NCBI GenBank assembly: GCA_947311785.1
Contig: CAMZLW010000010.1
Location: 1 to 62,897, forward strand
DNA from: an uncultured Ignavibacteriales bacterium
Lineage (GTDB): Bacteria > Bacteroidota > Ignavibacteria > Ignavibacteriales > Melioribacteraceae
Direction: 5' to 3'
DNA: 62,897 nt
Below are positions 1 through 62,897 of the stretch, in pieces. The stretch's first letter is position 1; every line of letters begins with the position of its first letter. A program made the position numbers and the translations under genes. A model generated the notes under the pieces. That model ran no database searches. It was not told the origin of the DNA and was given only the letters and a program-made list of their open reading frames with translations.

Positions 1-1
1 T

Positions 2-180
2 GGCGATTTCAAAGGTATTGCAATGGATATTGAAAACTTAGATAGTGGTCAAGATTCAAAACAAAGATTAGATGATGGACAAATAGTTTTTCAAAACAAC
101 TTATGGTTTAACTTTGGTGGTGGAAGTGATTTTGATGCACTTGGGAAACACGATTACGAAAGTGCATATTTAAATAATTC
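2..180 (+). repeat. Near-identical internal repeat, copy 1 (partner at 1298-1476)
   Basis: Positions 2-180 and 1298-1476 are nearly identical DNA, with only scattered third-position changes in the first ~170 bases. Divergence rises after the SAYLN codons. The 1296-bp offset is a multiple of three and equals one 432-residue protein unit. The near-identity suggests a recent duplication or gene conversion. More copies may lie upstream of the window. Confidence 0.9.
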
Positions 181-1897
181 AGCAAATAAAAATGTTATTG
201 AAGACCCACAACTTACAGGAATTTCGAGAACCGCCTATGGTGAAGGACTTAATCCAACAGTAACAAGTGGTTCAGCAGCTTACTCAAACTTAGCAGATTA
301 TCCTGTTGGCGATGATTTCTACGATGTAGTTAATTACAAAGGAGCTTTTGGTTCAACAAACTGGTTGAAAGGTTGGACAGCTTTAGACCATTACGGTTAC
401 TTAGCTCCAAGTAAAACATCAGCAAACACAGTAACAGTAACAGATGCAAGCATAAATAGTGGCGACCAAGTTTATTGGACTGCCGATAACACATACATTC
501 TTGATGGTTTTGTTTTTGTTGAAAGTGGTGCAGTTCTAAATATTGAAGCTGGTACAGTAATTAAAGGTAAAGCAGGACAAGGCGAAAGTGCATCGGCATT
601 AATTATTGCAAAAGGTGGAAAAATATATGCTGAAGGAACAGGCGTTAACCCAATTATATTTACTGCCGAAAGTGATGATGTAACAAATCCTACAGATTTA
701 GTTTTACCAGCTACAAATTTATGGGGCGGAGTTATAGTATTAGGTAATGCAAAAATTAATACTACTGCTGGCAAAGGTAACATCGAAGGTTTACCAGTAT
801 CTGAAAAATCAGAGTATGGTGGCGAAAACGATAATGACAATTCTGGAGTTATAAAATATGTTTCAATCCGTCATGGTGGAACAGATGTTGGTTCTGGAAA
901 TGAAATAAATGGTCTTACCCTTGGTGGAGTTGGTAGAGGAACAACAATTGACTATGTTGAAGTTTTCCAAAACAATGATGATGGCTTTGAGTGGTTTGGT
1001 GGCTCGGTAAATTGTAAGCATCTTGTTTCTGCATTTAATGCCGATGATGCTTTTGATCACGATGAAGGTTTAACTGGAAAAATGCAATTCTTATTTGCAA
1101 TTCAAGATGCCGATTTTGGAAACAGAGCAGCCGAACACGATGGTGGTACAGACCCAGAAGATGGAACACCATACGCATATCCACAATCGTACAACGTAAC
1201 ATTCCTTGGTTCAGGAATGAGTTCTACAAATGATGATAATGACAAACTATTTAAAATTAGAGATAACTGGGGTGGTTCTTACAAGAACTCAATCTTTGGC
1301 GATTTCAAAGGTATTGCAATGGATATTGAAAACTTAGATAGTGGTCAAGATTCAAAACAAAGATTAGATGATGGACAAATAGTTTTTCAAAACAACTTAT
1401 GGTTTAACTTTGGTGGCGGAAGTGATTTTGATGCACTAGGAAAACACGATTACGAAAGTGCATACTTAAATGATGCTGCAAACAAAAATGTTCTTGAAGA
1501 CCCACAACTTGTTTCAATTTCACGAACAGCCTATAGTGAAGGACTTAATCCAACATTAACAACTACTTCACCTGCTTATTCTGAGTTAGCCACTTACACA
1601 AGTGTGAAAAGAATAAATGGAATTGCAATAGCATCAAATTATAAGTTATCTCAAAATTATCCAAATCCATTTAACCCAACAACAAAAATTCAATTTAGCG
1701 TTCCTAAGCAGTCTCACGTTTCGTTAAGTGTTTTTAATATACTTGGACAAAAAGTTGCAACTCTAGTAAGTGGTGTTAAAGCTACTGGTAACTACGAAGT
1801 AAACTTCAATGCTACTAAGTTATCAACAGGCGTTTACATTTATAGATTAGAAGCTGGAAATAATATTATTACAAAAAAGATGACATTACTAAAATAG
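2..1897 (+). CDS. Type IX-secreted beta-helix-like surface protein, 5' end outside the window
   Basis: The reading frame is open to the window edge, so the N-terminus and signal peptide lie upstream; the first in-window Met at 23 is not the start. The protein contains two copies of a 432-residue unit (offset 1296 bp), the first seen only from its end. The unit has Gly/Asn/Asp-rich stretches (NLWGGVIVLG, NNDDGFEWFGG) like right-handed beta-helix cell-surface proteins. The last ~85 residues, from SQNYPNPFNPTT to ITKKMTLLK, are a type A type IX secretion sorting domain, so the protein is probably exported through the outer membrane and anchored or released. The function of the repeated unit is unknown. 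No secretion machinery genes are in view. Confidence 0.85.
   Translation, partial: GDFKGIAMDIENLDSGQDSKQRLDDGQIVFQNNLWFNFGGGSDFDALGKHDYESAYLNNSANKNVIEDPQLTGISRTAYGEGLNPTVTSGSAAYSNLADYPVGDDFYDVVNYKGAFGSTNWLKGWTALDHYGYLAPSKTSANTVTVTDASINSGDQVYWTADNTYILDGFVFVESGAVLNIEAGTVIKGKAGQGESASALIIAKGGKIYAEGTGVNPIIFTAESDDVTNPTDLVLPATNLWGGVIVLGNAKINTTAGKGNIEGLPVSEKSEYGGENDNDNSGVIKYVSIRHGGTDVGSGNEINGLTLGGVGRGTTIDYVEVFQNNDDGFEWFGGSVNCKHLVSAFNADDAFDHDEGLTGKMQFLFAIQDADFGNRAAEHDGGTDPEDGTPYAYPQSYNVTFLGSGMSSTNDDNDKLFKIRDNWGGSYKNSIFGDFKGIAMDIENLDSGQDSKQRLDDGQIVFQNNLWFNFGGGSDFDALGKHDYESAYLNDAANKNVLEDPQLVSISRTAYSEGLNPTLTTTSPAYSELATYTSVKRINGIAIASNYKLSQNYPNPFNPTTKIQFSVPKQSHVSLSVFNILGQKVATLVSGVKATGNYEVNFNATKLSTGVYIYRLEAGNNIITKKMTLLK
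1298..1476 (+). repeat. Near-identical internal repeat, copy 2 (partner at 2-180)
   Basis: This is the second copy of the segment at 2-180, with the same reading frame and orientation. It lies in the last repeat unit before the type IX sorting domain. Confidence 0.9.
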
Positions 1898-1927
1898 TAG
1901 ATGTTTTCTTTTTCTCCTTCCAGAGAT

Positions 1928-1953
1928 GGCGTCTGCTTGCAGACGCCTTTTTT
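1928..1953 (+). terminator. Rho-independent terminator of the surface-protein gene
   Basis: A perfect 8-bp GC-rich stem (GGCGTCTG / CAGACGCC) with a CTTG loop is followed directly by six T. It lies 30 bases after the stop codon of the type IX cargo gene. Confidence 0.9.
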
Positions 1954-2037
1954 ATATACATATAAAGGATGGATAATTTAATATATTTGTGTTGATGAGT
2001 TTACATCTAAAACAGAAAATATTACTAAGGACTTAAA

Positions 2038-2493
2038 GTGAATAAAACAATAGCTCTTGTTGCACACGATAATAGAAAAAAAGACCTTGCAGAATGGGTA
2101 ACATTTAACGCAGGCTCTTTAATTAAAAATAAAATGGTTTGCACTGGCACAACAGGAAAAATGATTGAGAAAATTTTAAAAGAAAAAAGTGAAACCAAAA
2201 AAAATATTAAAATAAAGAAACTTAAATCTGGTCCACTTGGTGGTGATCAGCAACTTGGAGCAATGATTGCAGAAGGAAAAATTGATATTATTATTTTTTT
2301 CTGGGACCCAATGGAGCCACAACCTCATGATGTAGATGTTAAGGCTCTCCTACGCATTGCTGTGTTATATAACATTCCAATCGCAAATAATCGATCAACA
2401 GCCGATTTTATAATTTCGTCAAATTTATTTTCTGATGAGTATAAACCAATTATAAAAGATTATTCAAACTACTTAAGTAGAAATATTATTTAG
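2038..2493 (+). CDS. mgsA: Methylglyoxal synthase
   Basis: It converts dihydroxyacetone phosphate to methylglyoxal and phosphate, a cytosolic bypass that relieves sugar-phosphate stress. The 151-residue length is normal. Family motifs are visible: TIALVAHDNRK at the N-terminus, GTTG near residue 40, the catalytic GPLGGDQQLGAMI around 64-76, and PHDVDVKALLRIA near 95, which holds the active-site His and Asp. The start is GTG, preceded by AAGGA at 2027-2031. It lies between a terminator and a glycosyltransferase gene and is probably the first gene of a short plus-strand group. Confidence 0.93.
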   Translation: MNKTIALVAHDNRKKDLAEWVTFNAGSLIKNKMVCTGTTGKMIEKILKEKSETKKNIKIKKLKSGPLGGDQQLGAMIAEGKIDIIIFFWDPMEPQPHDVDVKALLRIAVLYNIPIANNRSTADFIISSNLFSDEYKPIIKDYSNYLSRNII

Positions 2494-2595
2494 TTTTTTA
2501 TTTAACATTAGCATAATATTACCTTAATATTACCTTAACAGTCAATTTGTAATTTTGAATATGAAAAATATTTTCAATTATAAATTTAGGCTATT

Positions 2596-3744
2596 ATGAA
2601 TGAAGTAATTATTTTATTTCTAAGCTTGGCTATATCAATTTCTCTCCTCCACCTTTTTGCATCTGCTATAATAATGAACCATAAGATGAAAATGAGCTTT
2701 ATAAGCAGTGATAGCAAGTCTAAAGTTGTTTCCCCTTTTATTACAATATTAAAACCACTTAAAGGAATTGATGATGCTTTGGAGGAAAACTTACGCTCAT
2801 TCTTTCATTTAGATTACCCTAACTATGAAATAATTTTCGGATTAGATTCCTATGACGACCCAGCATTGGGAATTGTAAGAAAACTGCAGACCGAGTATAA
2901 GTTAGTAAAATCCAAATTGGTTGTTAGCGATAATGCAATAGGGCTAAATCCTAAAGTGAATAATATGAATAATATGTATCCTCTGGTAGAGGGTGATTTT
3001 ATTTTTATTAATGATAGCAATACAAGAGTTGATAGTAATTTTTTAGATAAATTAATTTCAGAATTTGATGAAGAAAATATTGGGTTAGTTACAGCAACCA
3101 TTCGTGGTGTTGGGGCAAAGAATTTAACTTCTATTTGGGAAAACTTACATCTAAATACATTTGTTGCTCCAAATGTTTTTATTGCTAAAAGATTTGCAAA
3201 CATATCAATTGTAATTGGCAAATCAATTTTAATTCCAAGAAAAATTTTGGAAGAAATAGGTGGTTTTGATGTACTTAAAAATTATTTGGCAGAAGACTTT
3301 TTACTTGGTGTAAAAGTTAAAGAGCTTGGATATGAAATAAAAACATCGTTAACTATGGTTGATAATGTGAATGAAAGAATTTCGTTTAAACGATTTCTAA
3401 ATAGGCATAGTAGATGGGCAAAGATGAGACGTAATATTCACATTGAGCATTATTTATTAGAGTGGTGTTCAAATCCAATATTTGCATCTCTGTTGTTAAT
3501 GGGGTATTTGCACAACTTGGATGGAATAATCATTTTCACAACTCTAACTGCCGTAAAAATATCACACGATTATTTTATAATGAAACTAATGGGTAGTGAT
3601 TTTAAATGGTATAATATTTTTGCCGTTCCCTTTAAGGACCTGGCAATTGCAGTAATTTGGTTTACCCCATTTTTTAGTTATAAAGTTAAATGGAGAGATA
3701 ATAAAATTAAAATTGGTAAAGATTCACTTTTACAATCTACTTGA
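2596..3744 (+). CDS. Ceramide-glucosyltransferase-like / HpnI-like family 2 glycosyltransferase
   Basis: This is a membrane glycosyltransferase with an N-terminal TM helix (residues 1-25), a GT-A domain, and hydrophobic C-terminal segments (~295-360). The motifs fit the GT21/HpnI branch: ILKPLKGID at the start of the fold, NDSNTRVD near 138 (nucleotide-sugar/metal binding), AEDFLLG near 231 (catalytic Asp) and the HSRWAKMRR signature near 270. Members transfer sugars to ceramide or to hopanoid/other lipid acceptors; the acceptor here cannot be read from sequence. It is followed by a phosphoesterase gene 25 bases after its stop, probably in the same transcript. Confidence 0.82.
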   Translation: MNEVIILFLSLAISISLLHLFASAIIMNHKMKMSFISSDSKSKVVSPFITILKPLKGIDDALEENLRSFFHLDYPNYEIIFGLDSYDDPALGIVRKLQTEYKLVKSKLVVSDNAIGLNPKVNNMNNMYPLVEGDFIFINDSNTRVDSNFLDKLISEFDEENIGLVTATIRGVGAKNLTSIWENLHLNTFVAPNVFIAKRFANISIVIGKSILIPRKILEEIGGFDVLKNYLAEDFLLGVKVKELGYEIKTSLTMVDNVNERISFKRFLNRHSRWAKMRRNIHIEHYLLEWCSNPIFASLLLMGYLHNLDGIIIFTTLTAVKISHDYFIMKLMGSDFKWYNIFAVPFKDLAIAVIWFTPFFSYKVKWRDNKIKIGKDSLLQST

Positions 3745-3769
3745 AATATTTAAAATAGTGAGAGATAAA

Positions 3770-4702
3770 ATGACAGAGAAAGAACTGAAAGTATATAAAA
3801 ATGTTTACGAATCAGGATTTTTAGGTTTTGATGACAATGGAATTTTGCGTAACGATTGCTCTATACCTGAGGGTGAAGCCTTTCCTAATTTTAGCGATGA
3901 CTTTGGTGAACCTGTTAATCATTTTGAAACTATTATTATTAGTGATATTCATCTTGGTAGCAAACTATCGCAAACAGATATGTTAATTACGTTTCTAAAA
4001 AATATTTCTTTCGATAGGTTAATTATAAATGGTGATGTTTTCGATTCAATAAATATGAAAAGGCTGAACAAGCATCATTGGAAAGTTTTAAGTGTATTAC
4101 GAAAAATAACAGATAAAGATAAGGGCAAAGAAGTAATTTGGATTAGAGGAAACCACGATGGCTTCTCTGACCTACTAACGCAACTACTTGGAATTAAAGT
4201 TTATAACGAATTTATGTTCGATTGGAACAACAAAAAAGTGTTAGCATTACACGGAGATATTTTTGATGTATATACAAGTAAGCATCCAATATTATCGGAA
4301 GTAGCAGATATTATTTACAAATTTGCTATCTCAATAGACCCTGTTAAAAATAGAATAAGTAAATTTTTAAAGAGAAACACTAAAGCATTTTTACGAAACG
4401 CACAGATTGTAAGAGAGCGTTCGCTTGCATATGCCAAACACAAAAATGCACAAGTTGTTTGTTGCGGACACACACACCATCAGGAAACAATAGAAGAAGG
4501 GGATATGACTTACCTTAATTCGGGTAGTTGGACTATGCACCCAGCAACCTTCATTGGATTTACAAAAAACAAAGTTAAAGTAGCAAAATTTTCTCATAAT
4601 GATGTTGAATTAATTCTAAAAACTCAAGCAACTGAATATTCTGATGAACAGCTAATTGATGAAATAGAATTAATTAACGAGGGCAGTTCGGTTCTATTTT
4701 AA
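3770..4702 (+). CDS. Metallophosphoesterase, UDP-2,3-diacylglucosamine hydrolase (LpxH)-like
   Basis: This is a calcineurin-like dinuclear metal phosphoesterase. Metal-binding motifs occur in order: ISDIHLGS, NGDVFDS, RGNHDG, HGDIFD and CGHTHHQ. The arrangement matches LpxH-type pyrophosphatases of lipid A synthesis and uncharacterised relatives. I chose the ATG at 3770 (310 aa), with GAGAG just upstream, over an earlier TTG at 3713 that would overlap the preceding gene by 32 bases. The N-terminal ~50 residues before the first motif are longer than in classical LpxH, so a different substrate (another lipid or nucleotide diphosphate) is possible. lpxB and lpxK are elsewhere in the window. Confidence 0.8.
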   Translation: MTEKELKVYKNVYESGFLGFDDNGILRNDCSIPEGEAFPNFSDDFGEPVNHFETIIISDIHLGSKLSQTDMLITFLKNISFDRLIINGDVFDSINMKRLNKHHWKVLSVLRKITDKDKGKEVIWIRGNHDGFSDLLTQLLGIKVYNEFMFDWNNKKVLALHGDIFDVYTSKHPILSEVADIIYKFAISIDPVKNRISKFLKRNTKAFLRNAQIVRERSLAYAKHKNAQVVCCGHTHHQETIEEGDMTYLNSGSWTMHPATFIGFTKNKVKVAKFSHNDVELILKTQATEYSDEQLIDEIELINEGSSVLF

Positions 4703-4723
4703 TTTATAAGAAGGAGAAAAATT

Positions 4724-4804
4724 ATGTTGAAATATCTATTAGTCATTTCTATGGTAATTGTAATTGTGTTATCCTTATTCTTGTGTCAGTGTGCCTTTTT
4801 TTAA
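4724..4804 (+). CDS. 26-residue hydrophobic membrane peptide ending CQCAFF
   Basis: This short gene has a very good ribosome binding site (AAGGAG at 4711-4716, eight bases before the ATG). The product is one hydrophobic helix after MLKY and ends in L-C-Q-C-A-F-F. It starts 22 bases after the phosphoesterase stop and is followed by two hairpins, so it is probably the last gene of that transcript. A second tiny gene at 49785 encodes a similar single-helix peptide ending in CQIAYF. The function is unknown. The Cys near the end is not in a canonical lipobox (L at -1). Confidence 0.6.
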   Translation: MLKYLLVISMVIVIVLSLFLCQCAFF

Positions 4805-4847
4805 TTTAAATATAAGAGGTTACTCTAAAAAGGTAATATTTCATTAA

Positions 4848-4873
4848 CCCCATCCCGCTACTGCGGAATGGGG
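4848..4873. repeat. GC-rich hairpin in the intergenic region
   Basis: CCCCAT-c-CCGC / GCGG-a-ATGGGG pairs around a four-base loop, far more GC-rich than its surroundings. It is not followed by a T tract, so it is more likely a palindromic repeat remnant than a terminator. Confidence 0.6.
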
Positions 4874-4901
4874 CTGATGAACCAAAAGCAATCTTTCCCG
4901 A

Positions 4902-4928
4902 ACGGACTTTAGTCCGTGAGTTTTTTTT
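4902..4928 (+). terminator. Rho-independent terminator after the micropeptide gene
   Basis: ACGGAC / GTCCGT with a TTTA loop is followed by TGAG and eight T (4921-4928). It lies ~100 bases after the 26-residue gene. From here to the glycosidase stop at 5039 I see nothing else. Confidence 0.75.
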
Positions 4929-5038
4929 AGAGTGGACTCATATAACAACTTGAGCAATTTTATGGATAGCGTCTTATTATTGTTAGAGCAATTTGGTGTG
5001 TGATAATTTTGTGAAATTGGTATAAAAAATATTTTTGG

Positions 5039-6283
5039 TTACTTACACAGTTTTTTTATAAACTTTGCATAAACAAAGGCAGCTGGCTTTAGTGTGCGTT
5101 CAAAATTGTTTTTGTAGTTTACGTGTATTAAGCCAAAGCGTTTCGATTTTCCTTCGAGCCACTCATAATTATCTAATAACGACCAATATAAATAACCAAC
5201 AAGTAGTTTCTTTTTTTGCATTTGAGCTTTAACAATTTTAAGATGCTTCTTAATAAACTTAATTCTTAATGATTCGTCTTCGGTAGCAATTCCATTTTCA
5301 GTAATTATCATCTCCTTGCCATACTTAGCAACAAGTTTAATTATTTTGCGTAGCCCTTTGGGGTAAATTGCCCATCCCATATCTGTGGCTGGTTCTTTTG
5401 CAAAAAGTTCCATAGGATTTTTGTAATTAATTTTAAACTTTGCGTGTAGGCGGTAATAATAATTAATTCCCCAAAAATCTATTTTATTATCTAACGGTAT
5501 AAAAGAGGTGTATTTAAGAATTAACGGAAAATTAAATTCTAAAGTGTTTGTTTTGAAAGCCTCTAACATCATTATATTAAAAAAACTGTGGAGTTTGTTA
5601 ACTAATTTTTTGTCGAAAAATAAATTGCGTGCTTCTTTGAAAATAATAAAGTGTTTAGCAATGCCTATACTCGTATTAGGATTTGCTTCTTTTAACATAT
5701 CGTAAATACGAATATGTGCATAAAGTATATGGTTTATAACATTCATTACTTTGTATAAGTCTTTTTGTCCAGGTGGAAACTTTGCATCACCATATGCAGC
5801 TAAAGCCCATACTAATGGCTCGTTAAAGGTAATCCAATATTTAATTTTATGTGCAAATTCTTTAATTATTTTGTTAGCAAATTTTGTAAAAATATCTACT
5901 GAACTTTCATCAGTCCATGGCGATAGTGTGTGAAACCACTTGGGATGTGTAAAATGATGCAGTGTAATTATGGGTTCAATTCCCATTTCAATAAGTTTAT
6001 CAATCATCTTATGATATTTTAAAATGGCTTTTTCCGAATACTTATTTCGTTCAGGTTCTATTCTTGCCCACTCAATAGAGAACCGATAGGAGTTTACATT
6101 TAGTTCTTTTAAATACTCAAAATCGGTTTCCCAAAGTTTCCAGTGATTACTACCATTTTCATATCGTGGGTCGGAGTTAGCATTTTTAAAATTACCCTTG
6201 CTTTCCCAATCGGTAAAATCGTTTTCTATATTTCCTTCTATCTGAAAAGCAGAAGTGCCTACACCCCATAAAAATTTTTTCAT
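5039..6283 (-). CDS. Family 1 glycoside hydrolase (beta-glucosidase-like)
   Basis: This cytoplasmic retaining beta-glycosidase has 414 residues, slightly shorter than the usual 440-480. The N-terminal FLWGVGTSAFQIEG, the LHHFTHPKWF strand, the acid/base motif TFNEP (Glu near 155) and the nucleophile motif ITENG (Glu near 329) are all intact. No signal peptide is seen. The substrate cannot be fixed from sequence (beta-glucosides or beta-galactosides). It lies downstream of the phytase-like/TonB genes with an 89-base gap and may be transcribed separately. Confidence 0.92.
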   Translation of the reverse strand: MKKFLWGVGTSAFQIEGNIENDFTDWESKGNFKNANSDPRYENGSNHWKLWETDFEYLKELNVNSYRFSIEWARIEPERNKYSEKAILKYHKMIDKLIEMGIEPIITLHHFTHPKWFHTLSPWTDESSVDIFTKFANKIIKEFAHKIKYWITFNEPLVWALAAYGDAKFPPGQKDLYKVMNVINHILYAHIRIYDMLKEANPNTSIGIAKHFIIFKEARNLFFDKKLVNKLHSFFNIMMLEAFKTNTLEFNFPLILKYTSFIPLDNKIDFWGINYYYRLHAKFKINYKNPMELFAKEPATDMGWAIYPKGLRKIIKLVAKYGKEMIITENGIATEDESLRIKFIKKHLKIVKAQMQKKKLLVGYLYWSLLDNYEWLEGKSKRFGLIHVNYKNNFERTLKPAAFVYAKFIKKLCK

Positions 6284-6372
6284 TTATTCCTCAAAAAAAA
6301 AATAGTGATATGTTAGAATATATATTCATTTATAGCACACAGTTGTTTTGCAGCAGTTACAGAACAATATTG

Positions 6373-7110
6373 TTACTTTGTAATTTTGTAGATAAATAAT
6401 TCGTTAGTTTTGTCGCTAACTATATATAATTGGTCATTTGCAGTATCTATTGCAATTCCTTCTGGTTTTCTAATAAATAGTTTGTAGCTCTTTGTTAGTC
6501 CTTTCCTTTTAGTCCATCTAAACAGTAATTGTGATTGATCGCTAACAATCCAAAATTCTTTTCTTTTTTCATCGTAAGTTATTCCTGATATATCTTTTGA
6601 GAATCTTAGTCTTTCCGATTCTTCAATAAAGAATTTAGAGGTTAGTTTAATCCATAATTTGGGTTTTTTTTCGTTTATTAGAAAAATTGAATTAGCATTA
6701 CCACAAATACCTTCTAAGCCACTATTAATTTGGGTTTGGGGTAGGTTAAGCTTTTTTCTAAAAAGAATATTGCCAGTTGTATCTAATTTAATAATTTCTC
6801 TATTGGCTTCTTGAACTATCCAAAGTGAGTAATCGTTTTTATTAAAGAAAACTCCCTCTAAGTCATTTCCATTAAAAGGAATTTCTTTTAATACTTTTCC
6901 ATCGAGAGAAATATTATAAATATTATTGGTTCTATCACTTACAGTCCATAGTGTGTTATTGCTTCCTAAGGAAAGTCCTGAGGGTTCTTCTATTTTTAAT
7001 CTTATTTTTTGTAGAAGCACAATATCATCATTTTCTACGAGCATACTGTTATTGCAAGAATATAAAGATATTGCACTTATTAGTAAAAATATCAGAAAAA
7101 ATTGTTTCAT
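6373..7110 (-). CDS. SdiA-regulated-like beta-propeller lipoprotein
   Basis: This is a 245-residue lipoprotein with a signal peptide ending in the lipobox-like LYSC (residues 16-19). The rest is a small beta-propeller with repeated EPSGLS, GLEGICGN and KPEGIAID strands typical of the SdiA-regulated/YjiK family, which is structurally close to phytase-like propellers. It starts six bases after the stop of the upstream phytase-like gene, so the two form an operon. The biochemical role of the family is not known; context suggests ligand binding or hydrolysis in the periplasm next to a TonB receptor. Confidence 0.75.
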   Translation of the reverse strand: MKQFFLIFLLISAISLYSCNNSMLVENDDIVLLQKIRLKIEEPSGLSLGSNNTLWTVSDRTNNIYNISLDGKVLKEIPFNGNDLEGVFFNKNDYSLWIVQEANREIIKLDTTGNILFRKKLNLPQTQINSGLEGICGNANSIFLINEKKPKLWIKLTSKFFIEESERLRFSKDISGITYDEKRKEFWIVSDQSQLLFRWTKRKGLTKSYKLFIRKPEGIAIDTANDQLYIVSDKTNELFIYKITK

Positions 7111-7116
7111 CTATAC

Positions 7117-8181
7117 CTAAAGTTTAAGATTTAATGAATCAGCTATTTCTGAAAGATTAAATGCAGAAACATTCCCATCATTGTGAATGGCAAAAAATGC
7201 ACCTTTAGGAAAGTTTTCGTATTTAACTTGAGTTATCCAAATACCATCTGTGTTTAAGGTATTTTTTCCGCTAAAAGCTCCAATATGTTTTAATGTAAGC
7301 CTATCAAAAATGTGAAATATATTTTTATCCATACTTTGATCGGTAACAAACCAGTAACCATTTAAGCTATCAGTTTTATAAAGAGCAATACCTTCAACTT
7401 CTGCTTTGAAAATATTATTGCCAATAGATTGTTTAAATTTTCCATCCATTGAGTAAACCTTAACTGAGGGGACACCTTTTTTCCCTTCTTCCTCGTTCTC
7501 TCTTGCAATTAACAAGTTATCATTCATTCTATCTCCAAATATAGATTCAACAACGGGCAAGCGTCCGTTACCTGATGATTCTCCAAATTTAAAGAGTAGT
7601 TTACTTGTAAAACCATTGCTTAATTTAAGTGAATAAACAGCAATACGGTTATTTAATTGTTCATCGTTTTCATATTTATAATTATCAGTAATATATATGT
7701 TATAGAAATTTTCTAATTTTTCTGTAAAAATACCATACGGTTTTTTTAGGTCGCTTTCTGCAAAAAAACCAACGTGAGTAAAGTTAGGAAGAGTTAATAC
7801 TTGAACTCTGTGGTTATCTCGTTCAACTACAAATAGATAGTTTTTGCAAACTGATATTCCATTTGGTCGCTTAAATTCACCTGGGTTTGTTCCCGTTTTG
7901 CCAAATCTAAATAATTCTTCACCAGTTGTTGCATTATTTATTATAAGCAGGTCAGAATCTTTTGCCGTGGATATTATCCAACTTGTGTCGTTCCAACTTG
8001 TGTCGTTACTCGACCAAAAAGCAGGTGAATCTACATTATCACTTTCATCCCGTGGAGTTTGAAATACTTCGTTTATTGTAACAACTTTTGCATCATTGCT
8101 CGTGACAGTTTTTTCTTTTGAATTACAAGAGAAAAAGGAAAGGCTTAGCAACAGAACAAAAATAAAATTATACTTTTTCAT
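7117..8181 (-). CDS. Phytase-like beta-propeller lipoprotein
   Basis: A lipoprotein signal ending LSFFSC is followed by a six-bladed-type propeller. NVDSPAFW near the start, VVERDNHRVQVL, EVEGIALY and the late NTDGIWIT follow the order of blades in beta-propeller phytases (Ca-dependent myo-inositol hexakisphosphate phosphatases). Whether the calcium/phosphate ligands are complete cannot be judged by eye. I prefer the ATG at 8181, which has AGGAG four bases upstream, over the ATG ten bases earlier that contains this site. Beta-propeller phytase genes next to TonB receptors are known in aquatic bacteria, which fits this arrangement. An NHL-type sugar-binding propeller is the main alternative. 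Confidence 0.65.
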   Translation of the reverse strand: MKKYNFIFVLLLSLSFFSCNSKEKTVTSNDAKVVTINEVFQTPRDESDNVDSPAFWSSNDTSWNDTSWIISTAKDSDLLIINNATTGEELFRFGKTGTNPGEFKRPNGISVCKNYLFVVERDNHRVQVLTLPNFTHVGFFAESDLKKPYGIFTEKLENFYNIYITDNYKYENDEQLNNRIAVYSLKLSNGFTSKLLFKFGESSGNGRLPVVESIFGDRMNDNLLIARENEEEGKKGVPSVKVYSMDGKFKQSIGNNIFKAEVEGIALYKTDSLNGYWFVTDQSMDKNIFHIFDRLTLKHIGAFSGKNTLNTDGIWITQVKYENFPKGAFFAIHNDGNVSAFNLSEIADSLNLKL

Positions 8182-8206
8182 GATACTCCTCATAAATTAA
8201 GTTGGT

Positions 8207-8240
8207 AAAAAAAAGATTTCCAAAATAGAAATCTTTTTTT
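8207..8240 (-). terminator. Hairpin with T tract between receptor and phytase-like genes
   Basis: AGATTTC / GAAATCT with a seven-base loop is flanked by A and T runs on both sides, so it could stop transcription in either direction. On the minus strand it follows the TonB receptor stop and may attenuate expression of the two lipoprotein genes downstream. Confidence 0.7.
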
Positions 8241-8248
8241 ATGAATTA

Positions 8249-11023
8249 TTAAAAATCGTATTTAACACCAAAGTTCATATTCCACGAATAAAACTCTTGT
8301 TGGTAAGTTCTTTCTTTTATACCTGCATAATATCTTAATGGTTGATTTAATAGATTTTTTGCATCCACAAAAAATCGTATTTGTTCTGTTATAGCGTACG
8401 AGCCGTTAAAATCTAAGTAAGTTACTTCATCATAATACCGTTCTAATCCTGGAGTTAAATTTAACTCATCAGGGTCTAAATATGCACTAGAATAGTTAAA
8501 TGCAACCCCCAGATCAACTTTAGGTGTCGAATAGTTAAATGCGACATTTATTGTATGTGGTGCAGTTCCTGGTAGGGGAATAGTTTTATCAGAATTTGTT
8601 TGTTCCGCTAATACAGGATTATCTGCAATCGAATAATTGTAAGTATAGTTTAAATAAATTCCTAAACTTCTACCCCAATTTCCTAGAAAATCTAATTGAC
8701 GTTGCACTCCTACTTCTACGCCGTATAGTGTAGCTTTTGCACCATTAATAGGTTGATAAAAATCGCTAAAAAGTTTGCCTGTAGTTGGGTCGGTATAATC
8801 ACTAATATGTTTAGTAATAATAAAGTCATTTATATTTTTGTAAAACAATCCTGCAGAAACAATTCCTATACCAGAAAAATAATGCTCTGCCATTAAATCT
8901 AAATTCATAGAGGTAGTTGGCTTTAAGGTTGAGTTACCAATTGATAGCTCTTCGTAGTCGGAAGAAATTGCACGATAGGGAACTAAATCATAGTAATTTG
9001 GTCTTGCAAGTGTATTAGTCCAAGCAAAACGCAATATTGAGTTGCTATTAATATCATATTTTATGTGAAATCCAGGTAAAATATTGAGGTAATTATCCGA
9101 GTTTTCAATTGGAATTACAGAGTCGTCGCTTTCATTATATTGGTATCCTTTACTTGAGGACGCAGTATTTTCGAGGCGAACTCCTAATATAAATAATAAA
9201 TTTTTACCGTATCTTTGATTTAGTTGCACATAACCCGCAGAAATATTTTCTTTGGCACTATAATTTTTTGCTGCATATTCTGCTTTTACTCTTTTAGATT
9301 CAAAAAGGTCTTTTTGATTAAAATCAAAATTTCCTAATGCTGATTCTGAAGTGAATTTGCCTGATGTGTAATTACCTGCAAGAAAATTTGCTACAGTATA
9401 ATCTTTATTTTCAATATTATTAAAATTTGCAAATTTGGTTTTGCCGTTACTGGTTAATTCATATTCATAAAAATTATTATCTCTTTCTTTTGATTTTGCT
9501 TTATATTTTCCACCTATACGGAGTTCACTTTTATATTTCCTATTTTTTAAAAGTGGAAGTTTGAAATTTAGTTTCAATACTTTTTTACTTTCGTCTGTAA
9601 ATTTATATTCCTCACTAATTTCTTTTACCGAAAGTTTGTCGTATATATTTTCTGTAGAAAAGTATGGAGTGGTTTGGTTAGATATATCAACTTTTACCGG
9701 AATTTTTTTTGCACGCCATGAAATATATCTTTCGTTAGGTCGTTCTTCCGAAGCTGCAGAATATGATGCAGACCAATTAACTTTTAGCAAATCATTAAAA
9801 TTATGCTTGCCAGAAAGAGCAATTTTATATGTTTGCTGATCTTCTAACCTACGGTTATTATTATTTGCACTTCCCCCCTTAGTTTGCCTGCGTACTTCTG
9901 CTTTTGTCATTCCATCTGCATCAGGTTCCCCCAGTTTTTTATATCTTAATCTGAAACGATTTTCATAATCATCTCGTTTATTAAAAATGGTTTTAAGAAA
10001 AATTGTATTTAATGGGTCTATTTTATAATCTAAATCTAAGCTAATGCTTTTTCTAATTCTTTGCACTAAATAGCGCCTTATATCCCATTGTGTTACATAT
10101 GGATTATTATTGTCATCAAACTTCCATTTTCCTTCAGCATTGTGTGAACCATAATCTATGTTGTTGTAAGAGCCACTAAGCATTATTCCAAGTTTATCAT
10201 TAAAAAATCTATTGCCAAGAACTAATCCACCAGTCCATATAGGTTTAGATTCTATTGCACTATATCCACTAGCTGTTGTAACAGAGAGGCGTAGATTATT
10301 TGGAGCTGAGCGTGTAACAAAGTTAACCGAACCGCCAATTGCATCTGCATCCATTTGAGGAGTTAATGCTTTGTTCACTTCAATTGTTTGAATCATATCT
10401 GATGGTATTAAATCTAATTGTACATTTCGCACTTCGGCCTCTGCCGAAGGAATTCTTTCTCCGTTTATTGTAAACGAGTTTAATGCAGGTGCTGTTCCTC
10501 TTATGCTTGCAAAACGTGCTTCCCCTTGATCGTATTGAACATTAATTGCCGGAATTCGTTTAATTGCATCTCCAATATTTGCATCTGGAAATTTACCTAT
10601 TTGATCAGCTTCAATTACATTGGATATATTTGAATTATTTCGTTGCTGGTTTAGTGCTTTGGCTTGTCCTTTTAAACGTTCGCCTACTACACATACTACT
10701 TTATTGTTAATTATTCCTGCTTTTAGTTTAAAATTAACTTGGGTAGTTCTGTTGGGTTTAACTTCTATATTTTTAATAACTTTCTGAAAGCCAATATATG
10801 AAACCTGTATTTTATAATTTCCTTGTTTTACGTTTGAAATAATAAAATTTCCTTGGTTATCTGTAGCAGCACCTTGAGAAGTTGATAGCAACATAACATT
10901 GGCACCAACTAACGATTGGTTAGTTTCGTCAACAACTTTTCCAACAATTTGTTCTGTTTGGGCAAAGGTTGTAATGCTTGTTATTACTGCAATTAAAAGT
11001 GGATATAAAAAATGCTTTGTCAT
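8249..11023 (-). CDS. TonB-dependent outer membrane receptor
   Basis: This 924-residue outer membrane transporter carries a signal peptide (to ~residue 21), a carboxypeptidase-regulatory-like domain (IVGKVVDETNQSLVGANV, ~25-100), a plug with GDAIKRIPAINVQ and ASIRGTAPALNSFTINGE (~150-215) and a long beta-barrel ending in an aromatic FGVKYDF. The plug phrases, including VEVNKALTPQMDADAIGG-like text, resemble the Xanthomonas-Caulobacter TonB receptor family. It is upstream of two periplasmic propeller lipoproteins, one phytase-like, so inositol phosphate or another phosphorylated ligand is a reasonable guess. The start has GAGG upstream. Confidence 0.92.
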   Translation of the reverse strand: MTKHFLYPLLIAVITSITTFAQTEQIVGKVVDETNQSLVGANVMLLSTSQGAATDNQGNFIISNVKQGNYKIQVSYIGFQKVIKNIEVKPNRTTQVNFKLKAGIINNKVVCVVGERLKGQAKALNQQRNNSNISNVIEADQIGKFPDANIGDAIKRIPAINVQYDQGEARFASIRGTAPALNSFTINGERIPSAEAEVRNVQLDLIPSDMIQTIEVNKALTPQMDADAIGGSVNFVTRSAPNNLRLSVTTASGYSAIESKPIWTGGLVLGNRFFNDKLGIMLSGSYNNIDYGSHNAEGKWKFDDNNNPYVTQWDIRRYLVQRIRKSISLDLDYKIDPLNTIFLKTIFNKRDDYENRFRLRYKKLGEPDADGMTKAEVRRQTKGGSANNNNRRLEDQQTYKIALSGKHNFNDLLKVNWSASYSAASEERPNERYISWRAKKIPVKVDISNQTTPYFSTENIYDKLSVKEISEEYKFTDESKKVLKLNFKLPLLKNRKYKSELRIGGKYKAKSKERDNNFYEYELTSNGKTKFANFNNIENKDYTVANFLAGNYTSGKFTSESALGNFDFNQKDLFESKRVKAEYAAKNYSAKENISAGYVQLNQRYGKNLLFILGVRLENTASSSKGYQYNESDDSVIPIENSDNYLNILPGFHIKYDINSNSILRFAWTNTLARPNYYDLVPYRAISSDYEELSIGNSTLKPTTSMNLDLMAEHYFSGIGIVSAGLFYKNINDFIITKHISDYTDPTTGKLFSDFYQPINGAKATLYGVEVGVQRQLDFLGNWGRSLGIYLNYTYNYSIADNPVLAEQTNSDKTIPLPGTAPHTINVAFNYSTPKVDLGVAFNYSSAYLDPDELNLTPGLERYYDEVTYLDFNGSYAITEQIRFFVDAKNLLNQPLRYYAGIKERTYQQEFYSWNMNFGVKYDF

Positions 11024-11057
11024 ACGGTTTCCTCATGTTTTTGTTTTTTTTTGTTTT

Positions 11058-11091
11058 AAATTCAGAATAACTTTTGGGGTTATGCAAAGCC
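11058..11091 (-). repeat. Dispersed repeat, copy A (matches 62790-62823)
   Basis: On the minus strand this 34-base stretch reads GGCTTTGCATAACCCC followed by AAAAGTTATTCTGAATTT. It matches 62790-62823 (+) at 32 of 34 positions. Both copies sit just beyond the stop codon of a gene: here three bases after the acyltransferase stop, there 20 bases after the sigma factor stop. Confidence 0.85.
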
Positions 11092-11093
11092 CT

Positions 11094-12836
11094 CTAATAA
11101 GTAAGTTCTTTTTTTAGGTGCGGATAAATGTAACGCTCTTTCTTTTTTTCTTTAATTTTGTCAATTTCAATCTCTAAAAGTCCGTCAACACAATTTCCAA
11201 AATTGGGGTCAATATTAAATGCATGGAATTTTACACCATCATCTTCTGCTACTTCGGCATAGTGTTTAAAAAGAACTGGATATTTAAAATTCAACTCGTT
11301 TAGTTTATTTCTTAAAATAATGAAATCACTTCTTCTTACTTCTGAATTTAATATTTTGTTATGTTCATCAATAAAATTTTTGTCAGGAGTAAAAGGAATT
11401 TTTGCTTTTACATTTTCATGAATAGGTTTATACCATTTTTTAAGATAGGTTATCATCCAGCTAATTGCTTCATTTGTAAACTCTTCGCTGATGCTAACAG
11501 GACCAAACAAAAATTTAATTTCTGGTTCCTTTGCAACTATTACTCCAATTCCTTGCCACAGATATTCTAATGCACTGCTGTTCCAATATTTTTCTTGCAC
11601 AAAACTTCTTCCTAACTCAATAGAGTTTGGTAAAACATTCGAAATAAACTTATCGGAAAAATTAAAAAGTGTTGACGAGTAAAAACCACTAACTCCGTAT
11701 TCAGATAAAATGGAGTTTCCAAATCCAATACGATACGAGCCAACTATTTCTAATTCCTCATCATCCCAAACCACAAGGTGATTGTAGTATTTATCAAATT
11801 TATCGATATCTTTTTTATTTCCAGTTCCTTCGCCAACCTTACGGAAAGTTATTTCTCGTAATCGTGATATTTCTTTAATTACATTTGGCGATTGGTTATA
11901 AGCAACTAAGTAAATTGATTTATTATCTTTTATATCAATTAGTTTTTTTGAATTTCGCAATTCCTTTCTTATTTCACGAATATCTATTGGATGGATAATG
12001 TTTTTTTCTGTTGCAAAAAGACCTGGCTTCTTTTTCCCAATTTTAGAAACATGTTTTTTTAATAATTTTGCATATACATTATCTTTAATACTTAAGTTAA
12101 AAGCCTTTGCTGATATTGGGTTCCCAATTTTAATTTCTAAGTGTTTGTTCTTTTTATTAAAAAGTTCATGCGAAAGTAGAATTATTGAGAGCCTTTTATA
12201 CAGAATTGAAAATCCATAGAATAGGATAGAATTTTTTGCTTGGATGTAAACTGGTAAAATTGGTGCTTTCAATTTTCTGGAAAGAGTAATTGGAGATTTA
12301 TTCCATTTGGCATCTGTAATGGTCAACCCTTTTAATCTACTAACCTCGGCTGCTGGAAAAATAATTATAGCATTTTCATTTTCTAAGGCTTTTGAAATTG
12401 CAACTATGCGTCCTCTTTGAAAACTTGTTTTTTCAATATCTACTGGTAAAATAAAATTTGCAATGTTATCAATTTCTGCAAGAATATCGTTTGCGATAAT
12501 TTTAACATCTTTTCGCACAAGCGAAACAGCTTTAATAAGCGATAGAGAATCGAGAGAACCAATAGGGTGGTTTGCTACAATTATAAGACGTCCTTCAGAT
12601 GGAATTTTCTGAATATCGGATGATGAGATTTTGAAACTAAAATTTAGATATTCAAAAATTTCATCAATAAATTCAATTCCATGAATATCCCCCTTTAATT
12701 TTAGAAAATTATTAATTTCATTAATGTGCAGAATTTTCTTAAATACTTTGATAGTTAATTTTTCTGCGAATGAATTATTTTTAAAAAATTTGATTTCTTT
12801 ATTTTGTATAATTTTTTCAAAGCTAATTTCATTCAT
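11094..12836 (-). CDS. Bifunctional acyltransferase: PlsC-like domain fused to OlsB-like GNAT (aminolipid synthesis)
   Basis: The N-terminal half (~50-270) is a lysophospholipid acyltransferase with the NHPIGSLDS motif, FPAAEVSR and the PILPVYIQ strand. The C-terminal half (~310-560) matches the N-acyltransferase/'hemolysin' family of OlsB (RLREITFRKVGEG, EIVGSYRIG, IELGRSFV). Together they could N-acylate an amino acid and then O-acylate the product, giving ornithine or glycine lipids, as the differently ordered OlsF or the GlsB/GlsA pair do. The head-group amino acid cannot be told. The gene is divergent from the M28 peptidase gene and ends three bases before a dispersed repeat. Confidence 0.8.
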   Translation of the reverse strand: MNEISFEKIIQNKEIKFFKNNSFAEKLTIKVFKKILHINEINNFLKLKGDIHGIEFIDEIFEYLNFSFKISSSDIQKIPSEGRLIIVANHPIGSLDSLSLIKAVSLVRKDVKIIANDILAEIDNIANFILPVDIEKTSFQRGRIVAISKALENENAIIIFPAAEVSRLKGLTITDAKWNKSPITLSRKLKAPILPVYIQAKNSILFYGFSILYKRLSIILLSHELFNKKNKHLEIKIGNPISAKAFNLSIKDNVYAKLLKKHVSKIGKKKPGLFATEKNIIHPIDIREIRKELRNSKKLIDIKDNKSIYLVAYNQSPNVIKEISRLREITFRKVGEGTGNKKDIDKFDKYYNHLVVWDDEELEIVGSYRIGFGNSILSEYGVSGFYSSTLFNFSDKFISNVLPNSIELGRSFVQEKYWNSSALEYLWQGIGVIVAKEPEIKFLFGPVSISEEFTNEAISWMITYLKKWYKPIHENVKAKIPFTPDKNFIDEHNKILNSEVRRSDFIILRNKLNELNFKYPVLFKHYAEVAEDDGVKFHAFNIDPNFGNCVDGLLEIEIDKIKEKKKERYIYPHLKKELTY

Positions 12837-13023
12837 ATTTAATCCAAATAGTAGATGTGGGTTTATAAAATTTTGATACTGAAAAATTGAAAAAGATTAT
12901 AATACTTGTGTTAATAGAAAGTTATTAAAGTGTTAAATAATTGTTAAGTAGATTTATTCTAATTTAGCTTTAATAAAATTTTGTGTATGTTGGTACGATT
13001 TTTAAGATTCGTTTGGAATAATT

Positions 13024-14628
13024 TTGATAAATAAATTTAAAATAATAATTTTCTTCTTTTTTCTAATATTTGCAGACGGAAGTTTGATAGCACAGAATTC
13101 TGCAAATATAAAAAGGCATTTAAATTATCTTGGAAGCGATTTGTTTGAGGGGCGTGGAACCGGAACAATTGGAGGTGAATTAACAGCAAAATATTTAGCA
13201 TTACATTTAACTAAATACCAATTAACTCCTATGGGCTATGCTAATACGTTCTATCAATATATACCAATGCATGGTAGCAAGCCAAATAATAACTCCAAAA
13301 TAATTATTATTAATAAGGGCAAAGATACTTTACAAATTAAAGAAGATTTTCAGTTTTACCATAGTGGAGGTAGAATATTTGCACCTAATCCTATAGCTAT
13401 GGCGTTTGTAGGGTTTGGAATATCTGCTCCAGAATTTGAATATGATGATTACGATAATATTAATGTTGAAGGTAAGGTAGTGATATTTGTTGAAGGAGAA
13501 CCTACTTCCGATAACTCGAATTATTTTAACGGAGAGTTCCCAACAAAATATAGTTTTGCAGATACTAAACAAAAAATTGCTCTTTCAAAAGGTGCTGTAG
13601 GAACAATTCTTTTGCCAGCATATACTTGCAAATCAAATAATGATTGGGGAAAAATTATTAAGGAATTTTATTTTGAAGATATATCTTTAGCCTATCTTCC
13701 TACACCATTGTTAAGTATAATATTAAATCCTAAGCAGGCACCTCTATTATTCAAAAAATCTAAATATTCGTTTGATGCTGTTAAAGATATGTATGAAACA
13801 CAAAGTTTCAAAAGTTTTGATTTAGTGGGCAAATTATTATTTGAATCTGAATTTAAAAGACGAGATTTTGTAGCTCCAAATGTTATAGGTTTTTTAGAGG
13901 GAAGTAGTGAAAAATTAAAAAATGAATATATTGTTGTTACAGCTCATTACGATCATCTCGGTATAGGATTGCCTGTTAAATCCGATTCGGTATATAACGG
14001 AGTTTTAGATAATGCAATTGGTGTTGCTGCTTTATTAGAGCTAGCAAAAATGTTTAGCGAAAATAATATTTTACTAAAACGCTCTGTTATTTTCCTTTTT
14101 TTAACTGGCGAAGAGAAAGGATTACTTGGGTCATCGTATTTTGCAGAACATTTACCAGTACCAAAAGAGAGTGTAATTGCAAATCTTAATATTGATGGTT
14201 TGGCTGTCTTTGGTAATTTCAATTCAATAATTGGAATTGGTGCAGAGTTATCATCGTTAAATAAAACACTTAATATTGTGGCAAAAAATAATCACTTGAA
14301 AATTGAAAAAATCCCAGAACAATTTAACGCATTTGAATCTTTTTTACATTCTGACCAACTAGCATTTGCAAGAGCGGGAATTCCTTCAATCTTGATTTCA
14401 GACGGACTTGTTTACGAAAACATTAGCCGAAGAGAAGTAATTGAATTATGGAAAGATTATATTCACAATAGATATCACACACCGTTTGATGATTTATCAC
14501 AAACAATAGATTTTAGTGCTTCTATTAAGCATATAAAAGTTCTTTCAGATTTTATTAGAGAGTTAGCTAATACTAATTTGGAAATAAAATGGAATAAACA
14601 AAGTCCATTTCAAAGAGTAAAAAAATGA
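13024..14628 (+). CDS. Secreted M28-family zinc aminopeptidase with PA insert
   Basis: This exported metallopeptidase has a signal peptide (to about IAQ, residue 25), an M28 catalytic domain and a PA-like insert (~100-250). The zinc ligands are in place: TAHYDHLG (His near 308), VLDNAIG (Asp), LTGEEKGLLGS (Glu pair), LNIDG (Asp) and RYHTPFD (His). It trims amino acids from peptides in the periplasm or outside the cell. I use the TTG at 13024 because it gives a complete signal peptide; GGA at 13015-13017 is a weak binding site. The stop overlaps the pstS-like start by four bases (ATGA), so the genes are translationally coupled. Confidence 0.88.
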   Translation: MINKFKIIIFFFFLIFADGSLIAQNSANIKRHLNYLGSDLFEGRGTGTIGGELTAKYLALHLTKYQLTPMGYANTFYQYIPMHGSKPNNNSKIIIINKGKDTLQIKEDFQFYHSGGRIFAPNPIAMAFVGFGISAPEFEYDDYDNINVEGKVVIFVEGEPTSDNSNYFNGEFPTKYSFADTKQKIALSKGAVGTILLPAYTCKSNNDWGKIIKEFYFEDISLAYLPTPLLSIILNPKQAPLLFKKSKYSFDAVKDMYETQSFKSFDLVGKLLFESEFKRRDFVAPNVIGFLEGSSEKLKNEYIVVTAHYDHLGIGLPVKSDSVYNGVLDNAIGVAALLELAKMFSENNILLKRSVIFLFLTGEEKGLLGSSYFAEHLPVPKESVIANLNIDGLAVFGNFNSIIGIGAELSSLNKTLNIVAKNNHLKIEKIPEQFNAFESFLHSDQLAFARAGIPSILISDGLVYENISRREVIELWKDYIHNRYHTPFDDLSQTIDFSASIKHIKVLSDFIRELANTNLEIKWNKQSPFQRVKK

Positions 14629-15461
14629 AAGAAAAGATATATAGTATATTGATAACAATTGCAATGTTGCTAACCTCATGTTCAACCACACAGATAGAGC
14701 ATGATGAAGTTATTGTAATAAAGGGTTCTGATACAATGCTTCACTTAACCGAAAAATTAGCAGACGCTTTTTCCGAATTGCATCCTAACTTAAAATTTCA
14801 TGTGTTCGGTGGTGGAACAACAAGTGGAATTGACAAGCTTCTTTCAGGAAGCATAGATATCTGTACGGCTTCAAGAAATTTAACATCTTTGGAGGCTAAA
14901 AAACTTGCACAATATTATGGAAGTATAGGAATGTATTATTTGATAGCAAAAGATGCAGTTAGCATATACGTTAATCGTAACACCAAAATTTTCAATCTTA
15001 CATTTGAACAGTTAAAAAAAATATTTACATGTAGTTCCCTCCAGTTAGATTCACTTAATATAGGTAAAGGAGAAATTAAATTAGCCATAAGAGAGGCTGG
15101 TTCTGGAACAAGAAAATTTTTAAAAAATTCTATTTTACCAAATAGTGATTTTTGTAAATCAGCAACTGAATTTACAACTACAGAAGATATAATAGATTTT
15201 ATAAAAAAGCATAAAAATGCAATAGGTTTTGGTGGTATTGGATTTGGTAAAGGTATTAGAAAAATTTCAATAAATGGAATTAAACCAAATATAAGAAATG
15301 CTAAAAGCGATAGATATCCACTAACTCGGTATCTTCATTTTTTTACATCACGTTCTCCTTCAGGAAAAGTTAAAAAATTTATCGATTGGGTTCTTAGTCC
15401 TGATGGACAGAAAATTGTAAAAGAAGAAGGATTTATACCTTTGTGGGAAATAAATTACTAA
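14625..15461 (+). CDS. PstS-like phosphate-binding lipoprotein
   Basis: This is a substrate-binding protein of the phosphate (PstS) type. Visible features are a lipobox (LLTSC, residues ~16-20), the IKGSDTM opening, GGGTTSGIDKLLSGSIDI, and the REAGSGTRKF phosphate-binding loop with Ser, Gly and Arg. The 278-residue length is normal. No PstC, PstA or PstB permease genes follow; instead a PhoR-like kinase gene comes next. It may work as a phosphate sensor partner of that kinase or feed a transporter encoded elsewhere. It overlaps the peptidase gene by four bases. Confidence 0.87.
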   Translation: MKEKIYSILITIAMLLTSCSTTQIEHDEVIVIKGSDTMLHLTEKLADAFSELHPNLKFHVFGGGTTSGIDKLLSGSIDICTASRNLTSLEAKKLAQYYGSIGMYYLIAKDAVSIYVNRNTKIFNLTFEQLKKIFTCSSLQLDSLNIGKGEIKLAIREAGSGTRKFLKNSILPNSDFCKSATEFTTTEDIIDFIKKHKNAIGFGGIGFGKGIRKISINGIKPNIRNAKSDRYPLTRYLHFFTSRSPSGKVKKFIDWVLSPDGQKIVKEEGFIPLWEINY

Positions 15462-15578
15462 ATCGACTATTATAAAGGTTCAACACTATTAATACTAATG
15501 GTTACCCAAACGACCTTATTGGGTTATGGCAGATTAAATAGTTCAAAAAGAAATCTTAAATTAGGCAATGTAACAAAT

Positions 15579-16613
15579 ATGAGTAACAAAAAACATATAC
15601 ATATTTTTTCAAATACATACTTGAGAGAAGTACTTGGAGTAAATCTTTTTTTACTAATTTTTTTAAGTTTAGTCTTTGGCACTTCGTTCTCAAATATAGT
15701 TTTGCTTGTTTTTATTTTATTTGTTTTTACAATAATTCTACTCTATTTACTTGGCATAAAAAGAGAAAGGGAGATTGTAGAAATAGCATCTTTGATAGAG
15801 GCAATTAAAAATAAAAATCTTACTTCGGTTGAAAATACAAAGTTAAATAATGGTCTAATAAAATTGGAAGTAAAATTAAAGGAGCTATTTAAAAAAAATC
15901 AAGAAGACCTTGCAAATATAAAAATGCTAGCTCAATCAAGAACCGATTTTTTAGGAAATGTTTCACACGAACTTCGCACACCCATTTTTACAATACAAGG
16001 ATTTTTAGAAACACTATTAAATGGTGCAATAGACGACCCCAATGTTAATAAGAGGTTTCTTAAAAAAGCAATTAAGCATACTCATAATTTAGATGCTCTA
16101 TTAAATGATTTAATTGATATCTCGATGATTGAATCTGGGCAGATGAGAATGCAGCCAAACTATTTTAATATCTCAGAATTTATCGACTCAATTGTTGAAG
16201 AATTAGAATCCTTTATTGGTGAGAAAAAGATAAAAATAAAAACAAAATTTTATAACAATAAAATCCAAGTTTTTGGAGATAAAGAAAAAATTAAGCAAGT
16301 TTTTGTAAATCTAATACGAAATGCAATTAAGTATTCTGATAACGGAACTATTTTAATTAGAACTAATGAAGTTGATGAGAAAATTATAATTTCTATCCAA
16401 GATTCTGGACTTGGAATTTCGGACGCCGATTTACCAAGAATTTTTGAACGATTTTATCGTGTAGATAAAGCTCGTTCTAAAGATGTTGGTGGCACAGGGC
16501 TGGGGCTTGCAATTGTTAAACATATTGTTGAGGCACATGGCTCTAAAATAGAAGTTAAAAGTAAATTGGGAAAGGGCTCAACTTTTTCATTCCTTTTAAG
16601 AAAAAAACAATAA
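15579..16613 (+). CDS. PhoR-like membrane sensor histidine kinase
   Basis: Two closely spaced TM helices at the N-terminus are followed by a HisKA domain (LGNVSHELRTPIFTIQG) and a HATPase domain (VFVNLIRNAIKYSDNG, DSGLGISDADLPRIFERF, GGTGLGLAIVKHIV). There is no periplasmic or PAS sensor domain. The H-box is closest to PhoR/ResE kinases, and the gene follows pstS, so phosphate sensing is likely. No response regulator gene is adjacent. The start is uncertain: an ATG at 15498 would add 27 polar residues, and neither start has a clear binding site. I prefer 15579 because the TM helix then begins soon after it. Confidence 0.85.
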   Translation: MSNKKHIHIFSNTYLREVLGVNLFLLIFLSLVFGTSFSNIVLLVFILFVFTIILLYLLGIKREREIVEIASLIEAIKNKNLTSVENTKLNNGLIKLEVKLKELFKKNQEDLANIKMLAQSRTDFLGNVSHELRTPIFTIQGFLETLLNGAIDDPNVNKRFLKKAIKHTHNLDALLNDLIDISMIESGQMRMQPNYFNISEFIDSIVEELESFIGEKKIKIKTKFYNNKIQVFGDKEKIKQVFVNLIRNAIKYSDNGTILIRTNEVDEKIIISIQDSGLGISDADLPRIFERFYRVDKARSKDVGGTGLGLAIVKHIVEAHGSKIEVKSKLGKGSTFSFLLRKKQ

Positions 16614-16876
16614 TTATTACATTATTAAAATTCCCACTATTTCCAAATTAGAAAATTTCCAACATAACCCCAGCAATTCGGGGAGTAAATTAAAATATTC
16701 CAAATTCCCATTAATTTTTTTTAAAGCAATACAATTAAAAGTATAAATAGTTGAATTAAGTAAATAATGGAAATTTTTAAATTTCGCGCTGAATCGCTGC
16801 ATAACCCATTATTATTAAAAGGTTTATGTAAAAAATATATTGAAGAATAATAAAAAGATTGGTATATTTAAATCTT

Positions 16877-17569
16877 ATGTCAAAAATAATAATTGCAATA
16901 GATGGTCCTGCTGGTTCAGGAAAAAGTACAATAGCTAAAATGGTAGCAGAAAGGTTAAACTACACTTACCTCGATACTGGTGCAATGTATCGTGCAATAA
17001 CATATTTAGCACTTCAAAGTGGGATAGTTGACAACGAAGATGCTGTTAATAAATTAGTTGAAGGTCTTGATGTTACTCTAAAATACGAGAACGGACTAAC
17101 ACATGTTTTTGTAGATAATGTTGATTTAACAGAGCATATTAGAACTCCAGAAGTAAATTCTAAAGTAAGCGAAATTGCAGCAATGCCCTTTGTTCGCAAA
17201 GAGTTAGTGCGAATGCAACAAAATATGGGTAAAGTAGGCAACATTGTTGCCGAAGGGCGTGATACAACAACAGTAGTTTTTCCTAATGCCGATTTGAAAA
17301 TATATTTAGACGCATCTGTTGAAGTTAGAGCTGCAAGACGGTATAAGGAATATCAAGAAAAAGGTGTTGAAATTGATATTGAAGAAGTAAAAGAAAACAT
17401 AAGAAAACGTGATAGAATTGATAGTGGACGTAAAACAAGTCCGTTAAGAAAAGCAGAAAACGCAATTGAAGTAGATTCATCAAATTTAACTGTTGAAGAA
17501 GAATTTGAAATTTTATTTGATAATATAAAAAAAAAAATAAATTTGATAAAAAGTCAGAACAATAACTAA
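16877..17569 (+). CDS. cmk: Cytidylate kinase
   Basis: It phosphorylates CMP and dCMP with ATP in pyrimidine nucleotide salvage. The P-loop DGPAGSGKSTIAK opens the protein, TGAMYRA follows, then VAEGRDTTTVVFPNAD and the RDRIDSGR lid/CMP-binding segment. I use the ATG at 16877 (230 aa) rather than an in-frame TTG 18 bases upstream, because the family begins with the P-loop strand. It precedes rpsA by 79 bases; cmk-rpsA is a widely conserved pair in bacteria. Confidence 0.95.
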   Translation: MSKIIIAIDGPAGSGKSTIAKMVAERLNYTYLDTGAMYRAITYLALQSGIVDNEDAVNKLVEGLDVTLKYENGLTHVFVDNVDLTEHIRTPEVNSKVSEIAAMPFVRKELVRMQQNMGKVGNIVAEGRDTTTVVFPNADLKIYLDASVEVRAARRYKEYQEKGVEIDIEEVKENIRKRDRIDSGRKTSPLRKAENAIEVDSSNLTVEEEFEILFDNIKKKINLIKSQNNN

Positions 17570-17648
17570 TGTTAAACTAAACAAATATTCATTCCCTTTT
17601 TTTCTGGCTTGAAAAGGAGCAATGAAGCGTAAGTAGTATGGAGGCAGA

Positions 17649-19718
17649 ATGTCTGAGTTAGAAAAAGATGAACAAGAAAAAGCATCTGAGCAGACCACAA
17701 AAAAAGAAGTTGCTAGTGTTAGCAAATTTATGAACCCAGAAGAATATTCTGATAGTGAATTAGCCGAGTTGGAAAAACTCTACGAAAATTCTTTTACAAA
17801 TATTGTTGAAGGAGAAATTGTAGCTGGAACTATTGTTGGAATATCTGATGACCACATTGTTTTAGATGTTGGTTTTAAATCTGATGGTTCAATTCCTAAA
17901 AATGAATTTTCTTCAACCGAAGAATTAGAAATTGGTGGAAAAGTTGATATTGTTATTGAAAGTGTTGAAGATTCTGAAGGTAACTTAGTATTAAGTAAGA
18001 AAAGAGCAGACTTCCTAAAAATTTGGGAAAGAATTATGAATGCTCACGAAACTGAAGAAGTTATTCAAGGAAAAATTCTTAAAAGAATTAAAGGTGGTAT
18101 GGTTGTAGATCTTCTTGGTCTTGAAGCATTTTTGCCTGGTTCACAAATTGATATTCGTCCAGTTAGAGATTTTGATGCTTTTGTTGGACAAACAATGGAT
18201 TTCAGAGTTGTGAAAGTTAATGTTCCTACCGAAAATGTTGTAGTTTCACATAAAGTTCTTATTGAAGAAACAATTGCAGACCAACGAACAGAAATTCTTG
18301 AAGGACTTGAGAAAGGTCAAATTCTTGAAGGAATTGTTAAAGCAATTACCGATTTTGGTGTGTTTGTTGACCTTGGCGGTGTTGATGGATTGGTTCACAT
18401 TACTGACCTTAGCTGGGGAAGAATTAACCACCCAAGTGAAGTTGTTAAGTTGGATGAAAAAATTAAAGTTGTTGTTACTGACTTTGATATTGAACGAAAA
18501 AGAATTTCACTTAGCCTTAAGCAATTGTTATCTCATCCTTGGGAAACAATTAACGAGAAATATAACCTTGGCGATAAAGTTGAAGGAAGAGTTGTTTCGC
18601 TTACTGATTACGGTGCATTTATTGAAATCGAAAAAGGTATTGAAGGACTTATTCATATTTCAGAAATGAGTTGGACACAACATATTAGCCATCCATCTCA
18701 ATTTGTTTCAATGGGTCAAATAGTTGATGCTGTTATTCTTAGCTTGGATAAAGAGAATAAGAAAATTTCTCTTGGAATGAAACAACTAACTCCTGATCCT
18801 TGGGAAGAGTTGATGAAAAAATATCCAGTTGATTCTAAACATTCTGGAACTGCACGTAACCTAACTAACTTTGGCGTGTTTGTTGAACTTGAGCCAGGTA
18901 TTGATGGATTAGTTCATATTTCTGATTTATCATGGACAAAGAAAATTCGTCATCCAGGAGAAGTTGTTAAAAAAGGTGAACAATTAGATGTTATAGTTCT
19001 TTCAATAGATACAGAGCAAAGAAAAATATCTCTTGGTCATAAACAAGTTAGCGAAAACCCTTGGGATATTTTTGAAAGAGAATTTCCTGTAGGAAAAATA
19101 ATAAATGGTAAAGTTGTAAGAACTATCGAGAAAGGTTTAATTGCAGAATTGGAGCTTGGTGTTGATGGATTTATTCCTGGAACACTTCTTTCTACTGGAA
19201 AAATTAAAAATTTCTCTTTCTGTTTCCCGGTTGGAACTGAGTTAGATTTGATGGTTATTGAATTTGACAAAGAAAATAAAAAAATAGTTCTTTCTGCACT
19301 TGCGGCTGTTAAAGATAGCCCAGTTGAAGATATCGAAAAATATATTGCTGATCACAAATTGGAAAAAGTATCTGTAGAAGATATCCAAAATGCTGAAGGT
19401 GGTAAATTTGACGCAGCAGATTTCAAAGTATTTGATGATCAAATTAAAAAAGGTGATTCAAAAAAGAAATCTGCCAAAAAGGAAACTGTTGATGTAGTTC
19501 CTGCTCCTGCTGAAACAAAAGAGGAAGTAGTTGAAGAAACTGCAACTGAAGTGACAGAAGAAGTTGTAGAAGAAGCACCAGCCGAAGAAGTTAAAGAAGA
19601 GGTTGTTGAAACTACTACTGAAGAAATAAAAGAAGAACCCAAAGAAGAAGAAAAAACTGAGGACGCTAAAGATGAAGCGGCTGATGAAAAAACAGATTCT
19701 GAGGAAGAAAAGAAATAA
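17649..19718 (+). CDS. rpsA: 30S ribosomal protein S1 with a long acidic tail
   Basis: It binds mRNA and docks it on the 30S subunit. Six S1 domains can be followed: starts near residues 50, 137, 225, 310, 397 and 482. Domains 3-5 carry the strongest consensus (FGVFVDLGGVDGLVHITDLSW). The last ~95 residues are a low-complexity tail of Glu, Lys, Val and Thr with no fold signal, longer than in E. coli S1. The start has GGAGG at 17640-17644, four bases before the ATG. It follows cmk. Confidence 0.97.
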   Translation: MSELEKDEQEKASEQTTKKEVASVSKFMNPEEYSDSELAELEKLYENSFTNIVEGEIVAGTIVGISDDHIVLDVGFKSDGSIPKNEFSSTEELEIGGKVDIVIESVEDSEGNLVLSKKRADFLKIWERIMNAHETEEVIQGKILKRIKGGMVVDLLGLEAFLPGSQIDIRPVRDFDAFVGQTMDFRVVKVNVPTENVVVSHKVLIEETIADQRTEILEGLEKGQILEGIVKAITDFGVFVDLGGVDGLVHITDLSWGRINHPSEVVKLDEKIKVVVTDFDIERKRISLSLKQLLSHPWETINEKYNLGDKVEGRVVSLTDYGAFIEIEKGIEGLIHISEMSWTQHISHPSQFVSMGQIVDAVILSLDKENKKISLGMKQLTPDPWEELMKKYPVDSKHSGTARNLTNFGVFVELEPGIDGLVHISDLSWTKKIRHPGEVVKKGEQLDVIVLSIDTEQRKISLGHKQVSENPWDIFEREFPVGKIINGKVVRTIEKGLIAELELGVDGFIPGTLLSTGKIKNFSFCFPVGTELDLMVIEFDKENKKIVLSALAAVKDSPVEDIEKYIADHKLEKVSVEDIQNAEGGKFDAADFKVFDDQIKKGDSKKKSAKKETVDVVPAPAETKEEVVEETATEVTEEVVEEAPAEEVKEEVVETTTEEIKEEPKEEEKTEDAKDEAADEKTDSEEEKK

Positions 19719-19737
19719 TTAAATGTGATTATTTTTG

Positions 19738-19794
19738 GGGCTGTTTCTATTTGCTTAATTGTTTAATTTTGCATGTATGAGCAGCCCTTTTTTT
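19738..19794 (+). terminator. Possible terminator of rpsA with a large loop
   Basis: GGGCTG (19738-19743) can pair with CAGCCC (19782-19787), which is followed by seven T. The 38-base loop is unusually long, so this is tentative. The rest of the gap up to mtaB holds only the palindrome at 19836. Confidence 0.45.
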
Positions 19795-19835
19795 ATGCAC
19801 ATTAGTATTTCTTAAATGGGGTGTGAATTTTTAAG

Positions 19836-19856
19836 ATTCTGAAACAAGTTCAGAAT
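19836..19856. repeat. Palindromic repeat of the 'ATTCTGAA' type
   Basis: ATTCTGAA / TTCAGAAT pairs perfectly around ACAAG. Parts of it (CAAGTTCAG, TTCAGAATGAC) recur on the minus strand of the repeat region at 62811-62840, so it belongs to the same dispersed family. Confidence 0.65.
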
Positions 19857-19923
19857 GACTTTTATTACAGACTCTAAAGTCATTAGTAAATGATTTTTTA
19901 AAATTATAGGAAGTAGATAAACA

Positions 19924-21228
19924 GTGTCATCAAAAGTTGCATTTCATACATTAGGTTGTAAGTTGAATTTTTCCGAAACATCAACAATAGGGACCCAGTT
20001 TGTTCAAAATGGTTTTGAAGTAGTTGATTTCAAAGGGGATGCTGATGTTTATGTTATTAACACTTGCACTGTAACAGAAAATGCCGACCGCGAATGCAGG
20101 CAAATTGTGAGGCGTGCCTTACGAACAAATCCAGATGCTTATGTTATTGTAACTGGATGTTACGCACAGCTACGCTCCGACGAGATTTCAAAAATTGAAG
20201 GTGTTGATGCTGTTTTAGGAAGTAATGAAAAATTTAATATTTTTTCAATAATTCCAGAGTTCAGTAAAGACGTGCCATCTTGCATTCAGGTAACACCAAC
20301 AGAAAAATTGGACGAATTTAATTTTGCTTATTCCTCAGATGCTTTAGGAAGAACACGAGCATTTTTCAAAATCCAAGATGGATGCGATTATCTATGCACC
20401 TATTGCACTATTCCACAAGCTCGTGGTAAGAGCAGAAGCACAACACCTAACAAAGTAGTAGATGAGTTCAAAGCCCTTGTAAATAGAGGCTATAAAGAGA
20501 TTATACTTACTGGCGTTAATGTTGGAGATTACGGAAAGCATATTGGCGAGAACCTTTACGGACTTTTACTTAAAATGCTTGAGGTTGAAGGGGATTACAG
20601 AATAAGAATTAGTTCCATTGAGCCAAATCTTCTTACTGATGAAATTATTAGTTTAACTAAAAGCAATCCTAAGATGGCGAAGCATTTTCATATTCCACTG
20701 CAAAGTGGAAGTTCAAAAATGTTAAAACTAATGAAGCGTAGGTATGATGCGGATGATTACAAAAAATTAATTACTAAATTATTTAATCAAATACCAGATG
20801 TTGGAATTGGCGTAGATGTTATTGTTGGTTTTCCAGGTGAAACAGAAGAAGACTTTTTAACAACGTATAATTTTATTAAAGAACTTCCTATTTCGTATTT
20901 GCATGTTTTTACTTACTCCGAAAGACCTAACACGCCAGCAATTGAAATGGAAAATCCTGTTCCAATTCCAGAAAGAAAAAGAAGAACTAATATGCTTAGA
21001 ATTTTAAGCGAGAAAAAAAGGAATGTGTTTTATAATAAGATGATTGACAAAAATGTTACTGTCCTTTTTGAAGAAGGAAAGGAGAGTGATGTTATGCTAG
21101 GCTGGACGAGTAACTATGTTAGAGCAAAACAAAATTATAATAAAAATTTAATTAATAAATTAAGTAATAATAAAATTATCAGAATTGAAGAGAATATTTG
21201 TGTCTCTTCTTTTTTAGAAACTACATAA
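19924..21228 (+). CDS. mtaB: tRNA (t6A37) methylthiotransferase
   Basis: This radical-SAM enzyme adds a methylthio group to N6-threonylcarbamoyladenosine at tRNA position 37. The N-terminal methylthiotransferase domain has three Cys motifs (TLGCKLNFSE, NTCTVTENAD, TGCYAQ) for one cluster. The radical-SAM motif CDYLCTYC follows KIQDG near residue 155. QIVRRA in the N-domain and HIPLQSGS are typical of the MtaB branch rather than MiaB or RimO. The C-terminal TRAM-like part is short. The start is GTG with AGGAAG about ten bases upstream. Confidence 0.93.
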   Translation: MSSKVAFHTLGCKLNFSETSTIGTQFVQNGFEVVDFKGDADVYVINTCTVTENADRECRQIVRRALRTNPDAYVIVTGCYAQLRSDEISKIEGVDAVLGSNEKFNIFSIIPEFSKDVPSCIQVTPTEKLDEFNFAYSSDALGRTRAFFKIQDGCDYLCTYCTIPQARGKSRSTTPNKVVDEFKALVNRGYKEIILTGVNVGDYGKHIGENLYGLLLKMLEVEGDYRIRISSIEPNLLTDEIISLTKSNPKMAKHFHIPLQSGSSKMLKLMKRRYDADDYKKLITKLFNQIPDVGIGVDVIVGFPGETEEDFLTTYNFIKELPISYLHVFTYSERPNTPAIEMENPVPIPERKRRTNMLRILSEKKRNVFYNKMIDKNVTVLFEEGKESDVMLGWTSNYVRAKQNYNKNLINKLSNNKIIRIEENICVSSFLETT

Positions 21229-21246
21229 TTAAATTACAGAGGAAAA

Positions 21247-21978
21247 ATGAAAAGGATAGTATTAGTATTGTTTTTGATTAGTTCAATAGTATTTTCTCAA
21301 GGTTCACAATCTAAAAGTTTAGAGCTTTTAAAGTATAAAATTAAGCAAAATATTAAAATTGAAGATGACGTAGTGAAAATCCAAAAATATAAAGCTGGCA
21401 AAAAGAATAATGGATTAGCAATTATTTATTCTGCTATCTTGCCTGGTATGGGTGAGTTATATGCAGATGGATATTCATCAGGAAAGTATTTCACAATTGC
21501 CGATGGTGTTTTGTGGGGTGGTTTAATTGGTGTATCTGCGTATGCAAAGCATCAAGAAGAAAATTATAGAACTTATGCAGAAACATTTGGTGGAGTTAAT
21601 CTTGCTGGAAAAAATGATAAATATTTTGCAGATATTAGTTCGTATTTAGATGTTTACGAATATAACCACATAAAAAATCTAGAGCGAAGCAAAGAAATAT
21701 ATAACGAATCATCAGACTACTGGAAGTGGAGTGGGCAAGAGGCAAGACGAGAATATAGAAGTATGTGGAAATCTAGTGAAACTGCCGATAACAGCACACG
21801 CTTTATTGTTGGGGCTTTAATACTAAATAGAGTTGCTAGTGTTATAAACGCAATACGGCTTGTAAACAGATATAACAAAAATTTAAAAGCCGAGCTTGGA
21901 TGGGATGTTTCATTCAATTACTCAAATACGTTTTCTGAGCCAGATAAATTATCCATGAATTTTAGAGCCACTTTTTAG
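21247..21978 (+). CDS. Exported/membrane protein of unknown function (DUF5683-like)
   Basis: This 243-residue protein has an N-terminal signal sequence (MKRIVLVLFLISSIVFSQ) and an ILPGMGELYADGYSSGK segment. The latter resembles the PG-x-GQ-Y motif of DUF5683-type membrane proteins of Bacteroidota. A second hydrophobic stretch lies at ~170-195, and the C-terminus looks like a short beta strand (SMNFRATF). A good binding site (AGAGGAAA) precedes the ATG. It lies between mtaB and truA with short gaps, so it is probably co-transcribed. I cannot assign a function. Confidence 0.7.
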   Translation: MKRIVLVLFLISSIVFSQGSQSKSLELLKYKIKQNIKIEDDVVKIQKYKAGKKNNGLAIIYSAILPGMGELYADGYSSGKYFTIADGVLWGGLIGVSAYAKHQEENYRTYAETFGGVNLAGKNDKYFADISSYLDVYEYNHIKNLERSKEIYNESSDYWKWSGQEARREYRSMWKSSETADNSTRFIVGALILNRVASVINAIRLVNRYNKNLKAELGWDVSFNYSNTFSEPDKLSMNFRATF

Positions 21979-21992
21979 CTTCATATTAAATA

Positions 21993-22727
21993 ATGCAAAA
22001 TTATTTATTAAAAATTGAGTATTCTGGAAAGCATTATTCTGGTTGGCAGATTCAACCAAATGTTAATACTGTACAAGGCGAACTTGAAAAAGTTCTTAAA
22101 ATTATTTTGAGAAGTAATTTAAATTTAATTGGTTCTGGTCGCACGGATGCTGGGGTTCATGCACTTGGGCAAGTTGCAAACTTTAGTACAGAAGAAAGTT
22201 TGGAGTTATATAAGTTTAAGCACTCTCTAAATTCGTTATTGCCAAGTGATATTTCAATTACTAAAATATCAGAAGTTCCATTAGAATTTCATTCTAGATT
22301 TGATGCTAAAAAAAGAAGTTACTTATACGTTTTTACAAAAGATAAATCGCCATTTTACAATGACTTCTCTTATTATTACCCTCCAATATTTAATTTTGAT
22401 ATTTCTATATTAAATAAAATAAGCTCGCTACTGTTAGGCGAACACGATTTTACTTCTTTTTCTAAAAAGAAAACTGACACAGAAAACATGGTTTGTAATA
22501 TCACACTTGCAAAATGGAGGAGAGTAAAAAACAAAATTATTTTCAGAATTGATGGCAATAGATTTTTGCACGGAATGGTTAGAACAATTGTTGGAACTAC
22601 ATTAGAGATTGCAGAAAGAAATCTTAAATGTGAAGAAATAGTGAAAATAATAAATCAAAAATCTAGAGAAAGTGCAGGAAGGTCAGTAGTAGCAAGGGGT
22701 TTGTTTCTGTTGGATGTAAAGTATTAG
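21993..22727 (+). CDS. truA: tRNA pseudouridine(38-40) synthase
   Basis: It isomerises uridines 38-40 in the anticodon arm of many tRNAs. The catalytic Asp is in SGRTDAGVHALGQVANF (~residues 48-64), and YSGKHYSGWQIQPN opens the protein. HDFTSFSKK and GNRFLHGMVRTIVGT complete the fold. The 244 residues are normal for the family. It starts 14 bases after the membrane-protein gene and converges on the toxin-antitoxin pair. Confidence 0.95.
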   Translation: MQNYLLKIEYSGKHYSGWQIQPNVNTVQGELEKVLKIILRSNLNLIGSGRTDAGVHALGQVANFSTEESLELYKFKHSLNSLLPSDISITKISEVPLEFHSRFDAKKRSYLYVFTKDKSPFYNDFSYYYPPIFNFDISILNKISSLLLGEHDFTSFSKKKTDTENMVCNITLAKWRRVKNKIIFRIDGNRFLHGMVRTIVGTTLEIAERNLKCEEIVKIINQKSRESAGRSVVARGLFLLDVKY

Positions 22728-22749
22728 GTTTTTGTATTTAAATTAAAAG

Positions 22750-23097
22750 TTAACTCACGTCAATTGCTAGTGCTATCATAATTCCTTTTTCGATTTCTGT
22801 TATTTTAAAATTATCAAGTGAGCCAATTTTTTTACCAATTCGTGATTTATCAATAGCTCTAATTTGAGCACAATGCACAACGCTTTCTTTTTTTAGCCCA
22901 GCTTCACCTTTCTTAAGTGGAATATGAAAAGGACTATTTTTCCCGTATGAATCAGTTATTGGGCAAACAACAACTACAGATGCATGTTCATTAATAATAT
23001 TATTTGAAAAAATAACGCAAGGTCTTTCCTTCTTCATTTCAGAACCTTTTGTTGGATTTAGATTAACGTAATAAATATTTCCTCGTTCAACCTTCAT
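22750..23097 (-). CDS. MazF/PemK-type endoribonuclease toxin
   Basis: This 115-residue toxin has the PemK/MazF opening (VERGNIYYVNLNPTKGSE), KKERPCVIFSNN with the conserved Arg-Pro, VVVVCPIT, and the later VHCAQIRAIDKSRI. MazF toxins cleave mRNA at short sequence sites. It begins directly after the stop of the upstream small gene (TAA then ATG), the usual antitoxin-toxin order. All recognisable core residues are present, so it looks intact. Confidence 0.88.
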   Translation of the reverse strand: MKVERGNIYYVNLNPTKGSEMKKERPCVIFSNNIINEHASVVVVCPITDSYGKNSPFHIPLKKGEAGLKKESVVHCAQIRAIDKSRIGKKIGSLDNFKITEIEKGIMIALAIDVS

Positions 23098-23364
23098 TTA
23101 TATTTGTCCCTCAGTTTTTTGCCAATCCTTTGCAATTTTAGAATCTATTGAATTATAAAATTTGCACGCCTCTATCATTTCTTTTTCGAGTCTCTCTTCT
23201 TTTGACTTTTTTACAAACTCTTCTAATGCAGTTCTAACAACTTGACTAAAATTCATGCCTAAAATTTTACCAGTTTCAACAGCTTTATTGGCTAATTCGT
23301 AAGAAAGTATAAAATTCTTTTTAAGATTATCATTTTCTGATATGTTACTCCGATATGTTTTCAT
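23098..23364 (-). CDS. Antitoxin partner of the MazF-type toxin
   Basis: This 88-residue protein abuts the toxin start. The segment GMNFSQVVRTALEEFVKK looks like the second helix and following turn of a ribbon-helix-helix or similar DNA-binding fold, and the charged C-terminal part (~55-88) is the probable toxin-binding tail. Assignment rests mainly on size, position and order. It probably represses its own promoter through the palindrome upstream at 23392-23408. Confidence 0.72.
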   Translation of the reverse strand: MKTYRSNISENDNLKKNFILSYELANKAVETGKILGMNFSQVVRTALEEFVKKSKEERLEKEMIEACKFYNSIDSKIAKDWQKTEGQI

Positions 23365-23391
23365 ATTACCACTATTTATCTTATAATTTAT

Positions 23392-23408
23392 ATGTATATA
23401 ATATACAT
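23392..23408 (-). promoter_or_regulatory. Palindromic operator candidate of the toxin-antitoxin operon
   Basis: ATGTATAT-a-ATATACAT is a perfect 8-bp inverted repeat, 28 bases upstream of the antitoxin start. A possible -35 (TTGAAA) and -10 (TATTAT) on the minus strand flank and overlap it, as expected for autoregulation. The region is AT-rich, so chance palindromes are possible. Confidence 0.45.
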
Positions 23409-23481
23409 GTAAATATTTTTTTTTTCAATTCTAAAAAAAACTGCCCTAATTTGTTTTTAAAAATTGTCTTAGTGAAAAATT

Positions 23482-25659
23482 CTATGCAATATTAGAATAA
23501 TGAAAATTATTTTTATAAAATTGTTTTATATTATTTTTAATAACTTCATTTTTATCAGATGATAATTGTGGGTCGTTCTCAATTGTTTCAAACGCAACTT
23601 GTTTTGCTTTTAATAAAATGTCTTGGTCTTCAACAAGATTTGCATATTTAAAATCGGGAAGCCCACTCTGTTTTAATCCGAAAATATCACCTGGCCCACG
23701 GAGTTTCATATCGATCTCGGCAAGTTTAAATCCGCTTGTATAATTTACAAGTGCGTTTAATCGGATTATAGTTTTGTTTTTCTGAATTTGTGCATCTGAT
23801 AAAAAATCGAAACTAAATGTTGCATCAAATTGTTTTTTGCTTAATTCTTCGGATGTAACAAGAATACAATGCCCTTGTTCGGAACCACGCCCAATTCTGC
23901 CACGTAATTGGTGTAGTTGCGATAGTCCAAAACGGTGTGCATCGTTAATCACTATTATATTTGCGTTAGGTATATCAATGCCAACTTCAATTACAGTTGT
24001 AGAAATAAGAATATCAAATTCTTTATCTGAAAATTTTTGCATCACTTCTTTCTTCTCGTTCCACTTCATTTTACCGTGAATTAAGCCAACGTTATAATTG
24101 CTAAAAACAGAATTGTTTAATTCGTTGTAATAAGTTTCGGCGGCTTTTAAATCTAACTTATCCGAATCTTCAACAAGTGGGTAAACGATAAATGCTTGCA
24201 AACCCTTATCAACACTATCTATAATGAATTTATAAATTTTATCAAGTTTTTTATCACTTCGTAAATAAGTTTTGATGGGAATTCTATCCTTAGGCATTTC
24301 ATCAATAATTGACACATCCAAATCGCCGTAGAGAGTCATTGTTAATGTTCGTGGAATTGGAGTTGCAGTCATAACAAGCACATCTGGAGTAAATGATTTT
24401 GTAATTAAATCGGAGCGTTGTGCTACTCCGAAGCGGTGTTGCTCATCAATTATTACAAGACCCAGATTGCTAAAATTTGCTTTCTCTTCGATTAGTGCGT
24501 GTGTTCCAACATAAATTGCTGGGGCTCCATTTGACATCTTTTCATAAGTTGCATCTTTCTCTTTTTTTCTCTGTCCGCCAATTAGCAACTCAACTTCAAC
24601 TGGAAAACCTTTAAGCATAGTTTGTAAATTGTAAAAATGTTGAATTGCCAATATTTCAGTTGGAGCCATAAATGCAGTTTGCTTTCCATTTGAAACTGCA
24701 ATAAGCAGAGCTATTAATGCAACAATTGTTTTGCCACTTCCAACATCGCCTTGTACTAGTCTGTTCATTGGCGTTGCACTCTCCATATCTAATCTTATTT
24801 CGTGAAGAGTTTTAAGTTGTGCATTTGTTAATTCAAATTTAAGTGAGTTTAAAAAGTCTTTTACTAATGGAATATTTAGTTTGTATTTAATTCCATTCTG
24901 GATTTTTTTATTGTTTAATTTTTTTAGAGCAATTAAGGACTCGATATAAAAGAACTCTTCAAATTTTAATCTGTAGTTAGCCCGTTCTAATAATCCACTG
25001 CTTTCAGGAAAGTGTTTGTTTTTAACTGTGCTTTTTATATTTAGGAGATTATTATTTTCAATAATCTCTTTCGGAAGTGTCTCTTCAATTTCATTTATGC
25101 ACTGCTCAACTGCCGAAGATATTACTCGTCGCAAACTTAAATCGCTTAAATTTTGCTTTTTAGGATTCTGAGGAATTTTGTAAAAGGGGATTATTTTTCC
25201 TGTGTTACGGAAGTTAAGAGATTCTTCAGAATCGAGTTTATCAAAATCTGGGTGAGCAAATTGTAAATGCCCATATCTAGTGATTACGGGCTTTGCCGAT
25301 ATGGCATAGTAATCATCTTCCTTAAAACGATTTCTAAAAAATTTAATTCCACTAAACCATACGCATTCAAAAAAACCTTTATCATCTTTGAATGTAACTT
25401 TAAAAATATTTTTCTTACCATATCTAATTTCTTCGGTATCAGCAACTTTTCCAACAATTGTTATTTCGTTATTATAGCCCGATGCAACAAACTTAAAAAC
25501 TTTGGATGAATCAAGAATTGTAGTTCTATCGAGATAGCGAGAGGGGAAGTAGTATAGCAAATCGCGAACAGTTTTTATTCCAATAGTAGAAAATAATTCT
25601 GCTCTCTTTGGTCCAATAGATTTTAAATATTGAATTGAACTATTTAGTGTGATTGCCAT
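23482..25659 (-). CDS. recG: ATP-dependent DNA helicase RecG
   Basis: It remodels stalled replication forks and branches recombination intermediates. The protein has an N-terminal wedge/OB domain (~60-170), then helicase motifs: RLVQGDVGSGKTIVAL (Walker A), IIDEQHRFGV (DEQH Walker B), MTATPIPRTL (motif III), and the C-terminal QLHQLRGRIGRGS (motif VI). The length, 725 residues, is normal. It starts three bases after the stop of the Bro-N gene, so the two share a transcript. Confidence 0.96.
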   Translation of the reverse strand: MAITLNSSIQYLKSIGPKRAELFSTIGIKTVRDLLYYFPSRYLDRTTILDSSKVFKFVASGYNNEITIVGKVADTEEIRYGKKNIFKVTFKDDKGFFECVWFSGIKFFRNRFKEDDYYAISAKPVITRYGHLQFAHPDFDKLDSEESLNFRNTGKIIPFYKIPQNPKKQNLSDLSLRRVISSAVEQCINEIEETLPKEIIENNNLLNIKSTVKNKHFPESSGLLERANYRLKFEEFFYIESLIALKKLNNKKIQNGIKYKLNIPLVKDFLNSLKFELTNAQLKTLHEIRLDMESATPMNRLVQGDVGSGKTIVALIALLIAVSNGKQTAFMAPTEILAIQHFYNLQTMLKGFPVEVELLIGGQRKKEKDATYEKMSNGAPAIYVGTHALIEEKANFSNLGLVIIDEQHRFGVAQRSDLITKSFTPDVLVMTATPIPRTLTMTLYGDLDVSIIDEMPKDRIPIKTYLRSDKKLDKIYKFIIDSVDKGLQAFIVYPLVEDSDKLDLKAAETYYNELNNSVFSNYNVGLIHGKMKWNEKKEVMQKFSDKEFDILISTTVIEVGIDIPNANIIVINDAHRFGLSQLHQLRGRIGRGSEQGHCILVTSEELSKKQFDATFSFDFLSDAQIQKNKTIIRLNALVNYTSGFKLAEIDMKLRGPGDIFGLKQSGLPDFKYANLVEDQDILLKAKQVAFETIENDPQLSSDKNEVIKNNIKQFYKNNFHYSNIA

Positions 25660-25662
25660 TTA

Positions 25663-26484
25663 CTATTTTTCACCCAGATATTTTTTTGCTGATAACTTGG
25701 TAACTACTTCTTTACCAGTCTTTTCTTCTATCTCCTTGCGAGTATTACCAGCAATAGTTCCACCTTGATTAGCAATCTTTTTACTTTCATTAAAAGTTTC
25801 TGGTTTTTTCTCTTTACTAATTTCTGTGGTTGTTGCTTCAGCCAGCATATTAAGAACCAACTCAAGATTACTCATATTATCTCTTAAATTTTCTTTTTTC
25901 AAACCCTTATACTTTTTATAGTTTCTTACTGAAAGTCCGCTCCAAGCTTTTGTAATTTCGTTAGTAAGCAAGGCGTATTCTAAGCCTTGTTTTACCCCTC
26001 TTAATTCCCATTCGTCAGTTAACTCTTTACGTACTTCAATACTTTTAAGGCGTTGGTTTATCCACTCTTTGCTATAGCCCTTTTGTAGGTATATTTCCAT
26101 TGCACGTTCAAATGCAAGTTCTGGGTCTTCAATTTCATCTATTCTTTCAGTTCCTACTTTAGCTAACCAAACTTTAAAAGGTTCAGCTTTTTTTGATGGA
26201 ATTGATTGTATTAAACGGAGTATTTGTTGAGTATCTGCCACATCTGTTATTCTCATTTTACCGTCAGCGGCTTCCATTTTTAACTGTCCCATATCGTGGG
26301 ACAGTTGACTTCCTTCTGATGATAATTTTGTTTTTAGTGCATTCCAATACTTTCTTGCTCTAGGACTTTCGGTTAAAACTGCTATAATATCAACAATAGA
26401 AAAATACCATTTCTCTTTTTCTTCATCCCAAATGGTACGTACTTGCTTTTGCTCAAATAGTTTTACGCTAGTTCTCTTTTCCAT
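25663..26484 (-). CDS. Bro-N domain protein (DinD / prophage antirepressor-like)
   Basis: The N-terminal ~110 residues are a Bro-N domain (VRTIWDEEKEKWYFSIVDII, ARKYWNALKTKL, ADTQQILRLIQSIPSKKAEPFK), as in phage antirepressors and the DNA-damage protein DinD. The middle resembles the DinD-type extension (ERAMEIYLQKGYSKEWINQR) and the C-terminus is Lys/Glu-rich. It is not surrounded by phage genes. It lies directly upstream of recG, so a link to DNA damage is plausible but unproven. A 16-bp palindrome lies 36 bases upstream. Confidence 0.8.
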   Translation of the reverse strand: MEKRTSVKLFEQKQVRTIWDEEKEKWYFSIVDIIAVLTESPRARKYWNALKTKLSSEGSQLSHDMGQLKMEAADGKMRITDVADTQQILRLIQSIPSKKAEPFKVWLAKVGTERIDEIEDPELAFERAMEIYLQKGYSKEWINQRLKSIEVRKELTDEWELRGVKQGLEYALLTNEITKAWSGLSVRNYKKYKGLKKENLRDNMSNLELVLNMLAEATTTEISKEKKPETFNESKKIANQGGTIAGNTRKEIEEKTGKEVVTKLSAKKYLGEK

Positions 26485-26519
26485 AATTACTTGCTCTCTT
26501 ATTTGATAAAAATTTACAG

Positions 26520-26535
26520 TATTTATATATAAATA
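26520..26535 (-). promoter_or_regulatory. 16-bp perfect palindrome upstream of the Bro-N gene
   Basis: TATTTATA / TATAAATA is a perfect palindrome 36 bases before the Bro-N start. It could be an operator, but the sequence is pure A and T and may be chance. The rest of the gap to gpsA (26536-26664) shows nothing clear. Confidence 0.25.
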
Positions 26536-26664
26536 TAATTAATCTAAAAGAATAGGAGTTTTTATTAAAATTAGGAATAGCATAAATTTAACGAGATTAT
26601 AGTTAGAAAAAATTAAATGCCTCAAAAAAACTTATGCAATATAGTGAAGTAAAAGGTGAAAAGT

Positions 26665-27666
26665 TTAAGATTCTAATTCAGTTTTCATTCCACGAGTCAT
26701 AAGATCGTAAGTTACTTTCATAGGGTCTTTGCCGTTGAAGAGAATATTATATACGGCATTTGCAATAGGCACATCAATGTGATGTTTTGCGGCAAGTTGG
26801 TGAACTGATTTACAAGTTTCAATGCCTTCTGCTACCATTGTCATTCCTTTTAAGATTTCTGGAAGTTTTCTACCCATTCCAATTTGTTCACCAACGTAGC
26901 GGTTTCTACTATGCTTACTCATACAAGTTACAATTAAATCGCCCATGCCAGATAGCCCTGAAAAGGTTTGAGGTTTTGCACCAAGTTCAATTCCAAGCCT
27001 CGAAATTTCGGCAATTCCTCGTGTCATAATTGCCGCTTTTGTGTTATCGCCAAATTTAGCACCATCAATAATACCAGCACCAACAGCAATTACATTTTTT
27101 AACGCTCCGCCAAGTTCAACTCCAACAATATCAGTAGATGAATAAACTCTGAAATATGAATTTGAAAAAGCCGTTTGAATTTCAATCGCAGTTTCTAAAC
27201 TATTTGAAGCTGCAACTACAGCGGTAGGTATTTTTCGGCTAACTTCTTCTGCGTGGCTTGGTCCAGAAAGAACTCCCACAGAGTCTTCTGAGACTCCAAG
27301 TTCTTCCATAATAATATGATTAACAGTAAGTAATGTATCTCGTTCAATCCCTTTAGAGACACTTACAAAAGTTGTATTTTCAAATGGAATTTTTTTAATT
27401 TGCTTTAGAACATTTCTAACAAATTGTGTAGGAGTTGCAATAACAATCAAGTGTTTATTTGTGGCAGCATCTTTTAGCGAATGAGTAATTTCCATCTCAC
27501 GTGGTAGTTTAACCCCAGGTAAAAATATTTTATTTTCGTAATGCTTCTTTAAATTTTTGCAATACTGTTTGTTGTATTCCCAAAGAGTTACTTCATGACC
27601 ATTATTAGCAAGAATAATTGCTAATGCTGTTCCCCAACTTCCACCACCTAAAACTGCTACATTCAT
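26665..27666 (-). CDS. gpsA: Glycerol-3-phosphate dehydrogenase [NAD(P)+]
   Basis: It reduces dihydroxyacetone phosphate to sn-glycerol 3-phosphate, the backbone for phospholipids. The dinucleotide-binding motif LGGGSWGTALA is at residues 5-15. VSKGIE, LSGPSHAEEV and the catalytic ALKNVIAVGAGIIDG Lys segment (near 190) follow, with the C-terminal family motif HIDVPIANAVYNIL. It starts five bases before the stop-side of plsY's product in the same transcript; plsY then uses the product. Confidence 0.96.
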   Translation of the reverse strand: MNVAVLGGGSWGTALAIILANNGHEVTLWEYNKQYCKNLKKHYENKIFLPGVKLPREMEITHSLKDAATNKHLIVIATPTQFVRNVLKQIKKIPFENTTFVSVSKGIERDTLLTVNHIIMEELGVSEDSVGVLSGPSHAEEVSRKIPTAVVAASNSLETAIEIQTAFSNSYFRVYSSTDIVGVELGGALKNVIAVGAGIIDGAKFGDNTKAAIMTRGIAEISRLGIELGAKPQTFSGLSGMGDLIVTCMSKHSRNRYVGEQIGMGRKLPEILKGMTMVAEGIETCKSVHQLAAKHHIDVPIANAVYNILFNGKDPMKVTYDLMTRGMKTELES

Positions 27667-27671
27667 AATTA

Positions 27672-28331
27672 TTATTTCTTTTTAATTTTAATTTTATTCT
27701 CGTTTCCTTGAAGCAATCTTTTAATATTTGCTTTGTGAGTGAACATAACAAGTAACGCAAGAAAAATTGTTAATGGAAGAATTGTATGATAACCAGATAT
27801 ATCAACGTCAAAAATGTTTTCGCGTATTATCATTATTATTGGAACAGAGAACGCTGCTGCCAAAGAGCCAAGTGAAATATATTTTGATACTGCAACAACA
27901 ATAGCAAACACAACTAAGCCAAGTAGCATATCTACAGTAACAATTGATACTAAAATTCCTAAGCCAGTTGCAATTCCTTTGCCACCTTTGAAGCCAGCAA
28001 AGATTGTCCAGATATGCCCAAGTATTGCAAAAACTCCAGCAATAATTTGAACTAAAGTAAAATCGTCAAAAGGTGTTGCATTAGGAAATGGAAAATTTCC
28101 ATAATACAAACGTGCAACTAATAATACTGCAATTGCTCCTTTAAGTGCATCAAGCAGAATTACAGAAATTCCATATTTCCAACCAAGAACTCTAAAAACA
28201 TTAGAGCCACCAGCGTTTCCGCTACCATGTTGACGAATATCTATGCCCTTCACTATTTTGCTCATTATTATACTTGTTGGAATTGAACCAACCAAATATG
28301 AAAGAAGAGCTATAACCAATAAATTTAACAT
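27672..28331 (-). CDS. plsY: Glycerol-3-phosphate acyltransferase PlsY
   Basis: This polytopic inner-membrane enzyme transfers acyl groups from acyl-phosphate to glycerol 3-phosphate. The three family motifs are seen: IPTSIIMSK with the nearby GSGNAGGSNVFR (residues ~37-48), and GFKGGKGIATGLG (~110-122). The C-terminus is Lys-rich. It lies five bases upstream of gpsA in an operon, supplying and using the same metabolite. No plsX or plsC gene is adjacent. Confidence 0.95.
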   Translation of the reverse strand: MLNLLVIALLSYLVGSIPTSIIMSKIVKGIDIRQHGSGNAGGSNVFRVLGWKYGISVILLDALKGAIAVLLVARLYYGNFPFPNATPFDDFTLVQIIAGVFAILGHIWTIFAGFKGGKGIATGLGILVSIVTVDMLLGLVVFAIVVAVSKYISLGSLAAAFSVPIIMIIRENIFDVDISGYHTILPLTIFLALLVMFTHKANIKRLLQGNENKIKIKKK

Positions 28332-28379
28332 AATTTCCTTAAAATTATTTAGAGTAGAAAGTATTTAACAAATAATGAA

Positions 28380-29066
28380 TCATATTGTTTCAATATCACT
28401 AATAATTGTGAAAAGGTCAAGGTCTGATTGTGTTGTTACTTTAAAATTAAGCGAAGACCCTTCCACTATTTTTATTTTATTTGATGCTTTATGTAACAAA
28501 ACAGATTCATCAGTTCCAACAAAATTATTTAAGTTTGCTAATTCCATAGCATCAAGCAATATTTTATACTTTGATATTTGTGGAGTTTGAACATGATATG
28601 TTAGATTTCTATCAAGATAATTTTGTACAAACTCATTGCCTGAAACTAATGTATCTGTAGCTTTAATAGCTACAATTACATTATCGAATTTTTTTGCTTC
28701 GGTTATAGCTTTGTGCAAAATATTTTTAGAAAGGAGTGGGCGAGCTGCATCGTGAACAATAATGATGTCATCGTCCACAGCATTGGTAGCTTGCAAAGCG
28801 TTAAAAACAGAATCTTGCCTCTCTTTGCCACCTTCAATAATTTTGTAAAGTTTTGCTATTTTATATTTAGATTTTATTTCTTCAAGAAGAGAAAAATATT
28901 CTGGTTGAGCAGCAATAATTATTTTGTCAATTAAACTACATTCTTGAAAAATTTCTAATGTATATGCAATAAGCTCTTTACCTTTAACTTTTACGTATTG
29001 TTTAGGTAAAGAGCTATTAATCCTTTTTCCAATTCCACCCGAAGGTATTATTGCAAACCGAGTCAT
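28380..29066 (-). CDS. ispD: 2-C-methyl-D-erythritol 4-phosphate cytidylyltransferase
   Basis: This is the third step of the MEP isoprenoid pathway. IIPSGGIGKRI near the N-terminus is the nucleotide-binding loop (usually AAG-x-G-x-R), followed by LPKQYVKVKGKELIAYTLE, GGKERQDSVFNAL and VHDAARPLL. Downstream, IKATDTLV and the RNLTYHVQTPQ segment complete the active site. The PSGG instead of AAGG in the loop is a small deviation seen in this region of the sequence only. It starts one base from the queA stop. Confidence 0.92.
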   Translation of the reverse strand: MTRFAIIPSGGIGKRINSSLPKQYVKVKGKELIAYTLEIFQECSLIDKIIIAAQPEYFSLLEEIKSKYKIAKLYKIIEGGKERQDSVFNALQATNAVDDDIIIVHDAARPLLSKNILHKAITEAKKFDNVIVAIKATDTLVSGNEFVQNYLDRNLTYHVQTPQISKYKILLDAMELANLNNFVGTDESVLLHKASNKIKIVEGSSLNFKVTTQSDLDLFTIISDIETI

Positions 29067-29067
29067 G

Positions 29068-30105
29068 TTAAATTATTAACATTGCATCGCCATAACTTAA
29101 GAAGCGATATTTTTCTCGTAATGCTTTTTTATAACCTTTCATCATCAAGTCATATCCAGCAAAAGCAGCTGTAAGCATAAGTAGAGTAGATTCTGGCTGA
29201 TGAAAATTAGTGATTAATTTATCAACAACTTTGAAATCATAATCTGGAAAGATGAATTTATCAGTCCAACCAAAATTTGGTTTCACTGCACCATCTGCAG
29301 TAATACTTGTTTCAACAGCACGCGTTGCACTTGTTCCAACAACAAAAACACTTTTTTTAGCTTTTTTAGCTTTGTTAATAACATCAACAGTTTTTTCTGG
29401 AATTTCAAAATACTCCGAGTCCATTCTGTGCTTAGTTAAATCTTCAACTTCAACTGGTCTAAAAGTTCCAAGACCAATGTGAAGAATTACAGGAACAACT
29501 TTTATTCCTTTTTTCTTTATCTTTTTTACAAGTTCTGGTGTAAAGTGTAGTGATGCCGTGGGTGCGGCAACCGAGCCATCTTCTTTTGCAAAAATTGCTT
29601 GATAATTTTCACGATCTTCTTTTACAGTTTCACGCTTAATATAAGGGGGTAGGGGAGTTAAGCCCATTTTGTCAATTGCTTTAAAAATATCACCAGAGTC
29701 AGAATTAAAACGAACAGTTCTGCCACGTGAAGTTGTGTTATCAATAACTTCACACCAAAGTTTATCGTTAAAATATATTCTGTTTCCAATTCTTACTTTA
29801 CGTGCAGGGTCAACAATTACATCCCAAATATTTTCTTTTTTATTTAATTCGCGTAAAACAAATACTTCAATAGTAGCATTTGTTCTTTCTTTTTTTCCGA
29901 ACAATCTAGCTTGCATAACTTTTGTTTCGTTAACAACAAGCACATCGCCTCTCGACATATAGTCAACTACATCTGAGAATTTTTTTTGCTCAATACTATT
30001 TTCGGCTCTATTAAGAACCATTAGTTTTGAACTATCTCTAGGGCTAACTGGATGTTTAGCAATGTATGTTCCTGGAAGATTATATTTAAAATCTGTGAGT
30101 TTCAT
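29068..30105 (-). CDS. queA: S-adenosylmethionine:tRNA ribosyltransferase-isomerase
   Basis: It makes epoxyqueuosine in tRNA, a late step of queuosine synthesis. The opening LTDFKYNLPGTYIAKHP, SRGDVLVVNETKVMQARLFG, and the C-terminal ITNFHQPESTLLMLTAAFAG are signature segments. APTASLHFTPEL lies in the middle. The length, 345 residues, is normal. ispD follows one base after its stop, so they are co-transcribed. Confidence 0.95.
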   Translation of the reverse strand: MKLTDFKYNLPGTYIAKHPVSPRDSSKLMVLNRAENSIEQKKFSDVVDYMSRGDVLVVNETKVMQARLFGKKERTNATIEVFVLRELNKKENIWDVIVDPARKVRIGNRIYFNDKLWCEVIDNTTSRGRTVRFNSDSGDIFKAIDKMGLTPLPPYIKRETVKEDRENYQAIFAKEDGSVAAPTASLHFTPELVKKIKKKGIKVVPVILHIGLGTFRPVEVEDLTKHRMDSEYFEIPEKTVDVINKAKKAKKSVFVVGTSATRAVETSITADGAVKPNFGWTDKFIFPDYDFKVVDKLITNFHQPESTLLMLTAAFAGYDLMMKGYKKALREKYRFLSYGDAMLII

Positions 30106-30148
30106 TTGTACCTCAATACTTCATATTCTAATTAAATTAAAAATAAAA

Positions 30149-30176
30149 TTTGCGGCTAATTTTATTAGCCGCAAAA
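30149..30176 (-). terminator. Terminator of ppdK
   Basis: A perfect 12-bp stem (TTTGCGGCTAAT / ATTAGCCGCAAA) has a three-base loop. On the minus strand it follows the ppdK stop within a few bases and runs into a T-rich tail (30149 down to ~30138). It separates ppdK from queA. Confidence 0.85.
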
Positions 30177-30180
30177 TAAA

Positions 30181-32901
30181 TTATTTTCTTGGATTTTGGA
30201 TTGATGCTTGAGCAGCCGCCAAACGTGCAATTGGCACACGGAATGGAGAACAACTTACATAATCCAAACCAGTTCTGTGGCAGAAATCGACTGACGATGG
30301 TTCGCCACCATGCTCGCCACAAATACCAAGTTTAATATCAGGGCGTGTTTCTCTACCTTTTTTACAAGCCATTTCAACCAATTGCCCAACACCTTCTTGA
30401 TCAAGAACTTCAAACGGATCGTGTTTCAATATTCCTTTCTCAATATATATTGGTAAAAATTTACCAGCATCATCACGAGAATATCCAAATGTCATTTGTG
30501 TTAAATCGTTAGTTCCAAATGAGAAGAACTCTGCACTTTCTGCAATTTTATTTGCAATTAAAGCAGCACGAGGAATTTCAATCATTGTTCCAACCATATG
30601 GTCAATCTTTTCGTTTCTTTCTTCAAAGATTTTTTCAATAGTATTGCGAACAATTGTTTCTTGCATTTTCATTTCTTCGTAAGTTCCAGTAAGTGGAATC
30701 ATTATTTCTGGTTTTGCAACAATACCTTTTGCTTTAAGATTTAACGCAGCCTCAATGATAGCACGGGTTTGCATAACTGTAATTTCTGGATAAGTATTCC
30801 CAAGACGGCAACCTCTATGACCCAACATTGGGTTGAATTCTGCCAAGTCTTCAACTTTTTCTTTAATTACTTCAATTGAAACGCCCATTACATCAGCCAT
30901 TTCTTGTTGACCTTTTACATCGTGAGGAACAAACTCGTGCAAAGGAGGATCAAGTAAACGAACTGTAACAGGAAGATCGTGCATAGCAGTAAAAATTCCT
31001 TCAAAATCTTCTCTTTGAATTGGAAGTAATTTTGCTAATGCTTCTTCGCGTCCTGCTAAATCTTCTGCAAGAATCATTTCGCGCATTGCAACAATTTTTG
31101 AGCCTTCAAAGAACATATGCTCAGTTCTGCAAAGACCAATACCTTTAGCTCCAAAGTTACGAGCAACTTCACTATCGTGAGGTGTATCGGCGTTTGTGCG
31201 AACATACATATCAGTATGCTTTGAAGTTAGTTCCATTAGTTTACCAAAGTTGCCACTAAGCTCAGGATTAATAGTTGCAATTTTACCTTCGTACAATTCA
31301 CCAGTAGAACCATTTACCGAAACCCAATCGCCTTGGTTAAAAACTTCACCATTAATTGTTAAAGTTCTAGCTTTGTAATCAATTTTTAACTCACCAGCAC
31401 CAGATACACAGCATTTACCCATGCCACGAGCAACAACAGCCGCATGCGATGTCATTCCGCCACGAGCAGTAAGAATACCATTAGCAACGTTCATGCCTTC
31501 TAAATCTTCAGGTGATGTTTCAATACGTGTTAAAATTGAGTTGTCGTATTTTGCTGCTTCATCGGCAAAGAAAACTAACTGACCAGTAGCAGCACCAGGA
31601 GATGCAGGTAAACCTTTAGTTAAGACTTTTGCAGCAGCCATTGCATCTTTATCAAATACTGGGTGAAGAAGCTCGTCAAGTTTATTTGGCTCAACTCTCA
31701 TTAGTGCATCTTGTTCATCAATTTCACCAGCTTCAAGCATTTCAATTGCAATACGAACCATTGCAGCACCAGTACGTTTACCGTTACGAGTTTGTAACAA
31801 CCAAAGTTTTCCGTCTTGTATTGTAAACTCAAGATCCTGCATATCTTTGTAATGGTCTTCAAGTTTTTGCTGAATTGTGTTTAACTCTTCGTAAACTTTT
31901 GGCATTACTTCTTCGAGAGAAGGGAAGTCTTTTGCTCTTGCTTCTTCTGAAACACCAGCTAATACTGCCCAACGTTTTGAACCTTCAAGAGTAATTTGTT
32001 GAGGTGTGCGAACGCCAGCAACAACATCTTCGCCTTGTGCGTCAATTAAATATTCGCCATTAAAAATATTTTCTCCAGTTCCTGCATCACGAGTAAATGC
32101 AACACCAGTTCCAGAATTAGAACCCATGTTTCCGTAAACCATTGCTTGAACATTTACAGCTGTTCCCCATTCAGCAGGAATTTTATTCATTTTACGATAG
32201 TAGATTGCTCGGTCAGTCATCCAGCTATCAAATACAGCCATTACTGCACCCCAAAGTTGATCCCAAGGGTTGTCAGGAAAGTCGTGTCCAGTTTGTTTTT
32301 TTACTGCGTCTTTAAATTTAGTTACTAACTCTTTCAAAGAATTAACACTTAAATCAGTATCATTTTCAACACCATTAGCTTCTTTAACTTCTTCAAGAAT
32401 TGCTTCAAACGGATCAATGTCTTCTTTACTTTCTGGTTTCATTCCAAGCACAACATCGCCATACATTTGAACAAAACGACGATAAGAATCCCAGGCAAAT
32501 CTTTCGTTGCCAGATTTTTTTGCAATACCTTCAACTGCAATATCATTTAACCCTAGGTTTAATACTGTATCCATCATGCCTGGCATAGAAACTCTAGCAC
32601 CAGAGCGAACAGATACAAGAAGTGGATTCTCAGAATCGTTAAACTTTGCACCCATAATTTCTTCAAGGTTCTTTACAGATTCTTCAACTTCTGATTTGAT
32701 TAACTCAACAGCCTTCTCTTTTCCTTGTTGATTGTAGATAGTACAAACTTCTGTTGTAATTGTAAATCCAGCAGGTACTGGAACACCAATTAGGCTCATC
32801 TCTGCTAAGTTAGCACCTTTGCCACCTAACAGATTTCTCATATCTGCTTTACCATCTGTTTTGTTACCTCCAAAGAAGTAAACGTGTTTTGAACTTTCCA
32901 T
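30181..32901 (-). CDS. ppdK: Pyruvate, phosphate dikinase
   Basis: It interconverts pyruvate, ATP and phosphate with PEP, AMP and PPi. The N-terminal ATP-grasp domain opens with VYFFGG and LLGGKGANLAEM. The swivelling phosphohistidine domain has GGMTSHAAVVARGMG (catalytic His). The C-terminal PEP domain ends with GICGEHGGEPSSVDFC and the family tail. Start: I use the ATG at 32901, preceded by GGAGG with eight-base spacing, not the in-frame TTG 15 bases upstream that overlaps that site. The product has 906 residues. It is flanked by a terminator on its 3' side. Confidence 0.96.
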   Translation of the reverse strand: MESSKHVYFFGGNKTDGKADMRNLLGGKGANLAEMSLIGVPVPAGFTITTEVCTIYNQQGKEKAVELIKSEVEESVKNLEEIMGAKFNDSENPLLVSVRSGARVSMPGMMDTVLNLGLNDIAVEGIAKKSGNERFAWDSYRRFVQMYGDVVLGMKPESKEDIDPFEAILEEVKEANGVENDTDLSVNSLKELVTKFKDAVKKQTGHDFPDNPWDQLWGAVMAVFDSWMTDRAIYYRKMNKIPAEWGTAVNVQAMVYGNMGSNSGTGVAFTRDAGTGENIFNGEYLIDAQGEDVVAGVRTPQQITLEGSKRWAVLAGVSEEARAKDFPSLEEVMPKVYEELNTIQQKLEDHYKDMQDLEFTIQDGKLWLLQTRNGKRTGAAMVRIAIEMLEAGEIDEQDALMRVEPNKLDELLHPVFDKDAMAAAKVLTKGLPASPGAATGQLVFFADEAAKYDNSILTRIETSPEDLEGMNVANGILTARGGMTSHAAVVARGMGKCCVSGAGELKIDYKARTLTINGEVFNQGDWVSVNGSTGELYEGKIATINPELSGNFGKLMELTSKHTDMYVRTNADTPHDSEVARNFGAKGIGLCRTEHMFFEGSKIVAMREMILAEDLAGREEALAKLLPIQREDFEGIFTAMHDLPVTVRLLDPPLHEFVPHDVKGQQEMADVMGVSIEVIKEKVEDLAEFNPMLGHRGCRLGNTYPEITVMQTRAIIEAALNLKAKGIVAKPEIMIPLTGTYEEMKMQETIVRNTIEKIFEERNEKIDHMVGTMIEIPRAALIANKIAESAEFFSFGTNDLTQMTFGYSRDDAGKFLPIYIEKGILKHDPFEVLDQEGVGQLVEMACKKGRETRPDIKLGICGEHGGEPSSVDFCHRTGLDYVSCSPFRVPIARLAAAQASIQNPRK

Positions 32902-32931
32902 TTGTTTTTCCTCCAAATGAGTTTTAGTTAT

Positions 32932-33990
32932 TTAAGTAATAGTTTTTAATATCTCGTTGTTGAAATCATCTGCATCTTCAACTTGCAGTTCGATCTTTAG
33001 AAAATATATATCAATGTCATCTAGCTCTTTTGTAAACTCCTTTAATTTTACAAAATCCTTTTCTGTTGTAATAACAGATTGTGAATTTGTATCGTAAAAA
33101 GTTTTACGTATTTGCTGAACTTCTTTTTCGCTATACTCCTTGTGGTCTTTGAACAACATTCTATTTTTAATATCAATATTGTTGTCTTCAAGAACTTTTA
33201 AAAATGAAAATGGACGAGCAATTCCGCAAACAACTAAACTTTTTTGTCCCTTAAATTCTGTAAGGCTGTATAGTTGTTCATTCTTTACATCAATAAGTCC
33301 GGCTGATTTATAGTATCCATAATGGATTTGCTTGTTTGCCATCAAGCCTTTAAACTTTTTTGATAACTCTCTCTTTGCATTGAACTTTCTGTTTATCAAA
33401 ATTATATCAGCTCTATCAATTGCAGAAAATGATTCTCTCATTCTTCCAACTGGTAAAGTTTTCTGCTCAATACTATCACGCTTCATTAAAAAGCGTTGGT
33501 CAAAAATTAAAATATTTAAGTCTCGTGCAATCCATCTGTGTTGGTAAGCATCATCAAGCACAATGGCTTCAACACCAGTTTCGGCAATAAGTTTCTTTGC
33601 CCCTAAAACTCTTTTTTCGGATACGGCTGCTGGAACTTTACATTCTGTTGCAACTTGCACAATTTCATCACCACTTTTATTTACAGATAGTAATAATTTC
33701 TCTCCATCCGAAACTAGCTTAAAGCCTTTTGAATTTCTGCCGTAGCCTCTACTAAGAATTCCAACTTTAATATTATTCTTTTTCAAAAGTTTTGTTACAT
33801 AAACAACAGCAGGAGTTTTACCAGAACCGCCAACGGTTAAATTACCTACAGAAATTACTTTTGCATTAACTTTCTCTTCACTAAAAAGTCCTTTTTCGAA
33901 AAGAAAATTTCTAAAGCCCATTATTGCTGAGTATGGCACAGCAAAGGGCGAAAGAATTTCTACTAAATATTTAAGATATTTCTTCTGCAT
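32932..33990 (-). CDS. lpxK: Tetraacyldisaccharide 4'-kinase
   Basis: It phosphorylates the 4' position of the lipid A disaccharide at the inner membrane. The Walker A motif SVGNLTVGGSGKTP (~residues 46-59) and the DDAYQHRWIARD segment (~140-150) identify it. The N-terminal hydrophobic helix matches the family. Its start lies inside the end of the upstream acyltransferase gene (20-base overlap), so translation is coupled. It follows lpxB and an LpxL-like acyltransferase in the same operon. Confidence 0.95.
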   Translation of the reverse strand: MQKKYLKYLVEILSPFAVPYSAIMGFRNFLFEKGLFSEEKVNAKVISVGNLTVGGSGKTPAVVYVTKLLKKNNIKVGILSRGYGRNSKGFKLVSDGEKLLLSVNKSGDEIVQVATECKVPAAVSEKRVLGAKKLIAETGVEAIVLDDAYQHRWIARDLNILIFDQRFLMKRDSIEQKTLPVGRMRESFSAIDRADIILINRKFNAKRELSKKFKGLMANKQIHYGYYKSAGLIDVKNEQLYSLTEFKGQKSLVVCGIARPFSFLKVLEDNNIDIKNRMLFKDHKEYSEKEVQQIRKTFYDTNSQSVITTEKDFVKLKEFTKELDDIDIYFLKIELQVEDADDFNNEILKTIT

Positions 33991-34630
33991 CTTTTTGTAA
34001 TTGATTTAACAAAACATCACACTCGGTAATAATTTTGGAAGTTTCATCTCTGCTCAATTCACTTTTAATAAAAATTGGATTTGAATATTTAACCACTACT
34101 TTGCTAAAGAATTTTGGAATTTCAAATTTATCCCAACTACTAAAAATATATTTTTTCTTGTAAGCAACTCCGCACAGCACTAACGGAATTGAGGAACGTT
34201 GTGCTGTAATTACTGCTCCAGCTTTCATCACACGTGGCGGTCCTGTTGGACCATCTGGTGTAATTGATACTGAAAAATTATTTTTACTATTTTCAAGTAG
34301 AGTGTTTAACGCTTCCTTCCCACCTTTGTGACTGGAACCTCGTTCCACTTTATAGCCCCATTTAACAAGGCTATTAGCAAGTAGTGAGCCATCTTTACTT
34401 TGGCTAACCAACGCAGAAAAATTTAGATTGCGATGGAGATACCAAGGTATCAACATTGTCCCGTGCCAAAAAGCTAATACAAAATTTTGATTGCTTGTAA
34501 TTAGTTTATCAACTTCGTTAAAATTATCTCTCTTTATCTTTACAGTTTTACAAAGAACATTAATAATGCTATGAAGAAAAATATTACCAAGGTTTCTCAA
34601 TAAATCTTGTTTTAATTTTCTAAACTTCAT
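33971..34630 (-). CDS. LpxL-like / DUF374 lysophospholipid acyltransferase
   Basis: This 219-residue acyltransferase has FWHGTMLIPWYLHRN near residue 53, KDGSLLAN, and the SITPDGPTGPPRVMKAG motif near 127, all characteristic of the DUF374 family. Members are thought to add secondary acyl chains during lipid A assembly, which fits its place between lpxB and lpxK. The overlap with both neighbours (11 and 20 bases) shows a tight operon. Acyl specificity cannot be inferred. Confidence 0.87.
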   Translation of the reverse strand: MKFRKLKQDLLRNLGNIFLHSIINVLCKTVKIKRDNFNEVDKLITSNQNFVLAFWHGTMLIPWYLHRNLNFSALVSQSKDGSLLANSLVKWGYKVERGSSHKGGKEALNTLLENSKNNFSVSITPDGPTGPPRVMKAGAVITAQRSSIPLVLCGVAYKKKYIFSSWDKFEIPKFFSKVVVKYSNPIFIKSELSRDETSKIITECDVLLNQLQKDAEEIS

Positions 34631-35762
34631 TTAGCATATCTAAAATTATTTTTGAAGCATTCTCAGATGCACCTGTGTTACCAAGTTTTCTCTTTATTTT
34701 ATCTAACTCACTATTCAAATTTATTAAAGCGGAGTTGTCATTAAGTAACGACTGAATATATTCTGAAATTAACTCAGCGTTTACATCATCTTGAATAAAT
34801 TCTCTAACAACTGTTTTACCCGCTACAATATTGGGCATTGCAATGTGTTCAATTTTAACTAATCGTTTTGCAAGTTCGTAAGTTAGTTTGCTTGTTGAAT
34901 AAATTACCACAAACGGAAGCCCAATAATAGCAGCCTCTAAAGTAGATGTGCCAGATTTAATAATTCCAAATTTAGAATGTTTTAACAAATTATATGTGTT
35001 GCCTTTTACAATTTTAATAGTGTCGGATGAAATATATTGCTTAATATATTCCTCATCAAAGTTATCGGCACATGCAATAACCGTTTGTAAATTATTTTTC
35101 TTGCTTACTATTTCGGCAGTTTTAATTAACTCTGGAAGATGCTTTTCAATTTCGTGTTTTCTGCTTCCAGGAAGAATTAAAAATATTTCTTTATCTATTC
35201 CAAGCTCATTCATTAAAACTTTTTTAGATTTAAACTCAAACTTTTCAATTCGTTCAACAAGTGGATGCCCCACATATTCAACAGATACACCGCCATCTGT
35301 ATAGAACTTTTTTTCAAATGGGAAGACAATTAGCATTTCATCAACACGAGCTTTAATTTTTTTTATTCTTCCTTGATGCCAAGCCCAAATTTGTGGAGAA
35401 ATATAATAAACTACCTTTACTCCCAAGCTCTTTAGCTTTTTTGCAATTCTTAAATTAAAACCTGGATAGTCAATAAGTATTGCTAATTTTATTTTATTAA
35501 GTTTTACAAAGTTTATTATTGCCTTTTCTACTTTTAATATAAATGGGAGATGTTTAATTACTTCAATAAATCCGAGGAAAGCCATATCTTTAATATGATA
35601 CAGAGCGTTAACGCCACTCTCAATCATCTGATTACCAGCAATGCCCGAAAACTCCAATGCACTATTGGAGCTTAGCATAGCATTCACCAACGATGATGCG
35701 TGCATATCTCCCGAGGGTTCTCCAGCTAAAATTAATATTTTGTTGTTGAAGTCTTTTATCAT
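34620..35762 (-). CDS. lpxB: Lipid-A-disaccharide synthase
   Basis: It joins UDP-2,3-diacylglucosamine and lipid X to give the lipid A disaccharide. Family segments seen: AGEPSGDMHASSLV at the N-terminus, the mid-protein YYISPQIWAWHQGRIKKI, YVGHPLVERI, ILPGSRKHEI and SGTSTLEAAIIGLPFVVIY. The length of 380 residues is normal. It is the first gene of the lpxB-acyltransferase-lpxK operon. Upstream, 35763-35905 holds no recognisable gene. Confidence 0.96.
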   Translation of the reverse strand: MIKDFNNKILILAGEPSGDMHASSLVNAMLSSNSALEFSGIAGNQMIESGVNALYHIKDMAFLGFIEVIKHLPFILKVEKAIINFVKLNKIKLAILIDYPGFNLRIAKKLKSLGVKVVYYISPQIWAWHQGRIKKIKARVDEMLIVFPFEKKFYTDGGVSVEYVGHPLVERIEKFEFKSKKVLMNELGIDKEIFLILPGSRKHEIEKHLPELIKTAEIVSKKNNLQTVIACADNFDEEYIKQYISSDTIKIVKGNTYNLLKHSKFGIIKSGTSTLEAAIIGLPFVVIYSTSKLTYELAKRLVKIEHIAMPNIVAGKTVVREFIQDDVNAELISEYIQSLLNDNSALINLNSELDKIKRKLGNTGASENASKIILDMLNEV

Positions 35763-35905
35763 TTGTTAATACTACATCTCATTTTTTTTTATAACTTAAA
35801 TCTGCATTAGTAATTGTGAGCTTTTTTTTCGAAATAATCTAATACAGATTGCTTCGTAGTAAGGAAAACATTTGCCTTCTCACAACGACGAGGTTTCAAA
35901 TAAAA

Positions 35906-36625
35906 CTATCCTTGTGCATAAACAGCTTTTCTTTTTAATTCTGCTTGATGTCGTTTCTTTATCTTTTTCTTTTCAAGCAATGGTTCAATTCTATTAATTA
36001 CATCTTTAAAATTCTTATAAGGGTAATATGAAATTCTTTCTTTTTCGCAGAATTTCAACAATGTTTTTTTTGCAAAAATATAATCAACATATTGTGCAGG
36101 GCATGTATCGGAGTATCCATCGCCAATATATATTGTTACATCATCATCGCTACTATTTTCAATTATATGATTTCGTTTACAGTTGCCACAGTCTTTACAT
36201 TCCTCATCGGAGTAGGGGAATGATGCTTGTAACCCATTTTCTGTAAAGACTAATTTATTTGAAAAAAACTTTAAATGACTAAATCCAGTTCTCTTAAAAA
36301 TTCTTTTTATATAATAATCCATTCCATCACTAACAATTATAAGTTCTAGTCCTTTTTTTTCACAGAAAGAAACAAATTCTTTAAAACCATAACTTATTTC
36401 GATAGTATCAATAAATTTATTAAACCTATCTGGAGTTAAATTAGTTACAAGGGCTAAAAGTTCGCTCCACTCTTGGGCAGAATCAATTTCTTTATTAAGC
36501 CAACGATTAAATATTTCGTAAGCTTTCCCTGAATCTCCAAATTTTAAGAACATATGTTCGCTAACATCTTTGGTGGTTATAGTCCCATCAAAGTCGCAAA
36601 ATATTTTTATTTTTTGCTCCCTCAT
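35906..36625 (-). CDS. HAD-IB phosphatase (MtnX / phosphoserine phosphatase-like)
   Basis: The catalytic FCDFDGTITTKD (Asp nucleophile and acid, residues ~10-21), LIIVSDGMDYYIKRIF (motif II Ser) and YIGDGYSDTCPA (motif IV) place it in HAD subfamily IB. SerB and MtnX are its closest-looking relatives. YSDEECKDCGNCKRNHII carries three Cys, reminiscent of the MtnX-like cap. The substrate is uncertain. The start ATG overlaps the smc stop (ATGA), so it is translationally coupled to smc. Confidence 0.82.
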   Translation of the reverse strand: MREQKIKIFCDFDGTITTKDVSEHMFLKFGDSGKAYEIFNRWLNKEIDSAQEWSELLALVTNLTPDRFNKFIDTIEISYGFKEFVSFCEKKGLELIIVSDGMDYYIKRIFKRTGFSHLKFFSNKLVFTENGLQASFPYSDEECKDCGNCKRNHIIENSSDDDVTIYIGDGYSDTCPAQYVDYIFAKKTLLKFCEKERISYYPYKNFKDVINRIEPLLEKKKIKKRHQAELKRKAVYAQG

Positions 36626-39600
36626 TCCTTAAGCTCATCAGTAAAGCGAACCCCAGCAATTTTAGAAATTCCTTCTTCTTGCATTGTTACACCATACATT
36701 GTTTCTGCTGCACTCATAGTTCGCTTGTTATGAGTTACAATAATAAATTGCGTGTTATCACTAAAGTCACTAAGCAAATTTGAAAAACGGTCGATGTTTG
36801 CATCGTCAAGCGGAGCATCAACTTCATCCATTATGCAGAAGGGGGAAGGCTTAACGAGATAAATAGCAAACAGAAGTGCAGTTGCTGTAAGGGTCTTTTC
36901 GCCTCCAGAGAGCTGTTCAATTGATGATGGACGCTTGCCTTTGGGTTTTGCCGCAATCTCAATTTTTGCTTCAAGCGGGTCAACACCTTCTTCGAGCTTC
37001 AAATCTGCTTCATCACCTTCATCAAATAATGATCTAAAAATCTTTTGGAAGTTTACACGTATAGCTTCAAATGTTTCAGTAAAAATATTTTTAGCGGCTT
37101 CGTTAATTTCGTCAATCGTTTTTACTAAATCTTTTTCAGATGAAACTAAATCTTCACGCTGACCAGTTAAAAACTCAAACCTCTCATTTTCCTCTTCGTA
37201 TTCCGAATATGCAAGAAGGTTCACTGGACCAAGATTTTTAACTTGCTGTTTCAATGTGTGAACTTCTGATGAAACTTCATTAAAATTAAATTCACTATTA
37301 TCAAATTCTTTAAACTCAAGTGTAATAGAATATTCTTCGCTTATATGTTGAACCAGATTTTCTAATCGTAAGCTGTATTCACTTACTTTTACTGCATCAG
37401 AATGAATTTTATCTGAAATTTGTTGGCGTTCAGTTCTATATCCAGTTAAACTACTTTCAAGTTGTGATGATTCTTCTTTTATTTGAGTAAGCCTGGTTTT
37501 AACTTCATTTTCTTCTTCAAGCAATTTTACACGCTCAAGATTTAATTCATCGTATTCAATTTGGTTTTCATCAATAATAGATTGTAACGAATATAATTCT
37601 TCCTCAGTTTTTTCAATATCACTCTTACGTTTTGTTATTGTGTTACTAATTGATTCACGTTGCTCTTCTCCATGCTTAATGCTTTCCTTTGCATTAGCTA
37701 ACTGTCCGCGTGTTCGTTCAAGTTCAAGCTTGGTTTGGTTATACGAAGAATAGAAAGAATTATAAGCATCTTCTTTTTCTTCTTGCTCTGCCTCTTTTAA
37801 TTCAAGTTGAATTTTTGCTTTTTCGAGGTCAACTTTTACAGAATCGATACTACTAGAATATTCGTCAATAACATTTGAAAACTTAGTTGCCTCAGTAACT
37901 AACTCATTAATCTTATTTTGAGTATTTTCAATTTCCTCGTTTGCTTTCTCTTTCTTAAACTCTATTTGAGCAATTTGTTTTTCAATATTTGTCTTTTCGT
38001 TTAATAAAGTTTTTCCTCTATCGGATAGGCTTTTAAGATTAATACTTGCAATATTTTCTTTAGTTTGTGCAATACTATTAGTTATATCAATAAGATTTGA
38101 TTCATACCGTGGTGCTTCTTTTTTCAAATTTTCAAGATGTTGCTTTCTGCCAAACAGTGTTTCATCAAGTTGTGGAGCAGAGCCAGCTTCAATTATTCCA
38201 TCACTTTTAACAAAGTCGCCTTCGAGAGTAACAAAAGAAAATTTTGGGTATTTTCTATGAAGTGCTATTGCTGAATCTAAATCTTTTGTAACTGCAATAT
38301 TTGAGAGCAGTTTATCAAAATAAGGTTTCCATTTTATATCAGTAATAACAAGCTCATTAGCCCAGCCAATATGAAACTCTTCTGAAGATAGTTTTTTTGC
38401 TCTTCGCTTTTTGTCGAATGCAATTAGCTTATTAATTAAACCCGTGCTATTGCTGGGCATATCTAATAGATAGAAAGATGCTTTCCCTAATTCATTCTTT
38501 TTTAAATAGCTTATTGCTTTGTTTAGTTCATCAACTTGCTCTATGAAGAGGTTATTTAGCACATCTTTTAATGCAGCATTTAGAGCAAGGCGATATTCTT
38601 CTTTAGCATCACCAGCATCAGCAATCATAGTGCTTTCGCCGTTAGACCAGCTACTATTTTCTAATAAAACTTTAGAGCCTTTTGAAATTCCCTCTAAGTT
38701 TGAAATTAAGGAGTTAAGCAATTCAATTTTATTTTGAATGCCAGAAATAAGATTTTTTGCTTCTAACTCTTTTGAGTAAAGGTCGGCTAATCTATTTTCA
38801 AGCTCCTCTTTTTCTCGTTCCTTTTTTATAAACTCGGAGTCAGATTCAACAATTCTTTGTTCAACTTCTTCCAGCTCTTGCATTAGCTCGTCTAAGTAAC
38901 CAACAGTTTTAGCAATATCGCTAGTAGTATTTTGAATTGTAATTTCAAATTTATTAATTTCTTTATTAGTTCTGGCTAGTGAAGTTTTATTGTTATCTAT
39001 TTTGTTTTCAATTGTGGAAATTTCTTTTTCAACCGAGCGGACTTTTTCAATTTCGCCTTTAACTAACTTTCTATATTCTTCCAGTTCTTCTTTCTTTAAG
39101 CTAAGTTCTTCATGATTATCTTCAAGGCTAATAATTTTTTCGCTTACTAATTCTTCAAAGCCAATTAAATCTTCCTGATGGCTAGAAATTTTTTCTTCGT
39201 TCTCTACTGCTTGTTCTTCTAACTCAGATAGTTCTGTTTTATAATTATAGATGTTTCGCTGAAGAACTTTATCTCGTTCCTCAGTAACAGAAATTTTTCT
39301 TTGGCGTTCGTGCAACTCATTTATATTTTCTGAAAGTAATTTTCGTTTGGAACTAAGCTCATTTTCAATTGCAGAAATTTTATCGCGAAATTGAATTAGT
39401 TCAGTTTCAATTTTTCTTGTATCTAAATCTATTTGTTCTTTCTTAGACTCATTTTCTGCTTTAGAATTATTTAGCTCGTTAAGTTGAGTTGTAAATTTTG
39501 AAAATTCACGTTCAGCTAAATCAATCTCTTTTTCTCTAAGTATAGATGTAATTTGGTTGTGCTTATCTGCCTTTTTTGCTTGTCGCCTAAGTGAGTTTAC

Positions 39601-40203
39601 AACTTTTTCTACTTCGGCAACAATATCATTTACACGAACTAAATCTGACTTTACATCCTCAAGCCTTTTAAGTGTAAGCCTTCTACGTAGTTTATACTTG
39701 TTAACACCAGCAGCTTCTTCAAACATGTGGCGCCTTTCATCCGCTTTGCTACTTAGTATTGTTTCAATCATTTTTAATTCAATAACAGAATAGGCGTTGG
39801 TTCCCATTCCAGTATCCATAAAAAGATTTGTAATATCTTTAAGCCGGCAGATATTTTTATTTAACAAATATTCACTTTCGCCAGAGCGGAAAATTCTTCG
39901 TGTAATTGTAACTTCGGAATATTCTGTTGGGAGTATGCCTTTATCGTTTACTAAAGTTAGCGATGCCTCGCTCATGCCCATTGGTTTTTTCCCACGGGTT
40001 CCGTTAAAAATAACGCTCTCCATTTTATCACTTCGGAGTGTGCTACTTTTTTGTTCACCTAAAACCCAACGGATAGCATCAATAATATTTGTTTTTCCAC
40101 AACCATTAGGACCAACAATGCCAGTGATACCGCGGTTAAAGTTAATTACAGTTTTATTTGCAAAAGATTTGAAACCAAATATTTCAAGTTTTGATAGATA
40201 CAA
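36622..40203 (-). CDS. smc: Chromosome segregation ATPase SMC
   Basis: The N-terminal half-ATPase has GIVGPNGCGKTNIIDAIRW (Walker A, near residue 30). Two long coiled coils flank a hinge at ~500-680 (LLENSSWSNGESTMI to SDGIIEAGSAPQLDETLFG). The C-terminal half carries LSGGEKTLTATALLFA (signature) and CIMDEVDAPLDDANI (Walker B/D-loop). The length, 1193 residues, is normal. It compacts and separates chromosomes with ScpA/ScpB, which are not in the window. It sits downstream of the GH2-like gene with a 10-base gap. Confidence 0.97.
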   Translation of the reverse strand: MYLSKLEIFGFKSFANKTVINFNRGITGIVGPNGCGKTNIIDAIRWVLGEQKSSTLRSDKMESVIFNGTRGKKPMGMSEASLTLVNDKGILPTEYSEVTITRRIFRSGESEYLLNKNICRLKDITNLFMDTGMGTNAYSVIELKMIETILSSKADERRHMFEEAAGVNKYKLRRRLTLKRLEDVKSDLVRVNDIVAEVEKVVNSLRRQAKKADKHNQITSILREKEIDLAEREFSKFTTQLNELNNSKAENESKKEQIDLDTRKIETELIQFRDKISAIENELSSKRKLLSENINELHERQRKISVTEERDKVLQRNIYNYKTELSELEEQAVENEEKISSHQEDLIGFEELVSEKIISLEDNHEELSLKKEELEEYRKLVKGEIEKVRSVEKEISTIENKIDNNKTSLARTNKEINKFEITIQNTTSDIAKTVGYLDELMQELEEVEQRIVESDSEFIKKEREKEELENRLADLYSKELEAKNLISGIQNKIELLNSLISNLEGISKGSKVLLENSSWSNGESTMIADAGDAKEEYRLALNAALKDVLNNLFIEQVDELNKAISYLKKNELGKASFYLLDMPSNSTGLINKLIAFDKKRRAKKLSSEEFHIGWANELVITDIKWKPYFDKLLSNIAVTKDLDSAIALHRKYPKFSFVTLEGDFVKSDGIIEAGSAPQLDETLFGRKQHLENLKKEAPRYESNLIDITNSIAQTKENIASINLKSLSDRGKTLLNEKTNIEKQIAQIEFKKEKANEEIENTQNKINELVTEATKFSNVIDEYSSSIDSVKVDLEKAKIQLELKEAEQEEKEDAYNSFYSSYNQTKLELERTRGQLANAKESIKHGEEQRESISNTITKRKSDIEKTEEELYSLQSIIDENQIEYDELNLERVKLLEEENEVKTRLTQIKEESSQLESSLTGYRTERQQISDKIHSDAVKVSEYSLRLENLVQHISEEYSITLEFKEFDNSEFNFNEVSSEVHTLKQQVKNLGPVNLLAYSEYEEENERFEFLTGQREDLVSSEKDLVKTIDEINEAAKNIFTETFEAIRVNFQKIFRSLFDEGDEADLKLEEGVDPLEAKIEIAAKPKGKRPSSIEQLSGGEKTLTATALLFAIYLVKPSPFCIMDEVDAPLDDANIDRFSNLLSDFSDNTQFIIVTHNKRTMSAAETMYGVTMQEEGISKIAGVRFTDELKE

Positions 40204-40213
40204 TTATTTTCCC

Positions 40214-42745
40214 TTACACTAAATTTGCTTTATTAAAAACATCAATTATGTAATAAATTGAGGAATAAAAATATTGGAAGAATGATAAAATAATTCCAAA
40301 AGAAACAGCCGCAATAATAACCGAATACAAATATGTTTTGCCTGCACTAATATCAAAAACTACTGCAACACCACTTATAATTCTACGTACAATCCATAAA
40401 AAGTAGATTGCGAGAAATCCATAAATATATGGGTTAATAATATTGGCAGATAAAATTCTATACAAAACCATCGCAAATGGTAGCAATATTGCCAAAGGTA
40501 GCACAGCCCAAATAACAGTAAAAAAGATACTTTGAAAATAAATCTTAATTCTAATAAAAAAGGAAGTAAGCAAAATTATTAGGCTAATAGCCAAAAAGAA
40601 GATAACCCCTATAAGGGAAAACACTATAAACCCATCCAGCGGATTCCAGGCAAGATAACTTATTGCTGATAGCAACGAAGGTAATCCGAGAGCTATTAAT
40701 ACATTTTCAAAAACTATGTTAGTTCTAAAATAATAAAGCAAGTTAATTATTAATAACGAGTGCGAGCCAGCCAGCATTAGCATTAAAACAACAGTTGCAA
40801 AGCCCGAGATTATTCTGTGGTCTCTAATATCTGCGAAAAAGTTATAAGGTCTTAGCAAAGCACGCATTGCATCCTCACGTAGTTTTTTCTTCGAGTTTAT
40901 CAAAACTCCAGTTAGTACCGAGAGGATAAGCCCTACAATAATAAAGAGCATTGGCGAATTATCTTTTGTGCTGCCTATTGGTATTGTTACTCTTTTAGAA
41001 TTTTTAAGTCTCGATTTAATTACATTGTAACCAATTCTATTTATATTTTTATCAACACCTAAAATTCCTATTTTATATAAATTATTGCTTGAGTATTTTG
41101 TGTAGAGAGAGTTAAAATCGCCAAAATAATCGAACATAGAATTAAGGAAAAATCCAGATAATTCATCTGTGTTTGAAAGATTTATTGTTTGTTCAAAAAA
41201 TTTAGCTTGTGCTTCCAACGAGAACTGGTTTAAATATCCATTGCTATTTCCGTTGTAATTTGGGTATGTAGCTTCGCTAATAAAAATATTGTTTTTGCTA
41301 ATTGACGATTCGGATATAGTATTTTCTAAGTTTGCGAAATTGTTAAATACTTCAACTCCATATAAATCTAAACCTTTAATTTTTGATTTTGGAACTCCAT
41401 TAAACGATGCATATGTAACAATATTTTGTTTGGAAATTATGGAAGTGGCAATTTTTTTTATTAGCTCAGAATGAACAGAAGAGTTTGCATTATATCCACT
41501 TCCTACACCCATAACAAAAAGAGGGGAGTAAGTTGAATAAGCTTTTGCTAATTCGTTTGCAAACCTTAAGGCACGTTTCGAGAAATTCACATTTTTCACA
41601 ATCATTTCTGGAGGTGAATTTAACGGAATTTCGACAAACGGAAGTATGCCGAGTTCTGAACATATATTTAATGCAAATGGATGAGGTGTAGCTTTAGCAA
41701 AGCGAACACTATTTACGCCTAACTCTTTTATAATTTTCAAATCCTTTTTTAAATCAGAATACGAAATTAGCTCACCAAACTCATTGCTAGAAGCAATGTA
41801 AGTAACACCCTTTATCTCAAATGGTTTTCCATTTAGGAATAGTCCGTCCGAACGGCTTGTTAGTTTAGAAATAATTATTTGCTTTTTACTTAGGTCAATT
41901 AAAGAGTCGTTACTAAATAATTTAACTTCAGCAATATAACTGCTCGGATTTTTTGGAGTCCAAAATTTAGGATTTGTTATACTCAAACTAATAGAGGTTT
42001 GCTCTAATTTTGGATTAACGTTCCATCTTTTAGTGGAAACAATTTCATTATTACTGTTGCTTAGTGATATTTCTATCTTGAAATTGTTTATTTCAGTTGT
42101 TGGATTTTTATTTAGATTAAATTTAAAATCCAATTGAGCTGATTTATGATTGTTTGTAATTTGAGTTGTGTAATCAATAAGTTCTAAATTATTTGCTGGA
42201 ATTACTTCGAGAAAAATATCTCTAACTATTCCACCACTATTTTTAGGAAATAAAAATCTTTGAAATAGGGGAATACTGTTTTGAGAATCTAATCCTTTTT
42301 TTATTACTAATTTAAGATTATTTTCTCCATCAATGTTGAAAATATCATTAGATAATTCAACCACAAACGGGATATTGCCACCAGCTTTTTTATAAACTAT
42401 AATATCATTTAAGTAAATATCGGCAGAATAGGAAATTCCTAAAAAGTGAATTCTAAAAACATTATTTACTATATCAAAGTGAGTAATATCTAAAGTTTTT
42501 TGAAAAACCATTTCGTCATCTGAATTATAAATAGATGGGATGTTAATTTTTACGCCATTATTCTCAGAATCTTTTTGTTTAAAAATCCAATTGTCATTTA
42601 GTGAAATTATACTTCGCGTTTCTGTATTAGAATATTGAATGGTTTGCGATGGTAGGTTAGAGGTAATTTCTTTTATTCTTATTTGGGCGAAAAAATTAGT
42701 ATATAAAAAAAGTAACAAAACAAATAAGGATAAAATCTTTTTCAT
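40214..42745 (-). CDS. GH2-like protein lacking the acid/base Glu, fused to a multi-helix membrane domain
   Basis: An N-terminal signal peptide (to ~residue 20) is followed by a sugar-binding-like jelly roll and Ig-like domain (~40-290), then a TIM-barrel-like region (FEIKGVTYIASSNEFG, DLKIIKELGVNSVRFAKATP). Where GH2 enzymes have G-N-E-S-G, this protein reads MGVGSGYN (~residue 413), so the acid/base Glu appears absent. The nucleophile-type motif ISEATYPN (~491) is kept. From ~600 on it has about six or seven TM helices, the last part Yip1-like (~640-835). It may be a sugar-binding pseudoenzyme or a divergent glycosidase tied to the inner membrane. It precedes smc. Confidence 0.72.
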   Translation of the reverse strand: MKKILSLFVLLLFLYTNFFAQIRIKEITSNLPSQTIQYSNTETRSIISLNDNWIFKQKDSENNGVKINIPSIYNSDDEMVFQKTLDITHFDIVNNVFRIHFLGISYSADIYLNDIIVYKKAGGNIPFVVELSNDIFNIDGENNLKLVIKKGLDSQNSIPLFQRFLFPKNSGGIVRDIFLEVIPANNLELIDYTTQITNNHKSAQLDFKFNLNKNPTTEINNFKIEISLSNSNNEIVSTKRWNVNPKLEQTSISLSITNPKFWTPKNPSSYIAEVKLFSNDSLIDLSKKQIIISKLTSRSDGLFLNGKPFEIKGVTYIASSNEFGELISYSDLKKDLKIIKELGVNSVRFAKATPHPFALNICSELGILPFVEIPLNSPPEMIVKNVNFSKRALRFANELAKAYSTYSPLFVMGVGSGYNANSSVHSELIKKIATSIISKQNIVTYASFNGVPKSKIKGLDLYGVEVFNNFANLENTISESSISKNNIFISEATYPNYNGNSNGYLNQFSLEAQAKFFEQTINLSNTDELSGFFLNSMFDYFGDFNSLYTKYSSNNLYKIGILGVDKNINRIGYNVIKSRLKNSKRVTIPIGSTKDNSPMLFIIVGLILSVLTGVLINSKKKLREDAMRALLRPYNFFADIRDHRIISGFATVVLMLMLAGSHSLLIINLLYYFRTNIVFENVLIALGLPSLLSAISYLAWNPLDGFIVFSLIGVIFFLAISLIILLTSFFIRIKIYFQSIFFTVIWAVLPLAILLPFAMVLYRILSANIINPYIYGFLAIYFLWIVRRIISGVAVVFDISAGKTYLYSVIIAAVSFGIILSFFQYFYSSIYYIIDVFNKANLV

Positions 42746-42921
42746 ATATTATATTTTCCGAACTAATTAAATATTTAAGAAATAATAATTTTTAGTAAAA
42801 AACAGAATAAAAATCAGCCCTCAATATACAACATAAAATGAGCGAAATCAATGAAAAAATGGGCTAATTTGATATAAAATAAGAAGTTAGGTGTAGTTTA
42901 GCGTGTAAAGTTGATATGTGT

Positions 42922-42956
42922 AAAAAAACTTGGATAAAAAATTATCCAAGTTTTTT
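42922..42956 (-). terminator. Terminator of tpiA
   Basis: ACTTGGATAA / TTATCCAAGT pairs perfectly around AAAA and is flanked by A and T runs on both sides. On the minus strand it follows the tpiA stop by ~12 bases. The gap between here and the GH2-like start (42746-42921) holds no recognisable gene. Confidence 0.85.
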
Positions 42957-42967
42957 ACAGGAAATAG

Positions 42968-43720
42968 TTATGCGTTTTTAATAATAGCAACAAACGAATC
43001 TGCTTTTAAACAAGCTCCACCAACTAATGCACCATCAATATCTTTTTGACCAATTAATTCGGCTGCATTTTCTGGCTTTACACTTCCGCCATATTGAATT
43101 GTTGTGTTTTCTGCTAGTTCTTCAGAATACATCTCTTTTAATAAATTACGGATAAATGCGTGAACTTCTTGGGCTTGATCTGGAGTTGCAACTTTGCCCG
43201 TTCCAATTGCCCAAACTGGTTCGTAAGCTACAATTGTTCCAGATAAATCTGATTCAGAAATTCCATCCAATCCTTCGCGGACTTGTTTTTCAATTACGTT
43301 TTTCATTTCGCCACTTTCTCTCTCTTCAAGAGTTTCGCCAATGCAAAATATTGGAGTTAAATTTGATGCAATTGCTTTTTTCATTTTTGCATTTATTAAT
43401 TTATCTGTTTCACCAAAAATTGTTCTTCTTTCAGAATGTCCAAGAATTACATATTCACATCCAACACTTTTTAGCATATTTGCAGAAATTGCACCTGTAA
43501 ATGCTCCAGAATCTTCCGAACACATATTTTGTGCACTAAGACCAATATTTGTTCCACTTAATAATTGCGATGCTTTATCTAATGCAATAAATGTTGGAGC
43601 AATAATAGCTTTAACATCTTCGCGTTCAACTAATGCTTCTTTAATTTGGTTAATTAATGCAACCGACTCGTTTAAGTCGTTGTTCATTTTCCAGTTACCT
43701 GCAACAATTTTTTGTCTCAT
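42968..43720 (-). CDS. tpiA: Triosephosphate isomerase
   Basis: It interconverts dihydroxyacetone phosphate and glyceraldehyde 3-phosphate. The substrate-binding GNWKMN opens the protein, YVILGHSERR (~residues 91-100) carries the catalytic His, and AYEPVWAIGTGKVATPDQA (~165-183) the catalytic Glu and flexible loop. YGGSVKPENA lies near the C-terminus. The length, 250 residues, is normal. It is downstream of the nfu gene with a 21-base gap. Confidence 0.97.
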   Translation of the reverse strand: MRQKIVAGNWKMNNDLNESVALINQIKEALVEREDVKAIIAPTFIALDKASQLLSGTNIGLSAQNMCSEDSGAFTGAISANMLKSVGCEYVILGHSERRTIFGETDKLINAKMKKAIASNLTPIFCIGETLEERESGEMKNVIEKQVREGLDGISESDLSGTIVAYEPVWAIGTGKVATPDQAQEVHAFIRNLLKEMYSEELAENTTIQYGGSVKPENAAELIGQKDIDGALVGGACLKADSFVAIIKNA

Positions 43721-43741
43721 TTTTTTCCTTTTGTTAATTTA

Positions 43742-43978
43742 TTATTCTACAGCTTCTACTCTTTTTATTTCTGGAACATCTCTCATTAATGCTCGCTCAA
43801 TTCCAGCTCGTAAAGTCATTTGCGACATTGGGCAACCAACACAAGCTCCAGTGAGCCTAACTTCAACAATTCCATTTTCGTTTATAGATACAAGTTCAAC
43901 ATCGCCACCATCTGCAATTAAATATGGACGCACAGTTTCTAATGCTTTTTCTACTTTGTTTTTTAAGATTTCCGACAT
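43742..43978 (-). CDS. NifU C-terminal-type Fe-S scaffold protein
   Basis: This 78-residue protein is a NifU/Nfu domain with the cluster-binding C-x-x-C in LTGACVGCPMSQMTL and the PYLIADGGDVELV opening. It receives and passes on iron-sulfur clusters. I use the ATG at 43978 because AGGTGG lies seven bases upstream; the earlier in-frame Met at 44005 would add nine residues and has no clear binding site. It lies next to mrp, another cluster carrier, and upstream of tpiA. Confidence 0.93.
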   Translation of the reverse strand: MSEILKNKVEKALETVRPYLIADGGDVELVSINENGIVEVRLTGACVGCPMSQMTLRAGIERALMRDVPEIKRVEAVE

Positions 43979-44082
43979 GTTTAACCACCTAACTATTATT
44001 AACAATTATATTTGGAATCATTATTTGTATAGTTATTATTCAGGCAACTATAGGTGTTACATATTTTCTAGAGATGCCTTTT

Positions 44083-44173
44083 CATTCCCGCATGTTTTAA
44101 GCTGGAATCTATTGCTTTTAGCAAGATTCCCAATAACCCCGAAGGGATGCCTATGGCAGAGCATTTGGGAATG
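44083..44173. repeat. 91-bp structured intergenic element with CATTCCC/GGGAATG ends
   Basis: The element begins CATTCCC-g-CATG and ends GCAT-tt-GGGAATG, so its ends can pair over ~11 positions. Inside, GGAATCT (44104-44110) pairs with AGATTCC (44124-44130), followed by smaller stems. It contains no coding sequence. It looks like a small palindromic element (MITE- or REP-like); I see no other full copy in the window. Confidence 0.55.
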
Positions 44174-44217
44174 ACACTTGAAAATGCAACGTGTATAATT
44201 GCCGAAGTAATAATTTA

Positions 44218-44261
44218 GCACAGATTGCTATACTCAAATAAATTGAGCAACCAATCTGTGC
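44218..44261 (-). terminator. Long hairpin after mrp, possible terminator
   Basis: GCACAGATTG (44218-44227) pairs perfectly with CAATCTGTGC (44252-44261), with an inner CTCAA/TTGAG stem. It lies 18 bases beyond the mrp stop on the minus strand. The following bases are AT-rich but not a clean T run, so termination is only partly supported. Confidence 0.55.
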
Positions 44262-44278
44262 AACAAAATAATTTATTT

Positions 44279-45364
44279 TTACAATTGAATTTCAACTTCG
44301 TTTAAATTATCGTTAACATTTTTTATACTAATTTCTGCCGCAAGATTTTTTGCAATTTCAATAATTATTTTTGAATTTTCAGAATCTGGAAGTTCTTCAA
44401 CAATTGGCTTTCCTCCATCTCCAGCTTCGCGTATTCTAGGATCTATAGGTATTTGACCCAACAATTTAGAATTTAATTCTGCTGCAAGTTTTTCTCCTCC
44501 ACCAGAGCCAAATATATCATATTTATTACCAGTATCTGGGGCAATAAAGTAGCTCATATTTTCGATAATACCAAAAACTGGAACGTTAACACGTTCAAAC
44601 ATTTTTAATCCTTTCTTAGCATCTATTAATGCAACTTCTTGCGGAGTTGTAACAATAACGGCACCAGTAAGTGGAATTGTTTGAACAAGTGTAAGTTGAA
44701 TATCGCCAGTTCCTGGAGGTAAATCGTAAATTAAATAATCTAGTTCGCCCCAATTAACATCACTCATAAATTGCTTTAACGCACCGCTTGCCATTGGTCC
44801 ACGCCAAATAACTGGGTTATCGTCATCAATCATAAATCCAATTGAGATAAGTTTAATTCCATAGCTTTCAAGTGGAGCAAGTTTTTTAGTTTCAGGGTCT
44901 TGTTGAAGTCCGTTTACATTATTAACTCCAAACATTAGTGGCATAGATGGACCGTATATATCGGCATCAATAATACCCACTTTTGCTCCTTCTTTGGCAA
45001 GAGCAATAGCAAGATTTGCGGCAACGGTGCTTTTACCAACTCCGCCCTTACCACTTGCAACGGCAATTGTGTTTTTAACACCAGGCAACATTTCATTTTT
45101 CGATTTTCCAGTAACTGTGGCTGTTAAATCAATTTCTACATCTGTAGCTTCAGGTATATCTCGTTTAATTGCTGCAATACAATCGTTTTTAATTACATCT
45201 TTTAATGGGCAAGCTGGGGTTGTTAATTCAACTTGTGCAACTATTTTTGTTTCATCTATAGTTATTTCTTTTACCATATTTAGTGAAACTAAATCACGTT
45301 TTAAATCGGGGTCATTTACCGTGCTTAACGCTTTTATTACGGCATCTTTTGTAATTTGTAACAT
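44279..45364 (-). CDS. mrp: Mrp/ApbC-family P-loop Fe-S carrier
   Basis: The N-terminal ~80 residues are a MIP18/DUF59 domain (LSTVNDPDLKRDLVSLNMV). Then comes a deviant Walker A (SGKGGVGKST, ~105-113), LIYDLPPGTGDIQLTL, and TPQEVALIDAKKG. ApbC proteins deliver Fe-S clusters. Near residue 260-285, where many members have C-x-x-C, this protein reads NMSYFIAPDTGNKYDIFG and has no Cys pair, so cluster binding may differ. It is upstream of the nfu gene on the minus strand, with a 300-base gap that holds a hairpin and a 91-bp element. Confidence 0.9.
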   Translation of the reverse strand: MLQITKDAVIKALSTVNDPDLKRDLVSLNMVKEITIDETKIVAQVELTTPACPLKDVIKNDCIAAIKRDIPEATDVEIDLTATVTGKSKNEMLPGVKNTIAVASGKGGVGKSTVAANLAIALAKEGAKVGIIDADIYGPSMPLMFGVNNVNGLQQDPETKKLAPLESYGIKLISIGFMIDDDNPVIWRGPMASGALKQFMSDVNWGELDYLIYDLPPGTGDIQLTLVQTIPLTGAVIVTTPQEVALIDAKKGLKMFERVNVPVFGIIENMSYFIAPDTGNKYDIFGSGGGEKLAAELNSKLLGQIPIDPRIREAGDGGKPIVEELPDSENSKIIIEIAKNLAAEISIKNVNDNLNEVEIQL

Positions 45365-45566
45365 TCTATATGTTTCCTTTCTTTTTTTTATTTAGAACTA
45401 CAAAATTACTAAATTTTATTATAAAAAAGGCTCTAATCTGCTATGAAAACTATAAAAAATAGAGGAATGGTAGTGGGCATATAAGAACTTTAGTTAGCTT
45501 TTAGCACTTTTTTTATACAGCTAGTTATATTTCGCATTATACTTTGTTTAGAATTAGTCATAACAT

Positions 45567-46259
45567 CTAAAAATCTTTTCTAATGCCCCATCTAACAAGA
45601 AAAAATATTGTTCCAATAGAAATTCCAAACCAGATAATTCCCCAAACTGTAGCCGAAATTGAAGTAATAGCCGCCAAAGCTTGTGCATCCGATGGGCGAT
45701 ATACATTGGTTAAAATATCTTCTTTTATGTCAATCACAACATAAAGCATACTTATTAAGCCAAGTAGTTTATAAAAGTACGAGTTTATAGCTTCTGAAAA
45801 ATATATTGGAAACAGAATAAAAATAGATGCAAAAAATATGGATGCAATTTTACCAATATTTCCATCAATATAATTTGCTGCAAAAAGTATTAATAATATT
45901 GCTAGAATAACAGAAAAAATTTTTCTTAGCTTTTCTTTGTGTCCGCTGACAAAAAGAGTTGCACCAAACAGAAGACTTCCAAGATACCCTGCTGAGACAA
46001 TAATTAATTTATTTCCCCCAATAGTTCTACTTTCACCACCAAGCGAGTTGGTTATTAAAATTGAATCAAGTTTACCACCCGATAAAATTGCTGCTAATCC
46101 ATGACTCATTTCATGTGTAAGAACTACAAATAATTTTATTGGATAGATGAAAAATGAGTTCCAAAAAAAGAATGATAACAATAGTAAAAAACTTAAAACA
46201 CCATATTCTAATTGCTTCTTCTGCTTCTTTGTAATATTAATCTTTTTTTTCTTCTGCAT
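45567..46259 (-). CDS. M50-like membrane metalloprotease
   Basis: This 230-residue membrane protein has HEMSH (HExxH) within VLTHEMSHGLAAILSGGK (~residues 46-63), and several TM helices, which fit the M50B-like family. The classical second motif (NxxPxxxLDG) is not clear, so the active site is only partly supported. The N-terminal Lys-rich stretch (KKKKINITKKQKK) precedes the first TM. Its targets are unknown. It is a single gene between mrp and the divergent type IX cargo gene. Confidence 0.78.
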   Translation of the reverse strand: MQKKKKINITKKQKKQLEYGVLSFLLLLSFFFWNSFFIYPIKLFVVLTHEMSHGLAAILSGGKLDSILITNSLGGESRTIGGNKLIIVSAGYLGSLLFGATLFVSGHKEKLRKIFSVILAILLILFAANYIDGNIGKIASIFFASIFILFPIYFSEAINSYFYKLLGLISMLYVVIDIKEDILTNVYRPSDAQALAAITSISATVWGIIWFGISIGTIFFLVRWGIRKDF

Positions 46260-46351
46260 ATAATTTTGTTTTTAAAACACTAATTTAGGAAAAATATATG
46301 ACTGAATATTATATAATGCTTTAGTGTTAATATATTAATAACATATTATTC

Positions 46352-46380
46352 TTGACATAATGTCTTTTATTTAATAGTTT
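46352..46380 (+). promoter_or_regulatory. Promoter candidate of the FN3-repeat cargo gene
   Basis: TTGACA (46352-46357) is separated by 17 bases from TAGTTT (46375-46380), 88 bases upstream of the ATG. The -35 is consensus, the -10 weak. It lies in the divergent intergenic region. Confidence 0.4.
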
Positions 46381-46467
46381 CTATTAGTAAACTAATTACT
46401 ATACATTAAATAGTGAAAAATTTACACCCAGCCAAAGTCAGATTTTAAAATATTCGAGAGGTTCACA

Positions 46468-49400
46468 ATGAAACCTAATATAGCTTTTTTTAAAAGTATT
46501 GTTTTTCTTTTCCTTTTTGTTACTTCCATTAGTTACGCACAGTTGTTAAATAGTGGTTTCGAAAACTGGACAGTAGGAGTCTTAGATGATTGGACAAATA
46601 TTGGTTCAGTAAACATTACTAGAAACACATCGCATACAGAGGGAACTTATGCAGGGCTTATAAATGATGGGAGCGGTAGTTTAACCACCAAGTACATTTC
46701 TCAAACTCTAACCGGATTAAATGACGGTTCCGAATACGAAATAAGTATTGATGTGGCATCAACAACGGGCAACCTTGATATAGCGGTTTATAACGGTTCA
46801 GTGTTTGTGTCCAATCAAAATTTTGCATTAACTGGTTCGTATTCAGCTAAGACAATTTCTTTTGTAGCTGCTGCTTCAACTACTTACGAAATAAGAATTG
46901 CATTTATTCCAACTGGTGTAACAGGTACAATGTTAGTTGATAATATTATTGTTACAGAAAATAGATTATCAGCTCCAACTTTGCTTACACCAAATAATAA
47001 TAGTGTAGATCAACAACTAAATCCAACATTAACCTACGATAATTCAGTAGCTGGGGCTGATACGTATGAAATTCAAGTTGCTTTAGATGCAGGATTTACT
47101 CAATTAAAAAATTGGAATACTGGACAAACTTCTGGCATATATGTTCCTACTAGAGTTACTGAGTATTTTACAGATTATTTCTGGAGGGTAAGAGCTCATA
47201 AGAATAATGGTAGTTATTCCGATTGGTCAACTTTTTTTACATTTAAAACTAGAATTGCTGGACCTAATTTAGTTGCACCAATTAACGGATTAACAGGAGT
47301 TTCTGTTGAACCAACATTTACGTGGTTAGCTTCTCTTGGTGCTGTTTCTTATAAATTATATGTTGATGATGCAAATGATTTTGCAACACCTTTGTATGAA
47401 GTTAACGAAGGTGTAAATCTTTCTAAACAAATGAGTGAAGTAATTGCAAACTTTCCATTAGATAATAACACAATATATTATTGGAAAGTTGCAGCAGTTT
47501 CTGTTGGCGGTGTGGAATATGATTCTGATATTTATCATTTCACAACAGTTCCAAGTGTTCCTGTAACAATGAGTTTGCCTAACAATGCATCTATTGTGAA
47601 TATGACAGATGTAACATTTTACTGGTATATTATTGGTTCACAAGGAAGTATGAAATTTAAAATTCAAGTTAAGGAATCATTTGTTGCACCAACCTCAACT
47701 GAATGGTTGACTCCTGATTTTGAAACTACTACTTTAAATACAAATCAACTATTTACATTATTGCAAGGTAAAACATATTTTTGGCGTGTTATTGTTTTAT
47801 CTGGAGTTGATGAAGTAATAGACTATTCCGATGTCTGGAGTTTTACAACGGGTGGCGGAACCTCTGTAACACCAATACAATCGTGGCCAATTGGAGGTGC
47901 AAAAGTTTACACATTAACACCAACATTGTATTGGTATTTAGCTACTTATGCTCCTGGTCTCGAATTTCAAGTAAAGTATTCTACTAGTGGGGCAATTGGT
48001 GGATTGGCAGATGTGTTGGAATTAAACACAGGTAATTTATATCCAACAAATATGGTAGTGGATGGATCAACCGATTTGTTTTTAACTCTGCCCACACTTA
48101 CTTCTGGAACACCGTATTATTGGCAAGTTAGAGTTTACTATCCAAATACTGGTGAGTATGGTCCTTGGTCGGGAGTTGAAAATTTTGAAACAGAAGGTAG
48201 TGGAACATTGGTTAAGCCAATTGCTAGTTATCCTACAGGAGGCGTAACAATATATACAACGCTACCAACATTATACTGGTACTTAGCATCATCAAGTGTT
48301 GGATTAACATTTAATGTTGAAATTAAACCAACTGGAACATTGGATGGTTCAATTGATTATGCAAATGTTAACGCTCTATTTAAGTTACTATCAACTCCAT
48401 TAACCCCAGGAGTAACTTACGATTGGAGAGTGCAATCCGATAACAATGGTGCTATAATGGGAGGTGAATCGGCTTGGTCTGATACAGAAACTTTTACAAT
48501 TATCGGTGGTGTCGGAAACGGATATCCTGTAATAACATGGCCCGTTGGGAACCCAATAGTTTATACTTTAAAACCTACAATCAGCTGGTTTATTGAAGGT
48601 TCGCAACTAGGATTAACAGATGTTGTGCTTAAGTATAAAGAGGGAAGTAACTCAGCTGATTGGGATGCAGAGGCTGGTGGAATTATAATTCCTTTACCTT
48701 CGTCTTCCTACACGTTTTTAACTAATTTAAATGCAGGTAGCACTTACTATTTTGCATTAGCTTCAAAAGATGCAAGTGGTAATTTTTCTGCTTGGGATGA
48801 GGATTCGTTTACTATTTATTCTTCGTCATCAAGTTTAACTGACCCAATTTTATCTGCACCAATCGGAGGTATAACTTTATTAACAAAATCTCCAACACTT
48901 TATTGGTATGTTATTGGCGACCAATCATTAATTCAGAGTTTCGATGTTACTTATTCAACATCAGATGTTTTTGCAAGTGGTGCTACAACTACTGTAAACA
49001 CTACGGATTCTTATTACGCACTATCTAATTTAACACCTGGGGCAACATATTTTTGGAAAGTAAAAACACATTACAATAATGGAACTTTCTCAAATTATTC
49101 TGCTACAGAAACTTTTATAATCAATCCTGGTGCAAATGCTATTCAGCCTATGGTTGGAGGTCCTAATAATGTTGTTGTTAATACAACATCACCAACTATT
49201 TCTTGGGTTTTGCCAACAATGAATAGTGTTTCGCTTGTATCAGAAATTAAAATTGCTGATAATCCAGATATGAATAACGCAATTCTAATTAGTGATATTG
49301 TAAATACACGATATGATATTTCAAATCTTGAAACGGGAAAATCCTATTTCTGGAGAGTTAGAACTAAGACCGATGAGAATGTTTACTCCGAGTTTTCAGG

Positions 49401-49740
49401 ACAAGGTGCTTTTAAAATAAGTGATAATGTAACAGAAGTTGAGGAATCAATAATTATTCCTGCAAAATTTGAAGTATCACAAAATTATCCAAATCCATTT
49501 AACCCAACTACTATTATTAAATATGCACTTCCCGAAGCAAAGTATGTTACAATACGCATCTACAATATGCTAGGTCAAGAAGTTGCAGAATTGGTTAACA
49601 ACAAAGTTAATGCTGGTACTCACAGCGTTGCCTGGAACGGAAAAGATAATGATGGTGCAAAAGTTTCTACAGGAACTTACATATACAGAGTAGTTGCTGG
49701 AAATAATATAATTACCAAAAAAATGATTTTATTGAAATAA
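46468..49740 (+). CDS. Type IX-secreted multidomain protein with tandem FN3-like repeats
   Basis: This 1090-residue exported protein has a signal peptide (to about SYAQ, residue 25), a jelly-roll or CBM-like domain (~27-165), FN3-like domains, and a set of ~105-residue repeats. The repeats each carry a P-T-L-Y-W-Y-type strand near residues 385, 487, 601, 705, 811 and 910. The C-terminus (~1000-1090) is a type IX sorting domain with SQNYPNPFNPTT, closely similar to that of the first gene in the window. It is probably cell-surface or released and may bind polysaccharide; no catalytic domain is visible. AGAGG precedes the ATG. Confidence 0.88.
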   Translation: MKPNIAFFKSIVFLFLFVTSISYAQLLNSGFENWTVGVLDDWTNIGSVNITRNTSHTEGTYAGLINDGSGSLTTKYISQTLTGLNDGSEYEISIDVASTTGNLDIAVYNGSVFVSNQNFALTGSYSAKTISFVAAASTTYEIRIAFIPTGVTGTMLVDNIIVTENRLSAPTLLTPNNNSVDQQLNPTLTYDNSVAGADTYEIQVALDAGFTQLKNWNTGQTSGIYVPTRVTEYFTDYFWRVRAHKNNGSYSDWSTFFTFKTRIAGPNLVAPINGLTGVSVEPTFTWLASLGAVSYKLYVDDANDFATPLYEVNEGVNLSKQMSEVIANFPLDNNTIYYWKVAAVSVGGVEYDSDIYHFTTVPSVPVTMSLPNNASIVNMTDVTFYWYIIGSQGSMKFKIQVKESFVAPTSTEWLTPDFETTTLNTNQLFTLLQGKTYFWRVIVLSGVDEVIDYSDVWSFTTGGGTSVTPIQSWPIGGAKVYTLTPTLYWYLATYAPGLEFQVKYSTSGAIGGLADVLELNTGNLYPTNMVVDGSTDLFLTLPTLTSGTPYYWQVRVYYPNTGEYGPWSGVENFETEGSGTLVKPIASYPTGGVTIYTTLPTLYWYLASSSVGLTFNVEIKPTGTLDGSIDYANVNALFKLLSTPLTPGVTYDWRVQSDNNGAIMGGESAWSDTETFTIIGGVGNGYPVITWPVGNPIVYTLKPTISWFIEGSQLGLTDVVLKYKEGSNSADWDAEAGGIIIPLPSSSYTFLTNLNAGSTYYFALASKDASGNFSAWDEDSFTIYSSSSSLTDPILSAPIGGITLLTKSPTLYWYVIGDQSLIQSFDVTYSTSDVFASGATTTVNTTDSYYALSNLTPGATYFWKVKTHYNNGTFSNYSATETFIINPGANAIQPMVGGPNNVVVNTTSPTISWVLPTMNSVSLVSEIKIADNPDMNNAILISDIVNTRYDISNLETGKSYFWRVRTKTDENVYSEFSGQGAFKISDNVTEVEESIIIPAKFEVSQNYPNPFNPTTIIKYALPEAKYVTIRIYNMLGQEVAELVNNKVNAGTHSVAWNGKDNDGAKVSTGTYIYRVVAGNNIITKKMILLK

Positions 49741-49784
49741 ATAAAGATTCACTAAATTTAAATACAGAGATACTATTAAAGGTT

Positions 49785-49877
49785 ATGATGTCGAAAGTAT
49801 TATACGCACTATTTTTAGTAATGTTGATTGGAGTAATTGGTTTAGCATTAGTTGCTTGCCAAATAGCATACTTTTAA
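49785..49877 (+). CDS. 30-residue hydrophobic peptide ending CQIAYF
   Basis: This is an ATG (49785 or 49788) 45 bases after the cargo gene stop, with AAAGG just upstream. The product is MMSK, then one hydrophobic helix, then L-V-A-C-Q-I-A-Y-F and stop. LVAC fits a lipobox, which would leave a six-residue lipopeptide, or the Cys may simply end the helix. The C-terminus matches the 26-residue peptide at 4724 in CQ-x-A-(F/Y)-F. Expression is not proven; support comes from the similarity and the position. Confidence 0.5.
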   Translation: MMSKVLYALFLVMLIGVIGLALVACQIAYF

Positions 49878-49953
49878 TATATAAATAATTGATGTTCTGA
49901 TGAGGGCTAATTTCTTTTTCGATAAATTGAATTTGAAGTTAGCTTTTCTTCTA

Positions 49954-49982
49954 TAAAAAAAGCCCAACAAATGTTAGGCTTT
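49954..49982 (-). terminator. Terminator of the HEAT-repeat gene
   Basis: AAAGCC-c-AACA / TGTT-a-GGCTTT form a stem; on the minus strand it runs directly into seven T. It lies ~30 bases after the stop of the gene ending at 50011. Confidence 0.85.
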
Positions 49983-50010
49983 AAGTAGTGTATCATATTG
50001 TGCAAAATTG

Positions 50011-50466
50011 TTATTGTGCGAAATCACTTAATTTGTAGTTCCCATAAGATAAATCTAATCTTGATATGATAGGCTCAACTTCCACTTTTCCCTCTGGTTC
50101 TCTAAGTAAATGTTGATTGTATAAAATTTTGCAAATCTTTTTTGTTTGTGGATGTTCTTCAAACTCAATTGCTTGTTTAATTGCAAACATTCCTCGTGCT
50201 GAATTTATTTTGTATAATGCGAGTGCTGCAATTTGTTTTGCACAACATTCATCGGAATTATGAAGTATTTCTAATAAAGGAATTATAGCTTTCTCAGATT
50301 TTATTTCACCTAAAAAATAAGCTGAACTTAGTTTTAATCCATGGTTGTCAGAACTAATTCCTACTAAAAGATTTTGTTCAATTGTAGAATATTGCGATTG
50401 GTCTTTGTTACCTGCAAACGTTAATGCAGTTATAAGTAGTAACAAAACTAGTGTTAACTTTTTCAT
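50011..50466 (-). CDS. Exported HEAT-repeat-like protein
   Basis: This 151-residue protein has a signal peptide (MKKLTLVLLLLITALTFA) and two to three helical repeats of HEAT type (SAYFLGEIKSEKAIIPLLEIL, KQIAALALYKINSARGMFAI). HEAT repeats usually mediate protein contacts. Nothing points to a specific partner. It is divergent from the unknown gene at 50728 across a 261-base gap (50467-50727) in which I see no further feature. Confidence 0.7.
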   Translation of the reverse strand: MKKLTLVLLLLITALTFAGNKDQSQYSTIEQNLLVGISSDNHGLKLSSAYFLGEIKSEKAIIPLLEILHNSDECCAKQIAALALYKINSARGMFAIKQAIEFEEHPQTKKICKILYNQHLLREPEGKVEVEPIISRLDLSYGNYKLSDFAQ

Positions 50467-50727
50467 TGGTTCCCCCCAAATGAAGTTGATAGTATTGTGA
50501 ATTGTTGTCCTTTCAGACGCAAGTTATTTAAATAAGTTCCAAGAAAAACAAATTAGTTATTAATTGCAAAGAATAATCAAATGGTGATTTATCGTTTCCA
50601 CAATTTTTATATTTTGGTTTATTATAAAAATTAAAAATATCATTATTTTTTCGATAATATTTGCAACGGATTAAATACTTACAAAAACGTTTCCGAAAAA
50701 AATCTAAAAATAATTACAGAAGCTAAA

Positions 50728-51168
50728 ATGAAAATGTTTACACTATTAATATTCTACATATTCACATCTGTTTCAGCACAGAATATTACAACTCAAAATT
50801 TAAACGAAGTTGTTCGTGGCGTTGTTTATCAAGGCAACGAGCAATATTTAATAACTGATAATGGTTATATAAAAGTTGAAAGTAATAAAAAATCAGTTAA
50901 TGACGAGTGGACTGAATATTATAGAAAAGCCTACGGCGATTCAACAATTCAAAATCCTAATACAATTATTGAGCAGCCAAGTCTAAATATCCCAATCCAT
51001 TTCTTTATGCCCATAGGTGGAAGGGGATGGTTCGATAGAGAAGTTGACTTTACTGATGAAGCCTTTCTCTACGATTTTATTGAGATGGATGAAAATGGAA
51101 AATTTACTTATAAGCCTGGAAGCATTGGTATTATTGGGCGAATGCAAAAGACACCGAAAAGGAGATAG
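50728..51168 (+). CDS. Exported protein of unknown function
   Basis: This 146-residue protein has an N-terminal signal sequence (FTLLIFYIFTSVSAQ) and a mature part with no family I recognise. It contains RGVVYQGNEQYLITDNGYIKV and later PIHFFMPIGGRGWFDRE, and ends in basic residues (KTPKRR). The product is polar and aromatic-rich after the signal, compatible with a small periplasmic protein. Its last codons contain AGGAG, which serves the leader-like reading frame at 51170. Confidence 0.6.
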   Translation: MKMFTLLIFYIFTSVSAQNITTQNLNEVVRGVVYQGNEQYLITDNGYIKVESNKKSVNDEWTEYYRKAYGDSTIQNPNTIIEQPSLNIPIHFFMPIGGRGWFDREVDFTDEAFLYDFIEMDENGKFTYKPGSIGIIGRMQKTPKRR

Positions 51169-51169
51169 T

Positions 51170-51211
51170 TTGGAAAAGGTAAACTCTGTTCAACTATTAG
51201 CTATAATTTGA
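51170..51211 (+). CDS. Possible 13-residue leader peptide before pgeF
   Basis: A TTG codon has AGGAG five bases upstream (51160-51164) and opens a 13-codon reading frame (M-E-K-V-N-S-V-Q-L-L-A-I-I). It ends with TGA directly against the ATG of pgeF, in the same frame. pgeF itself has no recognisable binding site, so coupling of translation is plausible. The frame could also be chance. Confidence 0.3.
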   Translation: MEKVNSVQLLAII

Positions 51212-51943
51212 ATGAAAATAATTAGAGCAAAAATATTTGAACAATTTCCAGAAATTACTTTTGGAATAAGCACAAAATTTAAGATTGATAAAAATGATAT
51301 GTTTAATTTTAATATGTCATTTGCAATTAGCGACCAAACAGAAAGAGTAGAATCAAACAGACAATTATTTTTTGAGTCGCTTGGCTTGCAATCCGAAAAT
51401 GTAGCATATCAAAATCAAATTCACTCAGATATTATTAAGGTTACAGGATATGGTGGAAGCGTTGGTGATAGCGATGCGATTATTACTCCACGCAAGGGTA
51501 TTGGATTGGCTATTTCTATGGCAGATTGTGTAGGTGTTTTTATTTACGATAAAGTTGAAAAAGTCATTGCTGGTATTCATTCTGGCTGGCGTGGAACAAA
51601 GCAACAAATAGTTAAGAAAACACTATTGCAACTAAAAGAAGAATTTGATAGTGAACCAGAAAATTTATTCGTCTATATTGCACCCTCTATTTCACAAAAG
51701 AATTACGAAGTAGGAAAAGAAGTTGCTGAGAAATTTGATAGTAAATATTTAATTCCAAGTGAAGAAAAATTCTTGTTAGATGTAGCACATGCAAATTATG
51801 ACATGCTAATAGATTTTGGAATTCCAAAATTACAGATAGAAAAATCGGAGTTATGCAGTTATGATGAAAGTTACATCCACTCATTTAGGCGTGATAAATG
51901 TGAGTCTGGTAGGGCATTTGGTGTAATTTCTAATAGAACATAG
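51212..51943 (+). CDS. pgeF: PgeF/YfiH (LACC1-like) multicopper-fold oxidoreductase/editing factor
   Basis: Family motifs are visible: QNQIHSDIIKV (His), ISMADCVGVFIYD with the zinc-binding Cys, AGIHSGWRGTKQQIVKKTL with His, and the later FVYIAPSISQKNYEVG. Members are called peptidoglycan editing factor PgeF and remove L-Ser-containing precursors, or act on purine nucleosides as LACC1. It lies downstream of an unrelated exported protein gene and is followed by a strong terminator at 52025. Confidence 0.9.
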   Translation: MKIIRAKIFEQFPEITFGISTKFKIDKNDMFNFNMSFAISDQTERVESNRQLFFESLGLQSENVAYQNQIHSDIIKVTGYGGSVGDSDAIITPRKGIGLAISMADCVGVFIYDKVEKVIAGIHSGWRGTKQQIVKKTLLQLKEEFDSEPENLFVYIAPSISQKNYEVGKEVAEKFDSKYLIPSEEKFLLDVAHANYDMLIDFGIPKLQIEKSELCSYDESYIHSFRRDKCESGRAFGVISNRT

Positions 51944-52001
51944 AATTGAGAAACTAAAAAATAAAATATAATAGTATTTTTGTTAAGTAATAATGCAATT
52001 T

Positions 52002-52024
52002 CGTAAATCGTAAATCGTAAATCG
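52002..52024. repeat. Short tandem repeat (CGTAAAT x3)
   Basis: Three exact copies of CGTAAAT (52002-52022) plus CG lie between the pgeF stop and its terminator. A short tandem repeat like this can vary in copy number by slippage. Confidence 0.8.
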
Positions 52025-52055
52025 AGAGAAACCTTTTATGCTTTCTCTTTTTTTT
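52025..52055 (+). terminator. Terminator of pgeF
   Basis: AGAGAAA / TTTCTCT with a ten-base loop is followed by seven T (52049-52055). Confidence 0.8.
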
Positions 52056-52087
52056 GTGTAGCAAAATAATTTAGGTGAAATTAATAA

Positions 52088-53006
52088 GTGAATGAAAAAT
52101 ATAAAATAATTATTGGCTACACTTTAATAACATTTCTGTGGGGTTCAACTTGGTTGGCAATTAGAATTGGTCTCGATTCATTAACTCCAATGTTTGCAGT
52201 AGGTTTGCGGTTTTTTATTGCATCGTTATTTGTTTTTGTTGTAATGAAAATTTCAAAACTAAAATTGCAAACAGATGTTCTATCAATAAAGTTGTATGTT
52301 TTTCTTGGATTTTTCTCTTTTATAATTCCATTCTCTTTAGTTTATTGGGGCGAGCAGTTTGTCCCATCGGGATTAACATCAGTTGTATTTGCGGTTTTCC
52401 CATTTTTTGTAATTCTTTTTTCGTGGTTAATGATACCCAACGAAAAAATTGGAATTTATAAATCTCTTGGTTCGCTTATCGGATTTATTGGAATTGCCAT
52501 TATCTTTTGGGAAGATATCACATTCGATTTTTCAAAGTATTTACTTGGAATGATAGCAATTCTATCAAGTGCAGCTATACAAGGACTTGCTGCAGTTGTT
52601 ATAAAAAAACATGGAAGCAATTTGAATCCACTTGCTATGAACTTTATTTCATTGCTACTAGCTGGCGTTGTGCTTATTCCTGCTGGACTTATATTTGAAG
52701 ATAGTAGTGCTTTAGTGTTTGATAGCAAGGCAATTTATTCAATTCTATATCTTTCTTTTTTTTGGAACTGTTGTAACATTTACAACTTATTTTTGGTTGA
52801 TGAAAAAGATAAGTGTGGTTCTACTTTCGCTATCAACATTTCTAACACCAATTATAGCCTTACTTTTAGGGGGTATAATTTTAAATGAAAAATTTACAGC
52901 TTATCATCTTGCTGGAAGTTATTTGGTGCTTATTGGAATTTTATTTGCTAATTTTAGGGGCTTGATAAAATACTTTAAAGATAGAGAGAAAAAGAGAATT
53001 GTCTAA
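52088..53006 (+). pseudogene. EamA/DMT-family transporter split by a one-base frameshift
   Basis: The frame from 52088 (GTG) encodes a 10-TM drug/metabolite transporter up to ~residue 225 (FLWGSTWLAIRIGLD, VYWGEQFVPSGLTSVVF). It then runs into a T8 tract at 52756-52763 and loses homology. The +1 frame continues the family sequence (FGTVVTFTTYFWLMKK, LGGIILNEKF) to 53006. Removing one T would give an intact ~305-residue protein. The rest of the gene shows no decay, so the shift may be slippage at the tract, phase variation or a sequencing error rather than an old pseudogene. The substrate is unknown. Confidence 0.85.
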
Positions 53007-53367
53007 TATAATCCGTATAAAAAACGCACAGTTTTATGCATATCACGGTGCATTACAAGAAGAACAAAACATTGGTGGTAAGTTTGAAGTTGATGTTGAC
53101 ATACACACTAATTTTGCACAAGCAGCAAAAACTGATGACCTTCAACTAACAATTAATTACCACGAAGTTTATAAGTTTTTGGATAAAATTATTCACTCGC
53201 ATAAGTATTATTTAATTGAAACAATAGCACAAAAAATTGCAGATGAAGTAATTGCTTATTTTTCTGGAATTAATAAAATAGTTGTTCGTGTTAGAAAAAG
53301 AAGTGTTCCAGTAGGCGGAATGCTTGACTATGTTGAAGCTGAAGTAATTAAAGAAAAAAATGAGTAG
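52999..53367 (+). CDS. folB: Dihydroneopterin aldolase
   Basis: It cleaves dihydroneopterin in folate synthesis. The 122-residue protein has FYAYHGALQEEQNIGGKFEVD (~residues 11-31), a catalytic Glu-rich strand, NYHEVYKFLDKII and the C-terminal VRVRKRSVPVGGMLDYVEAE. The start is TTG and overlaps the end of the EamA gene by eight bases. folK follows with an eight-base overlap, so the three genes are translationally linked. Confidence 0.93.
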   Translation: MSNIIRIKNAQFYAYHGALQEEQNIGGKFEVDVDIHTNFAQAAKTDDLQLTINYHEVYKFLDKIIHSHKYYLIETIAQKIADEVIAYFSGINKIVVRVRKRSVPVGGMLDYVEAEVIKEKNE

Positions 53368-53863
53368 AGTATTTTTAGCACTCGGCTCAAATAAGGGTAA
53401 CCGAGAAAACTATCTAAACCAGGCTATTATTGCCTTAGCAAGTGATTCCAAAAATACTTTGATAAAAGTTTCAAGTATTTATGAAACAAAACCCTATGGC
53501 ACTGTTCCACAAAAAAACTATTTAAACGGAGTAGTGTTAATTGAAACAGATTACACTCCTAATGAATTATATATGTCCATTAAAGAAATTGAAAGAAAAG
53601 TTGGCAGAACTGATTCGGTTAGATGGGGTGAAAGAGAAATTGACATCGATATTATTTTGATTGATTTATTAGTATTTAAAAATAAATTTATTACAATTCC
53701 CCATAAAGACTATACCAAAAGGGACTTTGTGCTTGTTCCTTTGCACGAAATTGATAGTGAATTAATTGACCCTAAAAGTAAAAATAAAATTGAAAATTTG
53801 ATTAAATTGCTTGATGAAAAATTTATAATTAAAAAAGTGAACTTTAATTTAAATGTAAATTAG
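53360..53863 (+). CDS. folK: Hydroxymethyl-dihydropterin pyrophosphokinase
   Basis: It transfers pyrophosphate from ATP to 6-hydroxymethyl-dihydropterin. LALGSNKGNRENYLNQAI opens the protein. SSIYETKPYGTVPQKNYLNGV and REIDIDIILIDLL (metal-binding Asp pair) are the active-site segments. The length, 167 residues, is normal. It overlaps folB and lies ten bases upstream of a deoxynucleoside kinase. Confidence 0.95.
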   Translation: MSRVFLALGSNKGNRENYLNQAIIALASDSKNTLIKVSSIYETKPYGTVPQKNYLNGVVLIETDYTPNELYMSIKEIERKVGRTDSVRWGEREIDIDIILIDLLVFKNKFITIPHKDYTKRDFVLVPLHEIDSELIDPKSKNKIENLIKLLDEKFIIKKVNFNLNVN

Positions 53864-53873
53864 GAATAATAGA

Positions 53874-54518
53874 TTGTCAGAAATTAAATACATATCCATT
53901 GAAGGCGTTATTGGTGCGGGGAAAACCTCGTTAGCTAATATTTTAGCAAAAAAAATGAATGCAAAAATAATTTTGGAAGAGTTTGAAACAAATCCATTTC
54001 TTTCAAAATTTTATGATGACAGAAAAAGATATGCATTTCAAACTCAAATGTTTTTTTTGGTAAACAGATTTAAACAACAACAAGAATTAAATCAGGGTGA
54101 TTTGTTCTCTGATTTTATAGTTTCAGATTACATTTTTGCAAAGGATAATATCTTTGCATATATGAATTTAAGTGGCGATGAACTTAAACTTTACGAAACT
54201 CTTTTTCCGCAATTACAACGTGATTTAAGAAAACCAGACTTGGTTATTTTTCTGCAAGCAAGCACAGATAGGCTAATGTATAATATTAAAAAGCGAAATA
54301 GAAAAATTGAAAAGGGTATAACAAAAGCCTACATCAGAGAGTTAAGCGAAGCTTACAACGATTTCTTTTTTAAATATAGCAATACACCTTTGTTAATAGT
54401 AAACTCTACCGATATAGATTTTGTGAATCGTGAAAGAGATTTTAACGAACTCTACAACCAAATATTTAGAGAAGATAGAGGATTTATTGAATATTTTAAT
54501 CCTGGAAGTGGTGAGTAA
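53874..54518 (+). CDS. Deoxynucleoside kinase
   Basis: It phosphorylates deoxynucleosides, probably dGuo or dAdo as in related enzymes. The P-loop SIEGVIGAGKTSLANIL lies at the N-terminus. SDYIFAKDNIFA and FLQASTDRLMYNIKKRNRKIE (lid-like Arg-rich segment) follow. It starts TTG. The folK-kinase neighbourhood is common in related phyla. The next small gene begins on its stop codon (TAATG). Confidence 0.88.
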   Translation: MSEIKYISIEGVIGAGKTSLANILAKKMNAKIILEEFETNPFLSKFYDDRKRYAFQTQMFFLVNRFKQQQELNQGDLFSDFIVSDYIFAKDNIFAYMNLSGDELKLYETLFPQLQRDLRKPDLVIFLQASTDRLMYNIKKRNRKIEKGITKAYIRELSEAYNDFFFKYSNTPLLIVNSTDIDFVNRERDFNELYNQIFREDRGFIEYFNPGSGE

Positions 54519-54718
54519 TGTTTATCAAGTTTATTGCATATAGTATTGCACTATATTTTATTATGAAAGCTGTGAAAATTATTGCAAGATATTTTACGCA
54601 TGGTTTGTCCAAAGAAAAGCATGAAGTAAAACAGAGTAGAACTTCACAAAAAATTAATAAGCGTGACATTGTTGAAGCTGAGTTTGAAGAAATTACTGAT
54701 AAAGAAGAAGAGAAATAA
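54518..54718 (+). CDS. Small membrane protein (DUF4834-like)
   Basis: This 66-residue protein has one TM helix (~residues 4-22) and a charged tail ending VEAEFEEITDKEEEK. The layout is that of the DUF4834 family, seen downstream of folK/kinase genes in Bacteroidota and relatives. Its ATG overlaps the stop of the kinase gene. The role is unknown. Confidence 0.62.
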   Translation: MFIKFIAYSIALYFIMKAVKIIARYFTHGLSKEKHEVKQSRTSQKINKRDIVEAEFEEITDKEEEK

Positions 54719-54812
54719 TAGTTCTATTATTAGAAATGTTCCTATCGGTATTTACTAAATTTAATGTGAAAAATATATCTGAATGCCTTTTGAAAACTTT
54801 AATAATTATTAA

Positions 54813-55766
54813 ATGAAAACGAACATTGCCGCACTTGATATTGGGTCAAACTCTTTTCATTTAATCGTTGTATCTGTTACATCCTCTGAAAGCATTGATG
54901 TTATTGACCGCCAACAAGAAGTTATCCGTTTAAGTGAAGGGAACATTGGCGATACCAAGATAATCCAACCCAAAGCAATTGAACGTGCTGTTAAAGTAAT
55001 TAAAAGATTTAAAAATATTGCTAATATTCATAACGCAACATTGAGGGCAATTGCAACTTCTGCTGTTCGCGAATCACAAAATAAATTAGAATTTGTGAAA
55101 ACTGTGAAAGAGCGTACTGGTGTTGATGTTGAGGTAATAAGTGGGCTTGAAGAAGCCCAATTAGTATTTAGTGGAATTCAAAAAGCAATTCCAACATTAA
55201 GTGAAAAATCATTATCGATAGATATTGGTGGAGGTAGCACTGAGTTTATTTTTGCTAACTTTCATAAAATTAAAAACGCCAAAAGTTTAAAGTTGGGTGC
55301 AGTTCGGTTAACTCAAAAATTCTTTCCTAAATTTATTCTTACAGATGAAAAAATTGTAGCAGCAAAAAAACATGTAAAGGAAATTACTGCTCCAATTCTT
55401 AAAGTTCAAACCATAAAAAACATTAAACAATTTATTGGAACTTCTGGAACAATACTAAATGCTGGAATGATGATAAAAGCCATACGTGGAGAGGATATTG
55501 GCGACTATAACGCATTAAATAATTTTGAATTTAATGCTGATGAATTATTTAAAGTAGAAGAGAAAATATTAAGTATGCGAACACCCGAAGAGAGAAGAAG
55601 TGTTGCAGGATTAGAGGTTAGAAGAAGTGATATTATTCCAGGAGGAATAATAATAATTTCTACAATTTTTAGATTGTTGGAAATTGAAAAAATGGTAATT
55701 TCCAATTATGCACTTCGTGAAGGAATTATATTTGACTCATTGAAGAGAAGCAAATATTCTATGTGA
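54813..55766 (+). CDS. ppx: Exopolyphosphatase / guanosine pentaphosphate phosphatase
   Basis: The actin-like ATPase fold shows ALDIGSNSFHLIVV (phosphate loop 1), ATSAVRES, SIDIGGGSTEFIF (loop 2) and IGTSGTILNAG. It releases phosphate from polyphosphate or hydrolyses pppGpp. At 317 residues it has the shorter Ppx/GppA core without the C-terminal HD-like domain. It converges on ppk1, whose product it would degrade, with only ~100 bases between the stops. Confidence 0.9.
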   Translation: MKTNIAALDIGSNSFHLIVVSVTSSESIDVIDRQQEVIRLSEGNIGDTKIIQPKAIERAVKVIKRFKNIANIHNATLRAIATSAVRESQNKLEFVKTVKERTGVDVEVISGLEEAQLVFSGIQKAIPTLSEKSLSIDIGGGSTEFIFANFHKIKNAKSLKLGAVRLTQKFFPKFILTDEKIVAAKKHVKEITAPILKVQTIKNIKQFIGTSGTILNAGMMIKAIRGEDIGDYNALNNFEFNADELFKVEEKILSMRTPEERRSVAGLEVRRSDIIPGGIIIISTIFRLLEIEKMVISNYALREGIIFDSLKRSKYSM

Positions 55767-55867
55767 TTAGCTACTTCTATAAAGGATAATATTTTATATT
55801 TACCTTCTCAATAACAAACTGCATTTTTAAAAGACATAAGTAATTCCAAAGAATTATTTTTGAAATA

Positions 55868-58009
55868 CTACTTAACCTTCTTCAGTTTCTTCTTTTTCTT
55901 TTCGCTACTTGAGGCGTAATTCATAAGCCATTCTTGTAGGTTTACATCGTCTTGCAGATAAACTTTGTGGTTATTAACATATTTTCCTGTTGGTAGTAAA
56001 ATACGAGCTTTCTGGTTATCTTTTAGTGATATATTAAGCAGGGTTTCTTTTACACTTTTTTTAATGTTAGCATCTTCAATTGGGAATATTGTTTCAACTC
56101 TTCTATCGAGATTTCTCTGCATTAAATCGGCACTTCCCATATAAATTTCATCGTTGCCATTGTTATAGAAGTAGAAAACGCGTGTGTGTTCTAAAAATCT
56201 GCCAACAATACTGCGGACAAAAATATTTTCGCTTAATCCAGGCACTTGTGGAACAAGACAACATATTCCTCGAACAACTAAATCTATTTTTACACCATTT
56301 TGCGAAGCTTCGTACAAAGCAGCTATTGTAACTGGGTCAACTAGAGAATTTAGTTTAAACGAGATGTAACCAACTTTACCTGCATTAGCGTTTTCAATTT
56401 CTCTTCCAATAAGTTTAAGAAATTCTTTTCTAATATTTAACGGAGCCACCCACATTTTTCTATATGTTTTTTGTTCCGAGTAACCAGTTAAAAAGTTGAA
56501 TACATCGGCAACATCTTCGCCTAAGGCTTTGTCGTTAGTCATCAAGCCATAATCGGTATATAATTTTGCAGTTGAAGCGTTATAATTTCCAGTTCCAAGA
56601 TGGATATATCTTTGCACACCATCATTTTCTTTACGAACAATAAGAGTCATTTTAGAATGAGTTTTTAATCCAACCAAACCATAAACAACATGAACGCCAG
56701 CTTTCTCTAAGGCACGAGCCCAATAGATATTATTTTCCTCATCAAAACGTGCTTTAAGTTCAACGAGAACTGCAACTTGTTTTTTGGCTTCGGCAGCTTC
56801 AATTAAATATTTAACAATGGGGGAGTTAGAGCCAACTCGATATAGTGTTTGCTTAATTGCAAGCACGTTTGGGTCGTGAACTGCTTCCTTTATTAAATCG
56901 ATAACTGGTTCAAATGAATCGTATGGATGATGAAAAAGAATATCCTTTCTTTTTATAATATTAAATATTGATTCACGTTCCTCTTCGTCAAATTCTGGCG
57001 ACAACACTGGATAAAATGATTTTTGCTTCAGGTGTGGCAGTGGTAAATTGTATAGCAACATTACGCTAGTTAAACCCATTGGACCGTCAACAACTTGAAT
57101 TTCGTAATCGGATACTTCCAAGTTTTCCGTTAGGATATTAATCATAAATTCTGGCATATCCTTTTCAACCGATAGACGAACGACCGAGCCAAATTTACGT
57201 TGTTTAATATTTTCTTCAATTACAGAGAGTAGGTCATCAGCTTCATCTTCTTGGATATTTATATCAGCGTTTCTAGTTATTCTAAATTTATGTGCACTAA
57301 TAATTTCGAGACCAGGGAATAAAAAGTGAAGATTGTTTTTTATTAAATCATCCAACCAAATTAGTTTAACCGAAAAATCATCAACATTGTTTAACTCGGC
57401 ATTATCCAAAATTCCATTTAGATTTATAACACGTGGTAAAATTGAAGGAATTTTAAGACGTGCAAAATGTAATTGTCCATTTGGCTTTTTAACGTGTATT
57501 GCGTAACTCAAACTTAAATTTGATATATAAGGAAATGGTCTTCCTGGGTCGAAAGCCAAAGGCGTTAAAACTGGATAAATTTCTTGATTGAAGTATTGAG
57601 TTAGTTTTTCAACATCCTTATTATCCAATTTAGAATAATCAACAAATGTTACCTTGTTTTCTGCAAGCTCTGGAATGATAGTGTTATTCCAATATTCCAA
57701 CAATAAATCTACTTGAGGAATTACATTTTTCTGAATATACTTTAGTTCCTCGTGTGGTGTTAAGCCATCAATACGTTGTTCAATAATATTTGCACGTATT
57801 TGTTCCTTAATTCCAGAAACACGAATCATATAAAATTCATCAAGATTTGTAAAATATATTGAAATAAATTTCACTCTCTCTAATAGCGGTAAATTTGGGT
57901 TTGTTGCTTCTTCAAGTACGCGTTTGTTAAATTCCACCCAACTTAAATCTCGTGAGAAGAAGTTTTCTGGTTTGAAATATTTTTTTAAGTAATCCTTATT
58001 TAGTTTCAT
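55868..58009 (-). CDS. ppk1: Polyphosphate kinase 1
   Basis: It polymerises the terminal phosphate of ATP into polyphosphate. The N-terminal FFSRDLSWVEFNKRVLEE, the catalytic VGLKTHSKMTLIVRKE (autophosphorylated His) and EHTRVFYFYNNGNDEIYMGSADLM (second His) are intact. The C-terminal RRVETIFPIED and Lys-rich tail follow. The length is 713 residues, normal for PPK1. It is convergent with ppx; the pair sets polyphosphate turnover. Confidence 0.96.
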   Translation of the reverse strand: MKLNKDYLKKYFKPENFFSRDLSWVEFNKRVLEEATNPNLPLLERVKFISIYFTNLDEFYMIRVSGIKEQIRANIIEQRIDGLTPHEELKYIQKNVIPQVDLLLEYWNNTIIPELAENKVTFVDYSKLDNKDVEKLTQYFNQEIYPVLTPLAFDPGRPFPYISNLSLSYAIHVKKPNGQLHFARLKIPSILPRVINLNGILDNAELNNVDDFSVKLIWLDDLIKNNLHFLFPGLEIISAHKFRITRNADINIQEDEADDLLSVIEENIKQRKFGSVVRLSVEKDMPEFMINILTENLEVSDYEIQVVDGPMGLTSVMLLYNLPLPHLKQKSFYPVLSPEFDEEERESIFNIIKRKDILFHHPYDSFEPVIDLIKEAVHDPNVLAIKQTLYRVGSNSPIVKYLIEAAEAKKQVAVLVELKARFDEENNIYWARALEKAGVHVVYGLVGLKTHSKMTLIVRKENDGVQRYIHLGTGNYNASTAKLYTDYGLMTNDKALGEDVADVFNFLTGYSEQKTYRKMWVAPLNIRKEFLKLIGREIENANAGKVGYISFKLNSLVDPVTIAALYEASQNGVKIDLVVRGICCLVPQVPGLSENIFVRSIVGRFLEHTRVFYFYNNGNDEIYMGSADLMQRNLDRRVETIFPIEDANIKKSVKETLLNISLKDNQKARILLPTGKYVNNHKVYLQDDVNLQEWLMNYASSSEKKKKKLKKVK

Positions 58010-58111
58010 GTTTAAAGTGCCTAAAGTTAAAAGTTATAAGTGCTTAAAGTTCTAAATATTTTAGATGCTGAAAATCTCATTTGCTTTTCCTACTTTAAAA
58101 TCAATTGTCTA

Positions 58112-58615
58112 TTATTCTTTGTCGAAGTCAATTTTTTTAGCAGATGAATAGCTATCTAAATCGTATTTAATAATTCCATTTGGTATAGGAAGTTTTCTAA
58201 TAGGAACATTTGCTTTTTTGAAAAAATCGGTAGCGAGGGTATCGTGATAGTCAGAGAATACAATTATTTCTTTAATTCCAGAAGCAACCAATGCTTTTGA
58301 ACAAGTGGTGCATGGCATATTTGTAACGTAAGCTGTTGCCCCTTTTGTACGAACTCCGTGTGAGGCACATTGTGCAATTGCATTTATTTCGGCATGGTTT
58401 GTTCTAACGCAATGGTTATCAACAATAATGCAACCATCATCTTCGCAGTGGGCATCGCCTGGAATAGAGCCATTATATCCTGTTGCTAAAATTTGTTTAT
58501 CTTTTACTAACACGCAACCAACGTGCATTCTTGGGCAAGTGGCACGTTCTGAAACTAACATTGCAACTTTTAAAAAGTATTCATCCCACGAGGGTCTTTT
58601 ATTTTTATTTGTCAT
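58112..58615 (-). CDS. dCMP deaminase
   Basis: It deaminates dCMP to dUMP, supplying thymidylate synthesis. Zinc ligands are in TNHAEINAIAQCA (His-Ala-Glu) and NMPCTTCSKALVASG (the two Cys). The length, 167 residues, fits the ComEB/DCD family. The tandem RNA-like element lies upstream on the same strand (its end is ~95 bases before the start codon). A TATATTTG hexamer-like motif 40 bases upstream could be its own -10. Confidence 0.92.
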   Translation of the reverse strand: MTNKNKRPSWDEYFLKVAMLVSERATCPRMHVGCVLVKDKQILATGYNGSIPGDAHCEDDGCIIVDNHCVRTNHAEINAIAQCASHGVRTKGATAYVTNMPCTTCSKALVASGIKEIIVFSDYHDTLATDFFKKANVPIRKLPIPNGIIKYDLDSYSSAKKIDFDKE

Positions 58616-58709
58616 TTCTTATAATCTCAAAGTGTTAAAGAATAATGGCAAATATAATCAAATAAAAAATAATTTGAGAATGTTTTGTAAAAAAGGGTGC
58701 TTTAAAAGA

Positions 58710-58794
58710 GGGAAGGCTGTCAAGGTAGAGGGCACAACCTTAACAGCCTGGTTTGTACAACAAAAAGTTTAACCTTCTTGTTGTAAACTTTTAT
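58710..58794 (-). ncRNA. Structured RNA candidate, unit 1 (of two tandem copies)
   Basis: On the minus strand, hairpin I is TACAACAA-GAAG / CTTT-TTGTTGTA (12 bp with a G-U at the GAAG/CTTT end; loop GUUAAA). A seven-base linker CAAACCA follows, then hairpin II GGCTGT-T-AAGGT / ACCTT-G-ACAGCC (12 bp with one G-U) around the invariant loop TGTGCCCTCT, then TTCCCTC. The fold matches unit 2 with compensating changes in both hairpins. I do not recognise it as a known RNA family. The 5' edge is set by the shared ATAAAAGTTTA. Confidence 0.55.
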
Positions 58795-58816
58795 AATAAA
58801 AAATTATTAAAAAAAA

Positions 58817-58900
58817 GGGAAGGCTACCAAGGTAGAGGGCACAACCTTAGTAGCCTGATGTGTTATAACAAAGAGTTGCCTCTCTGTTATAAACTTTTAT
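58817..58900 (-). ncRNA. Structured RNA candidate, unit 2 (of two tandem copies)
   Basis: On the minus strand, hairpin I is TTATAACA-GAGAG / CTCTT-TGTTATAA, with a GCAA (GNRA-type) loop. The linker is CACATCA, then hairpin II GGCTAC-T-AAGGT / ACCTT-G-GTAGCC with loop TGTGCCCTCT, then TTCCC and eight T, which could end transcription. It lies 80 bases after the histidine kinase stop. Unit 1 follows 22 bases later. Between the kinase and this unit a weak TTGAAC-17-TCATAA promoter candidate is seen. Confidence 0.6.
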
Positions 58901-58980
58901 CAATAATTATTAAGAGCAAAAACTTATGATGTAAAAGTAGTGAAGTGTTCAAAATAATGCAAGTAAAAAATGAAATATTT

Positions 58981-60210
58981 TTACTTTTTTTGTAAAATAA
59001 TTTGAAAAACGGTTCCTTCGTTTATAATTGAGCTTTTTATAAATATTTTTCCCTTGTGATAATCTTCTACAATTCGTTTGGTTAGCGAAAGACCAAGTCC
59101 CCATCCTCTTTTTTTTGTGCTATAACCAGGTCTAAAAATATCTTTTCTGTTTTTTATGTCAATTCCTTTGCCATTATCTGAAACATCTATATAAACATTG
59201 CTTACATCATCGGTAATTATAAATTGGATTATACCGTTTTTTATTTTAATTGCATCTAAGGCATTTTTAATTAAATTTTCGACAACCCATTCAAATAACG
59301 ATTGGTTTAGTGGAACAAGATAATTTCCTGATGAAATGATTTTAATTTCGGTTTTTGATTGAGTATTTGGAAGTCGTTTGTTAAAATACTCAACAACAGA
59401 TTCTACAACTTCAACTATATTAGTGTCAACAAGTTTTGGTTTTGAGCCAATTTTGGAAAATCGGTCGGCAATTTTAGTTAATCGAAGTAAATCGTTATTC
59501 ATTTCGTCTGTAATTTCTTCAACTTTATCGGCATTATTTTTATGAATCTTTAAAATTTCGTTCCACCCCATTAAACTTGATATTGGTGTTCCTAATTGAT
59601 GAGCAGTTTCTTTCGACATTCCAACCCAAAGATTGCTTTGTTCATTTTTTCTAACATAGCTAAAGCTGAAGTAAGCAATTATTATAAACATTATTGCAAA
59701 TATTATTTGCAAATAGGGATAGTAGCGTAGTTGAATAATTAGTGAGGAATTTCCAAAATAAATTTTACTTATTATTGTACTATCCTGACTATAAACAAAT
59801 ATTGGATTATTATATTCACTGTATTCTTCAATTTTTTTATTTATAAATTGCAGCTTTTGTGAATTTGACAATGTGGAATCAAGTTCCAAATTTCTTACTC
59901 TTTCACCAATTCCTTCCAACGAAACTGTGTTGTTAGAATCGGCAAGTATTAAAGGAAAGTCGATACGCTTTATTACATCAAGCAAAAATGTAAAATCTTT
60001 ATCTGAAGCCTCTAACTCTGCAACTTGCTGCAAACTGGACGCAAAAAGTTCTGCTACTTTTACTTCTCTTTTTTCAAGTTGGGAAATTAATGATTGTGTA
60101 TAAATATATGTGGAGAGTGCAATTATGGTTGCAAAAATAAGTAGAATAATTTTAATTTGGATGGAACCAGGTCCACCAGCCATTTTTTGTTTCATTTGTT
60201 TTGCTACCAA
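58981..60210 (-). CDS. Membrane sensor histidine kinase (Bacteroidota-type H-box)
   Basis: The protein has an N-terminal TM (~residues 18-40), an extracytoplasmic domain (~40-170), a second TM (~173-197), then an H-box with MSKETAHQLGTPISSLMGW, typical of Bacteroidota kinases. The HATPase part has VENLIKNALDAIKI and DVSDNGKGIDI, then the C-terminal KKRGWGLGLSLTKRIVED. No response regulator gene is adjacent. The signal sensed is unknown. It precedes the tandem RNA-like element on the same strand. Confidence 0.88.
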   Translation of the reverse strand: MVAKQMKQKMAGGPGSIQIKIILLIFATIIALSTYIYTQSLISQLEKREVKVAELFASSLQQVAELEASDKDFTFLLDVIKRIDFPLILADSNNTVSLEGIGERVRNLELDSTLSNSQKLQFINKKIEEYSEYNNPIFVYSQDSTIISKIYFGNSSLIIQLRYYPYLQIIFAIMFIIIAYFSFSYVRKNEQSNLWVGMSKETAHQLGTPISSLMGWNEILKIHKNNADKVEEITDEMNNDLLRLTKIADRFSKIGSKPKLVDTNIVEVVESVVEYFNKRLPNTQSKTEIKIISSGNYLVPLNQSLFEWVVENLIKNALDAIKIKNGIIQFIITDDVSNVYIDVSDNGKGIDIKNRKDIFRPGYSTKKRGWGLGLSLTKRIVEDYHKGKIFIKSSIINEGTVFQIILQKK

Positions 60211-60233
60211 TTTTATAGAGCAATTAAATTTAA

Positions 60234-60262
60234 AATAAAAAACCTTCTAGTAAATAGAAGGT
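60234..60262 (-). terminator. Terminator of purA
   Basis: ACCTTCTA / TAGAAGGT around a five-base loop runs into a T tract on the minus strand, ~20 bases after the purA stop. Confidence 0.85.
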
Positions 60263-60284
60263 CTTTTATAGAACTTTGAAAGTA

Positions 60285-61636
<1,352 letters not shown>

Positions 61637-61649
61637 AGATTTTGTAAAA

Positions 61650-61991
61650 CTATTTTTTGAAACTATCTGCCGCAGCGTCAACTGAATCGAAATTTTCAAA
61701 AATTGTTATAAGTTTTGTTATTACTAAAAGACTATTAATCTTTTCAGTTGCATTAGCTAATTTTAATGCACCACCCTTATTTTTAACTGATGTATAACCA
61801 CTAATAAGCATTCCAAGTCCTGTGCTGTTCATAAATTTTACACCACCTAAATCTATAATGATATTGTTTTTTTTCTCATCTAGTAGTTTACCTAAAAGGT
61901 CGTGAAACTCTTGAGCCTCTGGTCCACCCATTACATTACCTTTTATTGTAATTACAGCTGCATCATACTTTTCGCTTGTTTTAATACGCAT
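61650..61991 (-). CDS. STAS-domain anti-sigma factor antagonist
   Basis: This 113-residue protein is a single STAS domain with the phosphorylatable Ser in KFMNSTGLGMLISGY (~residues 52-66), as in SpoIIAA/RsbV antagonists. It could free a sigma factor from an anti-sigma partner. The gene is divergent from an ECF sigma factor gene with a 180-base gap, though ECF factors are usually controlled by other types of anti-sigma. No kinase or anti-sigma gene is visible nearby. Confidence 0.88.
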   Translation of the reverse strand: MRIKTSEKYDAAVITIKGNVMGGPEAQEFHDLLGKLLDEKKNNIIIDLGGVKFMNSTGLGMLISGYTSVKNKGGALKLANATEKINSLLVITKLITIFENFDSVDAAADSFKK

Positions 61992-62172
61992 TTTAATACC
62001 TTTATTTAATATTAATTTGTGAAATTACGATAACAAATTTAGTGAAAAGAAAACAAATATGAATATAAATAATTATATTATTTACTTACTTAAAAAAAGA
62101 ATTTGTAAAACAAACAGATATGTGGTTTTGTATTCAAATACAAAAAAATGAGAGTGGAACAAAGTTAATAAT

Positions 62173-62769
62173 ATGTCGTCTAAAAATTCCGAAGTAAATA
62201 AAAAAGATAAAAGTGCTGAACAAGAGGATAAAGATTTTATACTTATCCGTGAATTCATTGATGGTAATCAAGGTGCTTTTGAAAAACTGATGATGCTACA
62301 TAAAGATAAAGTTAGAAATTTAATTTTTCTTACTTTGAGTGATGGTGAATTTGTAGATGATATTTCGCAAGATGTTTTTATTAGTGTATATAAAAAATTG
62401 CATGAGTTTAGATTTGAATCTAAATTTTCAACTTGGCTTTTTAGAATTACAGTAAATAAATGTCGCGATTATCTAAGGAAGAAACGAGTAAGAAGTATTT
62501 TTGTTCCAATAAAAGATTCGCACGAAAACATACGTTCTACAGGAATACACGAGGATATTGATATACCTGGCTTAGTGCGAAAAGCAATTGCTCGGTTGCC
62601 CGATAAATTAAAGGTGCCTTTAGTTTACAGAGATATTGATGGATTTAGTTATAACGAAATTGCCGAAAAATTAGGTTGTGAAGTTGGAACTGTGAAATCG
62701 AGAATTTTTAGAGCACGCGAAACTCTTAAAGCATTACTAGAGCCTTACCAAAAAGAGATGAATAGATAA
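62173..62769 (+). CDS. ECF-family RNA polymerase sigma factor
   Basis: The protein has region 2 (AFEKLMMLHKDKVRNLIF, DISQDVFISVYKKLHEFR, FSTWLFRITVNKCRDYLRK) and region 4 (LPDKLKVPLVYRDIDG, YNEIAEKLGCEVGTVKSRIFRARE). There is no region 3, as expected for ECF (RpoE-like) factors. The N-terminal ~25 residues are charged. The window ends soon after, so any anti-sigma gene downstream is not visible; the next 128 bases hold only a dispersed repeat. Confidence 0.93.
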   Translation: MSSKNSEVNKKDKSAEQEDKDFILIREFIDGNQGAFEKLMMLHKDKVRNLIFLTLSDGEFVDDISQDVFISVYKKLHEFRFESKFSTWLFRITVNKCRDYLRKKRVRSIFVPIKDSHENIRSTGIHEDIDIPGLVRKAIARLPDKLKVPLVYRDIDGFSYNEIAEKLGCEVGTVKSRIFRARETLKALLEPYQKEMNR

Positions 62770-62789
62770 ATACTATCTGATTAATAGAA

Positions 62790-62823
62790 GGCTTTGCATA
62801 ACCCCCAAAGTCATTCTGAATTT
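62790..62823 (+). repeat. Dispersed repeat, copy B (matches 11058-11091)
   Basis: GGCTTTGCATAACCCC then CAAAGTCATTCTGAATTT, identical to the minus strand of 11058-11091 at 32 of 34 positions. It starts 20 bases after the sigma factor stop. The sequence beyond it (62824-62860) contains TGCTGAACTTGTTGAAG, related to the palindrome at 19836. Confidence 0.85.
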
Positions 62824-62897
62824 ACGATGTGCTGAACTTGTTGAAGTATTTCATGATCTCTGTTTATGCCATAAATTTGCACTAATAGATGCTGAAA

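Follow-up and report, generated by a model that had tools for sequence, protein, structure and literature searches.

A predicted tandem small RNA of Ignavibacteria from a previously uncatalogued family with C-rich motifs and a conserved histidine kinase neighbour

Introduction

CrcZ of Pseudomonas is a sigma-54-dependent small RNA (sRNA) under a two-component system; it is A-rich, much longer than the RNA described below, carries repeated binding motifs and sequesters Hfq/Crc. Among other described sRNAs, NfeR1 bears three redundant CCUCCUCCC motifs and silences ntrB, a histidine kinase mRNA (PMC10746234), while CcsR occurs in four tandem copies (PMC10253847). NmsR of Neisseria consists of two tandem, nearly identical sRNAs with anti-Shine-Dalgarno motifs (PMC5362039). 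In enterobacteria, GlmY, associated with QseE/QseF, is syntenic with a histidine kinase gene and has a sigma-54 promoter and also a sigma-70 promoter (PMC6075780); it acts by binding RapZ (PMC7073468).

Concerning Ignavibacteria, a literature search returned no report of a regulatory RNA. The DNA considered here, called the window throughout, is a stretch of 62,897 nucleotides from an uncultured Ignavibacteriales bacterium of the family Melioribacteraceae (contig CAMZLW010000010.1). As judged from its homologues, a tandem element of the window is very probably a real, previously uncatalogued small regulatory RNA present in two copies. The sRNA family itself is new, while the kind of RNA is already known.

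Results

Structure and orientation of the tandem element

The features of the window that are relevant to the element are the following.

58809..58897, minus strand: first-transcribed predicted sRNA unit, with hairpin I, linker, hairpin II and U-tract (fold; model R1, 78.6 bits, E 4.8e-21; model R2, E 1.2e-8)
58863..58892, minus strand: hairpin I of the first unit, TTATAACAGAGAG/CTCTTTGTTATAA (fold)
58821..58856, minus strand: hairpin II of the first unit, invariant loop TGTGCCCTCT at 58834-58843
58704..58791, minus strand: second-transcribed predicted sRNA unit (R1, E 2.2e-20; R2, E 2.2e-8)
58756..58787, minus strand: hairpin I of the second unit, TTTACAACAAGAAGG/CTTTTTGTTGTA (fold)
58714..58749, minus strand: hairpin II of the second unit, loop TGTGCCCTCT at 58727-58736, then TTCCCTCTTTT
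58981..60210, minus strand: histidine kinase (HisKA, HATPase_c; Pfam), conserved upstream neighbour of the RNA
60285..61553, minus strand: purA, second conserved upstream neighbour
58112..58615, minus strand: dCMP deaminase, downstream, inconstant neighbour

The two units, of about 88 nt each and offset by 107, run on the minus strand from 58897 to 58809 and from 58791 to 58704, and fold into the same two hairpins, as the first-pass annotation had proposed. Each is made of hairpin I, a 6-base linker and hairpin II, with TTCCC and a stretch rich in T beyond it. Folding is more stable on the minus strand than on the plus strand (-37.1 versus -27.2 kcal/mol in the first unit and -35.1 versus -26.7 kcal/mol in the second), with an advantage of about 10 and 8 kcal/mol, respectively. 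The G-U pairs and the U-tract also occur on that strand only, and the minus-strand orientation claimed initially is in agreement with these data.

Hairpin II comprises 13 pairs (AGGCUACUAAGGU/ACCUUGGUAGCCU and AGGCUGUUAAGGU/ACCUUGACAGCCU); its covariation had been recognized correctly, and the first-pass annotation had spelled out six pairs. The loop UGUGCCCUCU is the same in both units, so that its described invariance holds. The linkers, CACATC and CAAACC, have 6 bases, and the earlier figure of seven is right only when the outer A-U pair is not counted as paired. TTCCC plus T8 comes after the first-transcribed unit, i.e., the one at higher coordinates, and the second unit ends in TTCCCTCTTTT.

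Two models were used in the searches. R1, a model of hairpin II (alignment A2, 24 sequences), was built with the window's own copies, and its scores on the two units are therefore obtained by construction. R2 (alignment A4, 58 sequences) was built with the window's copies left out. The Rfam 15 covariance models gave no match over the RNA in the window, and no tRNA or tmRNA was found within the window. At relaxed E values (up to 5 or 1), Rfam returned nothing relevant in the homologues either, the sole overlap being ftsZ-DE, whose score of 22 bits (E 4.2) is below its cut-off of 72.2; a known family had been named beforehand as a possible refutation of novelty. The element almost certainly represents a structured RNA family absent from Rfam.

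Covariation of the hairpins

In hairpin II, 12 of 12 pairs showed two-sided changes over the homologues (54 distinct sequences); A4 was partly assembled from copies found by hairpin search, which favours paired cells, although neither the two-sided changes nor the promoter were selected for. Two-sided cells amounted to 131, compared to 34.5 +/- 8.3 in shuffled alignments, and none of 500 shuffles reached 131, keeping in mind that shuffle tests are inflated by kinship among the sequences. When the register of the helix was slid, two-sided cells fell to 2–18. In the tandem copies, the helix of hairpin I was paired in 96.9% of the cells, with three pairs changed on both sides, and helices I and II both varied in step among the copies of the genus. 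The first-pass annotation had pointed to covariation in both hairpins from the two units alone; pairs are kept through two-sided changes in homologues of the genus, the family and the class. Given these compensated pairs, the tandem element is far more than a chance occurrence.

Distribution across Ignavibacteria

Homologues beyond the locus, the search for which had been recommended, were found at the levels of genus, family, order and class, with paired positions that change together. The R1 search recovered the RNA as single copies from many of the family's genera, and also from the order and from further families of the class. With R2, the RNA was detected in 57 of the 76 genomes of the window's family (48 of 55 when only good genomes were considered). 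Relatives also occur elsewhere in the order, in two families, and elsewhere in the class Ignavibacteria, in one family. In a sample of the phylum, 46 of 395 genomes were matched by R2, nearly all of the family or the order; the remaining matches were weak, and those beyond the class (E 0.001–0.01) were read as chance. A strict DNA pattern run on 84,980 species genomes gave 45 matches. About 40 of them, with the full architecture, fell in Ignavibacteria-type records (Ignavibacteria, Melioribacter, Stygiobacter, Ignavibacteriaceae and unresolved Bacteroidetes MAGs); the other five, in other phyla, were all devoid of context and were not accepted as occurrences outside Ignavibacteria. Four R1 matches (L070, L073-L075) were dropped because they had no C-rich motif, being plain palindromes or unrelated sequence. 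On this comparative evidence, the RNA family is specific to Ignavibacteria and close to universal in a single family of that class.

Some relatives depart from the common form. In the four genomes of genus g2 (G005-G008), the kinase is kept and the RNA is undetectable, a natural loss that is useful for target-gene comparison. The RNAs of the class-level family f13 (L066, L069, L076-L078) contain four C-rich stretches (CCCTTATCTGTGTTACCCTTATTGCCCTCC...GCCCTCC) that hardly vary between genera, and adjoin sufBD-type genes in some loci. Three relatives of genus g29 (L154, L162, L167) have one more hairpin upstream, whose loop is again GCCCTC (GGAATTGCCCTCGTTCC), which makes three C-rich motifs per RNA, and are without the sigma-54 element.

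Gene neighbourhood, promoters and ancestral form

Orthologues of the histidine kinase were present in 72 of the 76 family genomes, and the RNA lay directly downstream of the kinase in 49 of the 67 kinase loci with readable downstream sequence. A relative of the same kinase was a neighbour of the RNA in 20 loci, and purA in 19 (order purA-kinase-RNA). Throughout the five genomes of the window's genus, and in some others, the gene downstream is dCMP deaminase; in other genera it may encode an oxidoreductase or an amidohydrolase, be convergent, or be of yet another kind. Upstream of purA-kinase-RNA, two more genes are conserved across the family, one for a STAS-domain protein and one for an ECF-type sigma factor (61650-62769 in the window); both may be part of one signalling neighbourhood with the kinase and the RNA.

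Outside the genus, a -24/-12 element (TGGYAY-N5-TTG) was found in 35 of 45 kinase-linked RNAs (0.04 expected), 59–79 nt before stem II and between the kinase and the RNA. The transcripts predicted from this sigma-54 promoter measure 72–100 nt, and rpoN is present in 73 of the 76 family genomes. The older architecture seen in the relatives consists of TGGYAY-N5-TTG, a CCCTCCTTTAA stretch, hairpin II with a ...GCCCTC... loop, and a U-tract. As reconstructed from the relatives, the ancestral form is a single RNA of about 72–100 nt, flanked upstream by the conserved histidine kinase gene and downstream by a variable gene and in most cases preceded by a -24/-12 promoter. It was quite probably under sigma-54 control, and the RNA is very probably a free-standing sRNA. 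The earlier proposal that the two units are small RNAs of an unknown family is supported by the minus-strand orientation, the U-tracts, the promoters of their own in relatives, the Rfam result and the covarying homologues. The sigma-54 promoter, the ancestral second C-rich motif and the lineage-specific tandem duplication lay outside the view of the first-pass annotation.

Duplication and solo copies in the genus of the window

The core GGTTGTGCCCTCTACC was found in all five genomes of the genus as 2–3 tandem copies upstream of dCMP deaminase, and as solo copies elsewhere in four of the five; a reversed control pattern of the core gave no match in these five genomes. The solo copies combine a GNRA-capped hairpin I (GTTGTA-GAAA-TACAAC, GTTATC-GAAA-GATAAC) with hairpin II and occupy non-orthologous places beside unrelated genes. 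TTGAC precedes the core by 72–76 bases in all eleven solo copies examined, and TTGAC-N16-20-TANNNTT is present in seven of the eleven (0.06 expected). The second element, often TAAGTTT, resembles Bacteroidota promoters. Three solo copies (L029, L032, L020) are close to tRNA genes, a position that might give a clue to their insertion or dispersal.

By comparison with the relatives, the tandem array is a lineage-specific duplication that gives two or three GCCCUC loops per locus, and the window's copies are in a derived state, with no -24/-12 element, a hairpin I without C-rich motif and the loop kept. No TGGYAY-N5-TTG was found upstream of the window's own array. rpoN loss was considered as the cause of the promoter switch and discarded: rpoN is present in four of the five genus genomes, and loss of the sigma factor is therefore not the reason for the derived state. 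In the window, the region 58900-58975 contains TTGCAT and, downstream, a TAAGTTTTTG-like stretch, both of them conserved within the genus ahead of the tandem array; they may be its promoter.

C-rich motifs and candidate pairing

Two C-rich motifs are unpaired (mean unpaired probability 0.89 and 0.92): CCCUCC, in the 5' part and often inside hairpin I, and the GCCCUC loop of hairpin II. In A4 they read as CCCUCC/CCCUC/CCCC and GCCCU, with motif I as CCCTCC in 41 of 58 sequences and the loop as GCCCT in all 58; some genera have CCCUCG, CCCUCU or CCCCCC instead. Conservation of unpaired C-rich motifs while the stems that carry them change is typical of a seed or binding site, which is how the motifs are interpreted here.

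Motif I (CCCTCCTTT in many sequences) shares CCTCCTTT with the 3' end of 16S rRNA (GGATCACCTCCTTTCT), as read in five relatives, although the core common to both motifs, CCCUC, is offset from the exact anti-Shine-Dalgarno CCUCC. Shine-Dalgarno cores stood at the expected distance before 31–41% of ORFs, compared to 2–14% in control stretches; only about a third of genes have such a core. The exact complement of the genus loop (AGAGGGCAYA) occurred in five genomes at 16 sites outside the sRNAs, mostly inside frames and with no shared start region. No clear complementary site was found in the start region of the kinase itself.

Discussion

The sequence evidence is strong for structure, orientation, synteny and promoter class. 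Concerning function, the best overall explanation, towards which the data lean modestly, is that the window contains tandem copies of a trans-acting sRNA born under sigma-54, with CCCUC seeds for G-rich mRNA sites. The RNA would be made under a signal that activates an enhancer-binding protein, perhaps via the adjacent kinase; its seeds would pair with GAGGG/GGAGG-type sites at the translation starts of target mRNAs, and this would block ribosomes. Whether the pairing is of the anti-Shine-Dalgarno type is an evenly balanced matter. Against this model count the offset of the shared core CCCUC from CCUCC, the other loop and motif forms of some genera (CCCUCG, CCCUCU, CCCCCC), the Shine-Dalgarno core before only about a third of genes, the start region of the kinase and the exact loop complements, none of which marks a start shared by several genomes. 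In the window's genus, the RNA has been duplicated, with solo copies behind a TTGAC...TAnnnTT promoter, the 5' C-rich motif lost and the loop kept; duplication would raise the dose or restore several seeds per transcript.

A serious rival, even if an unlikely one, is a protein sponge, in which exposed CCCUC repeats would titrate a C-rich-RNA-binding protein (KH, RRM, cold-shock or Rho-like) under a sigma-54 signal, along the lines of CrcZ. Two to four near-identical unpaired C-rich motifs per molecule on freely changing stems, the addition of further units by duplication and the CrcZ-like sigma-54 promoter are all in agreement with it; moreover, exact loop complements yielded no mRNA target, and a protein recognizing CCCUC would give the same conservation as pairing. 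However, no candidate protein was identified, one motif per unit is enough in the window's genus, and the likeness of motif I to the 16S tail (CCTCCTTT) is directly explained by pairing. It is also conceivable, though doubtful, that a class-wide sigma-54 output RNA offers its repeated CCCUC loops to the ribosome or a dedicated RNA-binding protein, not acting as a classical antisense RNA, and that in one genus it was freed from sigma-54 and multiplied into a dispersed gene family.

A cis-acting element, either a leader or attenuator of the downstream gene or a 3' UTR or terminator of the kinase mRNA, is very improbable. The constancy of dCMP deaminase after the array in the genus, and its presence in some other genomes, would favour it, and hairpin II plus the U-tract is terminator-like. 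Nevertheless, the neighbour data largely refute it: the downstream gene is different or convergent in many genera, with the kinase constant upstream, and the RNA is therefore not a dCMP deaminase leader, which the first-pass annotation had offered as an option. Eleven solo copies with other, unrelated neighbours and their own promoter, the position of the sigma-54 promoter between kinase and RNA, and a 5-nt loop invariant across the class, not expected of a bare terminator, count against it too. The dispersal of the solo copies to non-orthologous places, some beside tRNA genes, could suggest a DNA-level element (REP/MITE-like palindromes of mobile elements, or protein-binding sites) instead of a functional RNA. 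This is scarcely credible for an element that is single-copy and syntenic in most of the family, shows a strand-consistent promoter with G-U pairs and U-tract on one strand, and conserves its loop without palindromic symmetry.

The preferred reading of a trans-acting sRNA concerns an RNA that is nearly universal in one family, with a clear promoter type and a conserved sensor-kinase neighbour. As it is present in the cultured strain Stygiobacter electus 09-Me, it is testable at once. It also offers a natural series in which an sRNA gene, at first single and regulated, switches to another promoter class and gives rise to tandem and dispersed siblings.

Most likely, by analogy, the RNA works like NfeR1, NmsR and GlmY, a likeness of kind that need not imply homology. 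NfeR1/alpha-r14 and cuckoo/CcsR of alphaproteobacteria are also short hairpin RNAs with an unpaired C-rich motif, in their case an anti-Shine-Dalgarno one, on freely varying stems, but NfeR1/alpha-r14/CcsR belong to another phylum, have sigma-70 or RpoH promoters and bear CCUCCUCCC in place of the CCCUC(C)/GCCCUC found here; the motifs read in A4 differ from CCUCCUCCC, and membership of the cuckoo/alpha-r14 group was rejected. NmsR resembles the array of the window as a pair of tandem sibling sRNAs, whereas it is RelA-controlled and unrelated in sequence, with no kinase synteny or sigma-54 promoter reported. GlmY is a precedent for a sigma-54 sRNA kept beside a kinase gene; however, it lies upstream of the kinase (here the RNA is downstream), has the response regulator adjacent and binds RapZ. 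To our knowledge, GlmY has no CCCUC loops. Finally, CrcZ/CrcY with CbrA/CbrB of Pseudomonas share with this RNA sigma-54 dependence and repeated binding motifs (see PMC8871633), and differ from it in that CrcZ is much longer and A-rich, without paired CCCUC loops.
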